From positions 2,728,001 through 2,792,000 of the forward strand of contig NZ_CP090347.1 in NCBI RefSeq assembly GCF_021398715.1: a DNA stretch of 64,000 bases, given 5' to 3'. This DNA is from Microbacterium binotii (GTDB taxonomy: Bacteria; Actinomycetota; Actinomycetes; Actinomycetales; Microbacteriaceae). The notes under the pieces are model-generated. The model worked only from the letters and a program-made list of their open reading frames with translations, was not told where the DNA came from and searched no databases. Positions 1 to 64,000 of the stretch are shown one piece after another. The first letter of the stretch is position 1; each line of letters opens with the position of its first letter. The translations under genes were made by a program, and so were the position numbers.

Positions 1-252
1 GGCACCGTCGCCTCGGTCGCCGACCAGGTCGAGGCGTTCGTGGCCGAGACGGACGTCGACGGCTTCCTCGTCGAGAACTGGTACGGGGGCATCGAGGGCT
101 ACACGGAGTTCACCGACCAGCTCATGCCGGAACTGCGCCGCCGAGGCCTTCTGCCCGAGACGCCCCGCACGGGCACGCTCCGCGAGATGCTGACCGACGC
201 CGACGGCCCGCGCCTTCCCGACTGGCACCCCGCGGCCCGCTACCGCCGCTGA
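1..252 (+). CDS. LLM-class flavin monooxygenase, C-terminal fragment
   Basis: The window opens inside this gene; the reading frame is open from base 1 to the TGA at 250-252, giving the last 83 residues. The tail (VDGFLVENWYGG, then LMPELRRRGLLPE and LPDWHPAARYRR) has the layout of the C-terminus of NtaA/SnaA/DszA-type FMNH2-dependent monooxygenases: a final barrel helix, the 'PELRRRG' segment and a short Arg-rich end. The same layout ends the complete homologue at 48627-49970, whose tail reads LPDTHPARR. Enzymes of this family oxidise sulfonates, sulfones or chelators with reduced flavin from a separate reductase. Substrate is unknown. The 5' part lies outside the window. Confidence 0.8.
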   Translation, partial: GTVASVADQVEAFVAETDVDGFLVENWYGGIEGYTEFTDQLMPELRRRGLLPETPRTGTLREMLTDADGPRLPDWHPAARYRR

Positions 253-309
253 CCCGGCCGGGATTTCCCGCCCGCTCGCTTCGACGGATGCCGGAGCTCT
301 CCGTGCCCC

Positions 310-720
310 TCAGGCGGGGCGGACGATGAGCGTGTGCCGGAGCGACTCGGCGCTGACCACGGGCGGCACGTGCTCGGGGAAGTCGGCCGCGTACTTCGCC
401 TCGTAGGCGGCGGAGACCGCATCCTGCACCGGGTCGTCGGCGGCCACGCGGGCGAACGTCACCGCGACCCGCGGGTCGTCGAGCGCCGCCACCGGATCCT
501 GCTCGGCACGCGCACCGTCGGCCAGGGTGAACGCCGCCGGACGCCCCGACTCGGCGCGGCGGAACCACGCCGTCCTGTCCCCGTACGCGGCGCGGACGTA
601 GGCGGCGTCACCGACGACGACGGCCCAGATCGGCGTGGCCACCGCGTTCCCGTCGCGGCGGGTCGTGACGACGGTCACCGTCGAGGTGGCAGCGAGGTGG
701 GCGAGCAGCGCATCCGTCAT
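310..720 (-). CDS. DUF2255-type / PPOX-like split-barrel protein
   Basis: This 136-residue protein has an early strand pattern (TVTVVTTRRDG, then PIWAVVVGD around residues 30-38 and YVRAAYGDRTAWF around 41-53) typical of DUF2255 and of pyridoxamine-phosphate-oxidase-like split barrels that bind flavin or F420. No catalytic residue can be assigned by eye. The ATG at 720 is chosen because a TAGGCT box lies exactly 6 nt upstream, consistent with a leaderless mRNA. It is a single-gene unit between the monooxygenase fragment and the sugar operon. The biochemical role is unknown. Confidence 0.7.
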   Translation of the reverse strand: MTDALLAHLAATSTVTVVTTRRDGNAVATPIWAVVVGDAAYVRAAYGDRTAWFRRAESGRPAAFTLADGARAEQDPVAALDDPRVAVTFARVAADDPVQDAVSAAYEAKYAADFPEHVPPVVSAESLRHTLIVRPA

Positions 721-726
721 GCCCCG

Positions 727-732
727 AGCCTA
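727..732 (-). promoter_or_regulatory. -10 box TAGGCT, leaderless type
   Basis: On the minus strand TAGGCT is followed by 6 nt and then the ATG at 720. This spacing places the start codon at the expected transcription start. No clear -35 element is visible. Confidence 0.45.
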
Positions 733-772
733 GGGCGTACCCAACCCCCGTCCGACGGATCGGCACGCCCGG

Positions 773-1762
773 TCAGGGCGCGGGCGGGCGGGCGACGAGC
801 ACCTCGCCTTCTCCTGCCACCGCCACCTCGCCCTCCGCGGCCGGGACGAGGAATACGCTCCCCGCCGGCGCGGACTCCCCGGCGATCTCGAGCGCGCCGC
901 GGGTCACCACGAGCACCGCGAAGCCCGCGGCGATACGCACCGCATCCGTCACGCGATGCCGCTCGAGCCGCACGAACGAGTCGGCCTCGGACGGGAACAC
1001 CGATTCGGGACGCGCCGCGAAGGGCGCATGCTGAACGAGCCGCGTGAGTTCGGCGGGCGCCCGGCGGTTCAGGTTCACGGCGTCGAGCGCTCGGGCGAAA
1101 CCGAGGCCGAGATGCCCGTCCCGGGCGCCGTCGAGCTCGAAGCCGCGCCACTCGAGCAGGATCGAGAGGTCCTCGGGCTGCTGCAGCTCCAGCAGCAGCA
1201 CCCCCTCACCGATCGCATGGAGCTCGCCGGGCGGGATCCACACCACATCGCCCGACTGCACCGGCACGGTGTGCAGGAGATCGAGCAGAGCCACCGTGTC
1301 CTGATTCTCGACGAGGTCGCGCAGCTCGCTGGCCGCGACGGGACGGCGCAGCCCGACGTGCACCCAACCGCCGCGGAGGATGTACCAGCCCTCGGCCTTG
1401 CCGTGCGCGTGGCCCAGCCGTTCGGCGGCGAACGCGTCGTCGGGGTGGGCGTGCACCGGCAGCCGCTGCCCGGCATCCAGCAGTTTCACGAGCAGCTGCG
1501 GGTCGGCACCCCACCGGGCGACGTGCGCCTCGCCGAGCCAGCGCACGGGATCGGCGGCGATCTCCTCGCGCAGCAGCGCGCCGCCGGGCAGCCGGCTCAG
1601 CCCGACCTCGCGTTCGCCGAACACGGTCGTGCACGAGGCGACCCAGTCCTCCGGCTCGTGACTTGCCGCGGGCGCCTCGCGACGGAAGTCGGTGATCTGC
1701 CGCCCGCCGCGGTAGAAGCGCCGAGCGGGCCGGTTCGACGGCAGCCGCACGATCATGCTCAT
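773..1762 (-). CDS. ManA-like class I mannose-6-phosphate isomerase family protein
   Basis: 329 residues from the ATG at 1762. Class I phosphomannose isomerase motifs are visible: HAHPDD (about 104-109), GKAEGWYIL (121-129) and IPPGELHAIGEG (176-187), which supply zinc ligands and active-site residues. A second cupin-like half follows, with strand-rich sequence ending in a GxVFLVPA turn. It is the last gene of the sugar operon, just downstream of the ADP-dependent kinase. The family interconverts aldose and ketose 6-phosphates, so it could feed phosphosugar to the kinase and aldolase. The start follows a 23-bp direct repeat; without that repeat the start would overlap the kinase stop as ATGA. 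Substrate unproven. Confidence 0.8.
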   Translation of the reverse strand: MSMIVRLPSNRPARRFYRGGRQITDFRREAPAASHEPEDWVASCTTVFGEREVGLSRLPGGALLREEIAADPVRWLGEAHVARWGADPQLLVKLLDAGQRLPVHAHPDDAFAAERLGHAHGKAEGWYILRGGWVHVGLRRPVAASELRDLVENQDTVALLDLLHTVPVQSGDVVWIPPGELHAIGEGVLLLELQQPEDLSILLEWRGFELDGARDGHLGLGFARALDAVNLNRRAPAELTRLVQHAPFAARPESVFPSEADSFVRLERHRVTDAVRIAAGFAVLVVTRGALEIAGESAPAGSVFLVPAAEGEVAVAGEGEVLVARPPAP

Positions 1763-1803
1763 GCCAGGAACCCGCCGACGTTCATGCCAGGAACCCGCCG
1801 ACG
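1759..1803. repeat. 23-bp tandem duplication at a gene junction
   Basis: The 22-mer beginning TCATGCCAGGAACCCGCCG occurs at 1759-1780 and again at 1782-1803, a 23-bp period. Copy two contains the kinase stop codon and copy one contains the ManA-like start. Each copy carries TCAT, i.e. ATGA on the coding strand, so the ancestral junction was probably a 4-bp stop/start overlap. Confidence 0.85.
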
Positions 1804-2951
1804 AACGTGTCGCCGAGGCCGATCGTGGTGGGGTGGGCGACGTCGACGCGGTACGCGGCGACGCCCACCGCACCGGGGACGAGGCGCTGCACCTCGGCCA
1901 CCACCCGTTCGCCGTCCGGATGCCGGTCGAACCCGGCCGTGGCCGCCATATCCTCCGCGGTGGCCGCGTCGCCGAGGCGGTAGCGGGTGGCCGCGAGCCG
2001 CACGGCGTTCTCGAGCGCGCCGCGGTGTCGGCCGGCCTCCGGCCCCGTCGCGATCGCCCAGTACCGCGTGTGCACGACGAGCGCGGGGGCGCCGATCAAC
2101 CCCTGGGCCGCGGCGAGCGCGGCGGCCACATCCGCGGCATCGGTCAGCGACACCGGGCGTCCGACGTACTCCTGCAGTTCGTCCTCGTTCATGCCGTGCA
2201 CGTCGATGACGTCGCCGAGGCGCGCACGGACGATGTCCGAGAATTCCCTGCGGTAGAAGCCCGCATCCTCGTAGTAGACGAGCGCATCGGCGGGCAGGCG
2301 CGTCATCGCCGCCCGCAGGTCGTCGAGCCGTGAGGACAGAAGCGCCTCGTCCTGCATGGTGTTGAACCCGGAGACCAGGAAGGCGCCGGCGTCGGCGAGC
2401 GCGTCGGCGAGCTCGGGCGCCAGCGCCATCTCGCGGTTGGGCGCGTCGTTCGCGAAGATGATCCGGTTCGGCGCCGGCGCGATCACCTCGCCGTCGACGA
2501 GGGCGACACGCGCGCCCGTGGGGTACTGCACGATGAGGTGCGGGTCGAGGGTGTCGCGGGTCGCCGAGCAGATGTAGGCGAGCTCGGGCGGCAGCAGACG
2601 CCGCACGTTGTCGTCGATGCTCACGAGGTGCTGCACGCTGGGGATGCCCAGCCGGGCGAGCGCGAGCCCCGCCCGCACGCCCGTGCCGCCCAGCGTAACG
2701 CGCGTCTCGAAGCGTTCGGCGAAGCGCGTCACGATGTCGGATGCGGCCACGAACCGCTCCCCGCCGCCGCCGGCGGCAAGGAAGCCGAGCACCGTCACGA
2801 CGAGCGCGCGCTCGTCGTCGATCGGCGCCGCGGTGGTCAGCTCGCCCCGGCGCACGCCGTACGCGCGCGCCAGCTGCTCGAGCACGGCCGCATCCCATCG
2901 AACTTCGTAGTCGACGGTGCCGCCGAGCCCCAGGACGAGCTTTCCCACCAC
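1782..2951 (-). CDS. ADP-dependent sugar kinase (ADP-glucokinase/phosphofructokinase family)
   Basis: 389 residues. The protein has the ribokinase-like layout of the ADP-dependent kinase family (PF04587): an N-terminal glycine-rich strand (LVLGLGGTVDYEV), NRIIFANDAPNREM in the middle, VSGFNTMQDE for the substrate domain, and the terminal GLGD (378-381) with the catalytic aspartate. The family, best known from archaea, phosphorylates glucose or fructose 6-phosphate with ADP as donor. The GTG start at 2951 has a good AGGAGG site 4 nt upstream. It is co-transcribed with an aldolase and a sugar ABC importer, so it likely makes the phosphorylated ketose that the aldolase splits. The exact substrate cannot be read from sequence. 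Confidence 0.82.
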   Translation of the reverse strand: MVGKLVLGLGGTVDYEVRWDAAVLEQLARAYGVRRGELTTAAPIDDERALVVTVLGFLAAGGGGERFVAASDIVTRFAERFETRVTLGGTGVRAGLALARLGIPSVQHLVSIDDNVRRLLPPELAYICSATRDTLDPHLIVQYPTGARVALVDGEVIAPAPNRIIFANDAPNREMALAPELADALADAGAFLVSGFNTMQDEALLSSRLDDLRAAMTRLPADALVYYEDAGFYRREFSDIVRARLGDVIDVHGMNEDELQEYVGRPVSLTDAADVAAALAAAQGLIGAPALVVHTRYWAIATGPEAGRHRGALENAVRLAATRYRLGDAATAEDMAATAGFDRHPDGERVVAEVQRLVPGAVGVAAYRVDVAHPTTIGLGDTFVGGFLA

Positions 2952-2983
2952 GGCGCCTCCTCGTGAATCCCGTGACCTGCCGG

Positions 2984-3847
2984 TCAGTACAGCGCGGCCT
3001 TGCCGGCCGCTCCGAACAGGTCGATCTTCTCTGCCGCGGTGACCTTCAGCGCCGCGATCGCGCCCGGCTGGATGGCGTTCGGCTCACGCAGCCGCTCGTC
3101 GGTACCGAGGATCTCGCGCATCTTGTTGTGGTACGAGACCTTGATGTCGCTGGAGATGTTGATCTTGTTCACGCCGAGCTCCACCGCGCGACGCAGCTCG
3201 GAGTCGGGGTTCGCCGATCCGCCGTGCAGCACGAGCGGGATGCCGACGGCCGCCTTGATCTCCTCGAGCAGATCGTGGCGCAGTTCGGGGTTCTTATCGG
3301 CCGGATACAGACCGTGCGAGGTGCCGATCGCGATCGCGAGGCTGTCGACGCCCGTCTCCTCGACGAAGCGCACCGCGTCCGCCACGTTCGTGTAGATGAT
3401 CTCCGCCGCGCCCGACTCGCCGTAGCTGTCGTTCGCGCCGATCGTGCCGAGCTCGCCCTCCACCTGGATGCCGACGGCGTGAGCGGCGTCGACGACCTTG
3501 CGCGTCAGCGCCACGTTCTCCTCGAACGGCAGGAGCGAGGCGTCGATCATGACCGAGGTGAACCCGGACTGGATGGCGACGATCATCTGCTCGTAGCTGC
3601 CGCCGTGATCCCAATGGATCGCGACGGGAACCGACGAGCGGTGGGCGCGGGCGTGCATGGCGGCGATCAGGTCGGTGGTGATGTGCGAGACCTCATCCGG
3701 GTGGATCGCGATGATCACCGGGGCCTGCTTCTCCTCGCTGATGTCCATGACGCCGTTGAACATCGCCCAGTCGCTGATGTTGAACGCGGGGATGGCGAAG
3801 TTGTGCTCGTTGGCGACGTCGAGGATGGACTTACCGGTGTACAGCAC
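2984..3847 (-). CDS. Class II ketose-bisphosphate aldolase
   Basis: 287 residues from a GTG at 3847, preceded by AAGGAGAA 6 nt upstream; the longer reading frame to 3892 has no better site. It is a zinc-dependent FbaA/GatY/KbaY-type TIM barrel: IHWDHGG (77-83) with catalytic Asp80 and zinc ligand His81, VEGELGTIG (129-137), GTSHGLYP with His178, and LVLHGGS with His208, ending in NINISSD phosphate-binding residues. The reaction is retro-aldol cleavage of a ketose 1-phosphate or 1,6-bisphosphate to dihydroxyacetone phosphate plus an aldehyde. It sits between the permeases and the ADP-dependent kinase. Whether it acts on tagatose, fructose or another sugar is open. Confidence 0.88.
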   Translation of the reverse strand: MLYTGKSILDVANEHNFAIPAFNISDWAMFNGVMDISEEKQAPVIIAIHPDEVSHITTDLIAAMHARAHRSSVPVAIHWDHGGSYEQMIVAIQSGFTSVMIDASLLPFEENVALTRKVVDAAHAVGIQVEGELGTIGANDSYGESGAAEIIYTNVADAVRFVEETGVDSLAIAIGTSHGLYPADKNPELRHDLLEEIKAAVGIPLVLHGGSANPDSELRRAVELGVNKINISSDIKVSYHNKMREILGTDERLREPNAIQPGAIAALKVTAAEKIDLFGAAGKAALY

Positions 3848-3908
3848 GATGGATTCTCCTTGAGTGGGATGGGTGACGGGACGTCGGGACAAACGGGAAG
3901 GGCGCGGG

Positions 3909-4754
3909 TCAGCTCTTGACCGAGCCGGCGGTCAGGCCGCTGATGAAGAACCGCTGCAGCACGAGGAAGAGGATCAGCACGGGGATCGAGCCGAGGATGC
4001 TCATCGCCATGATCTGGTTCCACTCGTAGGAGTGCTGGCCCATGAGCAACTGGATGCCGATCGGCACCGTGCGCATGTCGGTGGTGCGGGTCAGGGTCAG
4101 CGCGAACAGGTACTCGTTCCACGCGATCATGAACGTGTAGATGCCGACCGAGACGATGCCCGGCACCGAGATCGGCACCAGCACCCGCCAGAGCGCGGTG
4201 AACGAGCCCGCCCCGTCGACGCGCACGGCCTCGTCGAGCTCGCGCGGCAGGGTGTTGAAGTACCCGGTCATCATGATGATCGCGTAGGGCAGCGTGAACA
4301 CCATGTAGGTGAAGATGAGGCCCGGGTAGGTGTTGTAGAGGCCCAGGGCGACCATCAGACCGAAGTACGGGATCAGCAGCGTGATCGGCGGCACCGCCTG
4401 GACGCTGACGATCACGACGTTCAGCACCCGCTTGCCGCGGAAGTCGAAGCGGCTGAACGCGTACGCCGCCTGGATCGCGACCAGCAGCGTCAGGATCGTG
4501 ACGGCTCCGGCGACGATGTAGCTGTTCAGGAAGAACCGCATCGTCTCGGCGTTCGTGAAGATCTTCACGTACGCGTCGAACGAGAACGCATCCGTCACCA
4601 GCCGCGGCGGGCTCTCGAAGATCTGGGTGTTGGGCTTGAACGAGCTCGAGAGCATCCACAGCACGGGACCGGCGGCGAAGACGGCGCCCGCCACGAGGCC
4701 CACGAGCAGCAGCGTGCGCGCGAGACGGGTGCGCGAAGCAGTGGTCATCGACAT
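3909..4754 (-). CDS. Sugar ABC transporter permease, MalG type
   Basis: 281 residues with an N-terminal membrane segment (LLLVGLVAGAVFAAG) and about six helices in all. The EAA loop that docks on the ATPase is clear around residues 188-208 (EAVRVDGAGSFTALWRVLVP). It belongs to the CUT1 carbohydrate importer family. Its start ATG lies one base after the TGA of the partner permease, so translation is coupled. No ATPase gene is present in the operon, so a shared MsiK-like ATPase elsewhere is probable. Confidence 0.92.
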   Translation of the reverse strand: MSMTTASRTRLARTLLLVGLVAGAVFAAGPVLWMLSSSFKPNTQIFESPPRLVTDAFSFDAYVKIFTNAETMRFFLNSYIVAGAVTILTLLVAIQAAYAFSRFDFRGKRVLNVVIVSVQAVPPITLLIPYFGLMVALGLYNTYPGLIFTYMVFTLPYAIIMMTGYFNTLPRELDEAVRVDGAGSFTALWRVLVPISVPGIVSVGIYTFMIAWNEYLFALTLTRTTDMRTVPIGIQLLMGQHSYEWNQIMAMSILGSIPVLILFLVLQRFFISGLTAGSVKS

Positions 4755-4755
4755 G

Positions 4756-5685
4756 TCAGTCCCTCGCCTTCTGGTGGCGCACGTAGAACACGGCCAGCAC
4801 CATCGACATGAGCAGCACGAGGACGGCGGATGTGGCCGCCAGCGAGAAGTCGTACTTGGCGAAGGCGAGCTTGTAGGTGAACGTGCTGAGCATCTCGGTC
4901 ACATCGATCGGACCGCCGCCGGTGGTCATCCAGATGAGCGCGAACTGCTGCGAGGTCCAGATCAGATCCAGCAGCACCAGGCTGATGATGATCGGACGCA
5001 GCTGCGGCACCGTGACGTTCCAGAAGCGCTGCCAGGCGGTCGCGCCGTCGACGGTGGCCGCCTCGTAGAGATCCTGCGGGATGCCCTGCAGCCCCGCCAG
5101 GAGGCTGACCATGAAGAACGGGTAGCCCGCCCAGATGTTGATGAAGGTGACGGTGCCCAGCGCCAGTTGCGGCGAGGCGAGCCACTCGATGTTCGTGTTG
5201 AGCAGGAAGTTGATGACGCCGTTGGGGGCGAGCAGCATCCGCCACAGCACCGCGATGACGGCGGCGGTGAACAGCCACGGCAGAACGTAGAGGGCGCGGA
5301 AGATCGTGCGGGTGACGCCGCCGAGCAGGCGGCTGTTGAGCATCATCGCGAAGCCGAGACCGAGCACGAGGTGGGCGGCGACGCTGACGACGCTGAAGAA
5401 GATCGTGTTGCCCGTCGCCTTCCAGAAGCCCGGGTCGCCGAGGACCGTCAGATAGTTCTGGATGCCGACGAACTCCGGCGGGGGTCCGAGGATCGCGCTG
5501 TCCTGCAACGAGTAGCCGACGACCATGACGATCGGCACGACCATCAGGATGAACAGCAGGATGAGGGTGGGGGCGAGGAAGCCGTACGACTCCGTCGTGC
5601 GCCGCAACTGGCGACGCTTCTTGCCGGGCGGACGGCCGGTGACGAGTGTCTCCGTGTCCGGCGCGGTCAGCGTTCTGAGTGTCAT
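4756..5685 (-). CDS. Sugar ABC transporter permease, MalF/UgpA type
   Basis: 309 residues. A basic cytoplasmic N-terminus (PPGKKRRQLRRTTE) precedes about six membrane helices, the first at 34-57. The EAA loop is near residues 207-228 (EAATVDGATAWQRFWNVT). It forms the heterodimeric channel with the downstream MalG-type permease. The binding protein is encoded upstream and separated by a strong hairpin at 5708-5739. Confidence 0.92.
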   Translation of the reverse strand: MTLRTLTAPDTETLVTGRPPGKKRRQLRRTTESYGFLAPTLILLFILMVVPIVMVVGYSLQDSAILGPPPEFVGIQNYLTVLGDPGFWKATGNTIFFSVVSVAAHLVLGLGFAMMLNSRLLGGVTRTIFRALYVLPWLFTAAVIAVLWRMLLAPNGVINFLLNTNIEWLASPQLALGTVTFINIWAGYPFFMVSLLAGLQGIPQDLYEAATVDGATAWQRFWNVTVPQLRPIIISLVLLDLIWTSQQFALIWMTTGGGPIDVTEMLSTFTYKLAFAKYDFSLAATSAVLVLLMSMVLAVFYVRHQKARD

Positions 5686-5707
5686 GCTCGGTCAACTCCT
5701 GACGTAT

Positions 5708-5739
5708 CCGGGTGCCGCACCGCGCGGTGCGGCACCCGG
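5708..5739 (-). terminator. Intra-operon hairpin after the binding-protein gene
   Basis: A perfect 14-bp stem (CCGGGTGCCGCACC, loop GCGC, then its complement) lies between the solute-binding protein gene and the permeases, with no T-run after it. Such structures usually stabilise the upstream message or attenuate downstream transcription, giving excess binding protein. The role here is inferred. Confidence 0.7.
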
Positions 5740-5752
5740 TGGCGGAAAGGGA

Positions 5753-7048
5753 TCAGAACTCCGCCGTCCAGCTCTCCTGCGCCTTCTTCAGCGCGTCGGG
5801 GATGGACTGCTGTCCGTCGAGGGCGGACTGCAGCTGCTCGCCGAGCTGACGCATGAGGTCCTCGGCCACGGGGAGGCCGGTGAACTCGTTGGCCGGGTAG
5901 CCCGCCTTGTAGATCTCGAACGCGGTCTTGAACAGCTCGTCGTCGTTCACGAAGTCGGGCTCCGAGCCGGTGTTGCCGGGGAAGGCCTTGGCCATCGTCG
6001 ACAGCTTCGAGTTGGTGTCCTTGCTCATCAGGAACGCCACGAGCTTGGCCGCCGCATCCTTGTGCTGCGAGTTCTCGGCCACGCCGATGCCCCACGAGGC
6101 GTAGGGGATGCCGCGCTCACCCGTGAAACCGTCCTTGGCGGGGATCGCCGAGATCGAGAAGGTCAGGTCGGGGTTGTTCTCGCGGATGAGGTTGATGTGC
6201 GCGAGCGAGTCGATCATCATGCCGACCCGGCCGTTGGTGAACTCCTCGACTTTGTCCTGCTCCTTCATGGTGAAGCTGCCGGGGGCGATCACGCCCTCGT
6301 CCCACAGGTCGCCGATGTACTCGACGGCGCTCGTGACGTCGTCGTTGGTGAGGTCGGGCTGGCCGCCGTCGAGCATCGTGCCGCCCGAGGCCCAGACCCA
6401 TGACATGACGTCGTTCTGTACGCCGTTCGGTGCCTCGAGCGAGAGCGGCAGCACCCAGCCGTGCACGTCGCCGCCGAGAGCGGTGATCTTCTTGGCCGCA
6501 TCCTCGAACTCGGTGCGGGTGGAGGGCGGTGCGCTGACACCCGCCTGCGAGAGCAGGGCGTCGTTCGTGAACATCGGGTAGACGAAGTTGACGACGGGGA
6601 TCATGTAGGTCTTGTCGTCGACCTTGATCTGGGCGGCCAGCTCGCTCTCGTCGAAGCCGGCGTCCTTCAGCAGCGGACCCAGATCGGTGATGACGCCCTT
6701 GGATGCGAAATCGTTGACCCACGCCCCGTCGAGACCGACGACGTCGGGCATCGTGCCGGATGCCGCGCCGGCGAAGAGCTGTTCCTTCGTCGATGCGTAC
6801 GGGCCGCTCACGAGGTCGACCTTGATGCCGGGGTTGGCCTGTTCGAACTCGTCCATGAGGGCGCGGAACTCGCCGTCGGGGAGTTCCGGCTCCCACCACT
6901 GCGCGAATTCGATCGTGACGTCGCCGCCGCTGTCGCCCGAACCACTGCCGCCCGACGAGCAGCCCGTCAGAGCCAGAAGCGTGGTCGTCGCTGTCGCGAC
7001 ACCCATGAGCATGATTGCGGTACGGCGTCCTCGCCGGAATGCGGACAT
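5753..7048 (-). CDS. Extracellular sugar-binding lipoprotein of ABC importer
   Basis: 431 residues. A basic N-terminus and hydrophobic stretch end in the lipobox LALTGC with Cys30, followed by a Ser/Gly-rich linker, so it is a lipid-anchored binding protein. The mature part matches CUT1 family 1 binding proteins: TIEFAQWWEPE early, PDVVGLDGAWVND around 110, and a hinge region followed by FTNGRVGMMIDS. First gene of the operon, with AGGAGAG ahead of its ATG. It presents the unknown sugar to the two permeases. Confidence 0.92.
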   Translation of the reverse strand: MSAFRRGRRTAIMLMGVATATTTLLALTGCSSGGSGSGDSGGDVTIEFAQWWEPELPDGEFRALMDEFEQANPGIKVDLVSGPYASTKEQLFAGAASGTMPDVVGLDGAWVNDFASKGVITDLGPLLKDAGFDESELAAQIKVDDKTYMIPVVNFVYPMFTNDALLSQAGVSAPPSTRTEFEDAAKKITALGGDVHGWVLPLSLEAPNGVQNDVMSWVWASGGTMLDGGQPDLTNDDVTSAVEYIGDLWDEGVIAPGSFTMKEQDKVEEFTNGRVGMMIDSLAHINLIRENNPDLTFSISAIPAKDGFTGERGIPYASWGIGVAENSQHKDAAAKLVAFLMSKDTNSKLSTMAKAFPGNTGSEPDFVNDDELFKTAFEIYKAGYPANEFTGLPVAEDLMRQLGEQLQSALDGQQSIPDALKKAQESWTAEF

Positions 7049-7114
7049 GTCTCTCCTCTTCGAGATGGTGCGGCATTCCGCTCATTTCTGCAGCTTCATG
7101 CCTGTTTAAGCAAG

Positions 7115-7143
7115 ATTATGCAGCGCTCCCTGCATCCCGTCAA
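7115..7143 (-). promoter_or_regulatory. Promoter of the sugar operon
   Basis: On the minus strand TTGACG (7143-7138) and CATAAT (7120-7115) are separated by exactly 17 bp, a near-consensus vegetative promoter about 65 bp upstream of the binding-protein ATG. Confidence 0.65.
7118..7135. promoter_or_regulatory. Candidate operator ATGCAG-N6-CTGCAT
   Basis: A perfect 6-bp inverted repeat with a 6-bp spacer covers the -10 side and spacer of the sugar-operon promoter. The position is suited to repression, and the adjacent divergent DeoR-type regulator is the obvious candidate. Binding is inferred. Confidence 0.5.
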
Positions 7144-7278
7144 GACACGGATTGGTCACGAGAGCCCCTGAATCACGGGACTTCTCCGCCCCGCACGGCT
7201 GGACTCTCGGTCCAGAAGTTTGCGGCTGCTTGCGGTTGACTCCGCTGTTTTGTGCTGTCCTGTGCTAGATATGAGGCC

Positions 7279-8085
7279 ATGGACGCGCAGCGCAAAAGCA
7301 CCTCCCGCCGACTGCCCGCCGGACGCAAGGCGGATCTCGCCGCTTACGTGGAGGAGGTCGGGCAGGTCACCGTCGCCGACCTCTCCGCGCACTTCGGCGT
7401 CTCGATCGACACCATCCGCCGCGACCTGGACGAGCTCGATCGCCAGGGCGCGCTCGTGCGCACGCACGGCGGCGCAATGAGTGCGTCGGAGGGGCCGGGC
7501 CGCGATCGCGGGTTGGATGTGCGCCTGCGGATGCAGGTGCCGGAGAAGGAGAAGATCGGCAAGCTCGCCGCCGAGCTCGTCGACGACGGCGCGGTGCTCA
7601 TGATCAACGGCGGCACGACGGTTCTCGCCCTCGTCCGGGCGCTGCGCAACCACCGTGACCTCACGATCGCCACGAACAACCTCCGGATCCCCGCGGAGAT
7701 CCCGCCGAGCGTGTTCCGCGACCTCTACGTCTTCGGCGGGGCCGTGCGCACCATCACTCAGGCGACGACCGGCCCGGTGAGCCTCGCGATGACCTCGGCA
7801 GGACCGGACGTGGACATCCGCGCGGACATCGCCTTCGTCGCGGTGGGCGCCGTGGACGCATCCGGATACTCCGCATCCAACCTCGGCGATTCGACGATGA
7901 TGGCCGAGATGATCCAGCGCGCCGACCGCACGGCGATCCTCGCCGACTCCACCAAGCTCGGGCGCCGCCTGTTCGCACAGGTGACGGCCCTCGAGGGCGC
8001 CGATTACCTCATCACCGACGCTCCCCCGCCCGACGACCTCGCCGCGGCCCTCGCCGCCGCCGGCGTCACGGTCATCTGCGACTGA
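7279..8085 (+). CDS. DeoR/GlpR-family transcriptional regulator
   Basis: 268 residues from the ATG at 7279; a longer frame upstream lacks homology. The N-terminal winged helix (about 17-66) carries the family signature VSIDTIRRDLDELDRQG followed by LVRTHGGA. The C-terminal DeoRC sensor domain has INGGTTVLAL and the IGDS-like SNLGDSTMMAEMI, and senses a phosphorylated sugar in this family. Divergent from the sugar ABC/kinase/aldolase operon, with which it shares about 230 bp of intergenic DNA, so it probably represses that operon until a sugar phosphate accumulates. Confidence 0.9.
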   Translation: MDAQRKSTSRRLPAGRKADLAAYVEEVGQVTVADLSAHFGVSIDTIRRDLDELDRQGALVRTHGGAMSASEGPGRDRGLDVRLRMQVPEKEKIGKLAAELVDDGAVLMINGGTTVLALVRALRNHRDLTIATNNLRIPAEIPPSVFRDLYVFGGAVRTITQATTGPVSLAMTSAGPDVDIRADIAFVAVGAVDASGYSASNLGDSTMMAEMIQRADRTAILADSTKLGRRLFAQVTALEGADYLITDAPPPDDLAAALAAAGVTVICD

Positions 8086-8143
8086 GGAACACGCGAGCGT
8101 TCATCCCCCGACCTGCTGCCGGCGGATGCGACCAGCGACGGCC

Positions 8144-8827
<684 letters not shown>

Positions 8828-9051
8828 GTTCCCCCCAGGGTTCGACGCGGCCCCCACAGCCGCCGTCTCCAGATTATCCGGATCGTCGGCGGCCAGATCC
8901 CGATCGTCCGGTCGGAGAAAACGCCCCGCCTCGGAGGTTTCGGCCCGAATCCTCCGAGATTCGCGCGATTCTCCGAACCACGGATGCGGGAGGCGCCCGG
9001 GCAGGGAGCTTCCGGGGCGCGCAAGGGGTCATCGGGACCCCCGAACGGACT

Positions 9052-9057
9052 TATGCT
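9052..9057 (+). promoter_or_regulatory. -10 box TATGCT, leaderless type
   Basis: TATGCT ends 7 nt before the ATG at 9065. This supports that start over the ATG at 9053, which lies inside the box. Confidence 0.45.
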
Positions 9058-9064
9058 GAGCGCG

Positions 9065-9745
9065 ATGTCCACAGCTCTCGTTCCCCCCGTCGAGGTCGTG
9101 ATCCCCTGGCGGGACGCGCCGACCCGCCGCGCTCCGTTCGCGCTCGTCCGCCGCTGGTACGAGACCCATCTGCCCGAGGCGTCGGTGCGCACGATCGACA
9201 CCGACGACGACGTCTTCGTCCTCGCCGCCTGCCGCAACCTCGCAATGCGCACCGCGCATCCGGATGCGGTCGTCGTGATCGGCGACGCCGACACCCTCCC
9301 CGAGGCGGAGCCGCTGCGCGCCGCGATCGCCGCCGCCCGCACGAGCGGACGCGTGCACCTGCCGTACGACGAGTACCGCTGGCTCGGCGCGAGCGGCTCG
9401 GCCGAGTACACGGCCGGCACACCACTCGTCGACTGTACGGTCGAGCAGTACGTCGAGGGTGCGTGCTCCGGCGTCTACGTCGCGACACCGCAGACGTGGT
9501 TCGCGCACGGCGGCCAGGACGAGGCGTTCCGCGGATGGGGCTTCGAGGACGCCGCCTGGTACCTCACCCACCAGGCCGTGCTCGGCGAACCGCCGCGCCG
9601 CCATGCGGGACGCGTGTACGCGCTGCACCACGCGGCCGAGCAGCGTGTCGGCGCCGGTTACGAGGCCAACGAGGCCCGCATGGGTCTCTACCGGGCCGCG
9701 GCCTCTGACCCCGGCGCCATCGCGCGTCTCGTCGGCATCTCCTGA
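9065..9745 (+). CDS. GT-A fold glycosyltransferase-like protein
   Basis: 226 residues. It starts with VEVVIPWRD, has CRNLAMRT then VVVIGDADTLPE (72-80) with a DxD-type metal/nucleotide-sugar site (DAD 74-76), and later FRGWGFEDAAW, equivalent to the GWGxED acceptor/catalytic motif of the galactosyltransferase C-terminal families. There is no membrane segment, so it is cytosolic. It is shorter than typical family members. The neighbouring genes encode two more glycosyltransferases and a pyruvyl transferase, which suggests work on a surface polysaccharide or glycolipid. The sugar and acceptor are unknown. Confidence 0.75.
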   Translation: MSTALVPPVEVVIPWRDAPTRRAPFALVRRWYETHLPEASVRTIDTDDDVFVLAACRNLAMRTAHPDAVVVIGDADTLPEAEPLRAAIAAARTSGRVHLPYDEYRWLGASGSAEYTAGTPLVDCTVEQYVEGACSGVYVATPQTWFAHGGQDEAFRGWGFEDAAWYLTHQAVLGEPPRRHAGRVYALHHAAEQRVGAGYEANEARMGLYRAAASDPGAIARLVGIS

Positions 9746-9765
9746 CCTGCACAGAGCCACCTCGC

Positions 9766-9833
9766 CGAGCGAGCATTCTTTCGCCGAGCGAGCACTCGAT
9801 CGGATGCTCACTGGGCGATCGGATGCTCGCTCG
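9766..9833. repeat. 68-bp palindromic repeat, copy 1
   Basis: A long imperfect palindrome built from GAGCGAGCAT/ATGCTCGCTC-type arms lies between two convergent gene ends. The same 68-bp architecture occurs at 43122-43189 and 49981-50048. Its inner arms differ more than the other two copies do from each other. It could act as a bidirectional terminator here. Confidence 0.8.
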
Positions 9834-9893
9834 CGCCACGGGCTTGGCGCCATGGGCTCGGCGCACCGGACTCGGGGCCGGCCGACAGCGGGG

Positions 9894-11183
9894 TCAGGCC
9901 AGCGCGTCGAAGGCCCGGAGCGGTCCGGGGCGTTCGCGGCCGTCGCGCCGCATCCGATCGCGCAGCGCCGGAGCCGCCGCATCCGGTCGCAGCTGCCGGG
10001 CGACGGCATCCGCGAGCTCGGACGCGGTCGCGCGGTTGGGATCGCACGCGATGCCCACACCCGTGCGCTCCAGCGCCGCAGCCCCCGCGAACTGATCCGT
10101 CGAGAACGGAAGCACCACCAGCGGCACGCCCTGCGCGCACGCCTCGGTCACGGAGTTGTTGCCGCCGTGGGTGATCGCGGCCGCCGCCGAGCCGAGCAGG
10201 CGCACCTGCGGCAGGTACTCGCGCACGAGCCAGTCGGCGGGGATGTCGCCCCACGCCGAGGTGTCGGCGGCACCCGTCGCGATCGCGGCGCGCACGCCGA
10301 GAGAACGCAGCGCCTCGACCACCCGCGCCAGCACGTCGTCGCGCACCGAGAGGAAGCTGCCGAAGCTCACGTACACGTACGGCTCGCCCTCGTCGATCCA
10401 GCGGGAGATCGACGGGTCGACCGTCTCCTCGCGCAGCGTCGAACCGAGGAACACCCCGGGAGCCATGGCCCGGCCGTCGCCGTCGGCGAGCTGCTCGGGG
10501 TAGTTGTAGAGCACGGTGGCGCCGTGCGACGCGAACGCGTCGGCCACGACGGGAGCCGCGGGATCGATCTCGGATGCGGCGTCGTTCCACTGCGCGGTGA
10601 AGCGCTCCGACACCTCCGCCGCCAGAACGCGCAGGGCGGCCAGACTCTCCGGATCCGGGTCGAACGCGCGAGGCCAGAACGGCGGCACACCGTAGAGCTC
10701 CCCCGGCACCGGTAGCGCCGTCGGGTGGCCCAGCACGACGTCCCCGTACGCGACGCCGGCGGCCTGCATCGCCATCCGCGCGCTGAAGGCGAGGTGGTCG
10801 ACGAGGATGCGGTCGGGCCGCACACGGTCGATGATCTCGAGCGTCTGCCGACCGCGGCCGACCGGGTCCCACATCAGATCCGTGAGCCGTTCCCTCGCCT
10901 GGTAGGTGAGGGTCTCGACCATGCCCCGGCGCGTCGCGGAGAAGAACCCCTCGAGCGAGGAGGCCTCGTCCGCCTGTTGCTGCGCGGTGCGCATGACTCC
11001 CGCGTTCGCGCCCCGTCCGAGCGACAGCTCGACATGCGCGAAGCCGGCATCCGCGACGATGGGCGCCGTCGCAGGCCCCGTCGCCACGGTGACCTCGTGC
11101 CCGCGGTCCTGCCAGGCGGTCGCGAGGGTCGCGAGCGGCAGCAGATGCGAGGCGTAGTCCGGACTGATGACGAGCAGCCTCAC
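9894..11183 (-). CDS. UDP-glycosyltransferase, MGT-like (GT1/GT28 fold)
   Basis: 429 residues from the GTG at 11183, which overlaps the upstream stop by 4 bp (GTGA). The N-terminus LLVISPDYASHLLPL and the C-terminal donor-binding motif ITHGGNNSVTEACAQGVPLV, then PFSTDQF, are those of macrolide/sterol-type UDP-glycosyltransferases. Such enzymes move a sugar from a nucleotide donor to a lipid or secondary metabolite. Translational coupling to the HEAT-GT4 fusion suggests both act on one product. The extended frame upstream of 11183 is a shadow of the neighbouring gene. Confidence 0.85.
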   Translation of the reverse strand: MRLLVISPDYASHLLPLATLATAWQDRGHEVTVATGPATAPIVADAGFAHVELSLGRGANAGVMRTAQQQADEASSLEGFFSATRRGMVETLTYQARERLTDLMWDPVGRGRQTLEIIDRVRPDRILVDHLAFSARMAMQAAGVAYGDVVLGHPTALPVPGELYGVPPFWPRAFDPDPESLAALRVLAAEVSERFTAQWNDAASEIDPAAPVVADAFASHGATVLYNYPEQLADGDGRAMAPGVFLGSTLREETVDPSISRWIDEGEPYVYVSFGSFLSVRDDVLARVVEALRSLGVRAAIATGAADTSAWGDIPADWLVREYLPQVRLLGSAAAAITHGGNNSVTEACAQGVPLVVLPFSTDQFAGAAALERTGVGIACDPNRATASELADAVARQLRPDAAAPALRDRMRRDGRERPGPLRAFDALA

Positions 11184-13327
11184 GACGGCAGCACCGCCAG
11201 ACGGGCGAGATCCGCATCCTGCGAGGCGACGGTCTGGTACAGCGGGGCGAGCGTCGCCGCCATCGCCTGGATCGTGAACCGCTCGGCGACCATCGCGTGC
11301 GAGCGCTCGGCGACCGCATCCGGCTCCACCTTCGCGTGCGCGAGCGCATCGGTGATCGCGACGACGAAGCGCTCGCGATCCCAGGTCGGCGCGAGGAAGC
11401 CGGTACGACCGGGCTCGACGTACGTGGCGGGGCCACCGGCGTCCGGCGCCACGACCACGAGACCCGTCGCCATCGCCTCCAGCAGGGCGATGCCGAACTC
11501 CTCCTTGATGCTCGCGCACACGTACACCCCGGCGGGCGCGGCGAGGCCGGGCAGACCGAGACGGGCGGCAGCCAGCCACAGCGCCGTGACGCCGTTCGGC
11601 CGGTGCCCGGGAAGCAGCAGGCCGCGCGCTGCGCGTTCGGCGGCCGGGACGACGGCGTCGATGCGCTCGAGCTGCTCCCGCTCATCCACCGACGGATGCG
11701 CCAGGTCGCCCCCGATGATCAGCAGGTTCGTGCGCGCGGCGAGCGCAGAGGTGTGCCACGCCTCGACGAGCGACGCCATGCCCTTCACCCGGTGCAGACG
11801 CCCCACGCTGACCAGCAGCGGCAGACCACGGCGCTCCTCCGGCAGGTCTCCCAGCATCCGCTCGAGTTCGGCGAGGCCCTCCGGCGCGTCCCCCTCGGCG
11901 CCGTAGGCGGCGAGACGGGAGACGGCGTCGTCGACGACGGCGAGGTCGACGCCCTCGGCCACGACCGTGTGCCGCTCCGCGTGCGTGGTGATGTCCACGC
12001 CGACCAGCCGCTTCATGTCGTCGGCGAGCGTGGGCCGGGGAAAGAGCACCGTGTGCTCGGCGCCCGCCGCCAGCGACTGCACGAGTCGGGCGCGGAACCA
12101 GTAGTGCTCGCGCAGGTCGGCCTCACCGAACCCCTCGCGCGTGAGCTGACCCGACTCCTCGAGCGAGGTGATCACGGAATGCGGGTCCGGCGCCAGCGTG
12201 AACACGGTGGGGATGCCGAGCTCGCGGGCGACGTCGGCCGCCGCGAGACTTCCCACGTCCGCCATGCGCAGGTGCAGCACGTCCACGCGCCCCGCGGCGC
12301 GCAGCACCCGGCGGATGCCGCGACGCGCCTGCACGCGCAGCCCCCACGCCGCGGCGGAGGGCACCGGCGAGGACGCCATGGGCACACGTCCGAAGCGGTG
12401 CCCGCCACGGGTGCCCGCGACGTCGAGAAGGTCGCTCGCGGCCTGGTCGATGCTGCCACGACCGAGGGTGATCACGCGCTCCACCAGCCCGGAGTCATCC
12501 GCGACCAGGGCATCGCCGAGCCGCACGAGAAGGGTCGCGATGCCGCCGTTGTCGCCGGCACCGGCCGTCGCCAGCTGCGCGTCCATGTCGGCGTGCAGGA
12601 ACAGTTGCGCGATCGTGCGGGGCGCGTCGGCCGCATCCGGCCGCGGCGGGACGAGATCCAGCAGTGCCAGCCGCGCCACGGACGCCAGCCGGCCCGTGGT
12701 CGCCATGAGCTCGTCGAGCGTGCTCTCGACGGCGGGGTGCCCGGGCCGCTGGCCGAGCGCGGCGATGGCGGCTTCGCGCACCGCGTCGTCCTCCGACTCG
12801 TCACGGGCGATCGCGATGAGCGGTCTCGTCGCCAGCGGCGCACGGACGAGCCCGAGGGTCTCGACGAGGCGCGCCCGGGCGGCGGGGTCGTCGGTGGACA
12901 CGAGCGCCGCCTCGAGGGCGACGGCGAGCACCTCGCCGGAGGGCACGGACCAGCCTTCGAGGGTGCGCTGGGCGAGCATGGCGGAGAATCCGCCGGCGGC
13001 CACCATCGCGATGAGACGCCCGACCGCGTCGAGCCGCGGCAGCCCCTGCGACAGGGCCCAGGCGGCATGCTCGCGCACGTACGCGCGACGATCCGACAGC
13101 AGCGCCGCCAGCATCCGTCCGGCTTCCTCGTCGGTCATGGCTCCCAGCGCGTGCACCGCCGCGAGGGCGCGCACGTCGTCCTCGCTCGCGAGCGCAGCGG
13201 CCAGATGGCGCAGCGACCGCACACCCGGCTCCCGGCCCGCCTCGAACGCCAGTTCGTCGGCGCGGCGCAGCGCATCGACGATGGTCGGAGCGCTCTGCAC
13301 CGCATCCATGGACGTCTGAATCCCCAC
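11180..13327 (-). CDS. HEAT-repeat / GT4 glycosyltransferase fusion
   Basis: 715 residues from a GTG at 13327 with GAAGGGA upstream. Residues of about 20-300 form repeated paired helices of HEAT type (for example VREHAAWALSQGLPRLDAV and VREAAIAALGQRPGHPAVE). Residues of about 330-700 form a GT-B fold, family 4 glycosyltransferase: PLLVSVGRLHRVKG, LLLPGHRP, and the donor-site EEFGIALLE (E-x7-E) followed by DAGGPATYVEPGRTG. The helical repeats may scaffold an enzyme complex or bind an acceptor. It is coupled to the UDP-glycosyltransferase gene and divergent from a pyruvyl transferase. The fusion is unusual; product unknown. Confidence 0.85.
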   Translation of the reverse strand: MGIQTSMDAVQSAPTIVDALRRADELAFEAGREPGVRSLRHLAAALASEDDVRALAAVHALGAMTDEEAGRMLAALLSDRRAYVREHAAWALSQGLPRLDAVGRLIAMVAAGGFSAMLAQRTLEGWSVPSGEVLAVALEAALVSTDDPAARARLVETLGLVRAPLATRPLIAIARDESEDDAVREAAIAALGQRPGHPAVESTLDELMATTGRLASVARLALLDLVPPRPDAADAPRTIAQLFLHADMDAQLATAGAGDNGGIATLLVRLGDALVADDSGLVERVITLGRGSIDQAASDLLDVAGTRGGHRFGRVPMASSPVPSAAAWGLRVQARRGIRRVLRAAGRVDVLHLRMADVGSLAAADVARELGIPTVFTLAPDPHSVITSLEESGQLTREGFGEADLREHYWFRARLVQSLAAGAEHTVLFPRPTLADDMKRLVGVDITTHAERHTVVAEGVDLAVVDDAVSRLAAYGAEGDAPEGLAELERMLGDLPEERRGLPLLVSVGRLHRVKGMASLVEAWHTSALAARTNLLIIGGDLAHPSVDEREQLERIDAVVPAAERAARGLLLPGHRPNGVTALWLAAARLGLPGLAAPAGVYVCASIKEEFGIALLEAMATGLVVVAPDAGGPATYVEPGRTGFLAPTWDRERFVVAITDALAHAKVEPDAVAERSHAMVAERFTIQAMAATLAPLYQTVASQDADLARLAVLPS

Positions 13328-13446
13328 GTCCCACTTCCCTTCACCGTCGCCGCACGGCCACGAGCGAATCGATCGTAGAGAACACGTCTGTACGGCAGGC
13401 TAGCGTTGAGTCGCATCCCTTCCCCCGCTACGATCCCGGAGCCCGC

Positions 13447-14616
13447 GTGAGCGTTCTTGCCATCGGCGATGTCGGCGTCGTCGACGATCTGTTCCACGTC
13501 GGCGACGAGGCGATGTTCGACGCCGCCGTCGTCGAGCTCCGCCGTCGCGGCATCGACACGATCGGCGTCTCCTCCTCCCCCGCCGAGACCCGCGAGCGGT
13601 ACGGGATCGACGCCGTCGACCGACTGGGCTTCGTGGGGCTCGACCGCGACGCCGCAGCCCGCCGGGCCGAGCAGTTGGCGGATGCGGCGACAGGCCGCGC
13701 CCTCCTCGCCGCCGACGACCCGGCCCGGGGCGTCCTCGACGCACTCGATGCGGTCACCGGGGTGCTGCACACCGGCGGTGGCAACCTGGCCTCACGGTGG
13801 CCGGTGCACATCTACGAGCGCACGACGCTCACCCGGATGGCGGCCGCGCGCGGGCTGCCGGTCGTCTTCAGCGGCCAGACCTTCGGGCCCGACCTGACCG
13901 CCGACGACGAGGCCCGGCTGCGCGCAGCGCTCGCGGCCGCCGCGCTCGTCGGCGTGCGCGAGGGCGCCACCGACGCGCTCGTGCTCTCGTGGGGGCTCGA
14001 TCCCCGCCGGCAGGTCGACGACGCGTCCTTCCTCGACGCCCCCGCCGTCGCCCCCGCATCCGGCCCGCTGCTCGTGAGCCTGTCGGGCTGGTATGCGCAC
14101 CGCCCGTCGGCTGCGGTCGACGCGGCCCTCGCACGCATGATCGACGCCGCCGCAGCGATCACCGGCGCCCCCATCGTGTTCCACGCGCACTTCGGCCCCC
14201 TCGCCGACGGCGACGTGCGGGGAGACGTCGTGGTGCACGAACGCGTCCGCGCCCGTCTGCAGACCCCCAGCAGACTGGAGACGACCGCGGACACGGCGCA
14301 CGCCGTCGCCCTCGCCCGCTCCGCACGCCTGCTCATCAGCTCCCGCTATCATCCCGTGGTGTTCGCGGCACCGTCCGGGGTGCCCGTGCTCGCCCTCGCG
14401 GCAGACGAGTACACCCGCATCAAGCTGACCGGTGCGCTCGAGCCGTGGGGACAGGACGGCGTGATCGACATCGACGACGCGGCGGCCGCATCCGCTCTGC
14501 TTCCCGCGCTGACCTCCGGCGCCGCGTCCCTGCGGCACGCTGCGGCTGAGCGGTCTGACGCGCACCGCTCGCGGGCGTCGCAGTGGTGGGACGACGTGGC
14601 GGCGGTCCTCGGCTGA
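13447..14616 (+). CDS. Polysaccharide pyruvyl transferase family protein
   Basis: 389 residues from a GTG at 13447, 119 bp from the divergent HEAT-GT4 start. Family features are an N-terminal VLAIGDVGVVDDLFHVGDEAMF, TGGGNLASRWP around residues 103-113, VFSGQTFGP around 139-147, and LLISSRYHPVVFAAPSGVPVLAL near the C-terminus, where the SRYH segment is a typical active-site element. CsaB-type enzymes put pyruvate ketals on surface glycans, which can anchor S-layer-domain proteins. Gene context with three glycosyltransferases supports modification of a cell-envelope polysaccharide. Confidence 0.82.
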   Translation: MSVLAIGDVGVVDDLFHVGDEAMFDAAVVELRRRGIDTIGVSSSPAETRERYGIDAVDRLGFVGLDRDAAARRAEQLADAATGRALLAADDPARGVLDALDAVTGVLHTGGGNLASRWPVHIYERTTLTRMAAARGLPVVFSGQTFGPDLTADDEARLRAALAAAALVGVREGATDALVLSWGLDPRRQVDDASFLDAPAVAPASGPLLVSLSGWYAHRPSAAVDAALARMIDAAAAITGAPIVFHAHFGPLADGDVRGDVVVHERVRARLQTPSRLETTADTAHAVALARSARLLISSRYHPVVFAAPSGVPVLALAADEYTRIKLTGALEPWGQDGVIDIDDAAAASALLPALTSGAASLRHAAAERSDAHRSRASQWWDDVAAVLG

Positions 14617-14643
14617 GCCCGGGGAAACTCCAGGTGCGCCCTC

Positions 14644-14649
14644 TACCCT
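14644..14649 (+). promoter_or_regulatory. -10 box TACCCT, leaderless type
   Basis: TACCCT ends 7 nt before the ATG at 14657. No -35 element is evident. Confidence 0.4.
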
Positions 14650-14656
14650 GACCGCG

Positions 14657-15385
14657 ATGTCCCGACGTCCCCCGGCCGCCCGCCGCCGCCCGCCCGCCCG
14701 GCGACGCCCGCGTCATCGGCGCGCCCGCTCCGGTCGGCGCAGGGGGATGCGCGGCGGGCTCATCGCGGCCGTCGTCCTTCTCGTCGCGGCCCCCCTCGTC
14801 CTGGTCGTGGCGCTGATCGTCGCCGGCAGCGCAGCGATCAGCGCCTTCGATGCCGACGACCGGATCGACGTCGGCATCGACGACGCGCCCAGGCCGCCAT
14901 CCATCGCGGAGCCGGGCATCGCGGGCTACGGTTCGGGCCAACTCGCGAACGCGTGCACGATCCTCGCCGCGGGGCGCGACCTCGGCTTCGACGAGCGCGA
15001 TCAGACCATCGCGATCATGACGGCGATGGGCGAGTCATCGCTGCGGAACCTCGACTACGGCGACTGGGAGACGAGCGGCGTCACCAATCCCGACGGATCA
15101 CCTACGACCTCGATCGGACTGTTCCAGCAGCAGGATTCGTGGGGCACACGTGACGAGCGCCTCGATCCGTACACGGCGGCGACCATCTTCTTCCGGGCGA
15201 TGGCGGAGCGGGTGCCGGATCGGGCCGCGCTCGATCCCACCCAGGTCGCGCACGAGACGCAGGTCAATGCCGATCCGCTGCACTACGCGCGGTTCTGGGA
15301 CCGCGCCGTGCGTGTCGTCGCAGCGCTGAACGGCACACCGCGCGCGGGCGACCGCACAGACGGCATCGCGCTCTGCCCCGCCTGA
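14657..15385 (+). CDS. Membrane-anchored lysozyme-like / transglycosylase-like protein
   Basis: 242 residues. An extremely Arg/Pro-rich cytoplasmic head (1-32) precedes one membrane segment (about 33-57) and an extracytoplasmic domain. That domain contains AIMTAMGESSLRNLDYGD with a probable catalytic glutamate, then SIGLFQQQDSWGTRDERLD and ATIFFRAM, a pattern seen in actinobacterial peptidoglycan hydrolase-like domains found beside NlpC/P60 proteins. It probably cuts or binds peptidoglycan outside the membrane. Catalytic activity is inferred from the motif only. Confidence 0.7.
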   Translation: MSRRPPAARRRPPARRRPRHRRARSGRRRGMRGGLIAAVVLLVAAPLVLVVALIVAGSAAISAFDADDRIDVGIDDAPRPPSIAEPGIAGYGSGQLANACTILAAGRDLGFDERDQTIAIMTAMGESSLRNLDYGDWETSGVTNPDGSPTTSIGLFQQQDSWGTRDERLDPYTAATIFFRAMAERVPDRAALDPTQVAHETQVNADPLHYARFWDRAVRVVAALNGTPRAGDRTDGIALCPA

Positions 15386-15484
15386 CCGGCGCATTGCCGG
15401 GCTGCCTGGCCGATCGAGACGAAGAACTACTCACCGCCGGCCGCGCCGAAGCGCGCACCGCCTACATTCGAAGGCCGCGCGGGG

Positions 15485-15643
15485 CTAGCTCTGTCGTCGG
15501 ATGAAGCGCATCAGCGCGGCGATGATCCCGATGACGAGGATGATCAACCCGATCCAGAGCAGGAACTTCACCGCTTCCACGAACACGCCCAGCAGCAGCA
15601 GAACGATTCCGATGATGACCAAGAGAACAGCGATTCCGACCAT
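15485..15643 (-). CDS. Small two-helix membrane protein
   Basis: 52 residues from the ATG at 15643, almost entirely two hydrophobic helices separated by EAVKFLLW, with a basic end (MRFIRRQS). Proteins of this type are common in Microbacteriaceae and have no known function. It is divergent from the GT2 gene. Confidence 0.65.
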   Translation of the reverse strand: MVGIAVLLVIIGIVLLLLGVFVEAVKFLLWIGLIILVIGIIAALMRFIRRQS

Positions 15644-15727
15644 GCCTTCAGTCTGCGTGGCGGCTGACCCGCACCGGGGGCCCTTGACGAACATCGCCGC
15701 ACCGGGCATGGACACCCGGACGCATCG

Positions 15728-17188
15728 ATGATCCGTCTCGCTCCCGAGCTGTCACCGCTGGGATGGTTCCTGTTCGCCGCGATGGTGCTGCTGGTCGCCA
15801 CCTACCTCTACTTCTGGTGGATGGTCGTCCGCGCCAGCACGCACGCTCATGTGTCGCGCCGGACGATCACCGACGGCGACGTGGCGCGGGCGCTGCACCT
15901 CGCCGCCGAGAGGGGGCACACCGCGCAGTTCCTCATCCAGATCACGACGAAGGGTGGCGCGCTGTCCGTGGTGCAGCGCGGCGTCGATACGATCCTGGAG
16001 GGGGTCTCGGCCTTCCCCAGCCTGCGGGCGGCAGTGTGGGTCGAGATCGTGACCGAGGATGCGCGTGAGGTCGCCGCTCTCGCCGAGCGCTACGCCGACG
16101 CGCCTGTGCCCGTCGTACCCTTCCTCCTGCCCTCCGACTATCGCACGCGTCTCGGCACCCTGTTGAAGGCACGCGCGCTGGAGTTCATGGTCGACGAGCA
16201 CCGTCGTCATCCGCGCGACTGCTACGTCGTCCACTTCGACGAGGAGTCCGTTCTCACGCCGATGAATCTCGCGCGACTCGTCCATCGACTCGCCGAGCAT
16301 CCGGTCGGGATCTCGGAGGGCATGATCTCCTACGGTCTCGACTGGGACCGTGCGACGCTCGTCAACAAGGCGATGGAATCGAATCGACCGTTCGGATGCC
16401 ACGAGTGCTACGCCGTCATGACGAGTCCCCCGCCCCTGCATCTGCACGGCTCGAACCTCGTCGTGCGCCAGGACCTGGAGAACGAGATCGGGTGGGACAT
16501 CGGAACGCTGGACGGCGCCGCCCTCATCGCCGAGGATCTCGTGTTCGGGCTCTCGGCCTACCTGCGCTTCGGCCGAGGGGTCTTCGGGTGGCACCACACC
16601 GAGATGATCGAACAGCCGCCGTTCACGCTGAAGGCGGCGTACAAACAACGCGAGCGCTGGGTCTTCGGCGCGCTGCAGGCGTTGTCGCACCTGCAGCGCA
16701 GTGCGCAGTGGAGTGAACTGTCCCGCCGCGACCGCGCGCACATCGCCGTCGTGATCCGGGCCCGCGTGTTCACCTACGCACTCGGGTTCCCTCTCTCATT
16801 GCTCGCCCTGGTGTCCAACGCCGTGGTCATCACGGCGACCGCTGCGGAGGCGGTCACGACCGGGACCTTCGATGTCGCGCCGCCCGAGCTCACGGTGTAC
16901 GGGATCGTCTCCGTCGTCGGTCTCGCCCTGTGGCTGGGCGGAACCCAGCTCGGCCTCTTCTACAACCTCCGCTCCACCGGGAAGTCCGCGATCAAGAAGG
17001 CGCGCGAGCATATCCTGGTGCTTCTGGTGACGCCCCTCGCGGGCATCGTCGACACCGCAGGCCCCCTGGTCGCGGTCGCCATATGGAGTGTCGGGATCCG
17101 CGCGGTGGCGTGGAAACCGACTCCCAAACTCGCACCCGCGCCGACGTCCACACCGGCTCCCGCATCCGGCGCGGCGCGTGTCGGCTGA
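15728..17188 (+). CDS. Membrane GT2 glycosyltransferase, Egghead-like
   Basis: 486 residues. One N-terminal helix (about 12-34), a cytosolic GT2 catalytic domain, and about three to four C-terminal helices. Motifs: YVVHFDEES (DxD-like), EDLVFGLS, and KQRERWVFG, the Q-x-x-R-W signature of processive membrane glycosyltransferases. The layout matches bacterial relatives of the beta-mannosyltransferase Egghead. It likely builds or extends an envelope glycan at the membrane. The last 25 residues are a Pro/Ala-rich tail. Sugar specificity is unknown. Confidence 0.78.
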   Translation: MIRLAPELSPLGWFLFAAMVLLVATYLYFWWMVVRASTHAHVSRRTITDGDVARALHLAAERGHTAQFLIQITTKGGALSVVQRGVDTILEGVSAFPSLRAAVWVEIVTEDAREVAALAERYADAPVPVVPFLLPSDYRTRLGTLLKARALEFMVDEHRRHPRDCYVVHFDEESVLTPMNLARLVHRLAEHPVGISEGMISYGLDWDRATLVNKAMESNRPFGCHECYAVMTSPPPLHLHGSNLVVRQDLENEIGWDIGTLDGAALIAEDLVFGLSAYLRFGRGVFGWHHTEMIEQPPFTLKAAYKQRERWVFGALQALSHLQRSAQWSELSRRDRAHIAVVIRARVFTYALGFPLSLLALVSNAVVITATAAEAVTTGTFDVAPPELTVYGIVSVVGLALWLGGTQLGLFYNLRSTGKSAIKKAREHILVLLVTPLAGIVDTAGPLVAVAIWSVGIRAVAWKPTPKLAPAPTSTPAPASGAARVG

Positions 17189-17239
17189 GGAATTTCGCGC
17201 AACCGCGTCACGATCTGGCGACCTCCGCGTCTCTCAGAC

Positions 17240-17641
17240 ATGCACCCCGCGCACACCGAGTTCACCGTTCCGCCCCGTCGCGCATGGCGGCGCTGGATGC
17301 CGTGGCCGACGACAGGGTCCAGGGAGCGGATCGCGCCCGATCGGATCGTGATCCGCGGACCGCTGGTGCACGTCTACTACGGGCAGGACACGGCCATCTG
17401 GCGGCGCGGGCTCGTGGGATTCTGCGTGCCGCGTCCGAGCGATGCCAGAACAGGCCGACGCCTGCGGCGCTGCGTGGTGGTGACGGTCTTGGGAGCAGGG
17501 CCCTGCGTCCTGGACTGCCGCGCGTTCACCGACGATGCGTTCGCGGATCTCGTGCGTCATCTGCGCAACTTCGAGTCCATCGGCGATTCTGCACAGAATG
17601 CGTGGGACCTCCACCCATCGCTCGGCGAGGCCCTAGTCTGA
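17240..17641 (+). CDS. Hypothetical protein
   Basis: 133 residues with no recognised family, signal peptide or membrane helix. It has a basic N-terminus (PRRAWRRWMPW) and a strand-rich middle (VHVYYGQDTAIWRRGLVG, then VVVTVLGAGPCVLDC). It lies in the 500 bp between the GT2 gene and the sigma-factor gene, on the same strand. Coding status rests on length and codon use; the start is uncertain because no ribosome-binding site is visible. Confidence 0.45.
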   Translation: MHPAHTEFTVPPRRAWRRWMPWPTTGSRERIAPDRIVIRGPLVHVYYGQDTAIWRRGLVGFCVPRPSDARTGRRLRRCVVVTVLGAGPCVLDCRAFTDDAFADLVRHLRNFESIGDSAQNAWDLHPSLGEALV

Positions 17642-17692
17642 GAAGACCCGAAGATGAGAGCTTTCTCACAAAGCCCGAAGACCCGAAGACCG

Positions 17693-19225
17693 ATGCCCGA
17701 GCTGTCTGACGACGATCTCGTCGAACGCGTCCGCGCGAACGACTCCCGCGCCTACGGCGAGCTGTGGCTGCGCCATTCCGCCGCCGCGCACGCCGTCGCG
17801 CGCGCGTTCACGTCCCTCGACCCCGACGACGTCGTCGCCGAGGCCTTCACCCGCATCCTCGCCGCGATCGGGCGCGGTCAAGGTCCCGTCATGGGCTTCC
17901 GCCCGTACCTCCTGACCGCGGTGCGCAACGTCGCCGCGGAGTGGGGCTCCCGCCAGGTCAAGGCGGACACGATGGACCTGGAGGACGCGGCCGGTGCCGC
18001 CTCCGTGGATGCGGAGCACTCCGCGCTGTCCGCGCTCGAGCGCGGAACCACCGCCAATGTGTTCCGCAGCCTGCCGACGAGATGGCAGGAAGCGCTCTGG
18101 TACAGCGAAGTCGACGGGCTCAAGCCACGGCAGTTCGCGCCGCTGATGGGGCTCGCTCCCAATGCTGCGTCCGCCCTCGTGATCCGCGCCCGCCGCGGTT
18201 TCCGAGACGCGTGGGTCACGGCACAACTGCGCAACCCGAGCGGTCCGGACTGCCATGAGACGCTCCCCCTGCTGGGTACGCACACCCGCGGCGCCCTCTC
18301 GCGGCGCGACGCCCGCCGAGTCGATGCTCACCTCGCCACCTGCACCGGCTGCGCGCTGGCCTGGAGCGAGGCCCGCGATGTCGCCTCGCGACTCGCCCTC
18401 GTGCTCATACCCCTCGTCGTGGGTGTCTCGGCGACGGCCAGTTACGCCGCCTGGGCGCAGTCCGGCGGCGCACAGGCCGCGGCCGTGGCGATGGCGGCGG
18501 GCAGCGGGCACGCCGCGACGAATGCGGGCGGCGGGCTGCTGGGCTTGCTCCGCCCACGCGGCGCCGGACGCAGTTCCTGGCAGGTCACCACCGTCGTCGC
18601 CGTCTCCGCGGTGGCCGTTGTGGCCGGTGGGGTCGCGTGGGCCGCGACCGGCGGTCTCGGCGGCTTGCTCGCCCCGCCCGTGCCCGCAGCGATCGGGCCG
18701 GTGGACACCGCGGCCGAGTCGTCGACGACGACACCGGAGGCGCCGGCGCTGTCGACTCCCGAGATCGACGTCACCCCGGATCCCTCGGCGATCCCGACGA
18801 GCGCGCCGAGCCCGGAGCCGACGCCCCAACCCACGCGCACCCCCCGCGCGACGCGTCCTGCCGTGCCCGAGGCTCCCGCACCGCTCCCCTCGGGCATCCT
18901 CCCCGCTCCTTCGCCCTCGGCCACGACCGCGCCGACCCCCACGCCAGCGGCATCGCCCTCACCGACCGTGTCACCGTCGCCATCCGCATCACCGTCGCCA
19001 TCCCCTACCGCGTCACCCTCACCGACCGCGTCGCCCTCACCCACGCCGTCCCCCACTGCGTCACCGACACCGACCGCATCGCCGTCGCCCTCGCCCACGC
19101 CCACCGCGTCACCCTCGCCCACCGTGTCGCCCTCACCCTCGCCGTCCCCCTCGCCGAGCGGACCCACCCAGCCGACGGAGCCGGAATGCCCCTGGCCCTG
19201 GGGTTGGTTCTGCTTCCCGTTCTGA
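17693..19225 (+). CDS. Sigma factor fused to anti-sigma zinc finger, membrane segment and Ser/Pro tail
   Basis: 510 residues from MPELSDDDL at 17693; an in-frame ATG at 17654 is an alternative. Region 2 of an ECF-type sigma factor spans about 5-90 (SLDPDDVVAEAFTRILAAI) and region 4 about 125-180 (LPTRWQEALWYSEVDGLKP). It continues into an anti-sigma ZAS-like motif, HLATCTGC (H-x3-C-x2-C), then one or two hydrophobic segments (about 238-260 and 300-322), a long Pro/Ser/Thr-rich stretch and the end CPWPWGWFCFPF. Sigma factor and tether are one chain, so release probably needs proteolysis or a conformational signal. A LuxR regulator follows 104 bp downstream. Confidence 0.85.
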   Translation: MPELSDDDLVERVRANDSRAYGELWLRHSAAAHAVARAFTSLDPDDVVAEAFTRILAAIGRGQGPVMGFRPYLLTAVRNVAAEWGSRQVKADTMDLEDAAGAASVDAEHSALSALERGTTANVFRSLPTRWQEALWYSEVDGLKPRQFAPLMGLAPNAASALVIRARRGFRDAWVTAQLRNPSGPDCHETLPLLGTHTRGALSRRDARRVDAHLATCTGCALAWSEARDVASRLALVLIPLVVGVSATASYAAWAQSGGAQAAAVAMAAGSGHAATNAGGGLLGLLRPRGAGRSSWQVTTVVAVSAVAVVAGGVAWAATGGLGGLLAPPVPAAIGPVDTAAESSTTTPEAPALSTPEIDVTPDPSAIPTSAPSPEPTPQPTRTPRATRPAVPEAPAPLPSGILPAPSPSATTAPTPTPAASPSPTVSPSPSASPSPSPTASPSPTASPSPTPSPTASPTPTASPSPSPTPTASPSPTVSPSPSPSPSPSGPTQPTEPECPWPWGWFCFPF

Positions 19226-19329
19226 TCGAACATTCTCGGAAACCGCGTCACGAAACCGCGTGAGACGCATCTCTCCTGACAGGAAACGCGACCCCCGCGT
19301 CACCGCAGACCCGAGAGGCCACGCAGATC

Positions 19330-20904
19330 GTGAGCGATGTCACCCGTGAACCGCAGCGCGCCCTGAACAGCGCCGTCGACGACGAGGATTGGGATCGCGT
19401 GACCGCGCTGATCGCCGGGCACTGGTCGGCGCTCATCCTCAACGACGCTCCCGCGCTCCTGCGCGCGTTGGAACGGCTTCCCGCAGCCACGCTCGCCGCA
19501 CAGCCTCGTTACCTCGCCGCGCGCACCTACCTGCGCCACCTCTCCGACGGGGCAGGCAGGGTGCACCGCTATCGGCACTCCACCTTCGAACGGCCGACGG
19601 CGCTGCTCGACGTGCTCGTGGAGCACACCAGCCGCGCGGCCGCCGAGCGCAGCGCCGGCCACGTCGCTGCGGCCGTCGCGCACGTCGAACGGGCCCGCGA
19701 CGCGCTCCGCAACGCCTCGATCGAGGCGGCGGAGGCTACCCAATCCGCCCTCCCCCACCTGCACGCCCAGTGGGCCCGGGTACGCGAGTTCGCCGGACAG
19801 ATCGAGCAGGCGGTCACCGAGTATCAGGATGCGTACGACCTCGCCGTCCTGCTGCAGGACGACCTCATCCGCGCGTCGGCAGCAGCCTCACTCGCCGGTA
19901 TCCACGCGCTCGCGGGACACAGCTCCGCGGCCGCCTACTGGTCGCGCATCGCCGCGCCCGGCTCGCTGGGGACGACCGCGGCGAAGTACGAGGTGCCGGC
20001 CCGTGTCGCTCAGGCGCTGCGCGAACACGACCGGCTGCAGTTCGATGCGGCGCAGCGCACTCTCGCCGCGATCGACCCTGCGACGCTCGGGGAGCACTGG
20101 GCCCACGTGCTGCACACGAAGGCGCGGATCACGTCCGCGGAGGATGCGTCCGCTCTGCTCACCGAGATCGACGTCGCCGCCACTGCGCACCCGGGCCCGC
20201 TGAGCGAGGCGGGCTTGGCGGGAGAGCTGGTGGCGTGTGCCCGGATCGATCTGTTGCTGCGGCGGGGAGATCTCCTGCGCGCGACGGCGGTGCTCGAGCG
20301 GGCCGAGGAGGCGCTCGCCCGCGGGTCGCGCGTCGACGGGTTCGATCTGTGGCCGGCGGAGCCGGGTCACCTCACCCTCGCGCGGGCGCGGGTGGAGTCC
20401 GCATCCGGTCAGCATCGTCGCGCCCTCACCACGCTCACTCCGCTGGTGGAGCAGGCGGCAGCGAGCCCACGCCTGCTGATCGAGACCTTGATGACGGCTG
20501 CGACGGCCTGCCTGCATCTCGAAGAGCCCGAGAACGCCGCGGGCGCGATGCGTCACGCCCTGCGCCTCGCCCGTGAGTACGATCTCGCCGCCAGCCTCTC
20601 GACGGTCGGGCGCCGCGACTTCATCCGGCTGATCGAGACGGCAGCACTGGGAGACGACGATCTCATCGCCCTCGTGCAGCAGACCGCCCGCTTCCCTGAC
20701 GCCGCGTCCGCGCCTCAGCTGACGGCCCGGGAGCGCGCGGTACTGCGGGAGCTGGCCACCGGCGCCACCACCGCCCAGATCGCAGAACGGCTGTTCGTCA
20801 GCCCCAACACGGTCAAGACGCAGCTGAGCAGCGCCTATCGCAAGCTGGGCGTGGCGTCACGCAAGGAGGCGGAGGCCGCCGTACGGCGCCTCGGATTGAG
20901 CTGA
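19330..20904 (+). CDS. LuxR-family regulator with helical-repeat sensor region
   Basis: 524 residues from a GTG at 19330. Residues 1-450 are nearly all helical, with TPR-like pairs rich in Ala and Leu as in MalT-like regulators, but no P-loop is visible. The last 60 residues are a clear LuxR DNA-binding domain (LTARERAVLRELATGATTAQ, then LFVSPNTVKTQLSSAYRKLG). It is immediately downstream of the membrane sigma factor and on the same strand, so it may be part of the same response. Ligand and targets are unknown. Confidence 0.85.
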   Translation: MSDVTREPQRALNSAVDDEDWDRVTALIAGHWSALILNDAPALLRALERLPAATLAAQPRYLAARTYLRHLSDGAGRVHRYRHSTFERPTALLDVLVEHTSRAAAERSAGHVAAAVAHVERARDALRNASIEAAEATQSALPHLHAQWARVREFAGQIEQAVTEYQDAYDLAVLLQDDLIRASAAASLAGIHALAGHSSAAAYWSRIAAPGSLGTTAAKYEVPARVAQALREHDRLQFDAAQRTLAAIDPATLGEHWAHVLHTKARITSAEDASALLTEIDVAATAHPGPLSEAGLAGELVACARIDLLLRRGDLLRATAVLERAEEALARGSRVDGFDLWPAEPGHLTLARARVESASGQHRRALTTLTPLVEQAAASPRLLIETLMTAATACLHLEEPENAAGAMRHALRLAREYDLAASLSTVGRRDFIRLIETAALGDDDLIALVQQTARFPDAASAPQLTARERAVLRELATGATTAQIAERLFVSPNTVKTQLSSAYRKLGVASRKEAEAAVRRLGLS

Positions 20905-20920
20905 CCCACGGCGGGAGGCG

Positions 20921-21103
20921 TCATCGGCCCATGACCTGTGTGAGCACCCACCCGCCGGCCAGGAGGAAGGGAGCCGCCGCGGCGACCGCCACCAGACCGA
21001 TCACACCGATCCAGCCGAGCACGACCAGCGCGAGCGCTGTCCCTCCGCCACCCCGGCGCAGCGGCGGGCGGAGGGACAGCGTGCGGAGGTTCTCGGTGGT
21101 CAT
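20921..21103 (-). CDS. Small membrane protein
   Basis: 60 residues with a basic head (LRPPLRRGGGG) and one or two closely packed hydrophobic segments from about 22 to 54. It converges with the LuxR gene. Function unknown. Confidence 0.5.
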   Translation of the reverse strand: MTTENLRTLSLRPPLRRGGGGTALALVVLGWIGVIGLVAVAAAAPFLLAGGWVLTQVMGR

Positions 21104-21190
21104 GTCTCAAGCGTGACAAGCCGCCGCATCCGTGACATCCGTCGGGAGGATGTTTCACATCATCCCCGAGGACTATTCACCCGGCGCGGT

Positions 21191-21898
21191 TCACACCGTG
21201 CGCGGCATCGTGCCCCGCCACGGGCGGCGGGTCGGAGCGGGGGCGGCATGAAACGACGCCTCGACCCAGTTCTCGAGCTTCCAGGTCGGCACGCGGAAGA
21301 TGCGCGCGACGAGCACGACCGGATGCCCCGCCTCGACGACCGCCGCGACGGCGAACTGCTGCAGCGAATCGAATGTGCGGCCCGCGAGAGCCCCGCGGCG
21401 GAGGTCGTCGAAGGACCGCGGGGTCGGGCTGGGCGCGGGCGGCGCGGAAGCGGGCGCCGTGGCGCGCGGCGCAGGCTGCACGAACGGAGCGGAACGCGCC
21501 GGATACCTCACAGGGGACACCGGCTGAGGGGATGGGGTGGTTCGCCCCACGGACGCGCCCGCGAAGGACATCGGGTCGGCCGCACCGAGGTAGCCGACCG
21601 GGGGCTCCCAGAGTTCGGGGACGTCGAGCGGGACGTAGCCGACGGCGGAGGCCTGCGGCGTCGCGCGCGGAACGGTCGGTGCGGCAGGCGCCGCCGTCGG
21701 CGCGGACATCGATCTCGCGAAGGGCGCTCGCGCGGGGAGCGCACGCTCGGCGGCCGGACGCTCCGGGACCGGCGGATGCGGCTCCTCGGCGCTGTCGGGC
21801 ACGCGCGCCATCCGTATCGCCACCACGACGAGGGCGGCGATCGCGACGGCAGTGACGACGAGAACGGGGTTGTCGCGTGCCCAGACGATCAGGTCCAT
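21191..21898 (-). CDS. Single-pass membrane protein with C-terminal helical domain
   Basis: 235 residues from the ATG at 21898; the longer frame upstream is not supported. One helix (about 12-30) leads into a Pro/Ala-rich linker (35-160) and a compact C-terminal domain, TFDSLQQFAVAAVVEAGHP then VARIFRVPTWKLENWVEAS, which resembles a helix-turn-helix but has no confident family. The linker and membrane anchor suggest an envelope or division-associated role. It is divergent from galU. Confidence 0.6.
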   Translation of the reverse strand: MDLIVWARDNPVLVVTAVAIAALVVVAIRMARVPDSAEEPHPPVPERPAAERALPARAPFARSMSAPTAAPAAPTVPRATPQASAVGYVPLDVPELWEPPVGYLGAADPMSFAGASVGRTTPSPQPVSPVRYPARSAPFVQPAPRATAPASAPPAPSPTPRSFDDLRRGALAGRTFDSLQQFAVAAVVEAGHPVVLVARIFRVPTWKLENWVEASFHAAPAPTRRPWRGTMPRTV

Positions 21899-22271
21899 GA
21901 CGCTTCCTCTTCCGCTACGGCACCCGGGCATCACATGCCCGGATCGTGCCGCGTTCAGAGGGGGGTCGGGTAGCCCGTCAGACGTGACACATGAGGTGTA
22001 CAGGGGAAGACTACTCCCCCGCCCGGCCCCGGCGAGGATCTGGCGCGATCGATTCCGAACCGAGATGAACGGCGGACCCCGATTGTTCGGGACCGGGGTC
22101 CGCCGCGCAAGAGCCTTCGCGGGGACCTTGCACGGCTCATCATGCTCGACGGTTCCCGGGGTCGGCTCTGTGGACACGGTGAATTCGCCCGGGGATTCAC
22201 CCGCAGAACGGATGCGGAGAACTGCTCAATCGGAAACACCCCGTTCATCAACCATCTCTAGTGTTCGGCGC
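21899..22271. other. Intergenic region upstream of galU
   Basis: 373 bp without a supported gene. It contains a perfect 11-bp stem at 22071-22104 (GGCGGACCCCG, 12-nt loop, CGGGGTCCGCC), a 7-bp inverted repeat at 22178-22201 (GGTGAAT and ATTCACC) and the galU -10 box. I see no known riboswitch. Confidence 0.6.
22259..22264 (+). promoter_or_regulatory. -10 box TAGTGT, leaderless type
   Basis: TAGTGT ends 7 nt before the galU ATG at 22272. No ribosome-binding site could fit after the expected transcript start. Confidence 0.45.
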
Positions 22272-23162
22272 ATGGCACACGCACCGATCAAGGCCGTCAT
22301 CCCCGCAGCGGGGCTCGGGACCCGCTTCCTGCCCGCGACCAAGGCGATGCCGAAGGAGATGCTGCCGGTCGTCGACAAGCCCGCGATCCAGTACGTGGTC
22401 GAGGAGGCGGTGGCCGCGGGCAGCGACGACGTGCTGGTCATCGTCGGACGCAACAAGAACGCCTTGGCCAACCATTTCGACCGCGTCGCGGAGCTCGAGC
22501 ACACGCTGGAGCGGAAGGGCGACGCCGCCAAGCTGGAGAAGGTCATGCAGGCCAGCCGGCTCGCCGATGTGCACTTCGTGCGCCAGGGCGACCCGCTCGG
22601 GCTCGGCCACGCCGTGCTGCGCGCCCGCAAGCACGTGGGTCACGAGACGTTCGCCGTCCTCCTCGGCGACGACCTGATCGACGCCCGCGATGTGCTGCTC
22701 GCGCGGATGATCGAGGTGTCCCAGGCGCGTTCGGCGACCGTCGTCGCTTTGATGGAGGTCGATCCTTCGCAGATCCACCTCTACGGCTGCGCGGCCGTCG
22801 CCCCCACAGCGGAGGACGATGTCGTGACCATCACCGGCCTCGTCGAGAAGCCATCGGCCGCCGACGCGCCCAGCAACCTCGCCGTCATCGGACGCTACGT
22901 GCTCAAGCCTGAGATCTTCGACGTGCTCGAGGAGACCGCGCCGGGCAAGGGCGGAGAGATCCAGCTCACCGATGCTCTGGAGGCACTGGCCGAGGACGAG
23001 AGCATCGGCGGACCGGTTCTGGGAGTCGTCTTCCGTGGCCGCCGATACGACACAGGAGATCGGCTCGACTACATCAAGTCGAACGTGCAGCTCGCCCTCG
23101 ACCGCCCCGATCTCGGCCCCGACCTGGCGGAGTGGATCAAGGAGCTCGCCACCAGCCTCTGA
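22272..23162 (+). CDS. galU: UTP-glucose-1-phosphate uridylyltransferase
   Basis: 296 residues, normal length for bacterial GalU. The nucleotidyl-transferase signature AVIPAAGLGTRFLPATKAMP (8-27) with PKEMLPVVDKPAIQYVVEEA opens the protein, followed by GLGHAVLRA, FAVLLGDDLID and GGEIQLTDAL. It makes UDP-glucose from UTP and glucose 1-phosphate, a donor for glycosyltransferases such as those at 9-17 kb. It appears to be a single-gene unit from a leaderless promoter. Confidence 0.96.
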   Translation: MAHAPIKAVIPAAGLGTRFLPATKAMPKEMLPVVDKPAIQYVVEEAVAAGSDDVLVIVGRNKNALANHFDRVAELEHTLERKGDAAKLEKVMQASRLADVHFVRQGDPLGLGHAVLRARKHVGHETFAVLLGDDLIDARDVLLARMIEVSQARSATVVALMEVDPSQIHLYGCAAVAPTAEDDVVTITGLVEKPSAADAPSNLAVIGRYVLKPEIFDVLEETAPGKGGEIQLTDALEALAEDESIGGPVLGVVFRGRRYDTGDRLDYIKSNVQLALDRPDLGPDLAEWIKELATSL

Positions 23163-23259
23163 AGCGACGTCGGCGATCGCAGCGGAGATTCACATGCGCA
23201 TCGATGCACGAGAACGGGCAGAGTAGAACAACACACCCGAACCCTCCGGAAGGCACGGC

Positions 23260-24630
23260 ATGACCGACGCGCGTCCAGACTCCCCCGATGACTCGCAGGC
23301 GGGCTCCAGCCCGTTCGATGAGCTGATGCGCCCGTCCCCGGGTGACGAAGGCAACACGTTCTCGGTGGGATTCCGAGGCTACGACCGTCACGAGGTCGAC
23401 ACGGCGATCTCCGAGCTGACGAACCGCCTGCAGCGCACCACGGCGGAGCTCGGTACGGCCGAGGCGCGTCAGCGGGACACCCTCGACCGGCTGCGAGAGG
23501 AACAGCAGGCGGAGATCGAACGCCTCGTCGCCGAGACCGAGGAGTCCGTGAACCGGGTCCGCGAGGAGCAACGCGAGCAGGCGACGCGCCTCGAGGCCGA
23601 TCTCCAGACGGCGACGGCGCAGATCTCCGAAGCCGAAGCGCGCATCGCGGCCCTCACCGCTCAGCTCGTCGAGCGTCCGGACGGCGAAGAGGGGGCGGAT
23701 GCCCAGGCGCCGGCCGACCCGTCGACGCGCGATCAGTTCGAGGCCGTCCTTCGCGTCGCCGAGGAGCAGGCGAGCCTCATCGTGCAGAACGCAGCCGCAC
23801 AGGCCGAGCGCCTGCTCGAGGCCGCACGTGAAGAGGTCGCGACCCAACGCGCCCAGGCTCAGGCGGACATCTCCCGCATCCAGGCGCAGGCCCAGCACGA
23901 TGCCGACCAGGTGCGTCTACGGATCGATACCGAGTACACGGCGCACGAGGCGACCATCCAGCGCGAAGCGGCGCACGCCGCTGAAAAGCTCGCGCAGGCG
24001 GAGCGAGAGGCCGAGACCATCCGGTCGGAGGCGGAGAAGGGCGCCGCGGCACTGCGAGCCATGGTGACGCGCGAGACGGCGCAGCTGCGCAGCGACACCG
24101 AACGCGACGTCCGCGAGATGAACGCACGGCTGCTGGAGTTCGAGGAGACGCTGACCCGCCGTCAGGATGACGCGCAGCAGGAGTTCCTCGTCCTGCACAA
24201 CCAGGCGGTCGCCCACGCCGAGCGCATCACCTCCGACGCGAACGACCAGGTCGCCGCCTCCCTCGAGCACGCGCAGCGCATCTCCGCGAAGGCGGACGAC
24301 TACGAGAGGCTCATGCGGGCCCAGGCCGCGCAGATCGAAGCGGACGCACATGTGCGTGCGCAGGAGAACCTCGACCGCGCGCGCACCAAGGCGCACAAGA
24401 TCGTCTCCACCGTCATCGACCATTCCACCGCCGTCCTGCGCGATGCCGAGGACCGGACGCGCGCGCTGCGCTGGCAGCAGCAGCAGCTCACGAGCTTCAT
24501 GTCGGAGGTGCGCGAGCTGATCCGCCCGGAAGGCGTGCTGACCGCGGCGGTCGGCGCGGACGAAGCGACAGCCGAGTCAGATCACGGCGACGGCGACGGC
24601 GACCCCGAGCGGGAGAGCGAACACGCCTGA
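23260..24630 (+). CDS. DivIVA-domain coiled-coil protein
   Basis: 456 residues. A short DivIVA-like start, NTFSVGFRGYDRHEVDTAI (about 32-50), is followed by about 380 residues of near-continuous coiled coil rich in Glu, Arg, Ala and Gln with heptad spacing, broken by an acidic linker near 145-165. The end is acidic and disordered. The length and design match actinobacterial DivIVA/Wag31 paralogues that mark poles or septa and organise wall synthesis. It lies 97 bp after galU on the same strand. It is probably a paralogue rather than the main DivIVA, because it lacks the usual division-cluster context. Confidence 0.8.
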   Translation: MTDARPDSPDDSQAGSSPFDELMRPSPGDEGNTFSVGFRGYDRHEVDTAISELTNRLQRTTAELGTAEARQRDTLDRLREEQQAEIERLVAETEESVNRVREEQREQATRLEADLQTATAQISEAEARIAALTAQLVERPDGEEGADAQAPADPSTRDQFEAVLRVAEEQASLIVQNAAAQAERLLEAAREEVATQRAQAQADISRIQAQAQHDADQVRLRIDTEYTAHEATIQREAAHAAEKLAQAEREAETIRSEAEKGAAALRAMVTRETAQLRSDTERDVREMNARLLEFEETLTRRQDDAQQEFLVLHNQAVAHAERITSDANDQVAASLEHAQRISAKADDYERLMRAQAAQIEADAHVRAQENLDRARTKAHKIVSTVIDHSTAVLRDAEDRTRALRWQQQQLTSFMSEVRELIRPEGVLTAAVGADEATAESDHGDGDGDPERESEHA

Positions 24631-24684
24631 GTGGAATTGCTCAGATCAATGAATCTCCTGTGTTCCATGTGATTGAATTCAACT

Positions 24685-24782
24685 GAGTGGTCGCTCCCCG
24701 CGAAGGCCCGATCACTCGCACCCGAGCTGGGGCCCCGGCCAAATGCTCATACCCCCCTCCCCGGCATCGCCGAGGAGGGGGG
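24685..24782 (+). ncRNA. Candidate structured RNA, copy A, with terminator
   Basis: An 8-bp stem GAGTGGTC/GATCACTC (24685-24692 with 24710-24717) encloses the 17-nt loop GCTCCCCGCGAAGGCCC, followed by CTCGCACCCG. A terminator-like hairpin with ACCCCCCTCC/GGAGGGGGGT arms ends at 24782. Copy B at 26354 has the identical loop, a stem altered at paired positions, and its own terminator. It sits between the convergent ends of the DivIVA-like gene and a small membrane gene. The RNA is not a family I recognise. Confidence 0.55.
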
Positions 24783-24797
24783 TTCTGCGTTTCCCGA

Positions 24798-25010
24798 TCA
24801 GCGCGTGAGCACCGCGGCGGCGACGAGGGCGACGACGCCTGCGGCGAGCAGGGCGACACCGATGTAGAGGGACCAATGCGGACGCTGCGAGAGCTTGCGG
24901 TGCAAGCGGCGCCGGCGGCGGGCACGCGCCTTCGCCTCGCGGTCGCGTACGGCAGCCTGACGGGGTCCGGCGCTCGAGCGATATCCTGAGCGCGAGTACG
25001 GTGCCTGCAT
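24798..25010 (-). CDS. Small basic membrane protein
   Basis: 70 residues from the ATG at 25010, chosen because GGGAGG lies 4 nt upstream; longer in-frame starts at 25067 and 25088 have weaker sites. A very basic head (RDREAKARARRRRRLHRKLS) precedes a single hydrophobic segment (about 45-68). Function unknown. Its 3' end faces the candidate RNA. Confidence 0.55.
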   Translation of the reverse strand: MQAPYSRSGYRSSAGPRQAAVRDREAKARARRRRRLHRKLSQRPHWSLYIGVALLAAGVVALVAAAVLTR

Positions 25011-25212
25011 GCGTCCTCCCAAGGACTGAACGGTTGGAGCCGGGGGACCGTCGAGACGCCGGAGCATCAGAGTCGGGAGCTCCCTCATCCGCCGGCCTTC
25101 CCCGAAGATACCCACGCATGTTTTCCTGCAGGTTGCGGCTGAGTACTTTCCCGTCGCCGATCACGACCCACCCCCGGCGACGGGCAGAATGCGACAAAGG
25201 AGAGAGGCCGCG

Positions 25213-26295
25213 ATGGGCGCATCGGCAGGCGGGGGCTTCTCCGTCGAAGACGGACTGCTCGACCACCTCGACACCGGGATCGCGATCTTCGACCCCGAGG
25301 GTCGTCTGCGTGCGGCCAACGCCGCCGCACACCGCTATGCGCGGCTGCAGGGCGTGGACCTGGACGATGTCGATCTGGCGCGCTCCCTCCGCGAGAGCCC
25401 GCCCGGATTCGATATCGACGATGCGCCCTTGCGCGCGGATCAGTCGGTCATCCTCGCCGCGGCGGAAGGCCGCGAGGCGCAGCGCACGGTATGGGCCGGA
25501 CCCGTCGACCGGCGCCGAGCGCTACGCAAGTCGTCTCATCGGATCACGTCGCCCACGACCGGACTCGAGGGAACGGCGCTGCTCACCCGGGACGTCTCAC
25601 GGCGCGCCCACCACGACCGACTGCCGCATGACTTCCTCGCCTCGACCTCGCACGAGCTGCGAAACCCGCTGACCCCAATCGTGGGGCATCTCGAACTTCT
25701 CACCGACGACATCGCCCGAGGCGAATCGAACGCATCGGCGCGCCTCGAGATCCTGCGTCGCAACGTCGACCGGATCATCCATCGCCTCGACGAGCTCCTG
25801 CTCGTCGAACACCTCGCTCCGCGGCTGGTCCTGACCCCGTGCGATGCCGCCCTCATCGTCGAGGATGCGGTCGCGGCACGTGCCTCGGACGCGTCCGCAC
25901 ACGAGATCCGCATCCTCGTCGATGTCGTCCCGACTCCGGTAAACGCGGACGCGAACCGCCTGCGGATGGCCATCGAGGCCCTCATCGGCAACGCCGTCAG
26001 GTTCGCTCCGCGCGGCTCAATTGTCACCGTGGCGCTCACCTCCGACGCCTCCACGGGGCTGGCCGACATCACGGTGATCGACGAAGGACCCGGATTCCGC
26101 CCCTCCGAGCTCGCCAGGGTCTTCGAGCCCTTCCACCGCGGTCGCGACGCTCGGGCCAACGCGGTACCGGGCCTCGGGCTCGGACTCGCCGTCGCGCGTG
26201 CGATCGCGCACGCCCACGGTGGTGCCATCGACATCGTCAGCGAGCCGGGATCGGGCGCGGTCGTGACGCTCACCGTGCCCGTCGACCATCGGTGA
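25213..26295 (+). CDS. Soluble PAS-type sensor histidine kinase
   Basis: 360 residues from the ATG at 25213, with GAGAGG 5 nt upstream. No membrane helix. A PAS-like domain (LDTGIAIFDPEGRLRAANA) leads to a HisKA domain with the phospho-accepting histidine in STSHELRNPLTPIVGH, then an ATPase domain with the N-box IEALIGNAVRFAPRG, VIDEGPGF and GLGLAVARAIAHAHGG. It should autophosphorylate in response to a cytosolic signal, but no response regulator is adjacent, so the partner is elsewhere. Confidence 0.85.
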   Translation: MGASAGGGFSVEDGLLDHLDTGIAIFDPEGRLRAANAAAHRYARLQGVDLDDVDLARSLRESPPGFDIDDAPLRADQSVILAAAEGREAQRTVWAGPVDRRRALRKSSHRITSPTTGLEGTALLTRDVSRRAHHDRLPHDFLASTSHELRNPLTPIVGHLELLTDDIARGESNASARLEILRRNVDRIIHRLDELLLVEHLAPRLVLTPCDAALIVEDAVAARASDASAHEIRILVDVVPTPVNADANRLRMAIEALIGNAVRFAPRGSIVTVALTSDASTGLADITVIDEGPGFRPSELARVFEPFHRGRDARANAVPGLGLGLAVARAIAHAHGGAIDIVSEPGSGAVVTLTVPVDHR

Positions 26296-26353
26296 GGGCA
26301 TTCTCACGGCCGTGCCCTTCCGCCCCGGCGACCGCCCGTGGTTTACTCCTTCC

Positions 26354-26429
26354 GAGCGCCCGCTCCCCGCGAAGGCCCGAGCGCTCGCATCCCGTAACGG
26401 CCCCTCGCCATCGCCGGCGAGGGGCCGTT
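26354..26429 (+). ncRNA. Candidate structured RNA, copy B, with terminator
   Basis: The stem GAGCGCCC/GAGCGCTC (26354-26361 with 26379-26386) encloses the same 17-nt loop as copy A. CTCGCATCCCG follows, then a perfect 14-bp terminator stem, AACGGCCCCTCGCC and its complement (26396-26429). Two stem pairs differ from copy A by changes on both sides, so pairing is kept. TTTACT at 26342-26347 could be part of a promoter. Confidence 0.55.
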
Positions 26430-26529
26430 CTTGCTCACGCGCGACGCGCGGTGCGCGCGCCTTTCATACGTTTCACATAATCGAAACACAGGCAGCGTCC
26501 CCAGAGCGGCTCGGTCCCCTAGCGTGAGC

Positions 26530-26553
26530 GGAGTGAATCGCCCGGTTCACTCC
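26530..26553. repeat. Inverted repeat GGAGTGAA-N8-TTCACTCC
   Basis: A perfect 8-bp inverted repeat about 76 bp upstream of the TetR start. Its core (GTGAAT, CGCCCGG, TTCAC) resembles the repeat at 22178-22201 upstream of galU. It may be an operator or an RNA hairpin. Confidence 0.45.
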
Positions 26554-26617
26554 CTCTCCCGGAGCACGACGATGCCTGCGCGCCTGCCCACGCCCTCGCA
26601 CCGACCTAGGTACGCAC

Positions 26618-26623
26618 TAGGGT
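26618..26623 (+). promoter_or_regulatory. -10 box TAGGGT, leaderless type
   Basis: TAGGGT ends 6 nt before the GTG at 26630. CCTAGGTACGCACTAGG just upstream forms a loose palindrome that could bind the encoded TetR protein. Confidence 0.4.
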
Positions 26624-26629
26624 GGGGCC

Positions 26630-27328
26630 GTGCCGAACCCGACCGACGGATCGCGCGGCAGGCTTCTCGACGCCGCCGAGGCGCTGCTCCGGGAAGACCC
26701 CGACCGGTCTCTGTCGATGCGCGCGGTGTGCTCCCGCGCCGGCGTACAGCTGCCCACGCTCTATCACTTCTTCGAGAGCAAGCAGGGACTGCTCGACGCG
26801 CTCGTCGAGCGCGGTTTCGCTCGCTTCGCACGTCTCCTCGACGAGATCCCGTCGCCGGCGGCGACGGGATCACCGGCAGCGATCTGGGACGCGCACCTCG
26901 CCTTCGCCGTCGAGCATCCGGCGCTCTTCACCTTGATGAGCGGACACGTCCGTTCCGACTCCCCGCGCAGTGGAGACGACATCGCGGAATCGGTCATCCG
27001 GCGCCTCCTGCGCGAGGAGGCTGCGGCGGGCGGGCTCGCCGTATCGGCGGACGAGGCGGCGTGGCGTCTCAGGACGGCGGCCACGGGGGCGGCTCTCTCC
27101 GCCATCGCAGATCCTGCCGCATCCGAGCGCTATGCCGATGCTGCGCGCGATGCACTGGTCGCGGCGATGACGCGTTCGACGGATCGGTCGTCCCCCGCCG
27201 CTTCGATCGGTGCACACGCCGGTGCACTGCAGGCAGCGCTGACCGGTGCAGCCGCAGAGGTGCTGGAGCCCGCCGAGCGCGCCTTGCTCGAGCTCTGGCT
27301 GGCGCGATTGTCCCTGCCGCCGACGTGA
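26630..27328 (+). CDS. TetR-family transcriptional regulator
   Basis: 232 residues from a GTG. The N-terminal helix-turn-helix is classical: LLDAAEALLREDPDRSLSM, then VCSRAGVQLPTLYHFFESKQ (about 34-53). The C-terminal ligand domain is all helical. The next gene, encoding a SnoaL-like protein, starts 19 bp downstream and is probably co-transcribed. Effector and targets unknown; local self-regulation is plausible from the palindrome over its promoter. Confidence 0.88.
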   Translation: MPNPTDGSRGRLLDAAEALLREDPDRSLSMRAVCSRAGVQLPTLYHFFESKQGLLDALVERGFARFARLLDEIPSPAATGSPAAIWDAHLAFAVEHPALFTLMSGHVRSDSPRSGDDIAESVIRRLLREEAAAGGLAVSADEAAWRLRTAATGAALSAIADPAASERYADAARDALVAAMTRSTDRSSPAASIGAHAGALQAALTGAAAEVLEPAERALLELWLARLSLPPT

Positions 27329-27347
27329 CCTCCGCCGGCGACAGCCG

Positions 27348-27701
27348 ATGAGTTCCGCGGCAGCGGGTTGGTTCTCCGCCCTGTCCGCCGGCGACATCAC
27401 GGCACTGTCGGCCTTCCTCGCGCCCGAGGCGGAACTGATCGGCCCGGACGGTCGGCGCGTGCGCGGTAGCGACCGCGTGCTCCGCTGGCTCATGGACGCG
27501 GCCTCGCCCGCCGACGCGCGACTGCGCGTCGGCACCGTCACCCACGCGTACGGCATCGCGGCCGCCACCCTCAGCGTGGAGATCCTGTTGGCCGACGGAG
27601 AGCACATGACCGAGCGCGGGGTCATGGCGGTGACGGTCGGGCGGCGCGGGGTGCGCCGCGTGGTCATCGACGACGAGAATGTCTATATCAGTGATACATA
27701 A
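27348..27701 (+). CDS. SnoaL-like (NTF2-fold) protein
   Basis: 117 residues from the ATG at 27348. The order helix (AAGWFSALSAGDITALSAFL), APEAELIGPDG, then four strands ending VIDDENVYISD is the NTF2/SnoaL cone fold, used for small-molecule binding or isomerase activity. No catalytic residues can be assigned. It probably shares an mRNA with tetR. Confidence 0.65.
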   Translation: MSSAAAGWFSALSAGDITALSAFLAPEAELIGPDGRRVRGSDRVLRWLMDAASPADARLRVGTVTHAYGIAAATLSVEILLADGEHMTERGVMAVTVGRRGVRRVVIDDENVYISDT

Positions 27702-27833
27702 CTGCACATAACGGTTAAGTTTTATTTCCATCCGGTTTCTCCGCGCCCGTCGTGCGAGAGCGGTCCCTAGCCTCGGACGCGGACCGCGCGGATACGCGGT
27801 TCGACCCGACACCCTTCCTCGCATCGGAGAACC

Positions 27834-30800
27834 GTGAGAACACGTCTGTCCTCGCGCGCTCGATGGCTCGCGCTCACCGCGACCATCGTCACGCCCGTCA
27901 TCGCCCTCACCTGCGCACCATCCGCCGCGTTCGCCGCGCCGTCCGACGCCCCTCTCGCCTCAGGCGAGGACTGGTCGGTCACCCGCGCACCGGGCGGATA
28001 CCTCGTCACCGTCGATCTCGACGAGCCGCTGCCCATCGTCAGCGACGCGCCGACGCTCGTCGCCGACGGAGAGACGCTCGGATTCGCCACCGAATCCGCC
28101 GACGGGCTCTCGCTCAGTCTGTTCACAACGGATGCGACCGTGACCCGCGCCGCCGACATCGACAAGGGCTGGGCATCCGCCGACATCGACAAGGCAGCCG
28201 AGCAGCCCGCCCCGGAACGCGTCGATGAGCCGACGAACGACGAACTCGTCGAGCAGATGAGCCGGATGGCGCCGCTCGCCGCGACCGCCGACCCCGCCGA
28301 TCCCGGCACCTATGCGGTCACCGAGGCCGAGTACGACTTCGGCGACCGTGCCGTTCCCCTCGCGGGGATCTCCGGCATCCGCGGCGAGATGACCGGAAAG
28401 ATGTACCTCACCGACGCACCCGGTGAGCGTCCGACGGTCATCCTGCTGCACGGCCGTCACACCTCCTGCTCCACGGGCACCGCGAACCCGCTGCGCTGGC
28501 CCTGCGGCCCGAACCAGGTGAACGTGCGCAGCTACCAGGGCTACGAGGGCACCGGACGCGCGCTCGCATCGCACGGTTACAACGTGCTCTCCATCGCCGC
28601 GAACGCCGTCAACTCGAACGACAACCAGCTGGCATTGGACTACGGCGCCCAGGCCCGCGGACAGCTCATCCTCGACACCCTCGGCATGCTCGAGAAGGCG
28701 AACTCGGGCGCCGCCGTCGTCTTCGACGATGTCTCATGGCCTGCTGAAGACGGGACGGTGACCCGCACCTCGCGCACCCTCGACGAGGCGCTCAGCTACG
28801 CGACCACGCGTCGGGACGCTCCCGCCGCGGCAGGCGGCGTCAGCGCCGCCTCGCTCGCCGGCCGCTTCGACCTCGACACGGTGGGCATCATGGGCCACTC
28901 GCGCGGTGGTGAAGGTGCGACCTCGGCCGTCACTCTCAACCAGGGTCTCGCCGACCCCTACGGCATCGTGTCGGTTCTGCCACTGGCGCCCGTCGACTTC
29001 GGGCGCATGACGGTCCCCGATGTGCCCATGGCCGTGTTCCTCCCGTACTGCGACGGCGACGTCAGCAACCAGCAGGGCCAGCACATGGTCGACGACTCGC
29101 GCGGTGCGTTCGGCGACAACGTGATGCGCTCGGCCGTGTGGGTCATGGGCGCCAACCACAACTTCTTCAACACCGTGTGGACGCCGGGCATGTACCCCTA
29201 CGCGACCGGCGACGACTGGAGCACGAGCGACCGCACGTCCTCCTGCCGCACCGCGGATCCGTCGCGGCTCACCGCCTCGCAGCAGTACCGGGTCGGCGTT
29301 TCGTACATGACCGGGTTCTTCCGTCTGACGATGGGCGGCGAGTCCCAGTTCCGGTCGCTGTTCGACGGCTCCGCCACCCCGTCGACGACCGCGACCTCCT
29401 ACGCGGACGTGCGCATCATGGCGTCGCAGCCCAGCTCGGCGACGACGATGCTGACCGACTTCACGCGCAGCAGCACGCTTGTGCGCACGGCGGGCAACGC
29501 TTCGGCCCAGGTCTGCGCGAACGCGGAGACCGCCTCCTCGATCGCTCCGTCCGTCCCGTACTGCACCCCTCGCACGGTCGGCACCGCGCGGGTGCCGCAC
29601 TGGACGCCGGTGCGGTTCGGACTGAATGTGCCCGCATACCCCGTCACCCGCGTGACGTGGACCGGTTCGACCACGAATCCGGCAGCGGTCAGCAACGGAC
29701 AGCTGCTCGTCACGGTGCCCGAGGGATCGCGCAACGTGTCCTCGCACACGCAGCTCACCCTCAAGGCGGCACCGGATCTGTCGGTCGCCAGCGGCACCGA
29801 CTTCACGATCACCGTCGCCGACGGCTCGGGCCGCACCTTCACCCGCACCGCGTCGGAGATCAACCCGTTCGCCGTGAACCGCCTGCCGGGCGGCACACAC
29901 ACCTCTCTGAACAAGATCGTGCTGCAGCAGCTGACGATCCCGACGGCGGAGATGACCGACATCGATCTGACCGACGTGCGAGAGGTGCGCATCGGCGCGA
30001 GCGTGGGTGCGGACGCCACGGGCGCCGGAGGCCTCTACCTCTCCGACCTCGCCTTCGACACTCCTACGTCCACCCCCGCGAAGGTCGCGACCCGCACCAC
30101 GGTGAACGTGGCCGGCACGGTCGTGGAGGAGGGCAAGGCCGCCGACACCCGGGAGATCGCCGTCTACCTGAACCGCGCCGAATCGTCGACGGTCACGGCG
30201 TGGGTGAGCTTCGTGCCCACGTCCGGCCCGGTCTCCGCCGCCGTCCAGGGCGTGCGTTTCGCCCCGGGTGAGACGTGCACGGTCGTCGAGGTGCCCATCG
30301 CCGGCAACATCCTGCCCTCGACCACGCCGTCGACCGCGATCACGGTCAGCGCGACGAACACAACCGGCGCGGTCATGGGTGCGAGCGCGTTCAACACGCT
30401 CACCGTCCGCGAGGACGACGGCGTGACCGGCTCGCTGCCGGCTCTGCCGGAGGCAGGTGTGCAGGGCGACGCATGCGCCGAGTTCGAAGCGTCCCGCACC
30501 GCGGGCGCGCTCACCGCGTCGGCCACCGAGCTGGCTCCCGGCGCCGAGCTGACGCTCACCGCGACCGGCTACCGTGTCGGCGAGTCGGTGCAGTTCACCT
30601 TCGCCGGCACGGAGGCAGCCACAGCGACCGCAGCCGCTGACGGAACCGCGTCGGCGACGTTCACGATCGCCGACGACCAGCCGCTCGGCTCGCAGACGGC
30701 ACGCGCGATCGGTGCGGGTTCGGCGCGCCTGCAGGAGGCGACGGTCGACGTCCTCACCCCCACGACGACGACGCTCTCGCTCGCCGAAGGCACCTCGCTC

Positions 30801-31343
30801 GTCGAAGGCGCGGAGCTGACGTTCATCGCGAAGATCGACGGCGCCGCGACCGAGGGCACCGTGACCTTCACCGACGGTGGCGCGGCGGGCGGCGGAGCGG
30901 GATCCACCGCTCCGACCGCAGCGGCGGGGGCTCTGCTGGGCAGCGTCGAGGTCGTGGACGGCGTCGCGCGACTCACGCTCCCGGATGGCCTCTCGGCGGG
31001 CTCGCACGCGGTGGTCGCCGTGTTCGGCCGCACGGCGATCGCCGCGGAATCCCGTTCCGAGCCGCTCACGTTCACGCTCGCCGCAGCGCCCGTGACCGAG
31101 GAGCCCGGCACCGGCGGCGAGCCGTCCACCCCGGGCACCGGCGGCGAGCCGTCCACCCCGGGCACCGGCGGCGAGCAGCCCATCACCGGAGCACCGGCCG
31201 CGGCTCCCGCGGACCGCGGCGACCTCGCCCTCACGGGTGGCGAGATCGCGAGCTGGGCGCTCCTGGCCGGCGGTAGCCTGCTCGCGCTCGGCGCCGCACT
31301 GCTGGTCGCCCGACGACGAGCAGGGGCGCGCGCGGACTCCTGA
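27834..31343 (+). CDS. Secreted, wall-anchored alpha/beta hydrolase with Ig-like repeats
   Basis: 1,169 residues from a GTG with GGAGAA upstream. A signal peptide (about 1-35, ending PSAAFA) precedes a hydrolase domain: VILLHGRHTSC (oxyanion strand), GHSRGGEGA (nucleophile Ser), FLPYCDGDVSNQQG (candidate acid) and MGANHNFF (candidate His). Strand-rich modules follow, a Calx-beta-like and two Ig-like domains (about 760-1080), then a linker with two perfect 27-bp EPSTPGTGG repeats. The C-terminus is a sorting signal: LALTG, a hydrophobic helix and ARRRAGARADS. LAxTG fits class E sortase. It probably acts on an extracellular ester or peptide; substrate unknown. Confidence 0.82.
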   Translation: MRTRLSSRARWLALTATIVTPVIALTCAPSAAFAAPSDAPLASGEDWSVTRAPGGYLVTVDLDEPLPIVSDAPTLVADGETLGFATESADGLSLSLFTTDATVTRAADIDKGWASADIDKAAEQPAPERVDEPTNDELVEQMSRMAPLAATADPADPGTYAVTEAEYDFGDRAVPLAGISGIRGEMTGKMYLTDAPGERPTVILLHGRHTSCSTGTANPLRWPCGPNQVNVRSYQGYEGTGRALASHGYNVLSIAANAVNSNDNQLALDYGAQARGQLILDTLGMLEKANSGAAVVFDDVSWPAEDGTVTRTSRTLDEALSYATTRRDAPAAAGGVSAASLAGRFDLDTVGIMGHSRGGEGATSAVTLNQGLADPYGIVSVLPLAPVDFGRMTVPDVPMAVFLPYCDGDVSNQQGQHMVDDSRGAFGDNVMRSAVWVMGANHNFFNTVWTPGMYPYATGDDWSTSDRTSSCRTADPSRLTASQQYRVGVSYMTGFFRLTMGGESQFRSLFDGSATPSTTATSYADVRIMASQPSSATTMLTDFTRSSTLVRTAGNASAQVCANAETASSIAPSVPYCTPRTVGTARVPHWTPVRFGLNVPAYPVTRVTWTGSTTNPAAVSNGQLLVTVPEGSRNVSSHTQLTLKAAPDLSVASGTDFTITVADGSGRTFTRTASEINPFAVNRLPGGTHTSLNKIVLQQLTIPTAEMTDIDLTDVREVRIGASVGADATGAGGLYLSDLAFDTPTSTPAKVATRTTVNVAGTVVEEGKAADTREIAVYLNRAESSTVTAWVSFVPTSGPVSAAVQGVRFAPGETCTVVEVPIAGNILPSTTPSTAITVSATNTTGAVMGASAFNTLTVREDDGVTGSLPALPEAGVQGDACAEFEASRTAGALTASATELAPGAELTLTATGYRVGESVQFTFAGTEAATATAAADGTASATFTIADDQPLGSQTARAIGAGSARLQEATVDVLTPTTTTLSLAEGTSLVEGAELTFIAKIDGAATEGTVTFTDGGAAGGGAGSTAPTAAAGALLGSVEVVDGVARLTLPDGLSAGSHAVVAVFGRTAIAAESRSEPLTFTLAAAPVTEEPGTGGEPSTPGTGGEPSTPGTGGEQPITGAPAAAPADRGDLALTGGEIASWALLAGGSLLALGAALLVARRRAGARADS

Positions 31344-31348
31344 CGTCA

Positions 31349-31385
31349 GCGAAGAGGGGCGTCGCCGATCCGGCGGCGCCCCTCT
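31349..31385 (+). terminator. Hairpin terminator
   Basis: A 16-bp stem (GAAGAGGGGCGTCGCC, loop GATCC, and complement with one T-G pair) begins 5 nt after the hydrolase stop. It lies between two convergent genes and could serve both. Confidence 0.8.
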
Positions 31386-31404
31386 TCGTGCTCTCGCGGC
31401 GGTT

Positions 31405-32445
31405 TCACGCCTGCGCGATGACGACGGCCAGCACCATGTCGGACTCGACCGTCGTGGCGGTGACCTCGAGGTCGGGCACGTAGGTCTCGCGCAGGCGATC
31501 CGAGCTCTGCGCGAACCGCTTCCGGATCTCGTCCGACGCCACATCCGGTGTCGCGACAGGGCACACCATCGCCACCCGACCGGGGCCGATGAGGCCCACC
31601 TCGGCGTCGTCCGCGAACGTCCGCGTGCAGGCGACGACAAGCGCTGTGTTGACCTCGTCGATGTACTCCTGGCCGAAGGACTCGCGGATCAGCTCCAGTT
31701 CGTCGACGGTCACCACCCGCCAGGAGACGGCGCCGTGCTCGGCGAGGATCGCCCTGGCGCGGGCGGCCAGTCGGTCGCGCGTGCCCACCTGTTGGACCCG
31801 ACGGCTGGCGCGTTCGTCTCGGGCGGCGGCCAGCACGCCGAAAGCAAGGAGGATCACCGCGAGCACCCCCGCGATCGTGGTGGGACCTGTGGCGAAGAAC
31901 TGGGCGTAGATCCCGTCGTACAGACCGTCGATCGCCAGGAAGATCACGCGGCCGACGGAGTAGAGCGCGTAGCCGATCATCGTCGCCGCGATCGCCAACG
32001 TGCCGCTCGTGTCGCGTGCGCGGCCGGTGCGCGCCTCGATCGCCGTCAGCGTGCAGCCCGCGATCAGCAGAAGGATCTTGATCCCCGACGACACCGTCTC
32101 AGACAGCAGGATGCTGCACACGAACATCGCGACGCCGCCCGCGATCACGACCCACAGCCGCCACGGCCGCCTGTCGTTGAGCGCGCCGACAGCCACCCAC
32201 AACAGGGCCGGCGCCAACACCATGGCGGCGTCGCCGGCGGCGAGGGTCCACACCGCCTGCTCGAGCGAGAAGTAGATGACGTAGAGAAGGCTGGAGAACA
32301 CGGCGAACACCGCGGAGGCGGTGGCGATCCCCAGGAAGGACCCGGAGCGATACGAGGGCCCTCTCACCCAGAGGAACGCCGCGAGGACGACGAACGTCGC
32401 CACGATGCTCACACCCACCAGCGGCAGACCGGTCATCGCGTTCAT
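31405..32445 (-). CDS. Multi-pass membrane protein with GGDEF-like remnant
   Basis: 346 residues. Six to seven membrane helices occupy about 1-215, followed by a cytosolic domain (GTRDRLAARARAI, then VSWRVVTVDELELIRESFGQ and VGLIGPGRVAMVCP). The helix-strand order and the DELELIRESFG segment resemble a GGDEF domain, but the GGDEF loop itself is absent, so diguanylate cyclase activity is unlikely. It may be a degenerate signalling protein. The family assignment is tentative. Confidence 0.55.
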   Translation of the reverse strand: MNAMTGLPLVGVSIVATFVVLAAFLWVRGPSYRSGSFLGIATASAVFAVFSSLLYVIYFSLEQAVWTLAAGDAAMVLAPALLWVAVGALNDRRPWRLWVVIAGGVAMFVCSILLSETVSSGIKILLLIAGCTLTAIEARTGRARDTSGTLAIAATMIGYALYSVGRVIFLAIDGLYDGIYAQFFATGPTTIAGVLAVILLAFGVLAAARDERASRRVQQVGTRDRLAARARAILAEHGAVSWRVVTVDELELIRESFGQEYIDEVNTALVVACTRTFADDAEVGLIGPGRVAMVCPVATPDVASDEIRKRFAQSSDRLRETYVPDLEVTATTVESDMVLAVVIAQA

Positions 32446-32530
32446 GCGCGTCCCTTCCGCCGCAGGATGAGAACGCCATGCTACGCGGGGCAGGGCCGGG
32501 CGTCAGTCGAAGACGGAGAACCCCGTTGCG

Positions 32531-32695
32531 TCACCGCCGGCGCAGCGGCCGGAAACTGGGGATGGGGATCGGCTTGCTGATCGGGCTCGCCGGCTCCGGC
32601 ACGGCGGCGCCGAAGCGCTCCTCGAACTCCCGCCGCACGTCTTCCTCGAAGTAATCCGCGTCATCGCGGAGATCGTCGTGCTCCTTGATACCCAT
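32531..32695 (-). CDS. Small acidic-basic protein, 54 residues
   Basis: A short gene with an excellent AGGAGG site 6 nt before its ATG. The product has an acidic helical N-terminus (MGIKEHDDLRDDADYFEEDV) and a Pro/Ile-rich basic end (PISKPIPIPSFRPLRRR). Coding is supported by the ribosome-binding site and clean codon use. No family recognised. It lies between the membrane protein and the MalY-type lyase on the same strand. Confidence 0.65.
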   Translation of the reverse strand: MGIKEHDDLRDDADYFEEDVRREFEERFGAAVPEPASPISKPIPIPSFRPLRRR

Positions 32696-32771
32696 GACCG
32701 CCTCCTGCTGCGATCACGGTAGGTCGGCGGATGCGGCATGCCCCGGGGGTTGCGTATCCGCGACGACCCGT

Positions 32772-33923
32772 CTACTCGCGCGCGCTCGCGCCCATGGCGG
32801 CGACCGCGTGCGCGAGCAGCGGCCGAGGCATCGCGAGCACGAGCCGAAGGAATCCGGGAGCCGCGCACAGCGCGCCGTCGGTCAGCACGACCCCTGCGCG
32901 CTCGCGGAAGAAGTCCGCGGGGGTGTCCGGCAGCGCGAGGCCGCGCGTGTCGAGCCACGCGAGGTAGGTCCCTTCGGGCGGCGTGTACCGCACCTCGGGC
33001 AGATGCTCGGCGAGCAGATCGACCAGCAGCATCCGATTGCCGTCGAGGTACTCGATCGTCTGGGCGAGCCAGGGCTCTCCCTCCTCGTAAGCGGCGATGG
33101 ATGCGACGACGCCGAGAGTGGATGCGCCGTGCACGTGAGCGAAACCCACGCGCCGGTAGATGTCGTCGTCGTTCTGGTTCGACGTGATGAGCTGCGCGGC
33201 CTTGACCCCCGGGATGTTCCACGCCTTCGACGCGCTCGTGCCGGTGACGGTGTGCGCGGCGGTGGCCTCGGAGAGGGACGCGTACGGCACGTGGGCGACA
33301 CCGCGGTACCGCAGCGGCGCGTGGATCTCGTCGGCGAAGACCCGGCCGCCGTGGCGTTCGACCACGTCGGCGATCCGGGTGAGCTCTTCCCGGGTGAGGA
33401 CGGAGCCGGTCGGATTGTGCGGGTTGCACAGCACGAGCGTGCGCGCGCCGGCGGAGAACGCGGCGTCGATGCCGTCGAGGTCGTGCTCCCACCGCCCCGA
33501 CACCACGCGACCGGGCACCGGGATCACCGGGTGTCCGATCGCAGGCAGGTAGGTGAGGAACGGCATGTAGGCGGGCGTGGGAACGATGACCGGTGACCCG
33601 GCGGGCGCGAACGTGCGGACCGCGACGCCCAGCGCCGCCATCACGTCGGCGACGGGGTGCACGCGCTCGGGCGCGATGCTCCAGCCGTAAGCGCGCCGCA
33701 TCCATCCCGCCGTCGCCTTCGCCATCCGCTCGGCGAGCGCCGGCGACAGATACCCGAGCGTCTCCTCCTCGACCGCGCGGTGCAGTGCCGCACTCACCAC
33801 CGGCGCGGTGCCGAAGTCCATCTCGGCCACCCATGCGCCGATCTTGCCCGGATGCAGACTCCACTTGCGACTCTCCGGGCGATCGAGCGTCTCGCGGCCG
33901 CGTTCGTCGTAGGGATGTGTCAC
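32772..33923 (-). CDS. MalY/PatB-type PLP-dependent C-S lyase / aminotransferase
   Basis: 383 residues from a GTG at 33923. It is a fold-type I aminotransferase: WVAEMDFGTAP (31-41, typical of the MalY/PatB branch), LCNPHNPTGSVLTREEL with the conserved NPHNPTG, VFADEIHAPL with the PLP-binding Asp, and TSASKAWNIPG with the Schiff-base lysine. The branch contains cystathionine beta-lyases, which split cystathionine to homocysteine, and aminotransferases. It is close to the sulfur cluster but in its own unit. A leaderless-type box supports the GTG start. Confidence 0.88.
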   Translation of the reverse strand: MTHPYDERGRETLDRPESRKWSLHPGKIGAWVAEMDFGTAPVVSAALHRAVEEETLGYLSPALAERMAKATAGWMRRAYGWSIAPERVHPVADVMAALGVAVRTFAPAGSPVIVPTPAYMPFLTYLPAIGHPVIPVPGRVVSGRWEHDLDGIDAAFSAGARTLVLCNPHNPTGSVLTREELTRIADVVERHGGRVFADEIHAPLRYRGVAHVPYASLSEATAAHTVTGTSASKAWNIPGVKAAQLITSNQNDDDIYRRVGFAHVHGASTLGVVASIAAYEEGEPWLAQTIEYLDGNRMLLVDLLAEHLPEVRYTPPEGTYLAWLDTRGLALPDTPADFFRERAGVVLTDGALCAAPGFLRLVLAMPRPLLAHAVAAMGASARE

Positions 33924-33930
33924 AGATCCG

Positions 33931-33936
33931 ACGCTA
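33931..33936 (-). promoter_or_regulatory. -10 box TAGCGT, leaderless type
   Basis: TAGCGT on the minus strand ends 7 nt before the GTG at 33923. Confidence 0.45.
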
Positions 33937-33986
33937 CCGGTGGCGTGCGCTCGACGTGCCCGGGATGCCGTATTCTGTCATTCAAG

Positions 33987-34086
33987 CAAGGGGAGTACTC
34001 CCGCTCGCGGTCGGCTCGTCAATACGGATCCAACGTCGGATCCCGGGCCGCCGGTCCCGACCAGCATCGGGGCGGAGGAGACCTTG
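33987..34086 (+). promoter_or_regulatory. yybP-ykoY Mn2+ riboswitch
   Basis: The RNA begins with CAAGG running into the conserved GGGGAGTA loop (33990-33997) and ends with CGGAGGAGACCTTG (34073-34086), where CAAGG/CCTTG closes the basal stem and GGAGACC is the second conserved loop. Two or more GC-rich stems lie between. These are the hallmarks of the manganese riboswitch, and the gene directly downstream is a TerC/Alx protein, the classic target. In this family Mn2+ binding raises expression of exporters. Confidence 0.85.
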
Positions 34087-34122
34087 GCGTCATGACCGTA
34101 CGCCCACCCCTTGGAGTTCTCC

Positions 34123-35151
34123 GTGAACGTCACCCCCGTCATCTGGCTCATCACGATCGCGATCACGATCGCCTTCTTCGTCTTCGAGTTCTTCGTGCAC
34201 GTGCGCAAGCCGCACGCCCCCACCATCCGCGAATCCGCCGTCTGGTCGGTCTTCTACATCGGCCTGGCGCTGCTGTTCGGCGTCGGGATCGGCATGGTGT
34301 CGGGCTGGACCTTCGGCGGCGAGTACTTCGCCGGCTACCTGACGGAGAAGGCGCTGTCGATCGACAACCTCTTCGTGTTCCTCATCATCATGACGGGCTT
34401 CGCCGTGCCCAAGGAGTACCAGCAGAAGGTGCTCATGATCGGCATCGTGATCGCGCTCATCATGCGCGGCGCGTTCATCGCGCTGGGCGCCACCCTCATC
34501 GAGAACTATTCCTGGGTGTTCTACATCTTCGGCGCGTTCCTGCTCTACCTGGCCTGGCAGCAGGCGTTCTCGAGCCACGAGTCCGACCCCTCGAACGGGC
34601 GGATCGTGCGGTTCATGCGCCGCATCCTCCCGGTTCACAACGAGTACCACGGCGACCGACTGACCGTGAAGATCGACGGCAAGCGCTTCGTCACCCCCCT
34701 GCTCCTGACGATCGTCGCCGTGGGCTTCATCGACCTGGTCTTCGCCCTCGACTCGATCCCCGCGATCTACGGACTCACGCAGGAGGCGTACATCGTCTTC
34801 ACCGCCAACGCGTTCGCCCTGATGGGCCTGCGCCAGCTCTTCTTCCTGATCGGCGGACTGTTGGAGCGCCTCGTCTACCTGGCTCAGGGCCTCGCCGTCA
34901 TCCTGGCCTTCATCGGCGTGAAGCTCGTCTTCCACGCACTCCACGTCAACGAGCTGCCGTTCATCAACGGCGGCGAGCACATCGACTGGGTCCCCGAGAT
35001 CCCGATCTGGTTCTCGCTGCTGTTCATCGGTGCGACGATCGCGGTGGCCACCGTCGCGAGCCTGCTGAAGACCCGCAACGACCGCCTGAAGGCCGACCGC
35101 GAACGGGTGCAGGGGCGCCCCGTCGCCACCGCCGAGGTCGACGAGCACTGA
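34123..35151 (+). CDS. TerC/Alx-family integral membrane protein (probable Mn2+ exporter)
   Basis: 342 residues from the GTG at 34123, chosen because TTGGAG lies 6 nt upstream; the frame also opens at a TTG at 34111. About nine membrane helices. TerC signatures are EKALSIDNLFVF (about 75-86, with the conserved Asp) and DLVFALDSIPAI in the second half, forming the likely metal path. An acidic-basic loop follows the fourth helix. It is controlled by the Mn2+ riboswitch just upstream and ends at a terminator at 35179. Confidence 0.92.
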   Translation: MNVTPVIWLITIAITIAFFVFEFFVHVRKPHAPTIRESAVWSVFYIGLALLFGVGIGMVSGWTFGGEYFAGYLTEKALSIDNLFVFLIIMTGFAVPKEYQQKVLMIGIVIALIMRGAFIALGATLIENYSWVFYIFGAFLLYLAWQQAFSSHESDPSNGRIVRFMRRILPVHNEYHGDRLTVKIDGKRFVTPLLLTIVAVGFIDLVFALDSIPAIYGLTQEAYIVFTANAFALMGLRQLFFLIGGLLERLVYLAQGLAVILAFIGVKLVFHALHVNELPFINGGEHIDWVPEIPIWFSLLFIGATIAVATVASLLKTRNDRLKADRERVQGRPVATAEVDEH

Positions 35152-35178
35152 GCTCACAGTCACGCACATCAGGAGATC

Positions 35179-35229
35179 TCCCCTCAGCGGGACCATTCGC
35201 GTGGAAATCATCCTGCGGAGGGGATTTTT
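35179..35229 (+). terminator. Rho-independent terminator after terC
   Basis: Left arm from 35179 (TCCCCTC-A-GCGGGA) pairs with TCCTGC-G-GAGGGGA (35211-35224), 13 pairs with one mismatch, followed directly by TTTTT. Confidence 0.7.
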
Positions 35230-35260
35230 CCTGACGAGCGGATGCGGGTGATGCGCCGCC

Positions 35261-36094
35261 TCAGCCCGGACAGATCTCGAAGGCGTAGTCCGCATCCCCC
35301 GGCGTCGTGAGGTCGCGATCGCGCAGCACGAGGGATGCGGGCGTCGCCGGGTCGGCGCAGAGTTCGTCGAACGGCCGGTCGATCGCGTCGGTGTACTCGA
35401 TCGCCACCACGGCATCGCCGTAGACGTCGGTGTAGGCCGCGCACTCGTCGTAGTACGCGCACTCCTCCACCACGGCGAAGTCGAAGCCGGCCTCGGCGCG
35501 CAGGCGCTCCGCATCCTCCGCCGCGTTCTTCTGACCCGCGGCGAGGCCCGCGCGATGGGCCCGCTCGACGAGCAGCGTCGCGAGCGCGAGGTTGTCGTCG
35601 GCGCCCAGAAGATGGCCGGAGCGCGTGTAGGTGTCGAGGTTGTCGAACTCGACCGCGTCGTAGCCCGCCGCCGCACAGCCGTCGATCCACTCTCCGACGC
35701 GCTCCGCGATGGCCTGGCGGCCGCCATCCGAACGGGTGTCGAGCAGCGCTTCGTCGGGCCAGTCCGGGTCCATCACGTCCGCTCCGTCCTGACGCAGGAC
35801 GAGGTCGTCTGGCCACTCGTCGCGCTCCCCGGGCTGCGTCTGGAACGCATTGAGGTAGCAGATCGAGTACACCCCGTCGGCGGGCGCCGCGGTGCGATCG
35901 CGGGCCACGATCCCCACCCGGGGATCCGGCGGATACGCGCCGCCGAGCTGATAGTCGACCGGCGTGGCGGCGGGCGGCGGCGGCGGCGACGCGGGCGCGT
36001 TCGCACACGCGGCGACGGCGACGCCCATACCCCCGACCAGCACGAGGACGGCTGCGGCCCGCGCCCGCGCGAACGCGGAGCGGCGGCGCGTCAT
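35261..36094 (-). CDS. GH114-type glycosidase-like lipoprotein
   Basis: 277 residues. A signal peptide with lipobox VAAC places the mature start near Cys30, followed by a Pro-rich spacer. The body matches the endo-alpha-1,4-polygalactosaminidase family (GH114, DUF297): VDYQLGGAYPP, ICYLNAFQTQPGE, AGYDAVEFDNLDTY with acidic barrel residues, then GLAAGQKNAAEDA and FDFAVVEECAYYDEC. It would cleave galactosaminogalactan-like polymers outside the cell. Its ATG overlaps the stop of the preceding receiver gene (ATGA), so the two are co-translated. Confidence 0.82.
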   Translation of the reverse strand: MTRRRSAFARARAAAVLVLVGGMGVAVAACANAPASPPPPPAATPVDYQLGGAYPPDPRVGIVARDRTAAPADGVYSICYLNAFQTQPGERDEWPDDLVLRQDGADVMDPDWPDEALLDTRSDGGRQAIAERVGEWIDGCAAAGYDAVEFDNLDTYTRSGHLLGADDNLALATLLVERAHRAGLAAGQKNAAEDAERLRAEAGFDFAVVEECAYYDECAAYTDVYGDAVVAIEYTDAIDRPFDELCADPATPASLVLRDRDLTTPGDADYAFEICPG

Positions 36095-36456
36095 GAGGCG
36101 AGCAGGACACCCACCCGCGCGACGAGCTCGCGCGGCGAGAAGGGCTTCGTCATGAAGTCGTCGGCGCCGGCGGACATCGCGCGCGCGATGTCCTCGTCCT
36201 GTGCCCGGGCGGTGAGCATCATGATGCGGGTGCTCGCGAAGGACGCATCGCCGCGGAGCTCCGCGCAGACCTCCAGACCGGTGCGGTGCGGCATCATCCA
36301 GTCGAGGATCACGAGGGAGGGATGCGCGTCGCGTGCCGCCACCAGGCCCTGCTCGCCATCGGGAGCAACGGCGACCTCGTGTCCCGACGCCGCCAGGCGG
36401 TGCTGGATCAGCTGCGCCACATCGGCATCGTCTTCGACGACCAGAATGCTCGCCAC
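36091..36456 (-). CDS. Stand-alone response-regulator receiver domain
   Basis: 121 residues from a GTG at 36456 with AAGGAGG 8 nt upstream. A single CheY-like domain: ILVVEDD near the start, VILDWMMP with the phospho-acceptor Asp (about residue 50), a conserved Thr (MLTAR) and Lys (MTKPFSPRELV). There is no output domain. It is divergent from the MASE1 histidine kinase 69 bp away, its likely phosphodonor, and translationally coupled to the GH114 lipoprotein. Confidence 0.9.
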   Translation of the reverse strand: MASILVVEDDADVAQLIQHRLAASGHEVAVAPDGEQGLVAARDAHPSLVILDWMMPHRTGLEVCAELRGDASFASTRIMMLTARAQDEDIARAMSAGADDFMTKPFSPRELVARVGVLLAS

Positions 36457-36513
36457 GGCCGCCACCTCCTTGTCACCCTTGACTCGTGGACGGGGTGGGG
36501 ACCGCCGAGAGGG

Positions 36514-36519
36514 TACGTT
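36514..36519 (+). promoter_or_regulatory. -10 box TACGTT, leaderless type
   Basis: TACGTT ends 6 nt before the ATG at 36526 of the sensor kinase. Confidence 0.4.
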
Positions 36520-36525
36520 CACAGT

Positions 36526-38514
36526 ATGAAGGCTGGCGCCCCGTTCGCGACACTCGGCGCCCCGTCACGGACCGCTTGGATCCCCCCGTGGTGGAGTTGG
36601 CCGATCGCCGCGGTCACCATCGCCTCCCTGGGACTCACGGGGACGATCTTCACGCCTCCGGGAGGCAGCGCCGCCGCGTGGTGGCCTGCCGCGGGGGCTG
36701 CCGCTCTCTTCGCGCTGCTCAATCCCCCGCGACGGCGCGTGGCCGTCGTGCTGCTCGTTCTCATCGTGACGGTGATCCCCAACCTCATGTACGGGCGATC
36801 GCTCGCGGTGTCGGTCGGCTACGCGCTGGCGAACGCCATGGAGATCGCGGTCCTGCTGGCCGTCCTGGCGATCTGGGGCTACCGAGGATCCCACACGTTC
36901 TTGCTGCGACGCACCCGTGAGGCGCTCGTCCTCGTCGTCGCCGGTCTCACGGGCGCCCTCGTGGCGGCGTTGATCGCTGCCACCACGGCCGCCCTTGCCG
37001 GCGGCGGCGACTTCTGGGCGACGGCGCTGAGCGTGCTCCCGTCCCACGCGGCGGCCGTGCTTCTGATCGCGCCGTTCGCGTGCATCCCGCCGTCTTCCGG
37101 CCCCGTCCCGTTGGCGCGCTGGGAGGCCGTGCTGCAGCCGGCCCTCCTGCTGGGCGTGCTCGCATTCGTCGCCGCCCCCCGTGTGGAGATCCCTCTCACC
37201 TTCCTCCCGTTCATGATCATCGCGTGGGGATGCCTGCGCCTGCCCTTCGTGGCGTCCCTCATCGAGGTGCTCGTCGCCGGCATCGCGATTCTCATGGTCA
37301 CCCTGGCCGGGCGCGGGCCGTTCGCGCTCGGGCTCTCCTCGGCCGACCGCGCGATCACCGTCGAGATCTTCCTCATCGCGTTGGCGACGGTGTCCCTCCT
37401 GCTGCTCACCGCGCGCGCGGAGCAGCAGGAGACGGCGCGTGTGGCGGCGCGCACCAGTCACCTGCTCTCGGGCGGGCTGGTCGAGACCGAGGTGGGCCTC
37501 GCCGTGGCCCGGCGCGACGGTGAGAGCACCCGGCTGCTGTGGGCGAATCCCGCAGCGCGATCGATGATCGCCCTCGAACTCGACGGCGACGAGTGGAAGG
37601 GCCCCCTCGAGCACGTCGCCCGCCATGCCAGCCGCGACGGCGTCGAGCGTGTGCACACGGACGGGGACACGTCGCTGCGCATGGTCGCCAACCCGATCGA
37701 GAACGATCCCGGGCTGTTCGCCGTCCAGGTGCTCGACGTGTCGAGCACCGTCCGCATGATCCAGGCGCGCGCCGAGGCCGAACGCGAGCGCGCCGCCGCC
37801 ACCGAGCTGCGGGCCGACCTCAGCCGGCAGCGCGACGACTTCATCTCGACCACGAGCCACGAGCTTCGCACGCCCTTGACCAACGTGCTGGGCTACGCGG
37901 AGCTTCTCGAGGAGTCGCCCGTACTCACCACCCTCGAACGCGACTGGGTCGCCCGCATCCGCCGGAACGGTCTGCGTCTGTCGGATCTCGTGGAGGATCT
38001 GCTGATGGTCGGCGGAGCCCATGCGACGCCCGTGAGTCCCGGCGAGCAGCACACGCTCTCCACCCGTTCCGTGGTCGCGGCGATCGTCGCCTCGCACGGC
38101 GCGGCCGCCGACGAGAAGCGGCTGCGCCTGGAGATCGACATCGACGCCGGAACGAACGTGCACGGGGTTCCCGCCGACATCCATCGCTCCCTCGGAGCGC
38201 TGCTCACGAACGCGATCCTGTTCACGCCGACCGACGGGGACGTGCTGGTGCGCGTCCGCGAAGACGGCGAGGTCACCGAGTTCTCGGTCAGCGACAGCGG
38301 GCCCGGCATGAGCGATGCCGACCGCGACCGCGCGTTCGACCGCTTCTTCCGAGCCGCTGAGGCGGAGCAGTCCGGCACTCCGGGCGTCGGCCTCGGCCTG
38401 TCCATCGCGCAGCGCCTCGCGCAGCGCAACGGCGGGACGCTGGAACTCGTCTCCCCCGCATCCGGCGGCCTGCGCGCGGTGCTCCGGCTTCCGGCGGCGC
38501 CCCGCCCCGTCTGA
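36526..38514 (+). CDS. MASE1-type membrane sensor histidine kinase
   Basis: 662 residues from the ATG at 36526; the longer upstream frame overlaps the divergent receiver gene and is rejected. Eight or so membrane helices (about 15-310) resemble the MASE1 sensor (PPGGSAAAWWPAAGAAALFA). A PAS-like segment, a coiled coil and a HisKA domain follow (STTSHELRTPLTNVLGYAEL), then an ATPase domain with LGALLTNAILFTP, DSGPGM and GLGLSIAQRLAQRNGG. It likely pairs with the receiver at 36091-36456. Confidence 0.87.
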   Translation: MKAGAPFATLGAPSRTAWIPPWWSWPIAAVTIASLGLTGTIFTPPGGSAAAWWPAAGAAALFALLNPPRRRVAVVLLVLIVTVIPNLMYGRSLAVSVGYALANAMEIAVLLAVLAIWGYRGSHTFLLRRTREALVLVVAGLTGALVAALIAATTAALAGGGDFWATALSVLPSHAAAVLLIAPFACIPPSSGPVPLARWEAVLQPALLLGVLAFVAAPRVEIPLTFLPFMIIAWGCLRLPFVASLIEVLVAGIAILMVTLAGRGPFALGLSSADRAITVEIFLIALATVSLLLLTARAEQQETARVAARTSHLLSGGLVETEVGLAVARRDGESTRLLWANPAARSMIALELDGDEWKGPLEHVARHASRDGVERVHTDGDTSLRMVANPIENDPGLFAVQVLDVSSTVRMIQARAEAERERAAATELRADLSRQRDDFISTTSHELRTPLTNVLGYAELLEESPVLTTLERDWVARIRRNGLRLSDLVEDLLMVGGAHATPVSPGEQHTLSTRSVVAAIVASHGAAADEKRLRLEIDIDAGTNVHGVPADIHRSLGALLTNAILFTPTDGDVLVRVREDGEVTEFSVSDSGPGMSDADRDRAFDRFFRAAEAEQSGTPGVGLGLSIAQRLAQRNGGTLELVSPASGGLRAVLRLPAAPRPV

Positions 38515-38583
38515 ACATCCCGCCCCGTCTGGGCATCCCGCATCCGTCCCCGCCGCTTCCGGGCCGGGAAGGTGCCGGCCCCC

Positions 38584-38722
38584 TGCGTGTCCCATGTGTG
38601 CACGAAACTCGTCGCGCCAGCATGCACAACTGAGACACGGAATCGGGCGCCGGGCGCCACTCGCCCTGCGTGTCCCACATATGCACGCCGACGAACACCG
38701 CAGCGTGCAGAACCAGGACACG
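38584..38722. repeat. Tandem pair of CGTGTCC...GGACACGG hairpins
   Basis: Two related units, 38584-38640 and 38667-38722, each start CTGCGTGTCCCA, contain TGCACG on the left and its partner near GTGCA on the right, and end in GACACGG. Each can fold into an imperfect stem of about 18 pairs. They fill the gap between two convergent kinase genes. Confidence 0.7.
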
Positions 38723-38791
38723 GAGGAGACCGAGACGCGCACGGTCGCCACCCACACGTCCCCGGACGGATGCGGGATCAACCTGCGCGGT

Positions 38792-40555
38792 TCAGGCGAC
38801 GGGCAACGGCACCCGCGCCTCGAGCACGACGTCGCGGCCGCGCTGGAAGAGATGCGCGCCGCCCAGATTGGCGATGCCTCGGCCGGCCGTGAGAGGCAGC
38901 GCCGAGCCGAGGCGTCCCGGCGACGACACCTCCACGCGCAGCTCCGGGGCCGCATCCGGGTCGCCGTGGGTCACCTCGAGTGTCGCCCGCCTCGCGCCCG
39001 AGTGTTTGACAGCGTTGAGGAAGCCCTCGCTCGCGATGTCGACGACACGGCGCGTCACGTCCTCGCGGCCGAGCGCGATCCGGGCCTCGTCGTCGATGTC
39101 GCTCGAGATCTCCAGAACATGGGACCACGTCTCGATCATCTGGGCGAGCGCGTTGGGCGGCGCGATCGGCGCCGGCTCGGCCTGCGTCGGCGCGGTGCCC
39201 TCGATCTCCGCCAGCGCCAGAGTGATCGTGGCCGCGAAGGCATCGACCTCCTCCGCTGTCGCCGCACGTTCGTCCACCGTCGCGGCGAACAGCACGCACC
39301 GCCCCTGCACGCGCCCGTGGAGCTGCTCGGCGGCGCTGCGCAGCTCGACACGCGCGCGCGTCGTGCGCGTCGCCACCGCATCCGTCTGCGCGGCCAGAGC
39401 GCGCGACAGGCGACGCGTCTGCACGATCGCGCTGTGGATGGCATCGGAGGAGACACCGATGATGGCTGCGAGCAGCGGGAAGGCGAGGATCGGAACGAGC
39501 GCCGTCGGCAGAGTCTCAGGCGCCAGGAGGATCGCGGCGGAAGAGAAGAGGACCCCGGTCGCGAACCAGGCGAACAGGATGGCGGCGCCGCGGCCCGTGG
39601 CCGAACGTCGGCGCGACGAGCGACGGGCGACCGCGTCGGCCACGAAGCCGCAGACGAAGACGAGCACGACGGCGAACAGGGCGAGCGCCGTCGGCACCGT
39701 CGTCAGCGTGTACGGAAGGCTGCCGACCACGTAGGCGATGCTGACGACGACCGGGCTCGGGGGGCGCAGCCGCGCCAGCAGCGGTCGCCGCGCGGCGGCG
39801 GGCACCTCCACGGGACCGGTCCCCGCGGGAATCTCGGACAGCGGCAGCGCCGCCTCATCCTCCAGATCGTGGCTGACCGCGCGGACCGACTGCGAGAACG
39901 CGCTGACGTCGTCGAATCCGGGACTCGTCGCCACGAGCTGTGCGAGCTCGGTGCGAAGCTTCGCGAGCTGCCCGTGCAGCAGGATGCGGGCGCGGCGCGC
40001 GTAGGCGTCGGCGCGACGGTCGGCCTCGCTGAGATCGGACAGCGCGACCCGCAGGCGCGAGCTCGCGTCCCGGGTGGCGTCGTAGGCCACCGTCGCCGCG
40101 GCGACGAGGGAGAGCACGATGAGCCAGATGACGACATTCGTCGTGATGCGCTCGACCCACGATCCCGTGCTGGGCTCGTGCAGCAACAGGAAGCCCGCGG
40201 CATCGTTGAGCAGGGGCCGCACCGCTCCCGCGGCGATCACGGCGGCGAGCACGAGGACGGCCCGCCGGCGACGGCGTCGTATCCGACGTTCGGCCCACGC
40301 CACCGGCATCAGGAGCGCCACCAGCAGGGCCCAGACGAGAACCGAGATTCCGATGGCAGGCAGATACTCCACCGTCGAGTTCACGGACCGGTAGGCGCCG
40401 AGCACGGTCACCGCGATCAGAAGGGCGACGACAGCGCTCCATCCGCTGAAGAAGCGACCGCTGGTGACGGTCCCCCACCAGATCCGCGCCACGCGTCGCG
40501 CACTTCCGACGGCACCGCCGCCGCGGCCCTCGGCGTATGTGCGGGCAGGGGTCAT
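38792..40555 (-). CDS. Membrane histidine kinase of atypical HisKA_3 type
   Basis: 587 residues from the ATG at 40555. Two sets of membrane helices (about 30-120 and 250-360) flank a cytosolic coiled segment. The last 200 residues are kinase-like: EQLHGRVQG resembles the LHD-x-VQ phospho-acceptor box of HisKA_3 kinases with Asp replaced by Gly, and an ATPase domain follows (VDIASEGFLNAVKHSGARR, then GRGIANLGGA). It has no adjacent response regulator. The altered box leaves activity uncertain. Confidence 0.72.
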   Translation of the reverse strand: MTPARTYAEGRGGGAVGSARRVARIWWGTVTSGRFFSGWSAVVALLIAVTVLGAYRSVNSTVEYLPAIGISVLVWALLVALLMPVAWAERRIRRRRRRAVLVLAAVIAAGAVRPLLNDAAGFLLLHEPSTGSWVERITTNVVIWLIVLSLVAAATVAYDATRDASSRLRVALSDLSEADRRADAYARRARILLHGQLAKLRTELAQLVATSPGFDDVSAFSQSVRAVSHDLEDEAALPLSEIPAGTGPVEVPAAARRPLLARLRPPSPVVVSIAYVVGSLPYTLTTVPTALALFAVVLVFVCGFVADAVARRSSRRRSATGRGAAILFAWFATGVLFSSAAILLAPETLPTALVPILAFPLLAAIIGVSSDAIHSAIVQTRRLSRALAAQTDAVATRTTRARVELRSAAEQLHGRVQGRCVLFAATVDERAATAEEVDAFAATITLALAEIEGTAPTQAEPAPIAPPNALAQMIETWSHVLEISSDIDDEARIALGREDVTRRVVDIASEGFLNAVKHSGARRATLEVTHGDPDAAPELRVEVSSPGRLGSALPLTAGRGIANLGGAHLFQRGRDVVLEARVPLPVA

Positions 40556-40739
40556 CGCCGGTTCCGTCCGGTCACGTCGTCGCTCGACGCCTTCGACGAC
40601 ACGGAGTCTGGGCGCACCATCGATCTCATAGATCCCCTCAGGCCGTCGGGTCGACCTGCTTTGCGCGACTACTGTACCCAGCGCCGCGCGGGAACGGGCA
40701 TCACACGAGCGATTGCGCACACAGCGTCACGGATACGAC

Positions 40740-40830
40740 CTCAGATCGCGGCGAGCGCCGCATCCCGATCCGCGAGACCCGGAGACGTGTCCGCTCAGAT
40801 CGCGGCGAGCGCCGCATCCAGATCCGCGAG
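40740..40830. repeat. 54-bp offset duplication of the metB 3' end
   Basis: The 37-bp stretch starting CTCAGATCGCGGCGAGCG occurs at 40740-40776 and 40794-40830 with one mismatch. The second copy is the genuine end of metB including its stop; the first is a non-coding echo just downstream of that stop. Confidence 0.85.
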
Positions 40831-41952
40831 GAGATCCTCCGCGTCCTCGATGCCGACCGAGAGGCGCACGACCTCCACGGGGACCGCCAGTTCGGTCCCG
40901 CGCACCGACGCGTGGGTCATCGCATCGGGGTAGTTCACGAGGGACTCGACGCCCCCGAGCGACTCGGCGAGCGTGAACAGTCGCGTGGACTCGGCGAAGC
41001 GGCGGGCCGCGGCCTGGTCGGCGAGCGCGAGCGACACGATGCCGCCGAAGCCGCTCATCTGGGTACGCGCGATGTCGTGGCCGGGATGCGTCGACAGGCC
41101 GGGATAGTAGACGGCCGCCACCCGCTCGTGGCCGGCGAGGAAGTTCGCGACGGCATCGCCGTTCTCGCTGTGGCGCTGCATCCTCACACCGAGCGTCTTG
41201 ATGCCGCGCGTGGTCAGCCAGGCGTCGAAAGGGCTCGAGACCGCGCCGACGGCGAACTGCAGGAAGCGCGCGGCCTCGGCGAGCTCCGCATCGTTCGTGA
41301 CGAGGGCGCCGCCCACGACGTCGGAGTGGCCGCCGAGGTACTTGGTCGTGGAATGCACCACCACGTCCGCGCCGAGGGCGAGCGGCTGCTGCAGCGCGGG
41401 GGTCGCGAACGTGTTGTCGACCACGACCAACGCGCCCGCCGCGTGCCCCAGGCGCGCGAGGCCCGCGATGTCGCTGACCTTCAGCAGCGGGTTGGAGGGC
41501 GTCTCGACCCAGAGGATGCGGGCCGGTCGCTCCTCGAGGGCTGCGGCGACCGCATCCAGGTCGCTCATGTCGACGACGCGGAGCGTGACGCCCCACGGGC
41601 CGAGCACACGGGCGAGCAGCCTGTAGGTGCCGCCGTACACGTCGCTGCCGAGGAGGACCTCGTCGCCCGGCTTCAGCACGGCGCGCAGCAGTGCGTCCTC
41701 GGCGGCGAGTCCGGACGAGAACGACAGCGCGTGCTCGCCATGCTCGATCGCGGCGAGCTGCGTCTCGAGAGCCGTGCGGGTCGGGTTGCCGCTGCGGCCG
41801 TACTCGTAGCCGCCGCGAAGACCACCGATGCCGTCCTGCGCGAACGTCGTGCTCATGTGGATCGGGGGGATGACCGCACCGGTGGTGGGGTCGAAATCCT
41901 GCCCTGCGTGAACCGCGAGACTGCCGAAGGCGCGGGCTGCGGGGTTGGTCAT
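40795..41952 (-). CDS. metB: Cystathionine gamma-synthase family enzyme
   Basis: 385 residues of a fold-type I PLP enzyme: AVHAGQDFDPTTGAVIPPIH at the start, YEYGRSGNPTRTALE, VVVDNTFATP with the PLP-binding Asp, and HSTTKYLGGHSDVVGG with the active-site lysine. Cystathionine gamma-synthase makes cystathionine from an activated homoserine and cysteine; cystathionine gamma-lyase is a close alternative, and the pairing with a cystathionine beta-synthase could mean either direction. Its start overlaps the cbs-like stop (ATGA). Its 3' end is partly duplicated downstream. Confidence 0.9.
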   Translation of the reverse strand: MTNPAARAFGSLAVHAGQDFDPTTGAVIPPIHMSTTFAQDGIGGLRGGYEYGRSGNPTRTALETQLAAIEHGEHALSFSSGLAAEDALLRAVLKPGDEVLLGSDVYGGTYRLLARVLGPWGVTLRVVDMSDLDAVAAALEERPARILWVETPSNPLLKVSDIAGLARLGHAAGALVVVDNTFATPALQQPLALGADVVVHSTTKYLGGHSDVVGGALVTNDAELAEAARFLQFAVGAVSSPFDAWLTTRGIKTLGVRMQRHSENGDAVANFLAGHERVAAVYYPGLSTHPGHDIARTQMSGFGGIVSLALADQAAARRFAESTRLFTLAESLGGVESLVNYPDAMTHASVRGTELAVPVEVVRLSVGIEDAEDLLADLDAALAAI

Positions 41953-42959
41953 CGGTGTGCTCCTTCGTCGGTGCCGGCTCCGGAGAGCAGGCTCGTGGTC
42001 TGTTCGACGGCGAATCCGTGATCGGTCATCCAGGCGTCGTCGAAGATCTTGCTGAGGTAGCCGCGACCGTGGTCGGGCAGCACCACGACGACGACGGCAT
42101 CGGCGGGCAGCTCGCGCGCGGCTCGGAGGGCGGCGACCACCGCCATCCCGCCCGATCCCCCCACGAGCAGGCCCTCTTCACGGGCCAGGCGGCGCGTCAT
42201 CGCGAAGGCCTCGGCGTCGTCCACGCGCTCGTAGCGGTCGACGACGGCGGGGTCGAAGGTGGTGGGCCAGAAGTCCTCGCCGACCCCCTCGACGAGGTAG
42301 CCGTGCAGCGGGCCGCCGGAGTAGATCGATCCCTCCGGGTCGGCGCCGATCACCGTGACGCGACCGTCCGACGCCTGCTTGAGGAAGCGGCCCGTGCCGC
42401 TGATGGTGCCTCCGGTGCCGATGCCCGCGACGAAGTGCGTGACGGCACCGTCGGTGTCGGCCCAGATCTCGGGGCCCGTGGTCTCGAAATGTCCGCGCGG
42501 GCCGTTCTGGTTGGCGAACTGGTTCGGCTTGAACGCCCCGGGGATCTCACGCGCCAGCCGATCGGAGACGCTGTAGTACGAGTCCGGATGCTCGGGCGGA
42601 ACGGAGGTGGGTGTCATCACGACCTCGGCGCCGTAGGCCCGCAGCACCGCGACCTTCTCACCGGCGAACTTGTCGGGGACGACGAAGATCATCCGGTAGC
42701 CGCGCTCGAGGGCGACCAGCGCCAGGCCGACACCGGTGTTGCCGCTGGTGGGCTCGACGATGGTGCCGCCGGGCTGCAGCAGTCCATCGCGTTCGGCGGC
42801 GTCGATGATGTTCTTCGCGATGCGGTCCTTGGCGGAGCCGCCGGGGTTGAAGTACTCGACCTTGGCGAGCACCGTGGCAGCGATGCCGTCGGTGACCCGG
42901 TTGAGCTTGACGAGCGGGGTGTTGCCGACGAGCGCGGCGACGCTGGATGCGTAACGCAT
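41949..42959 (-). CDS. Cystathionine beta-synthase / cysteine synthase, no CBS-domain pair
   Basis: 336 residues from the ATG at 42959. Fold-type II PLP enzyme with the Schiff-base lysine in FNPGGSAKDRIAKNII, substrate loop EPTSGNTGVGLA, phosphate loop GIGTGGTISGTGR and a late GGSGGMAV. It follows actinobacterial Cbs sequence up to KIFDDAWMTDHGF but stops about 25 residues later, without the CBS regulatory pair of longer homologues. The reaction joins serine (or an activated serine) with homocysteine or sulfide. It is coupled to metB and preceded by a cysteine-rich uORF. A GTG at 43055 could give a 32-residue extension. Confidence 0.88.
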   Translation of the reverse strand: MRYASSVAALVGNTPLVKLNRVTDGIAATVLAKVEYFNPGGSAKDRIAKNIIDAAERDGLLQPGGTIVEPTSGNTGVGLALVALERGYRMIFVVPDKFAGEKVAVLRAYGAEVVMTPTSVPPEHPDSYYSVSDRLAREIPGAFKPNQFANQNGPRGHFETTGPEIWADTDGAVTHFVAGIGTGGTISGTGRFLKQASDGRVTVIGADPEGSIYSGGPLHGYLVEGVGEDFWPTTFDPAVVDRYERVDDAEAFAMTRRLAREEGLLVGGSGGMAVVAALRAARELPADAVVVVVLPDHGRGYLSKIFDDAWMTDHGFAVEQTTSLLSGAGTDEGAHR

Positions 42960-43029
42960 GGAGGTGTCCCTGGGTGCGGCGGGGCCCGGCTGCGGGGAGC
43001 CCGCGGGTTGTCGGTGGTTATCGGTGAGG

Positions 43030-43047
43030 GTGCGCGAGAGGGCGCAC
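43030..43047 (-). promoter_or_regulatory. Leader hairpin after the uORF
   Basis: GTGCGC, 6-nt loop, GCGCAC starts 8 nt after the uORF stop in the cbs leader. It is a candidate part of an attenuator or ribosome-access switch. Confidence 0.4.
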
Positions 43048-43055
43048 AGGATCAC

Positions 43056-43082
43056 TCAGCGACAACAACGACAGGTAAGCAC
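43056..43082 (-). CDS. Leaderless polycysteine uORF (MLTCRCCR)
   Basis: Nine codons on the minus strand: GTG CTT ACC TGT CGT TGT, then TGT CGC TGA. The peptide is M-L-T-C-R-C-C-R, three cysteines in eight residues. The GTG lies 6 nt after TAGGGT, so it should be translated from a leaderless mRNA. It ends 96 nt upstream of the cbs-like ATG. Polycysteine leaderless uORFs act as cysteine-responsive attenuators in mycobacteria; the position before transsulfuration genes fits that role exactly. A GTG in frame with cbs starts directly after the stop (TGAGTG), which would allow coupled reinitiation. Function here is inferred. Confidence 0.65.
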   Translation of the reverse strand: MLTCRCCR

Positions 43083-43088
43083 GCTGCG

Positions 43089-43094
43089 ACCCTA
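43089..43094 (-). promoter_or_regulatory. -10 box TAGGGT of the cbs-metB leader
   Basis: TAGGGT on the minus strand ends 6 nt before the uORF GTG at 43082. The 68-bp palindrome starts 28 bp upstream of it. Confidence 0.55.
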
Positions 43095-43121
43095 CCAGAG
43101 CCCGCGCCCGCCCCGCGCCGC

Positions 43122-43189
43122 CGAGCGAGCACCGCTTCATCGAATGAGCACTCGATCGGATGCTCACTCGATGAACGGATGCTCGTTCG
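43122..43189. repeat. 68-bp palindromic repeat, copy 2
   Basis: Nearly the whole element is self-complementary, with arms built from GAGCGAGCACCGCTTCATCG and GAATGAGCACTCGAT. It differs from copy 3 at only a handful of positions. Unlike the other copies it lies between divergent promoters. Confidence 0.85.
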
Positions 43190-43362
43190 CGCGATTCGGG
43201 CCCGTGACGGGATATGACGACGCGCGACGCGATGTGACGGCTCGGATCGGAGGCCGCCGACCCGGTGTGGCGCAATGAGGACATCGCGACCCACGGGTCG
43301 CCCGACACAGCACACAGAGCCTGCGCGCCACCGGCGCTACGGCCAGAGCAAGGAGACATCAC

Positions 43363-44343
43363 ATGTCCGAGAACCCGTCCGACTCCGCCGACCTGCGGAC
43401 GTCGCTCGACGCATCCCGCAAGCGCCGGCGCACCGTCTGGCTGAGCGTCGCAGCCGTCGCCGTCGTCGCGGTGATCGTCGGCGTCGTCGCCATCGTCGCC
43501 AACCTCACCCGCTCCGAGGAGCCGGCCGCCGCGGCAGGCGGCGAGGAGCGTCTCGCACTGCGTATCGCGGTCAGCGAGGACTCCGACTTCCAGAGCGCCA
43601 TCGCGGACATCGCGGCGGAGAAGGGGCTCGACGTGACCTGGGTCAACGTCGACGACTGGGTGCTGCCGAACACGGAGCTCGCCGCCGGGACGGTCGACGG
43701 CAACGCGTTCCAGCACATCCTGTACCTCTCCAACTTCAACGCCCAGAACGACGAGGACCTCACGCCGGTCTTCTCGACGCTCATCACGCAGTGGGGCATC
43801 TTCTCCGCGACCCTCGGCGACACCGACGAGATCCCGGACGGCGGCCGCATCGCCATCCCCGACGACCCGTCCAACGGCGGCCGCGCGCTCGGCATCCTGG
43901 CCTCGGCGGGACTCATCGAGCTGAGCAAGGATGCGGGCGACTTCCCCTCGGTCGACGACGTCACCGCCAACCCCAAGAACCTGGAGTTCGTGCCGATCGC
44001 GGCGACCACGATTCCGCAGCAGTTCGACGACCCGAGCCTGTCCGCCGTCGTCGTGGGCCTCTCCTACTTCGACCCCTCCCAGGGCATCACGGCGGACAAG
44101 GCCCTGTACCTCGATGACTCGCTCGATGAGAAGAACCTGCCGTACATCAACGTCGTCGCCAGTCGCGCCGACAACGCGGACGACCCGGCGTGGAAGATCC
44201 TCGAGGAGGCGTACGCCGACCCGCGCGCGGCCGAGGCGCTCGAGAAGGAGGACAAGGGCGCGACGGTGCTCGTGCAGATCCCCGTCGACACCCTGCGCAC
44301 GAAGCTGGCAGACCTCGAGAAGTCCGCTGCCGCCAACGGCTGA
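43363..44343 (+). CDS. metQ: MetQ/NlpA-type substrate-binding protein, membrane-anchored
   Basis: 326 residues with AAGGAG 6 nt before the ATG. The fold is that of NlpA methionine-binding proteins: ALRIAVSEDSDFQSAIADIA, TVDGNAFQHILYLSNFN (the D/E-x-N-x-FQH binding segment), IAIPDDPSNGGRAL, LPYINVVASR. Instead of a lipobox it has a basic N-terminus and one uncleaved-looking helix (about 24-47) with no cysteine, so it is probably a membrane-tethered protein. It starts an operon of importer and sulfur monooxygenases, so the ligand may be methionine or another organosulfur compound. Confidence 0.85.
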   Translation: MSENPSDSADLRTSLDASRKRRRTVWLSVAAVAVVAVIVGVVAIVANLTRSEEPAAAAGGEERLALRIAVSEDSDFQSAIADIAAEKGLDVTWVNVDDWVLPNTELAAGTVDGNAFQHILYLSNFNAQNDEDLTPVFSTLITQWGIFSATLGDTDEIPDGGRIAIPDDPSNGGRALGILASAGLIELSKDAGDFPSVDDVTANPKNLEFVPIAATTIPQQFDDPSLSAVVVGLSYFDPSQGITADKALYLDDSLDEKNLPYINVVASRADNADDPAWKILEEAYADPRAAEALEKEDKGATVLVQIPVDTLRTKLADLEKSAAANG

Positions 44344-44363
44344 TCCGCGCTCCGCGCGCTGCT

Positions 44364-44402
44364 CTCGCTCGACGACCGGCCAGACCCCGGTCGTCGAGCG
44401 AG
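44364..44402 (+). terminator. Intra-operon hairpin between metQ and metN
   Basis: A 16-bp stem (CTCGCTCGACGACCGG, 7-nt loop, perfect complement) without a T-run, 20 bp after the metQ stop. It probably stabilises the metQ message or reduces read-through into metN. Confidence 0.7.
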
Positions 44403-44452
44403 GCCGTGGCGCGAGATGTGACGCACGCACCCGCATCCACTCCTGGAGGAGC

Positions 44453-45487
44453 ATGAGCACCGCCGTCCGCTTCGAGCACGTCTCGAAGACCTACACCACA
44501 GCCCGCGGGCGCACCCTCACCGCACTCGACGACGTGAACCTCACCGTCGATGCCGGCGACATCTACGGGATCGTCGGATACTCCGGCGCCGGCAAGTCCA
44601 CGCTGCTGCGCACCGTCAATGCGCTGGAGCGTCCGACCAGCGGACGCGTGTTCGTGGGCGAGAAGGAGATCACGGCGCTCGACGCGGCGGGCCTGCGCCG
44701 CGCCCGCCAGCGGATCGGCATGATCTTCCAGCAGTTCAACCTGCTGCGCTCCCGCACGGTCTACAAGAACATCGCCTACCCGCTGCGACTCGCGGGGGTC
44801 TCCGAGAGCGACACGATCGACCGGGTGGCCGAGCTGCTCGACTTCGTCGGACTGTCCGACAAGGCGCTCCAGCACCCCTCGCAGCTCTCGGGCGGGCAGA
44901 AGCAGCGCGTGGGCATCGCGCGCGCGCTCGCGAACCGACCCGACGTGCTCATCAGCGACGAGGCCACGAGCGCGCTCGATCCTCAGACGACGGGCGAGGT
45001 GCTGGACCTGCTTCGCCGGGTGCACGCGGAGTACGGCATCACGATCCTCGTCGTCACCCACGAGATGGAGGTGATCCGCGACGTCTGCAACCGCGTCGGG
45101 GTCATGCAGGAGGGCCGCGTCGTCGAGCAGGGCAGCGTGTACGACGTGTTCGCGCACCCGCAGCATCCCACCTCGCGCCGCTTCGTCTCCTCCGTACTGC
45201 ACCACCTGCCGGCGGCGGAGACGATCCGCCGCATCCGCACGGTCCACACCGGACGTCTCGTGCAGCTGCACATCGAGAACCGGGAGTCCAACGACCCGTT
45301 CCTCTCGCGAATCTCCCGCGTGCACGACGTCGACGTGAACGTCGTCTACGGCGGCGTCGACGAGCTGCAGGCACGGCTGTTCGGAAGCCTCACCGTCGAG
45401 CTGCTCGGCACCGACGAGAACGTGGATCGCGCCCTCATCGACCTGCGGGATGCGGCACTGGTCACCGAGCTGGAAGGAGCACGCTGA
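44453..45487 (+). CDS. metN: MetN-type ABC transporter ATPase with NIL domain
   Basis: 344 residues from the ATG at 44453 with TGGAGGA upstream. ATPase motifs: Walker A GYSGAGKST, Q-loop IFQQFNLL, signature LSGGQKQR, Walker B VLISDEATSALD, and switch His in VVTHEM. The C-terminal 90 residues (RLVQLHIENRESNDPFLSRI onwards) form the NIL domain that in MetN binds methionine and inhibits transport. It powers import with MetI and the MetQ-like protein. Confidence 0.93.
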   Translation: MSTAVRFEHVSKTYTTARGRTLTALDDVNLTVDAGDIYGIVGYSGAGKSTLLRTVNALERPTSGRVFVGEKEITALDAAGLRRARQRIGMIFQQFNLLRSRTVYKNIAYPLRLAGVSESDTIDRVAELLDFVGLSDKALQHPSQLSGGQKQRVGIARALANRPDVLISDEATSALDPQTTGEVLDLLRRVHAEYGITILVVTHEMEVIRDVCNRVGVMQEGRVVEQGSVYDVFAHPQHPTSRRFVSSVLHHLPAAETIRRIRTVHTGRLVQLHIENRESNDPFLSRISRVHDVDVNVVYGGVDELQARLFGSLTVELLGTDENVDRALIDLRDAALVTELEGAR

Positions 45488-46149
45488 TGGATGCGGCCTA
45501 CCTGGACGCCCTGCTCCCGCGCATCGGCCGGGCCCTGTTCGAGACGTTGCTCATGGTGACGATCTCCTTCACCCTCGCCACGATCCTCGGACTCGGCCTG
45601 GGGCTGCTCCTGTACGCGACGAGACCGGGCAACCTGCTCGCCAACCGGGTCGTGTTCGGCGGCCTGAACCTCGTCATCAACATCGTGCGGCCCGTGCCCT
45701 TCATCATCCTCGCCGTGTCGATCATCCCCCTCACCCGTTTCCTGATCGGCACGAGCATCGGGCCGCTCGCGGCCACCGTGCCGATCACGATCGTCGCCTC
45801 CATGGCCATCGCCCGCATCGTCGAGTCGAATCTCGTCGCCGTCGATCCGGGATCCATCGAGGCGGCCGTGGCGATGGGCGCGAGCCCGGCGCGGGTGCTG
45901 TTCACGGTCGTGCTCCCCGAATCCCTCGGACCGCTGACGCTGGGGCTGACCTACATCGTCGTCGCGCTCGTCGACACGACGGCCGTCGCCGGCGCGATCG
46001 GCGGCGGCGGGCTCGGTGACCTCGCGCTCAAGTACGGCTATCAACGCTTCGACTGGTTCGTGGTGCTCGTGATCGTCGTGGTCCTGATCGTCCTCGTCCA
46101 GGCCGCTCAGCTGCTCGGCAACTGGGTCTCGCGGAAGGTGATGCACTGA
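45487..46149 (+). CDS. metI: MetI-type ABC transporter permease
   Basis: 220 residues, five or so membrane helices, EAA loop AMGASPARVLFTVVLPESL (about 139-157). Its ATG overlaps the metN stop by one base, and its own stop overlaps the next start, so metN-metI-monooxygenase are translated in series. Confidence 0.92.
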   Translation: MDAAYLDALLPRIGRALFETLLMVTISFTLATILGLGLGLLLYATRPGNLLANRVVFGGLNLVINIVRPVPFIILAVSIIPLTRFLIGTSIGPLAATVPITIVASMAIARIVESNLVAVDPGSIEAAVAMGASPARVLFTVVLPESLGPLTLGLTYIVVALVDTTAVAGAIGGGGLGDLALKYGYQRFDWFVVLVIVVVLIVLVQAAQLLGNWVSRKVMH

Positions 46150-47336
46150 TGACCGACGCATGGGACGACCTGCTCGCGAGATGGCGCGTGGGCGCCGCGG
46201 AGCGGGAGCGCGACCGGATCCTTCCGTTCGCGGCCGTCGACGAGTTGCGGGCGCAGCGCTTCGGCGCGCTCCGACTGCCGCGGACCCTCGGCGGTGCAGA
46301 GGCCTCGCTGGTCGACGTGCTCGCGCGCATCGTGGAGCTCGCCGAGGTCGACTCGAACCTCGCGCACATCTGGCGCGGGCACATCGCCTTCGTCGAGCAG
46401 CTCCGCTGGGACGGCTGGCACACGGATGCCGCATCCCGCTGGCTCCCGCGTCTCGCCGCGGGGGATGTCGTGGGCAACGCGTTCAGCGAACGCCAGGAGA
46501 CGGCGCAGCTGACGACCCGGCTCACGGACACCGGCCACGACGGCCTGCGGGTGACGGGCACCAAGCACTACACGACGGGCTCGCTCTACGCCGATTGGGT
46601 GCACGTGGCGGCTGTCGACGCCTCCGGCGAGCGCGTCGCTCTGGCGGTGCGCTCGGATGCGCCCGGGGTGAGCATCGTGGATGACTGGGACGGATTCGGG
46701 CAGCCGCTGACCGCTTCGGGCACGACGATCCTGGATGCGGTGGCCGTCGATCCCGGCGACGTGTTCCCTCTGGGCGGGCAGGACGAGGATCGTCACCGCG
46801 TCATCGGGGGCGTCTATCAGCTGACCCTCCTGGCCGTGATCGCGGGGATCGCCCGGAGAGCCGTGGTCGACACCGTGGCGTTCGTGCGCCCGCGCCGACG
46901 CACGTTCGGCTTCGCCGGCGAGACGCGCCCCGTCGACGACCCGCTCGTGCAGGTCGTCGTGGGTGAGATCAGCGCCGCCGCGTCCGCCGCACGGCGGATC
47001 GTGCTGAGCGTCGCGGCGGATCTGGACGCCGCCGCGGCGGCCCACGACGGCGCCGCGCTGCGTGACGTCGAGCTGGAGGTGTACCGCGCGCAGCAGACGG
47101 TGATCGAGCTCGTGCTGGCCGCCACCAGCCGACTGTTCGAGGTCGGCGGCGCGAGCGCGACCTCGCGGACGCTGGGCATGGATCGGCACTGGCGCAATGT
47201 CCGCACGATCGCCTCCCACAACCCCGTTCTCCAACGGGTGCGTGCGGTGGGCCGGTTCGACCTGGACGGAACGCTTCCCGCCTGGCAGGCGCCCGGCGCG
47301 CCGACCGGCATCCCCGCGGCGGGTTCGGTCGCATGA
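46149..47336 (+). CDS. DszC/SfnB-type flavin monooxygenase (acyl-CoA dehydrogenase fold), copy 1
   Basis: 395 residues. Acyl-CoA-dehydrogenase fold: helical N-terminus with LPRTLGGAEASL and VDSNLAHIWRGHIAF, the middle strand domain TGTKHYTTGSLYADW, and a C-terminal helical domain with FEVGGASAT and MDRHWRNVRTIASHNP, characteristic of DszC/SfnB monooxygenases rather than dehydrogenases. These use FMNH2 and O2 to oxidise sulfides, sulfoxides or sulfones. It is coupled to metI upstream and to a paralogue downstream. No flavin reductase is encoded in the window. Confidence 0.85.
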   Translation: MTDAWDDLLARWRVGAAERERDRILPFAAVDELRAQRFGALRLPRTLGGAEASLVDVLARIVELAEVDSNLAHIWRGHIAFVEQLRWDGWHTDAASRWLPRLAAGDVVGNAFSERQETAQLTTRLTDTGHDGLRVTGTKHYTTGSLYADWVHVAAVDASGERVALAVRSDAPGVSIVDDWDGFGQPLTASGTTILDAVAVDPGDVFPLGGQDEDRHRVIGGVYQLTLLAVIAGIARRAVVDTVAFVRPRRRTFGFAGETRPVDDPLVQVVVGEISAAASAARRIVLSVAADLDAAAAAHDGAALRDVELEVYRAQQTVIELVLAATSRLFEVGGASATSRTLGMDRHWRNVRTIASHNPVLQRVRAVGRFDLDGTLPAWQAPGAPTGIPAAGSVA

Positions 47337-48523
47337 GCGTCGGATCGGCCGCACTGGCGCGCGAGTTCGACGCGGTCTTCGACGCCGTCGGGCAGGAAGC
47401 CGTCGCACGAGAACGAGAGCGGCGGTTGCCGCACGCAGAGGTCGAGGCGCTGCGTGACGCCGGCTTCACCCGCGTCACTCTTCCCGTCGCACTCGGCGGG
47501 CGCGGAGCGGGCCCGTCGCAGCTGTTCGAGCTGCTGGCGGAGCTCGCACGCCGCGATCCGAACCTCGCGCAGCTGCTGCGGTCGCACTTCGCCTTCGTCG
47601 ACCGGACCCTGCTCTCGCCACCCGGAGCCCGCCGCGACCGCCTGCTGGCGCGGGTCGCGGCGGGAGCGATCCACGGGAACGCGACATTCGAGCGGGGACC
47701 TGCCTCGGTCGGCCACGTCGCCACGGCGGTCACCCGCGACGCACGCGGCCTGCGCCTGGACGGGCGGAAGTTCTACTCGACCGGCACACTGTTCGCCGAC
47801 ACGGTCGGCGTCCTCGCCGAGTACGAGGGAGAGCAGGTCAGCGTGATGCTCGACACCACGGCGAGCGGCGTCGAACGCGTCGACGACTGGCGCGGGTTCG
47901 GCCAGCGCCTGACGGGCAGCGGCACGACGATCTTCCGCGACGTGCGCATCGAGGAGGACGACATCATCGCCCGGGAGCAGGGGCGCGTGAGTCACGCCGG
48001 TGCCTTCGTACAGCTCGTACTGCTCGCGGCCGCCGCGGGGATCGGCCGCGCTGTCCTCGACGATGCGAGCACCTACGTCCGCACGCGCACCCGCGGATTC
48101 AGTCACGGAGTCGCCCGCAGGGCGCAGGATGATCCGCTCGTGCAGGAGGTCGTCGGCGACATCGCCGCATCCTCGTTCGCGGCCGACGCCGCGCTGGCCG
48201 CCGCATCCGCGGCTCTCGACGCATCGACCGCGGCCGTGCTGTCCGGCGACGATGAACGGGCCCGCCCCGCGGTCGCTGCGGCGGATCGGGCCGTCACCGC
48301 GGCGCAGCTGGTGATCCTCCCCGCCGTTCTCGAGGCCGCGAACCGCCTGTTCGAGGTCGGCGGTGCGAGCGCGCTCGATGCCGACCGTGCTCTGGATCGC
48401 CACTGGCGCAACGCACGCACGCTCGCCTCGCACAATCCCCTACGGTTCAAAGCGCGCGCGCTGGGCGAGCACGAACTGGCCGGCACGCCGCTCGCGTCCT
48501 GGTGGACGGTCGGAGAGACCTGA
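47333..48523 (+). CDS. DszC/SfnB-type flavin monooxygenase, copy 2
   Basis: 396 residues, a paralogue of the preceding gene. It has the same sequence of landmarks: LPVALGGRGAGPSQLFELL, RRDPNLAQLLRSHFAF, LDGRKFYSTGTLFADT, FEVGGASALDADRALDRHW and RTLASHNP. Start and upstream stop overlap as ATGA. Two tandem copies suggest either a heteromer or sequential oxidation of related substrates. Substrate unknown. Confidence 0.85.
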   Translation: MSVGSAALAREFDAVFDAVGQEAVARERERRLPHAEVEALRDAGFTRVTLPVALGGRGAGPSQLFELLAELARRDPNLAQLLRSHFAFVDRTLLSPPGARRDRLLARVAAGAIHGNATFERGPASVGHVATAVTRDARGLRLDGRKFYSTGTLFADTVGVLAEYEGEQVSVMLDTTASGVERVDDWRGFGQRLTGSGTTIFRDVRIEEDDIIAREQGRVSHAGAFVQLVLLAAAAGIGRAVLDDASTYVRTRTRGFSHGVARRAQDDPLVQEVVGDIAASSFAADAALAAASAALDASTAAVLSGDDERARPAVAAADRAVTAAQLVILPAVLEAANRLFEVGGASALDADRALDRHWRNARTLASHNPLRFKARALGEHELAGTPLASWWTVGET

Positions 48524-48626
48524 ACCGGCCGGAGCGTTCTCGCCTGCCGCATCCGCCGCGACACGACGCCGACAGCGCCCGATGAGCCGCCCCACCCCTC
48601 CCGAGAACCTGACCCGAGAGATATCC

Positions 48627-49970
48627 ATGCCCGAGCCCAAGAAGCTCATCCTCAACCTGTTCGAGATGAACACGGTCAGCCACATCACGCACGGACTCTG
48701 GCGGCTGCCCGGCAACAACCGGCACCGCCACGGCGAGATCACGTACTGGCAGGAGCTCGCGCAGCTCGCCGAGGACGGCGGGTTCGACGCGGTGTTCCTG
48801 GCCGACGTCGTGGGCGCCTACGACGTGTTCCGCGACGGACCCGAAACCGCCGTGCGCGAGGGGCTGCAGATCCCCTCGCACGACCCGTTGCTCGTCGTGC
48901 CGCTCATGGCTGCCGTGACCCGCCGGCTGGGATTCGGCGTGACCTTCTCCACGAGCTACGAACCGCCGTTCACCTTCGCCCGCCGCATGTCCACCCTCGA
49001 CGCCCTGACGCGGGGACGTGTGGGATGGAACATCGTCACGTCGTACCTGCCCAACGCCGCCCGCAACTTCGGCCTGGACGAGCAGATCCCGCACGACGAG
49101 CGGTATCGCATCGCCGACGAGTTCCTCTCTGTCGTCTACGCGCTGTGGGAGCGATCGTGGGACGAGGGCGCCGTCGTGTTCGACGCGGCGGACGCTCTGG
49201 TGACCGACCCGGCGAAGGTGCACTACATCGACCACGTCGGAGAGCACTTCCGCGTCGCAGGGCCGCATCTCGTCGAGCCGACACCGCAGCGCACCCCCGT
49301 GCTGTTCCAGGCCACCGGCTCTCCTGCCGGGATCGCCCTCGCCGGCCGCCACGCCGAGGTGGTCTTCACCGGCGGCAAGAGCGCCGACGACTTCCGTCGC
49401 AACAGAGCCCGGATGCGGGAGGCCGCGGCGGCCGCGGGGCGCTCCCCCGACGATCTCCGCTTCCTCGTGCAGGCGGGCATCGTCGTGGGGCGGACCGAGG
49501 CGGAAGCCGCGCGGAAGTGGAACGAGTACCGCCGGTTCATGAGTCTCGACGGCATCCTCGCGCACGCCGGCGTGCCCCTGGATCTGACGGTCTTCGACGG
49601 CTCGCTGACCGTGGGGGAGGCGGCGGTGCTCGCGGGCGTGGACGTCGGCGGACTGGGTCTCGCCCCCGAGCGCACGGTCGCCGAGACTCTCGAGGGGTTC
49701 CGGCGCAGCCGTGAGGACCGGTACTTCGTGGTCGGCACCCCCGGAGTCGTGGCCGACGAGATCGAACGGTGGCTCGACGAGGACGGGATCGACGGGATCA
49801 ATCTGCGCCAGTACCACTCGTTCGACACCCTCCGGGATGTCGCGGAGCTCGTCGTGCCGGAGCTCCGTCGGCGCGGTCGGCTCCGCGACGCGGACGAGGC
49901 GACCACCCTGCGCGAGCGTCTCTTCGGCGCCGGACCGTATCTGCCCGACACCCACCCCGCACGTCGCTGA
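48627..49970 (+). CDS. NtaA/SnaA/DszA-family FMN-dependent monooxygenase
   Basis: 447 residues from the ATG at 48627. Luciferase-like TIM barrel of the NtaA/DszA branch: LILNLFEMNTVSHITHGLWR, YWQELAQLAEDGGFDAVFLA, RRMSTLDALTRGRVGWNIVT, and LFQATGSPAGIALAGRHAEV. DszA-type enzymes cleave sulfones and related C-S bonds after DszC-type oxidation, so the order DszC-like, DszC-like, DszA-like downstream of a methionine-type importer suggests an oxidative desulfurisation route. A palindromic repeat follows the gene. Confidence 0.9.
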   Translation: MPEPKKLILNLFEMNTVSHITHGLWRLPGNNRHRHGEITYWQELAQLAEDGGFDAVFLADVVGAYDVFRDGPETAVREGLQIPSHDPLLVVPLMAAVTRRLGFGVTFSTSYEPPFTFARRMSTLDALTRGRVGWNIVTSYLPNAARNFGLDEQIPHDERYRIADEFLSVVYALWERSWDEGAVVFDAADALVTDPAKVHYIDHVGEHFRVAGPHLVEPTPQRTPVLFQATGSPAGIALAGRHAEVVFTGGKSADDFRRNRARMREAAAAAGRSPDDLRFLVQAGIVVGRTEAEAARKWNEYRRFMSLDGILAHAGVPLDLTVFDGSLTVGEAAVLAGVDVGGLGLAPERTVAETLEGFRRSREDRYFVVGTPGVVADEIERWLDEDGIDGINLRQYHSFDTLRDVAELVVPELRRRGRLRDADEATTLRERLFGAGPYLPDTHPARR

Positions 49971-49980
49971 GCCGCGCCGC

Positions 49981-50048
49981 CGAGTGAGCACCGTTTCATC
50001 GAATGAGCACTCGATTGGGTGCTCACTCGATGAACGGATGCTCGCTGG
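49981..50048. repeat. 68-bp palindromic repeat, copy 3
   Basis: Begins CGAGTGAGCACCGTTTCATC and ends near TGAACGGATGCTCGCTGG, nearly identical to copy 2. It lies 11 bp after a stop codon, between convergent genes, where it could act as a terminator. Confidence 0.85.
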
Positions 50049-50087
50049 CCCAGCGATCTCCGTCGCTGAGCCGCGACGCCCACAGCC

Positions 50088-50951
50088 TCAGCGGGCGAAG
50101 ACGTCACCCCAGGGGGTGGGACCGACGGCGATCGGCCGCCCTGGGGTGCGCGACCAGCGGCTCCAGCCGCCGGGAAACACCCGCGCGTCGATGCCCGCCG
50201 CGGCGAGCGCGAGCGCGCTGTGGGCAGAAGCGATCCCCGAGCTGCAGGTCAGGACGATCCCGGCGGATGCGTCCACGCCCGCATCCGTGAGCGTCCGCTG
50301 CACCTCGGCGGCCGGTCGCAGCCGCCCGTCGGCCTGCATGTGGACGAGGGCGGGCACGTTGATCGCACCGGGGATGTGGCCGGCCGCGGGATCGGCGGTG
50401 GGTGCGAGACCCCGGTAGTGCTGTGGCGCGCGCGCATCGATCAGCGCTCCCTGCTGCGGGGCGGCGGCGGCGTCCTCGATCGAAGCGATCCCCGGGTCAC
50501 CGTCGGCGAGCACGACGTTCCCGGGTTCCGGCCTCACGTCGCCGCCTTCCAGCAGGCCGCCGGACGCGATCCATGCGCGAAGTCCCCCGTCCAGTACGCG
50601 CACGTCGACGCCTCGGCGGCGCAGCAGCCACCAGGCCCGGGCCGCCGCCACGGCGTCGTTGTCGTCGTAGGCCACGACGAGGTCGCCCGCATCCACGCCC
50701 CACGAGCGCGCCGAACGCTCCAGGTCGGCGAGTGTGGGGAGCGGATGCCGCCCCTCCTCCGGATGTCCGGGACGCGCGAGCTCGCGCTCGAGATCGACAT
50801 AGACGGCACCCGGCAGATGCCCCGCGAGGTAGGCGGGGCGCCCCTCCGGCAGATCGAGCCGCCACCGCACGTCGAGCAGCCGCACGGGACGCCGAGCAGC
50901 GGCGAGTGCACGGCGCAGCTCGTGGGTGTCGATGACGGGTGGCGACGTCAT
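50088..50951 (-). CDS. Sulfurtransferase with two rhodanese domains
   Basis: 287 residues from the ATG at 50951. Two rhodanese domains: the first (about 10-125, VRLLDVRWRLDLPEG, AGHLPGAVYVDL) is inactive-type, the second (150-287, LIDARAPQHYRG, AGHIPGAINVP) carries the active-site loop LTCSSGIAS with the sulfur-carrying cysteine. The loop is of the thiosulfate/3-mercaptopyruvate sulfurtransferase kind. It moves sulfane sulfur to an acceptor and converges with the sulfur-monooxygenase operon. Confidence 0.9.
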   Translation of the reverse strand: MTSPPVIDTHELRRALAAARRPVRLLDVRWRLDLPEGRPAYLAGHLPGAVYVDLERELARPGHPEEGRHPLPTLADLERSARSWGVDAGDLVVAYDDNDAVAAARAWWLLRRRGVDVRVLDGGLRAWIASGGLLEGGDVRPEPGNVVLADGDPGIASIEDAAAAPQQGALIDARAPQHYRGLAPTADPAAGHIPGAINVPALVHMQADGRLRPAAEVQRTLTDAGVDASAGIVLTCSSGIASAHSALALAAAGIDARVFPGGWSRWSRTPGRPIAVGPTPWGDVFAR

Positions 50952-51063
50952 ACCGCGAGCCTGCCCGGCCGGCATCCGGCGTTCACGGCCCGTCGCAACA
51001 GCACGTCACCGGACGTCACACCCCGTCACACGCCCCCCGCGTCCGGCGTCGACACGCGGAATT

Positions 51064-51091
51064 AGTTGCGCACAACTGAATTGCGTGCAAT
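51064..51091. promoter_or_regulatory. Tandem palindromes, probable OhrR operators
   Basis: AGTTGCGCACAACT (51064-51077) and ATTGCGTGCAAT (51080-51091) are both perfect palindromes, 10 bp before the ohrR ATG. Tandem AT-rich palindromes over the promoter are usual for OhrR self-repression. Confidence 0.65.
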
Positions 51092-51100
51092 CCTTTCTCC

Positions 51101-51544
51101 ATGACGGAGACGACGGGACCGGCGCTCGATCGGATGCTGTGCTTCTCGCTGTACTCGGCGAGCAGGGCGACGACCCAGGTGTACCGGCGTCTGCTGGAAC
51201 CCTGGCAGCTCACCTACCCGCAGTACCTCGTGCTCGTCGAGCTCTGGGACCGCGGGCCGCGCACGGTCAGCCAGCTCGGCGACGGGCTCGGCTTGGACTC
51301 GGGCACACTGTCGCCGCTTCTCAAGCGCCTCGAGAAGGCGGGACTCGTCAGCCGCACCCGCGACGACGGTGACGGGCGCGTTGTGACCGTCGCACCCACC
51401 GAGCGCGGCACGGCCCTGCGCGCCGAGATGTCCGAGCTGCCGTCCCAGATGTGGAACTGCTACGGCCTCGAGCCGGATGCGGCCCGCGCACTGCTCGCCG
51501 CCCTCCACTCACTCACGGACACGTTGCACGCCGACGCCGACTGA
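51101..51544 (+). CDS. ohrR: OhrR organic-peroxide-sensing repressor (MarR family)
   Basis: 147 residues. The sensing cysteine is in the conserved N-terminal segment LDRMLCFSLYSASR (about Cys14). The winged helix spans about 45-105 (TVSQLGDGLGLDSGTLSPLL, KAGLVSRTRDDGDGR). Oxidation of the cysteine by organic hydroperoxides releases DNA. The ohr gene follows 34 bp downstream. It is of 1-Cys or 2-Cys type; a second cysteine (WNCYGLEP) occurs late. Confidence 0.93.
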   Translation: MTETTGPALDRMLCFSLYSASRATTQVYRRLLEPWQLTYPQYLVLVELWDRGPRTVSQLGDGLGLDSGTLSPLLKRLEKAGLVSRTRDDGDGRVVTVAPTERGTALRAEMSELPSQMWNCYGLEPDAARALLAALHSLTDTLHADAD

Positions 51545-51578
51545 GTCCCTCCCGAAGAATCAACGAAAGGTATCCCCC

Positions 51579-52001
51579 ATGGACGTCCTCTACACCGCAG
51601 AAGCCCTCGCCACCGGAGGCGGCCGCAACGGCCACGTCACCACGAGCGACGGCATCCTCGACGCCGACGTGCGCGTCCCCAAGGAGATGGGCGGAGCGGG
51701 CGAGGCCCTGAACCCCGAGCTGCTGTTCGCCGCCGGCTACTCGGCCTGCTTCCACAGCGCCCTGCAGTCCGTCGCACGGATGCAGAAGGTCGCCATCCAC
51801 GACACGAGCGTCGGCGCGCGCGTCGGCATCGGCCCCAACGGCCAGGGCGGCTTCCAGCTGGCCGTCGAGCTCGAGGTCGTCATCCCGGACCTCCCCGCCG
51901 ACCAGGCGCAGGCCCTCGCCGACGCCGCACACCAGGTCTGCCCCTACTCGAACGCCACCCGCGGCAACATCGAGGTCACGGTGCGCGTCGTCGAGGACTG
52001 A
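51579..52001 (+). CDS. ohr: Organic hydroperoxide resistance protein
   Basis: 140 residues from the ATG at 51579 with GAAAGG upstream. The two redox cysteines are in AGYSACFHSAL and QVCPYSNATRGN, with the paired acidic/Arg residues of the Ohr/OsmC fold. It reduces organic hydroperoxides with a dithiol cofactor and is controlled by OhrR. Confidence 0.95.
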   Translation: MDVLYTAEALATGGGRNGHVTTSDGILDADVRVPKEMGGAGEALNPELLFAAGYSACFHSALQSVARMQKVAIHDTSVGARVGIGPNGQGGFQLAVELEVVIPDLPADQAQALADAAHQVCPYSNATRGNIEVTVRVVED

Positions 52002-52008
52002 TCCTCCT

Positions 52009-52680
52009 TCAGAGCTGGAGGCGGTACCCCATTCCGGTCTCGGTGAGCAGATGCACCGGGCGAGCGGGGTCCGCCTCCAGCTTCTTGCGCAACTGCGACA
52101 TGTAGAGGCGCAGATACCCCGAGTCATTGACGTTCTCGCTCGCCCAGATCTCCTTCAGCAGGCTCTGGCGCGTCACGAGCGCACCGGGATGCCGCGCGAG
52201 GAACTCCAGCATCCGCCACTCCGTGGGCGTCAGATGCACGCGCGCACCCGCGCGTGTGACCGTCTTCGTCGCCAGATCCAGCTCGATCTCCCCGAAGCGC
52301 ACGACAGGATCGTCGACGGATGCGGCGGCCCGCCGTCCGAGCGCGCGCAGCCGCGCCAGCAGCTCGTCGATCTGGAACGGCTTCGTCACGTAGTCGTCGG
52401 CGCCCGCATCCAGCGCGTCCACCTTGTCGGCGGACCCGGTGCGTCCGGAGACGACGATGATGGGCGCCGTCGTCCACCCGCGCAGCGCCTCGATCACCTG
52501 CACGCCGTCGAGATGCGGCATGCCGAGATCGAGCAGCACGATGTCGGGATGCGATTGCGCGGCCAGCGTGATCGCCGCCGCGCCGTCCGCGGCTGCCACC
52601 ACGTCGTAGCCGTGCGCGGCGAGCGTGATCCGCAGAGCCCGCACGAGCTGCGGGTCATCGTCGGCGACCAGGATCTTCAC
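52009..52680 (-). CDS. kdpE: KdpE response regulator
   Basis: 223 residues from a GTG at 52680 that overlaps the kdpD stop (GTGA). Receiver domain with ILVADDD, phospho-acceptor Asp in VLLDLGMP (about residue 51), and VTKPFQIDELL; then an OmpR-type winged helix (HLTPTEWRMLEFLARHPG, YLRLYMSQLRKKLE). It activates kdp transcription under low K+ or high osmolarity. Confidence 0.94.
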   Translation of the reverse strand: MKILVADDDPQLVRALRITLAAHGYDVVAAADGAAAITLAAQSHPDIVLLDLGMPHLDGVQVIEALRGWTTAPIIVVSGRTGSADKVDALDAGADDYVTKPFQIDELLARLRALGRRAAASVDDPVVRFGEIELDLATKTVTRAGARVHLTPTEWRMLEFLARHPGALVTRQSLLKEIWASENVNDSGYLRLYMSQLRKKLEADPARPVHLLTETGMGYRLQL

Positions 52681-55187
52681 GAGCCCATCCTCCCCGCGGA
52701 TGCGGCGTCCTCCGGCCACAGCGGCAGCGACACGACCATGGTGAGCCCGCCGCCGGGGGTGTCCTCCGCGGTGAGCGTGCCGCCCATCCCCTCCGCGAAG
52801 CCGCGCGACAGCGCGAGCCCGAGTCCGAGTCCGACCGTGTTGTCCGTGTCACCCAGCCGCTGGAAGGGTGCGAACATGTCGTCCCGACGCTCGGCCGGCA
52901 CGCCAGCACCCCGGTCGACGATGCGGATCTCGGCCCGCTCGCCGAGACTGCTCGTCGCCACCCGCACCCGGGCGTCCGGCGGCGAGTGGCGCGCGGCGTT
53001 CGCGAGCACGTTCACGATGACCCGCTGCAGCAGCACGGGGTCGGCGGCGATCGCCGGCAGAGCAGGATCGAGCGCGAGCTCCACCCTGCCGGGGCCGAGC
53101 CCCAACTCGTCGAGGGCGGCGAGGACGGAGCCGGCGGCATCCACCGGCGCGAGCGCGACCGCGAGCACGCCCGCCTCCACGCGACTCACGTCGAGCAGGT
53201 CGGTGACGAGGGCAGAAAGGGTCGCGAGGCTCTCCTCGGCGGTGTCGAGCAGCTCGCGCCGATCGGACGGACTCAGGTGCGCTCCCGCGGCGCGAAGGCC
53301 GCCGATGGCCGCAACCGCAGCGGCCAGCGGTCGGCGGAGGTCGTGGCTGACCGCGGAGAGCAGGGCCGTGCGCACCTGGTCGGTGGCGGCGAGCGCGTCG
53401 ACCTCCCGCGCCGCCGCCGACAGGTCGGTGTGCTCGAGGGCTGCGGCGAGCTGCGCGACGATCACTTCGAGCAGGCGCCGAGCCGACGCATCCGGGTCCG
53501 GTCCGTGCAGCTCGAGCACCGCATCGCCGACCGCGAGCGTCGTGAAGTCGCCGCCGCGCACCGGCTCACCATCGGTGGCGATGACCTCGCCGTCGGCGGC
53601 GAGCAGGCGCACCCCGGCGAGTCCGAACGCCTCGCGCGTACGGGTGACGAGGGCGGGAACCGCGCTCTCGCCGCGCAGCACGGATCCGGCCACCGTGGCC
53701 AGCAGCTCCGACTCCGCCGCGGCTCGTTCCGCACGGCGGGTGCGTCGGGCGGCCTGGTCGACGATGTAGCTGACGAGGATCGCGATCACGACGTAGAGGC
53801 CCAGGGCGAGCGCGTGCAACGGGTGCGCGATCGACACGGTGAAGGTCGGCGCGACGAAGAGGAAGTCCAGCGTCAGCCCCGAAAGGACCGCCGCGAACAG
53901 CGCGGGCCAGATACCGCCCACGAGGGCGACCACCACCACGAGCAGCTGGAACGCGAGCACGTCGGAGGTGATCGACTCGTCACTGCGGAAAGCGAACAGC
54001 ACCGCCGACAGCAGCGGCCCCACAGTCAGCGCGATCACGAAGCCGAGGATGCGGCGCTTGACGCTCAACGCTCCTCGCTGCACCGAGGGCAGCCGCATCC
54101 GTCCGCCGGCGGCGGCGTGGCTCACGATGTGCACGTCGATGTCGCCCGAGAGCCGGATGACGGTCGCCCCGATGCCGGGGCCGGTGGCCGCTGCGGCCCA
54201 CCGGGAGCGGCGGCTGACGCCGATGACGAGCTGGCTCGCGTTCACGGAACGGGCGAAGTCGACGAGGGCGCGCGGGACGTCGTCGCCGACGAGTTGGTGG
54301 TAGGTGCCGCCGAGGGATTCGACAAGCGCCCGCTGCTGTGCGAGCGCGCCCGGCGTCGCGCGGCGCAGGCCCTCCGCGCTGGAGACGTGCACCGCCAGGA
54401 GCTCACCGCCGGCGGAGCGAGCCGCGATCCTGGCGCCTCGGCGAAGCAGCGTCTCCCCCTCCGGGCCCCCGGTGAGTGCGACGACCACCCGCTCGCGCGT
54501 CTGCCACGTGCCGCGGATGTCGTGCGCGCTCCGGTAGTCCTTCAGGGCGCTGTCGACCTCGTCTGCGAGCCAGAGCAGCGCGAGCTCGCGCAGCGCCGTG
54601 AGGTTGCCGAGGCGGAAGTAGTTGGACAGCGCCGCATCCACTCGTTCGGCGGGATAGACGAGCCCGGCCGACAGCCTGTCCCGCAGCGACTGCGGCGCGA
54701 GGTCGACCACCTCGACCTGGTCGGCGCCGCGGATGACCGTGTCGGGCACGGTCTCGCGCTGTGCGACGCCGGTGATCTGCTCCACCACGTCGCCGAGCGA
54801 GGCGATGTGCTGCACGTTGACCGTGGTGATCACGTCGATACCCGCCGCGAGCACCTCCTCGACGTCCTGCCAGCGCTTCTCGTTCCGCGATCCCGGGGCG
54901 TTCGTGTGGGCGAGCTCGTCGATGAGCGCGACGTCGGGATGCCGGGCGATGACCGCGTCCACATCCATCTCGTCGAGCTCGACGCCCCGATGCGCCCACT
55001 GCCGTCTGGGGATCTGTGCGAGCGCCTCGGCCTGCTGCGCCGTGGCGGCGCGGCCGTGGGTCTCGACGACGGCGATGATGACGTCGCCGCCCTCTTGGGC
55101 GAGTCTCGCGCCCTCGCGCAGCATCTGGAACGTCTTGCCGACGCCCGGCGCCGCGCCCAGCAGCACGCGCAGCCTCCCGCGCTTCAT
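52677..55187 (-). CDS. kdpD: KdpD sensor kinase
   Basis: 836 residues. The N-terminal KdpD domain has Walker A GAAPGVGKTFQML (11-23) and VALIDELAHTNAPG; a universal-stress domain (about 225-360) follows, then four membrane helices (about 375-480), a GAF-like region, HisKA with SAVSHDLRRPLAAAV and an ATPase domain (NVLANAARHSPPDA, GLGLGLALSRGFAEGMGG). It senses K+ limitation and phosphorylates KdpE. It is separated from kdpC by about 200 bp of hairpin repeats, so it may have its own promoter. Confidence 0.95.
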   Translation of the reverse strand: MKRGRLRVLLGAAPGVGKTFQMLREGARLAQEGGDVIIAVVETHGRAATAQQAEALAQIPRRQWAHRGVELDEMDVDAVIARHPDVALIDELAHTNAPGSRNEKRWQDVEEVLAAGIDVITTVNVQHIASLGDVVEQITGVAQRETVPDTVIRGADQVEVVDLAPQSLRDRLSAGLVYPAERVDAALSNYFRLGNLTALRELALLWLADEVDSALKDYRSAHDIRGTWQTRERVVVALTGGPEGETLLRRGARIAARSAGGELLAVHVSSAEGLRRATPGALAQQRALVESLGGTYHQLVGDDVPRALVDFARSVNASQLVIGVSRRSRWAAAATGPGIGATVIRLSGDIDVHIVSHAAAGGRMRLPSVQRGALSVKRRILGFVIALTVGPLLSAVLFAFRSDESITSDVLAFQLLVVVVALVGGIWPALFAAVLSGLTLDFLFVAPTFTVSIAHPLHALALGLYVVIAILVSYIVDQAARRTRRAERAAAESELLATVAGSVLRGESAVPALVTRTREAFGLAGVRLLAADGEVIATDGEPVRGGDFTTLAVGDAVLELHGPDPDASARRLLEVIVAQLAAALEHTDLSAAAREVDALAATDQVRTALLSAVSHDLRRPLAAAVAAIGGLRAAGAHLSPSDRRELLDTAEESLATLSALVTDLLDVSRVEAGVLAVALAPVDAAGSVLAALDELGLGPGRVELALDPALPAIAADPVLLQRVIVNVLANAARHSPPDARVRVATSSLGERAEIRIVDRGAGVPAERRDDMFAPFQRLGDTDNTVGLGLGLALSRGFAEGMGGTLTAEDTPGGGLTMVVSLPLWPEDAASAGRMGS

Positions 55188-55237
55188 GCCCTCACCCTAA
55201 TCTTCCCTGCCCCGCCTGCTGATCTCCGGACAGCCGC

Positions 55238-55348
55238 TTCCCCTGTCACAGATCGAGCCTCAGCCGTGGATCTGAGACAGGGGAACATGACCCCCACCCG
55301 CTCGCCTGTCACAGATCGAACCGCGAGCGTCGATCTGTGACAGGCGAG
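55238..55348. repeat. Two tandem CTGTCACAGATC hairpins
   Basis: Hairpin 1 (55238-55285) has 17-nt arms with a single A-A mismatch; hairpin 2 (55301-55348) has perfect 19-bp arms, CTCGCCTGTCACAGATCGA and its complement. A third half-site, GACAGGCGAGC, begins at 55356. The core CTGTCACAGATCGA is common to both. It lies between kdpC and kdpD. Confidence 0.85.
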
Positions 55349-55385
55349 CAGGGCCGACAGGCGAGCGGGACCACGCATGGCCGGG

Positions 55386-55994
55386 TCACGGCTTCAGTGC
55401 GTCGAGGGCGAGGTTCAGCTCGAGCACGTTCACCCGCGGCTCGCCCAGGTACCCGAGGTCGGATCCGGTCGTGTGCGCCGCGACGAGCGTCCGCACTTCC
55501 CCCTCCTCGAGCCCACGTGCGCGGGCGACGCGGGCCACCTGCAGCGCCGCGTAGGCGGGGCTGATGTGCGGGTCGAGTCCGGACCCGGATGCGGTGAGCG
55601 CGTCGACCGGGACGGATGCGGGGTCGACGCCCTCGAGCTCGGCGACCGCCTGCCGACGCTCGGCGATCGAGGCGACCAGGTCGGGGTTCTCGGGGCCCAG
55701 GTTGGACCCCGACGATGCGGCCCCGTCGTAGCCGTCGCCCGCGGCCGACGGCCGCGACTGGAAGTACTGCGGCAGCGCGGCGCCGTCGGCATCCGTGAAC
55801 GACTGGCCGATCAGGGCGCTGCCCACGACCGTGCCCGCAGCATCCGTCACGAGCGAACCGTTCGCCTGCGCGGGCAGGGCGAGCTGGCCGATGCCCGTGA
55901 TGAGCGCGGTGTAGCCGACACCGAGGACGAGGGTCGCGGCGAGCAGGGCACGCACGGCGACGCCGGACTGGCGGAGGGCGGAACGAAGGGACAT
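55386..55994 (-). CDS. kdpC: KdpC subunit of K+-transporting ATPase
   Basis: 202 residues, one N-terminal helix (about 12-34) and an extracytoplasmic domain with GSALIGQSFTD, YFQSRPSAAGDGYD, SSGSNLGPENPDL and VDALTASGSGLDPHISP, all diagnostic of KdpC. It stabilises the KdpFABC complex. It starts 21 bp after the kdpB stop. Confidence 0.96.
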   Translation of the reverse strand: MSLRSALRQSGVAVRALLAATLVLGVGYTALITGIGQLALPAQANGSLVTDAAGTVVGSALIGQSFTDADGAALPQYFQSRPSAAGDGYDGAASSGSNLGPENPDLVASIAERRQAVAELEGVDPASVPVDALTASGSGLDPHISPAYAALQVARVARARGLEEGEVRTLVAAHTTGSDLGYLGEPRVNVLELNLALDALKP

Positions 55995-56015
55995 GGTGTC
56001 GTCTCCAGAGAGGGC

Positions 56016-58184
56016 TCAGAAGCCCGGGATGAGGCTCACGACGAGGTCGATGAGCTTGATGCCGACGAACGGGGCGATCACGCCGCCGAGTCCGTAGATG
56101 AGGAGGTTGCGGCTGAGCACCTGCGATGCGGATGCGGGCCGGTACCTCACGCCGCGCAGGGCGAGCGGGATGAGGAAGACGATCACGATCGCGTTGAAGA
56201 TGATCGCGCTCGTGACGGCGGATGCCGGCGAGCTGAGCTGCATGACGTTCAGGGCCGCGAGGCCGGGGAACACCCCCATGAACATCGCCGGGATGATCGC
56301 GAAGTACTTGGCGACGTCGTTCGCGAGCGAGAACGTGGTGAGGGCGCCGCGGGTGATGAGCAGCTGCTTGCCGATGCGCACGATGTCGATCAGCTTGGTC
56401 GGGTCGCTGTCGAGGTCGACCATGTTGCCGGCCTCCTTCGCCGCGGACGTCCCCGTGTTCATCGCGACACCCACATCCGCCTGCGCGAGAGCGGGCGCGT
56501 CGTTCGTGCCGTCACCGGTCATGGCGACGAGGTTGCCGCCGGCCTGCTCCTTGCGGATGAGGGCCAGCTTGTCCTCGGGGGTCGCCTCCGCGAGGTAGTC
56601 GTCGACACCGGCCTCGGCGGCGATCGCCCGCGCGGTCAGCGGGTTGTCGCCCGTGATCATCACGGTGCGGATGCCCATGGACCGCAGCTCGTCGAAACGT
56701 TCGCGCAGCCCCTCCTTGACGATGTCCTTGAGGTGGATGACGCCCAGGATGCGGGTGCCGGCGGCATCCGCCACGGCGACGACGAGCGGAGTGCCGCCCG
56801 CGGTCGAGATCGCCTCCACCTCGCTGGTCAGCTGCGCCCTGGTGGCCGTGGCGAGCACGCTCCCCTCGGACTCGACCCACGCGGTGACCGCCGAGGCCGC
56901 TCCCTTGCGGATGCGGGTGCCGTCGGCGAGGTCGAGCCCGCTCATCCGGGTCTGCGCGGTGAAGGGGACGACGACCGCGCCCTCGGGCTCGGCAGCGTCG
57001 ATGCCCTGGCCGCGGGCGAGGTCGACGATCGAGGTGCCCTCGGGCGTCGGGTCGGCGAGCGAGGAGAGGGCGGCGGTGCGCGCCAGCTCCTCCGCGTCGA
57101 TCTGGGGCAGCGCGACGAACGCGGTGGCACGACGGTTGCCATAGGTGATGGTGCCGGTCTTGTCGAGCAGCAGCGTCGTGACGTCGCCGGCCGCCTCGAC
57201 CGCACGCCCCGACATCGCGAGCACGTTGCGCTGCACGAGACGGTCCATGCCGGCGATGCCGATCGCGGACAGGAGCGCGCCGATCGTGGTCGGGATGAGG
57301 CAGACCAGCAGCGCCACGAGAACCGGCACCGACACGGGAGCTGCGGCGTAGGAGGCGATCGGGTTCAACGTCAGGACGACGATCACGAAGACGATCGACA
57401 GGCTTGCGAGCAGGATGTTGAGGGCGATCTCATTGGGCGTCTTCTGGCGCGAGGCGCCCTCGACGAGCGCGATCATGCGGTCGACGAAGGTCTCGCCGGG
57501 GCGCGACGTGATACGCACGACGATGCGGTCGCTGAGCACCCGGGTGCCGCCGGTGACGGCGCTGCGGTCGCCGCCGGATTCGCGGACCACCGGCGCGGAT
57601 TCGCCCGTGATGGCCGACTCGTCGACCGTCGCGATCCCCCACACGATGTCGCCGTCGCCGGGGATGAGCTCGCCCGCGGCCACGACGACGACATCGCCGA
57701 GCGTCAGCTCGCTCGAGGCCACCTCGGTCGTCGCCGTCTTCTCGGCCGCGCGGTCGCGCTCGGGATCGTAGGTGAGGAGACGGTGGGCCATCGTGCTCGT
57801 GCGGGTCGAGCGCAGCGCCTGCGCCTGTGCCTTGCCGCGCCCCTCCGCAACCGCCTCGGCGAGGTTCGCGAAGATCACGGTCAGCCACAGCCACAGCGCG
57901 ATGCCCCAGGTGAAGCCGAAGGGCACGGCCGAGCCGCCGGTGCTCTCCGGGCCGCCCAGGAAGGGCTCCGCGATCGCGATGAGGGTCGTGAGAGCGGCGC
58001 CGACCCACACGAGGAACATGACCGGGTTGCGCCACAGCGCGGCCGGGTTGAGTTTGGCGAGTGCGCCGGGCAGCGCCTCGGCGAGCTGCGCGATCCCGAA
58101 GGCGCGACGGGGCCCCCGCGCGCCGGGGGAATCCTCAGACTCGATCGGACGGGTGAGATCGGGGGATGCGGGAAGTCGGGACAT
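56016..58184 (-). CDS. kdpB: KdpB P-type ATPase subunit
   Basis: 722 residues from the ATG at 58184. P-type ATPase landmarks: ITGESAPV (actuator loop), [13 protein letters not shown] with the phosphorylated aspartate, [10 protein letters not shown], and [19 protein letters not shown]. Seven membrane helices. It energises K+ uptake through KdpA. It starts two bases after the kdpA stop. Confidence 0.97.
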
Positions 58185-58186
58185 GG

Positions 58187-59869
58187 TCACAGAAGCCCTT
58201 CCGCCAGGGGACCCAGCGTGAGAACGGGGAAATAGGTGAGTGCGGTGATGAGCACGCTCACGACCACGAGGAGACCGACGAACTGCGGCCGGTGAGTCGG
58301 AAGGGTGCCGGAGGTACCCGGAATGCGCTCCTGCGCGGCGAGCGAGCCCGCCAGTGCCAGCACCAGCACGATCGGGATGAAGCGGCCGAGCAGCATCACG
58401 ACGCCGAGCGCGGTGTTCAGCCACGGGGTGTTCGCAGTGAGACCGGCGAACGCGGAGCCGTTGTTGTTGGCCGCCGAGGTGAACGCGTAGAGCACCTCGC
58501 TGAAGCCGTGCAGTCCGGGGTTGAGGATCGAGGTGGACTCGACGTCGTCGCGCACACCCGGCACCGAGAAGCTCAGCGCGGTGCCGGCGAGCACGAGAAC
58601 GGGGGTCACGAGGATGTACAGGCTCGCGAGCTTGATCTCGCTCGGCCCGATCCTCTTGCCGAGGTATTCGGGGGTCCGACCCACCAGGAGACCGCCGATG
58701 AACACCGCGATCACGGCGAGGATCAGCATCCCGTACAGGCCCGATCCGACACCGCCCGGTGCCACCTCGCCGAGCATCATGTTGATCATCGTCATGGCGC
58801 CGCCGCCGGCCGTGAAGGAGTCGTGCATCGAGTCGACGGCGCCCGTGGACGTGACGGTCGTGGAGGTGGCGAACAGGGTGGAGGCCCAGATGCCGAACCG
58901 CGTCTCCTTGCCTTCCATCGCGCCGCCGGCGAGCTGCGGCGCGCTGCCGAAGCCCTGCACTTCGAACCAGGTGAGCAGCGAGAGCGAGACGGCGAACAGC
59001 GTTCCCATCACCGCGAGGATCGCGTAGCCCTGGCGGTCGTCACCCACCATCCGACCGAAGGCGCGAGGCAGGGAGACGGGGATCACGAGCATCAGGAAGA
59101 TCTCGAAGAGGTTGGTCCACGGCGTCGGGTTCTCGAACGGATGCGCCGAGTTGGCGTTGAAGAAGCCGCCACCGTTCGTGCCGAGCTCCTTGATGGCCTC
59201 CTGCGAGGCCACGGGACCGCCGGGAAGGTTCTGCACCGCACCGCTGATGGTGTCGACGGGGGTGAAGCCCGAGACGTTCTGCACGACGCCGCCGATGATC
59301 AGCACGATCGCCGCGACGATCGCGAGCGGCAGCAGGATGCGGCCGATACCGCGCACGAGGTCGACCCAGAAGTTGCCGATCGTTGCGGATCCGCGCCGCG
59401 CGAAGCCACGCACGAGGGCGACGGCGACGGCGAGTCCGACGGCCGCCGAGAGGAAGTTCTGCACGGCCAGACCCGCGAACTGCACGGTGTAGCCGAGGGT
59501 GGCCTCGGGCGAGTACGACTGCCAGTTCGTGTTGGTGACGAAGGAGACGGCGGTGTTGAAGGCGAGCCCCTCCGGCACCGCGGGAAGGCCCAGTGCGTAA
59601 GGAAGGAACTGCTGCGTGCGCTGCAGGAGGTACACCAGCAGCACACCGGCCGCTGAGAAGATCAGGACGCCGCGGGCGTACGCCTGCCAGCTCTGTTCCG
59701 CCTCGGTGTCGACGCCGATCACGCGATAGACGCCGCGTTCGATCCGGGCGTGCCGGGGCGAGGTGAAGACGAAGGCGACGAGATCGCCGAGCGGCCGATA
59801 GGCGAGCCCGAGCGCCACCAGCAGGGTCGCGATCTGGAGGATGCCGAAGGTGATCGATTCCGCATCCAT
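58187..59869 (-). CDS. kdpA: KdpA K+-translocating subunit
   Basis: 560 residues, ten or more helices with four selectivity-filter repeats: [50 protein letters not shown] and [14 protein letters not shown]. This is the K+ channel-like subunit. Its start codon overlaps the kdpF stop by one base. Confidence 0.97.
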
Positions 59870-59958
59870 CAGAACTTCTCCGGCCGCACGAGCGCGATCA
59901 CGAGGTAGACGACGGCCGCGACGGCGAGGGCTGCGGCGACGAGGGAGATGACGATCAT
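59869..59958 (-). CDS. kdpF: KdpF small subunit
   Basis: 29 residues, one helix followed by the conserved end LVRPEKF. It stabilises the complex in the membrane. The ATG overlaps the stop of the 46-residue ORF upstream. Confidence 0.9.
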
Positions 59959-60095
59959 GCGCGCTCGCTCCGGGTGGCGCCGGCCGGCCGGGTGGACGCG
60001 CGGTCGCCCGCCTGCAGGGCGTCGACCGCCTTCAGCACGAGGGCGACGAGCGCGAAGAGCGCGAGCGTCGCGAGGACGTAGACGAGATCGAGCAC
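59955..60095 (-). CDS. 46-residue membrane peptide at the head of the kdp operon
   Basis: Starts at a GTG (60095) with GGAGAG 5 nt upstream and ends in ATGA shared with kdpF. The product [20 protein letters not shown] continues KAVDAL and a basic, polar tail of about 20 residues. It looks like a second KdpF-like helix. It could be a leader that couples translation of kdpF or an extra subunit. Confidence 0.65.
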
Positions 60096-60198
60096 GGGAC
60101 TCTCCAGGGAACAGGCCGCGCGGTCGGCGCGGGCGCCCCGCTCGGGGCACTCGTCGATCGAACGCCCGCGATGACGCGCGTCTTGTCGTCCTTACGGA

Positions 60199-60221
60199 AT
60201 CCGAACGGTCGGCGTTCGGAT
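60199..60221. promoter_or_regulatory. Inverted repeat ATCCGAAC-N7-GTTCGGAT upstream of kdp
   Basis: A perfect 8-bp inverted repeat about 104 bp before the first kdp start codon. It is a candidate KdpE site or other operator; no consensus for actinobacterial KdpE is available to me to confirm. Confidence 0.4.
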
Positions 60222-60287
60222 CCTCACGCCCTCCTCATCCCGGTGCGCGGCTCGTCGACACCCCTGTCGGGGCAGGACCGCGTGCCC

Positions 60288-60293
60288 TAGGGT
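60288..60293 (+). promoter_or_regulatory. -10 box TAGGGT, leaderless type
   Basis: TAGGGT ends 7 nt before the ATG at 60301. Confidence 0.45.
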
Positions 60294-60300
60294 GTGGCGC

Positions 60301-60618
60301 ATGATCATCGTCACGACGAACGACGTCCCCGGTCGCACGATCACCGAGGTGCACGGCGAGGTCTTCGGCCTCACCGTGCGCTCGCGTCACATCGGCTCGA
60401 ACATCGGCGCCTCGTTCAAGGCCCTCGCCGGCGGCGAGCTGAAGGGCATCACCGAGCTGTTGCAGCAGACGCGCACCGAGGCGCTGTCACGCCTCGCGGC
60501 GGAGGCGCAGCAGAAGGGCGGGAATGCCGTCGTGGCCTTCCGGTTCGAGACGAACGACTACGGCGACACGGGCGGCGTCGAGGTCTGCGCCTACGGCACG
60601 GCCGTAACGATCGCCTGA
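60301..60618 (+). CDS. YbjQ/UPF0145 family protein
   Basis: 105 residues matching the YbjQ family: VTTNDVPGRTITEVHGEVFG, then SFKALAGGELKGITELLQQTR and AEAQQKGGNAVVAFRFET. The family forms pentameric rings of unknown function and is sometimes called heavy-metal-binding. It is a single leaderless-type gene diverging from kdp. Confidence 0.9.
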   Translation: MIIVTTNDVPGRTITEVHGEVFGLTVRSRHIGSNIGASFKALAGGELKGITELLQQTRTEALSRLAAEAQQKGGNAVVAFRFETNDYGDTGGVEVCAYGTAVTIA

Positions 60619-60622
60619 GTCG

Positions 60623-60892
60623 TCAGATGTTCGCGTCGGCGTAGGACGCCGCCTCGAGCACAGCCTTGGCGTCATCGAGGCGCGCGAAGACACCGCGGCA
60701 CGTGCCGAGCCCGTCGACGGCTTCGAAACCGTTCGCCTTCTCGGTCACCGTGCCCACGAACGCGGACGCGGTGCTGGCGACGTGGAGACCGTCTTCGACG
60801 TGCACCCACAGCGCCCGCGGAGCCGCATCGGGCGCCTGTCGGATCAACGTGTGAGCTTCCACATCGGAGATTCTGCGCCGCCCCTCCGACAT
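60623..60892 (-). CDS. Hypothetical protein
   Basis: 89 residues with no recognised family. It reads as alternating strands and helices (LWVHVEDGLHVASTASAF, then a C-terminal helix DDAKAVLEAASYADA). It converges with the ybjQ-like gene 4 bp away. Coding likely from codon use. Confidence 0.5.
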   Translation of the reverse strand: MSEGRRRISDVEAHTLIRQAPDAAPRALWVHVEDGLHVASTASAFVGTVTEKANGFEAVDGLGTCRGVFARLDDAKAVLEAASYADANI

Positions 60893-60954
60893 CGGAGTGC
60901 CCCTGGCAGGGACGCAGGCGATCTGCTAGTCACGGGATGCACAGAGGAGGCGAC

Positions 60955-61452
60955 ATGTCAGAGGACGCACGGGATGCCGTACCGGGTGACGGCCGCGACG
61001 AGAGCGCGAACGAACGGGCGGATCGCAACTGGGACGAGCTCATGCAGGAGCTGCGCGTGATGCAGACCGGCACGCAGATCCTGACCGGGTTCCTGCTCGC
61101 CGTCGCCTTCCAGCCCCGCTTCGCGGACCTCGACGCGCTCCAGGTCGCGCTCTACATCTCGCTCGTCGTCCTCGCAGGCCTGTCGACCCTTCTCGCACTG
61201 GCCCCCGTCACCCTGCACCGGACCGTCTTCGCCCGCCGGATGAAGCCGGCCCTCGTGAGGGTCGGCGCGCGCATCGTCGCGATCGATCTCGCCGTCATCG
61301 CCGTGCTCAGTGTCGGTGTCACGGCTCTCATCGTGGATGTCGCGCTCGGCCGGACGGCAGGAGCAGTGGCGCTGATCGTGGGCGCTGTGCTCGTCGTAGG
61401 CCTCTGGGTCGTGCTGCCCCGTCGGTTCCGCCGTGGGGACCACAGTAGTTAA
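60955..61452 (+). CDS. DUF6328-type membrane protein
   Basis: 165 residues from the ATG at 60955 with AGGAGG 4 nt upstream. A charged N-terminus (DGRDESANERADRNWDELMQ) precedes four helices. The segment ELRVMQTGTQILTGFLLAVA and the FQPRF turn are family markers. Function unknown; common in actinobacteria. Confidence 0.8.
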   Translation: MSEDARDAVPGDGRDESANERADRNWDELMQELRVMQTGTQILTGFLLAVAFQPRFADLDALQVALYISLVVLAGLSTLLALAPVTLHRTVFARRMKPALVRVGARIVAIDLAVIAVLSVGVTALIVDVALGRTAGAVALIVGAVLVVGLWVVLPRRFRRGDHSS

Positions 61453-61476
61453 GCTAGTTAAAGAGAATTAGTTAAG
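61446..61476. promoter_or_regulatory. Three TAGTTAA direct repeats
   Basis: TAGTTAAG (61446), TAGTTAAA (61455) and TAGTTAAG (61469) lie just upstream of the DUF7882-type gene; the third covers the -35 position. The same heptamer occurs in the marR promoter at 62271-62277, suggesting a shared operator. Confidence 0.55.
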
Positions 61477-61490
61477 CGCTCTCCCGGCGT

Positions 61491-61496
61491 TACCTT
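61491..61496 (+). promoter_or_regulatory. -10 box TACCTT, leaderless type
   Basis: TACCTT ends 6 nt before the ATG at 61503. Confidence 0.45.
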
Positions 61497-61502
61497 AGGG
61501 CA

Positions 61503-61826
61503 ATGGGCCAATTGCTTTACGACGGCGGGAGCCAGTCTTTCGACATCGATGACCGTGCCCTCGCACATCTGCGCCTCGTCTTCATGAACAAGCTGCGCCG
61601 CGGCGAGCCGTTCCTGCTGCACCTGGCCGACACGAGCGGCATCGGCACCCGCAGCCTCTGGGTGCACCCGGGCATCTCACTGGTCTTCGCCTTCTACGGC
61701 AGCCGCAACCCGGCCCTCAACCGGGAGTGGCTGGACGCCATGATGGCCGAGGCCAACGGGCCTCACGGCCTGACGCTGTCGCCAGAGCCGGCGGTCAGCG
61801 ACACTCCGCATCGACAGCCTGCGTGA
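61503..61826 (+). CDS. DUF7882-type small protein
   Basis: 107 residues of a family frequent in Microbacteriaceae: LLYDGGSQSFDIDDRALAHL at the start, then FMNKLRRGEPFLLHL, RSLWVHPGISLVFAFYGSR and LNREWLDAMM. Function unknown. Its last 32 bp overlap the 3' end of the convergent marR gene, and its promoter carries TAGTTAA repeats also present at marR, so the two probably form a regulatory pair. Confidence 0.8.
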   Translation: MGQLLYDGGSQSFDIDDRALAHLRLVFMNKLRRGEPFLLHLADTSGIGTRSLWVHPGISLVFAFYGSRNPALNREWLDAMMAEANGPHGLTLSPEPAVSDTPHRQPA

Positions 61827-62253
61827 TCTTCTCCATCAGCTGCACCACAGCGGCCGACGTCTCCGGATCGAGCTCCCCGACCGCCTGACGGATGCGGGCG
61901 CCCACCGGGTCGAGCTCATCGATGTCGGTGTCACGGTCGAAGGGCACGACGAGCTTGCTGCGCCGATCATCGGGGTTGGTGCGGAAGGCCACGAGCCCGC
62001 CGGCGTGAAGCTTGTCGAGGATGCCGCTGACGGCCGCGGGCGAGACGCCCAGGTGCTCCGCGATGTCGCCCGGGGTGAGGTCCTCTCCCGCATCCGCGCG
62101 CTCGAGGATGAGACGCATCGCGGCGCGCGCGTTCTCACTCGGACCGCAGGCGGTCTGGCGACGCCGGCTGAGACTGGCCTCGGCGAGCCTCAGCCGCTCG
62201 ATGGCCGAGACCGCCGGATCGATGGTGCGTTCCTGTGCCGTGCTGCCCGCCAT
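61795..62253 (-). CDS. MarR-family regulator
   Basis: 152 residues. The winged helix is clear: LTPGDIAEHLGVSPAAVSGI, then LDKLHAGGLVAFRTNPDDRR. Flanking helices form the dimer domain. It ends inside the convergent DUF7882-type gene. A TAGTTAA site 18 bp upstream of its ATG suggests self-regulation. Confidence 0.88.
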   Translation of the reverse strand: MAGSTAQERTIDPAVSAIERLRLAEASLSRRRQTACGPSENARAAMRLILERADAGEDLTPGDIAEHLGVSPAAVSGILDKLHAGGLVAFRTNPDDRRSKLVVPFDRDTDIDELDPVGARIRQAVGELDPETSAAVVQLMEKITQAVDAECR

Positions 62254-62270
62254 GTCACTCCGCTCGCAGA

Positions 62271-62277
62271 TTAACTA
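62271..62277 (-). promoter_or_regulatory. TAGTTAA site in the marR promoter
   Basis: Reads TAGTTAA on the minus strand, beside the palindrome ACTAGT. It matches the three sites at 61446-61476. Confidence 0.5.
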
Positions 62278-62389
62278 CTAGTCTGTCTAGCGACCATCCT
62301 CGCCGACCGGCGGGACGACCACAACCCGGAGGCCGAGGCCGACGACGCGGTTTTGCGCAACCCCTCGGCACCCGGATATCGCCGCGCGC

Positions 62390-62395
62390 TATCCT
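62390..62395 (+). promoter_or_regulatory. -10 box TATCCT, leaderless type
   Basis: TATCCT ends 6 nt before the ATG at 62402. Confidence 0.4.
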
Positions 62396-62401
62396 GCCGG
62401 G

Positions 62402-62584
62402 ATGTACATGCTGGACGGCGGACCCCGAGCCGGGCAGCTCGTGGACGATCTCCCTGAAGGCTACGCGCTGGGAGACACGCGCTCCCCTGCTGCCGTCGTG
62501 CTCGTCGGCGACATTCCCGCCGCCCGCGCGTCATGGCGCGACACCCTCCCGCGGCTGCGTGCGCTGCGCCGCCACGACGGCTGA
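62402..62584 (+). CDS. Small hypothetical protein, 60 residues
   Basis: Sequence MYMLDGGPRAGQLVDDLPEG continues to a VVLVGDIPAARASWRD segment and a basic end. No family recognised. The well-placed -10 box and clean codon use support coding. It converges with the MFS transporter. Confidence 0.55.
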   Translation: MYMLDGGPRAGQLVDDLPEGYALGDTRSPAAVVLVGDIPAARASWRDTLPRLRALRRHDG

Positions 62585-62596
62585 GCCCCCCTCGGG

Positions 62597-64000
62597 TCAC
62601 GAGCGCTGCTCGTCCTTCGCGTCGACCAGCGAGAGCGGATCGGCGATGTCCTCGAGGGACTTGCCTGCGGCGCTGACCCCGAAGATGCCGCACACCACGC
62701 CGCCGAGGATCATCACCGCGGAGCCGAGCACATAGCCCCAGAAGAGCGGCCCGCGATCCGATCCGTCCCCGATGAGGGCTCCGTAGAGCGCGGGCGCCGC
62801 TGCTCCGACGAGCTGACCGATCGAGAACACGTAGGAGATCACCTGGCTGCGCAGCTCCAGCGGGAAGATCTCGCTCACCGTGAGATACGCCGCCGAGGCC
62901 CCAGCGGAGGCGAAGAAGAACGATGCGCACCAGAAGATCGTGTGCGTCACCGCGTCCAGGGCACCGACGTGGAACAAGAAGGCGCTGACCAGCAAGATGA
63001 GCCCGGCGAGCACATAGGTGCCGAACAGCATCCGTCGCCGACCCCAGGTATCGAAGAAGTGCCCCAGCACGAGCGCACCGGCGAGGTTGCCCAGGGCGAA
63101 GACGATGAAGTACTGCGACGCGGATGCGGGCGGGACGTCGTAGAAGTTCTCGAGCACGAGCGCGTAGGTGAAGAAGATCGCGTTGTACAGGAACGACTGC
63201 GTCACCATCATCGTCACCCCGACCAGGGTGCGCCGCGGGTACTGGCGGAAGAGCACCTTCGCGATCACGAGGAACGGCACGCGTCCGTACTCCTTCACGA
63301 CGATCGCCTTGCTCTCATCGACCGGCGGGATCTCCCTACCCTCCTTGCGGATGCGCTCCTCGATCTCGTCGACACCGCGCTCGGCCTCCTCCTCGCGCCC
63401 GTGCGTCATCTGCCAGCGCGGGCTCTCCGGGATGTGGCGGCGCAGCCAGATGATGAGGATGCCCAGCACGGGTCCCACGAAGAAGCTCAGCCGCCAGCCG
63501 AGGTCCTCGGCGAAGATGTCCTGGTTCAAGAAGAAGGAGCTGGCCACGGCACCGAGCGCCGCGCCGCCCCAGTAGGTGCCGTTGATCGCGATGTCGACGC
63601 GTCCGCGGTACTTCGCCGGGATGATCTCGTCGATGGCCGAGTTGATCGCGGCGTATTCGCCGCCGATGCCCGCGCCGGCGACGAAGCGCCAGATGTAGAA
63701 GAACCAGGGGGCGAAGGCGAGGCCGGCGACCGCGCTGCCGACGAGGTAGATCGCGAGGGAGATGAGGAAGAGGTTCTTGCGCCCGAGCTTGTCGGTCAGG
63801 CGTCCGAACACGAGGGCGCCGGTCACCTGCCCCAGCAGGTAGAAGGTGGCCGCCAGCCCCACTTCGAACGAGCCCATGCCGAGGGTGGCGGCGTAACCGG
63901 TCGCCGCGACGATCTGCACTTCGAGTCCGTCGAGGATCCAGGAGAAGCCCAGGCCCACGACGATCATCCAATGGAATCTCGACCACGGCAGGCGATCCAT
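62597..64000 (-). CDS. MFS transporter (sugar / aromatic-acid type), 5' end at or beyond the window edge
   Basis: At least 467 residues, twelve helices. MFS motifs: GRLTDKLGRKNLF between helices 2 and 3, IGGEYAAINSAIDEIIPAKY after helix 4, PESPRWQMTHGREEE in the central loop, and a second-half FDTWGRRRMLFG. The branch transports organic acids or sugars by H+ symport. The frame is open to base 64000, where an ATG happens to lie; relatives usually have a few more residues upstream, so the start may be outside. Confidence 0.85.
   Translation of the reverse strand: MDRLPWSRFHWMIVVGLGFSWILDGLEVQIVAATGYAATLGMGSFEVGLAATFYLLGQVTGALVFGRLTDKLGRKNLFLISLAIYLVGSAVAGLAFAPWFFYIWRFVAGAGIGGEYAAINSAIDEIIPAKYRGRVDIAINGTYWGGAALGAVASSFFLNQDIFAEDLGWRLSFFVGPVLGILIIWLRRHIPESPRWQMTHGREEEAERGVDEIEERIRKEGREIPPVDESKAIVVKEYGRVPFLVIAKVLFRQYPRRTLVGVTMMVTQSFLYNAIFFTYALVLENFYDVPPASASQYFIVFALGNLAGALVLGHFFDTWGRRRMLFGTYVLAGLILLVSAFLFHVGALDAVTHTIFWCASFFFASAGASAAYLTVSEIFPLELRSQVISYVFSIGQLVGAAAPALYGALIGDGSDRGPLFWGYVLGSAVMILGGVVCGIFGVSAAGKSLEDIADPLSLVDAKDEQRS

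Follow-up and report, generated by a model that had tools for sequence, protein, structure and literature searches.

A short, conserved polycysteine reading frame ahead of cbs-metB in Microbacterium is a probable leaderless cysteine attenuator

Introduction

Why should a reading frame of only eight codons, three of them for cysteine, lie ahead of and in line with an operon of cysteine metabolism (cbs and a metB-type gene)? Small frames of this kind are easily missed because they are shorter than gene finders usually report. In leader-peptide attenuators such as those of trp and ilvB, the leader carries codons of the regulated amino acid, and a leader strand pairs with a downstream segment. For the polycysteine sORFs of Mycobacterium smegmatis, Canestrari et al. 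in 2020 reportedly proposed that a stalled ribosome relieves an RNA structure masking the downstream ribosome site.

Polycysteine leaderless sORF attenuators of M. smegmatis are described in three papers, with ribosome speed on the Cys codons as the proposed sensor (PMC9031893, PMC9094748, PMC13236596). Earlier, Seliverstov et al. 2005 covered amino-acid leader-peptide attenuators, actinobacterial cases included; Cys leader peptides are predicted there for the cys operons of Mycobacterium and P. acnes and for cbs of Bifidobacterium longum, with the mode of action left unknown and Rho suggested (PMC1262725). Here, the locus is examined in the window, meaning the whole 64-kb stretch of DNA analysed (70% GC), and in related genomes.

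Results

The reading frame and its operon

The initial annotation described an upstream reading frame (uORF) preceded by TAGGGT at 6 nt and followed at 96 nt by cbs, and both letters and coordinates agree with it. TAGGGT (43094-43089, minus strand) is followed by CGCAGC (6 nt) and then by the uORF, whose letters from 43082 to 43056 are GTG CTT ACC TGT CGT TGT TGT CGC TGA, or MLTCRCCR; 96 nt separate its stop from the cbs ATG at 42959. The features of the locus are as follows.

43089..43094, minus strand: TAGGGT, a -10-like box whose end lies 6 nt before the uORF start
43056..43082, minus strand: uORF from GTG to TGA, MLTCRCCR, with three TGT codons; read from the sequence and conserved
42967..42971, minus strand: likely Shine-Dalgarno site of cbs, AGGGA, 7 nt before the ATG; read from the sequence
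41949..42959, minus strand: cbs, cystathionine beta-synthase type, 336 aa, without CBS domains (TIGR01137, PF00291)
40795..41952, minus strand: metB-type gene of the cystathionine gamma-synthase/lyase family (NF005871, PF01053), overlapping the cbs stop by 4 nt

Cbs lacks the C-terminal part, so that its TIGR01137 score of 489.6 bits (profile positions 3-324 of 457) stays below the cut-off of 510.25, and PF00291 is its only Pfam match. The metB-type protein scores 630.1 bits against NF005871 (cystathionine gamma-synthase; cut-off 513), a match that does not tell synthase from lyase; the enzyme is presumably a lyase. Together, the two genes probably serve reverse transsulfuration, from methionine to cysteine, the enzyme direction that we infer. 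A gene for a MetQ-type lipoprotein (PF03180; below the NCBIfam cut-offs) runs the opposite way to cbs-metB. No Rfam family matched at its gathering score anywhere in the 64-kb window.

The genome is a single contig of 3.29 Mb, 99.88% complete. The closest named relatives of its Cbs are from Microbacteriaceae bacterium PS02066 (97%) and then mostly from Microbacterium species, at no more than 86%. The host had been called Microbacteriaceae-like beforehand; the family was right, and these relatives therefore place the genome in Microbacterium. No NIR_SIR (PF01077) protein was found in the genome by a search that matched in 11 of 14 control genomes, and so it holds no sulfite reductase of that family. 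This is consistent with reliance on methionine or other organic sulfur. Among 99 Microbacterium genomes, 65 have NIR_SIR matches; 38 of these, with E below 1e-36 and frames mostly of about 600 aa, were read as sulfite-reductase-like and the remainder as nitrite-reductase-like. The uORFs are also found in genomes that do have a NIR_SIR enzyme.

Just upstream of the uORF promoter lies a 68-nt palindromic repeat (43121-43188), seen again at 49980-50044 and 9765-9832. It is matched 36 times in its own genome, a count in which several places appear once per strand, and is read as REP-like. The palindrome was considered as an operator and rejected, because it belongs to a repeat found across the genome; the GAGCA/TGCTC motifs it carries do not occur upstream of the L083 cbs.

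Conservation of the uORF

The comparison drew on 79 leaders (23 named), reduced to 75 distinct ones once four identical sequences were dropped. Loss of the Cys codons among close relatives, a check that the initial annotation had called for, was not seen: every one of the 75 leaders has 2 to 5 Cys codons, hence at least two. Within the core, the second Cys is retained in 75/75, the first in 70/75 (Leu in the other 5) and the third in 69/75. All 214 core Cys codons are TGT; Cys usage in the 35 gene-like ORFs of the window is 9 TGT and 47 TGC, and the Cys codons of the C-terminal extension are 7 TGT and 16 TGC. Elsewhere in the uORF, synonymous variants occur at Arg (CGC/CGT/CGG), at Thr (ACC/ACG/ACT) and among the Leu codons, differences in length come in whole codons, and the stop is TGA in 73 leaders, TAG in one and TAA in one. 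The leaders conserve their frame, the identity of the Cys residues and the wobble base alike. A TANNNT box stands 6-7 nt before the uORF start in 73/75 leaders (6 nt in the window) as 21 different hexamers, with none in L007 and L022, and the distance from uORF stop to cbs ranges over 67-100 nt.

A close cbs was found in 75 of the 99 same-genus genomes searched, own genome included: 74 encode a Cbs with E below 1e-149 (one, G030, is cut by a contig end), and one match is partial (G034). Reading the upstream stretches of all 75 loci gave a uORF of the MxLTCRCCR type ahead of cbs in 56, again including our own. The 19 without it comprise 18 loci with another type of Cbs (L137-L154; start mostly MKYA, with lengths of 458-464 aa measured for 8 of them) and G030, of uncertain type.

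A strict rule was then applied, namely TANNNT 6-7 nt before an ATG or GTG start, a peptide of no more than 16 residues with CC or CxC, and a limit of 260 nt. It accepts 55/56 same-genus leaders of this cbs type (own excluded), 0/18 of the other type in the genus and 0/56 Streptomyces and other loci. In other genera of Microbacteriaceae, where leaderless poly-Cys uORFs differ, 14/48 loci pass; these 48, out of 141 genomes with a match, were the 29 best-scoring plus 19 chosen. Among the 34 that fail, 6 hold poly-Cys ORFs that miss the rule and 28 have no accepted poly-Cys uORF. Controls on the opposite strand and in 20 rounds of dinucleotide shuffling gave 0 in every set (0/56 in each round for the own type). 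The uORF thus occurs far beyond chance expectation.

The pattern LTCRCC occurs in 6 of 299 family genomes, and all six matches apart from the window uORF, of which five are in other genomes and one is a further match in the own genome, were read as falling within long open frames; this search says little about the genus because only 6 of the 299 genomes belong to it. In the own genome, no further poly-Cys uORF was found near 8 other PF00291/PF01053 loci (L213, L215-L218, L220-L222; L223-L226 left out). A one-to-one tie between the uORF and a Cbs without its C-terminal part was also considered and is ruled out by exceptions, because G085 (460 aa, L237) and Cbs proteins of 453-459 aa in other genera have uORFs as well.

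Several individual loci depart from the common arrangement. In G034 (L155/L238), cbs looks truncated, with a frame of 254 aa and a match to residues 1-181 only, and the poly-Cys uORF is retained. L165, from another genus of the family, encodes Cbs fused to an apparently MetB-type enzyme (754 aa; the second half identified by reading), with the poly-Cys uORF MRYSLCCCR 222 nt upstream. A second conserved short Cys ORF (MCPNLSFCCGR and similar) is present about 185-196 nt before cbs in L003, L006, L085 and L086, a clade related to M. oleivorans; it lies upstream of the uORF promoter and has no -10 box at leaderless spacing.

RNA structure of the leader

A hairpin behind the uORF stop had been pointed out from the sequence and is present in the fold of the window leader, where the following elements were recognised.

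43060..43073, minus strand: 5' strand of helix P1, which is the Cys-codon stretch of the uORF (from the fold and pairing counts)
43025..43058, minus strand: P1a, a nested hairpin beginning in the stop codon (from the fold, with counterparts in relatives)
43009..43023, minus strand: anti-Cys element CGATAACCACCGACA, the 3' strand of P1 (from the fold and pairing counts)
42979..43004, minus strand: P2, a hairpin upstream of the cbs Shine-Dalgarno site (from the fold; a hairpin is found here in 75/75 leaders)

Eight leaders were folded singly. In seven of them the partner of the Cys codons is an element farther downstream, which reads CGACGACCCCGACAG in much of the genus and CGATAAC..CGACA in the window; the exception is L010, where the codons pair with CAACAC beside the cbs Shine-Dalgarno site. 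In the ensemble calculation, 74/75 leaders pair their Cys stretch with downstream leader sequence at a mean of 0.5 or more. In a structure-free alignment 85.0% of P1 cells pair, against 29-64% when shifted by 1-3 columns, and 84.3% pair after letters are reassigned among sequences. Covariation in P1 is weak, with changes on both sides numbering 3 against 2.5 in shuffles, as expected when a coding side varies so little. A nested hairpin of at least 4 bp is present in 74/75 leaders, built from 27 different stems and beginning in the stop codon in 52.

Against shuffled sequences, P1 and P1a together have a mean z of -2.90 (n=75, none above 0; window -7.0), and the whole leader a mean z of -3.37, compared with -0.62 for an upstream control. 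In the computed folds, the hairpin whose 5' strand holds the Cys codons is therefore unusually stable. P2 showed no stability beyond that of shuffles in a tested segment that is incomplete in many leaders, and it was dropped as a selected helix. RNAalifold on the plain alignment returned no useful consensus (-0.34 kcal/mol). Duplex energies were likewise weak: the Cys strand against shuffled leader bodies gave a mean z of -0.74 in the 75 and -0.51 (p 0.097) in 20 leaders of other genera, and the uORF head against the cbs ribosome site gave -0.57 and -0.89. Those 20 leaders were chosen for having a uORF. Several, L197 and L198 among them, reproduce the layout with unrelated letters; across the 20, P1 and P1a have a mean z of -1.47, and the nested hairpin taken by itself does not reach significance (p 0.57).

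Modelled effect of a stalled ribosome

When the uORF is covered by a ribosome in the model, the predicted cost of opening the cbs site falls on average by 0.99 kcal/mol for leaders of the genus and by 2.56 for the other 20. The site would be eased by more than 0.5 kcal/mol in 42/75 genus leaders (16 show the opposite) and in 16/20 elsewhere (2 opposite). Set against a shuffled-uORF control, unmasking is higher in 20 of 26 genus leaders, sampled by taking one leader in three and adding the window (p 0.002), and in 14/20 elsewhere (p 0.12). These p-values take no account of the relatedness of the sequences and so overstate the case. By base-pair probability, the Shine-Dalgarno site becomes less paired under a stalled ribosome in 25/75 leaders and more paired in 14, the rest being unchanged; its pairing with the uORF reaches 0.4 in 29/75 and is 0.0 in the window. 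The window leader's own modelled unmasking equals its control (0.66 and 0.65 kcal/mol). In relatives, then, the modelled unmasking is modest, and in the window leader it does not exceed the control.

Discussion

The uORF very likely acts as a leaderless attenuator of cbs-metB that senses cysteine through the ribosome, as in mycobacteria, and this mini-gene most likely turns cbs-metB on when cysteine is scarce. To judge by the spacing of the -10 box, the transcript would start at or beside the uORF GTG, so that a ribosome would begin at the 5' end and read Thr-Cys-Arg-Cys-Cys-Arg. With sufficient Cys-tRNA, it would complete the eight codons and depart, and the Cys codons would fold into P1, a helix whose pairing is computed and whose function is proposed here. 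With scarce Cys-tRNA, the ribosome would stall on the UGU codons and keep P1 open; in many relatives the stalled ribosome may also block pairing of the uORF head with the cbs ribosome site. Expression of cbs-metB would then supply cysteine from methionine by reverse transsulfuration. That the uORF is translated and responds to cysteine is what we infer; its role as a Cys sensor is well supported by the comparative sequence evidence, and the coupling of a stall to cbs translation is plausible in relatives on the strength of the modelling.

Other explanations of the conserved letters fare less well. They might form a DNA or RNA site for a regulator, with the open frame as a by-product, as the uniformly TGT core Cys codons and the nearly fixed TGTCGNTGTTGTCG stretch in the genus would allow. 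The synonymous third bases of Thr and Arg, the interchange of TGA, TAG and TAA stops and the whole-codon length changes all speak for a coding frame instead, other genera retain poly-Cys peptides amid unrelated letters, and P1 pairing offers a reason for TGT; we consider such a site very unlikely. Equally hard to sustain is translation of the uORF from an ordinary 5' UTR, with TAGGGT serving as the Shine-Dalgarno sequence and not as a -10 box. TAGGGT contains AGGG and this stands 7 nt before the GTG in the window, yet TAGGGT is found in only 9/73 boxed leaders, and the commonest hexamers, TATGCT (17) and TAGACT (15), are unlike a Shine-Dalgarno site and fit TANNNT at a fixed spacing. Least credible of all is a longer Cbs starting at the GTG that adjoins the uORF stop, its translation coupled to the uORF. 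The initial annotation had remarked on this GTG, and in the window TGA GTG is indeed in the cbs frame (ORF 41949..43055); a meaning for it is not supported, since only 2 of the 10 leaders with TGAGTG (10/75) keep that frame, the window and L094, and neither of the nearest relatives, L002 and L083, does so. The GTG was accordingly dropped as an extended Cbs start for want of conservation.

A further alternative keeps the Cys-sensing uORF and changes its output to transcription: the C-rich leader would permit Rho-dependent termination, and the state of P1 would gate Rho loading. Rho was put forward in 2005 for actinobacterial cys leaders on the ground that terminators are absent (PMC1262725). 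The present leader also lacks any run of four T (none between 43082 and 42960, read by eye), and therefore an intrinsic terminator of hairpin and U run is absent from it. The difficulty lies in the sense of the regulation, for by our reasoning P1 forms under ample cysteine and would hide the C-rich element just when termination is called for. A Rho-dependent output is improbable on this account.

The proposed cysteine attenuator has clear precedents. With the trp and ilvB attenuators it shares codons of the regulated amino acid and a leader strand paired downstream, and unlike them it has no intrinsic terminator, and its leader peptide is not preceded by an ordinary ribosome site. With the M. 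smegmatis sORFs it shares a leaderless-type short Cys ORF ahead of a cysteine-metabolism operon. It differs in the actinobacterial family, in its target (cbs-metB), in having only 8 codons with a TCRCC core and, so far as mycobacterial leaders can be compared by description, in Cys codons that are all TGT and lie in a stable hairpin enclosing another one at the stop codon. The leaders of 2005 have, in the available part of the paper, the same short ORF with Cys codons near the stop, ahead of cys or cbs genes and without a terminator; no conserved hairpin is reported there for Mycobacterium, whereas one is common here to 75 leaders of one genus (PMC1262725). Extension of the mechanism into a new family, as first suggested for this locus, is supported, and it is less new than was stated, cys and B. 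longum cbs leaders having been predicted in 2005 (PMC1262725). A search of open-licence papers found none describing a leader of this sort in Microbacterium. The principle is not new, but the present case and the layout of its RNA look so.

A more specific proposal is possible, although we hold it with more doubt than confidence: that Microbacteriaceae have an undescribed class of structured attenuator, in which a minimal leaderless uORF has UGU-only Cys codons that form one strand of the regulatory helix and a stop codon within the nested hairpin, UGU being retained for the sake of pairing as well as slow decoding, and the whole rebuilt in unrelated sequence before cbs more than once. If true, a single RNA strand would serve as both the sensor codon run and a strand of the switch helix. 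On the main reading, the leaderless poly-Cys switch would be extended from mycobacteria to another actinobacterial family on a comparison of dozens of genomes, and an eight-codon sensor would offer a very small test case for how ribosomes on leaderless messages read amino-acid supply. Furthermore, the switch would be tied to the synthesis of cysteine from methionine, which fits a genome with no detected sulfite reductase domain.
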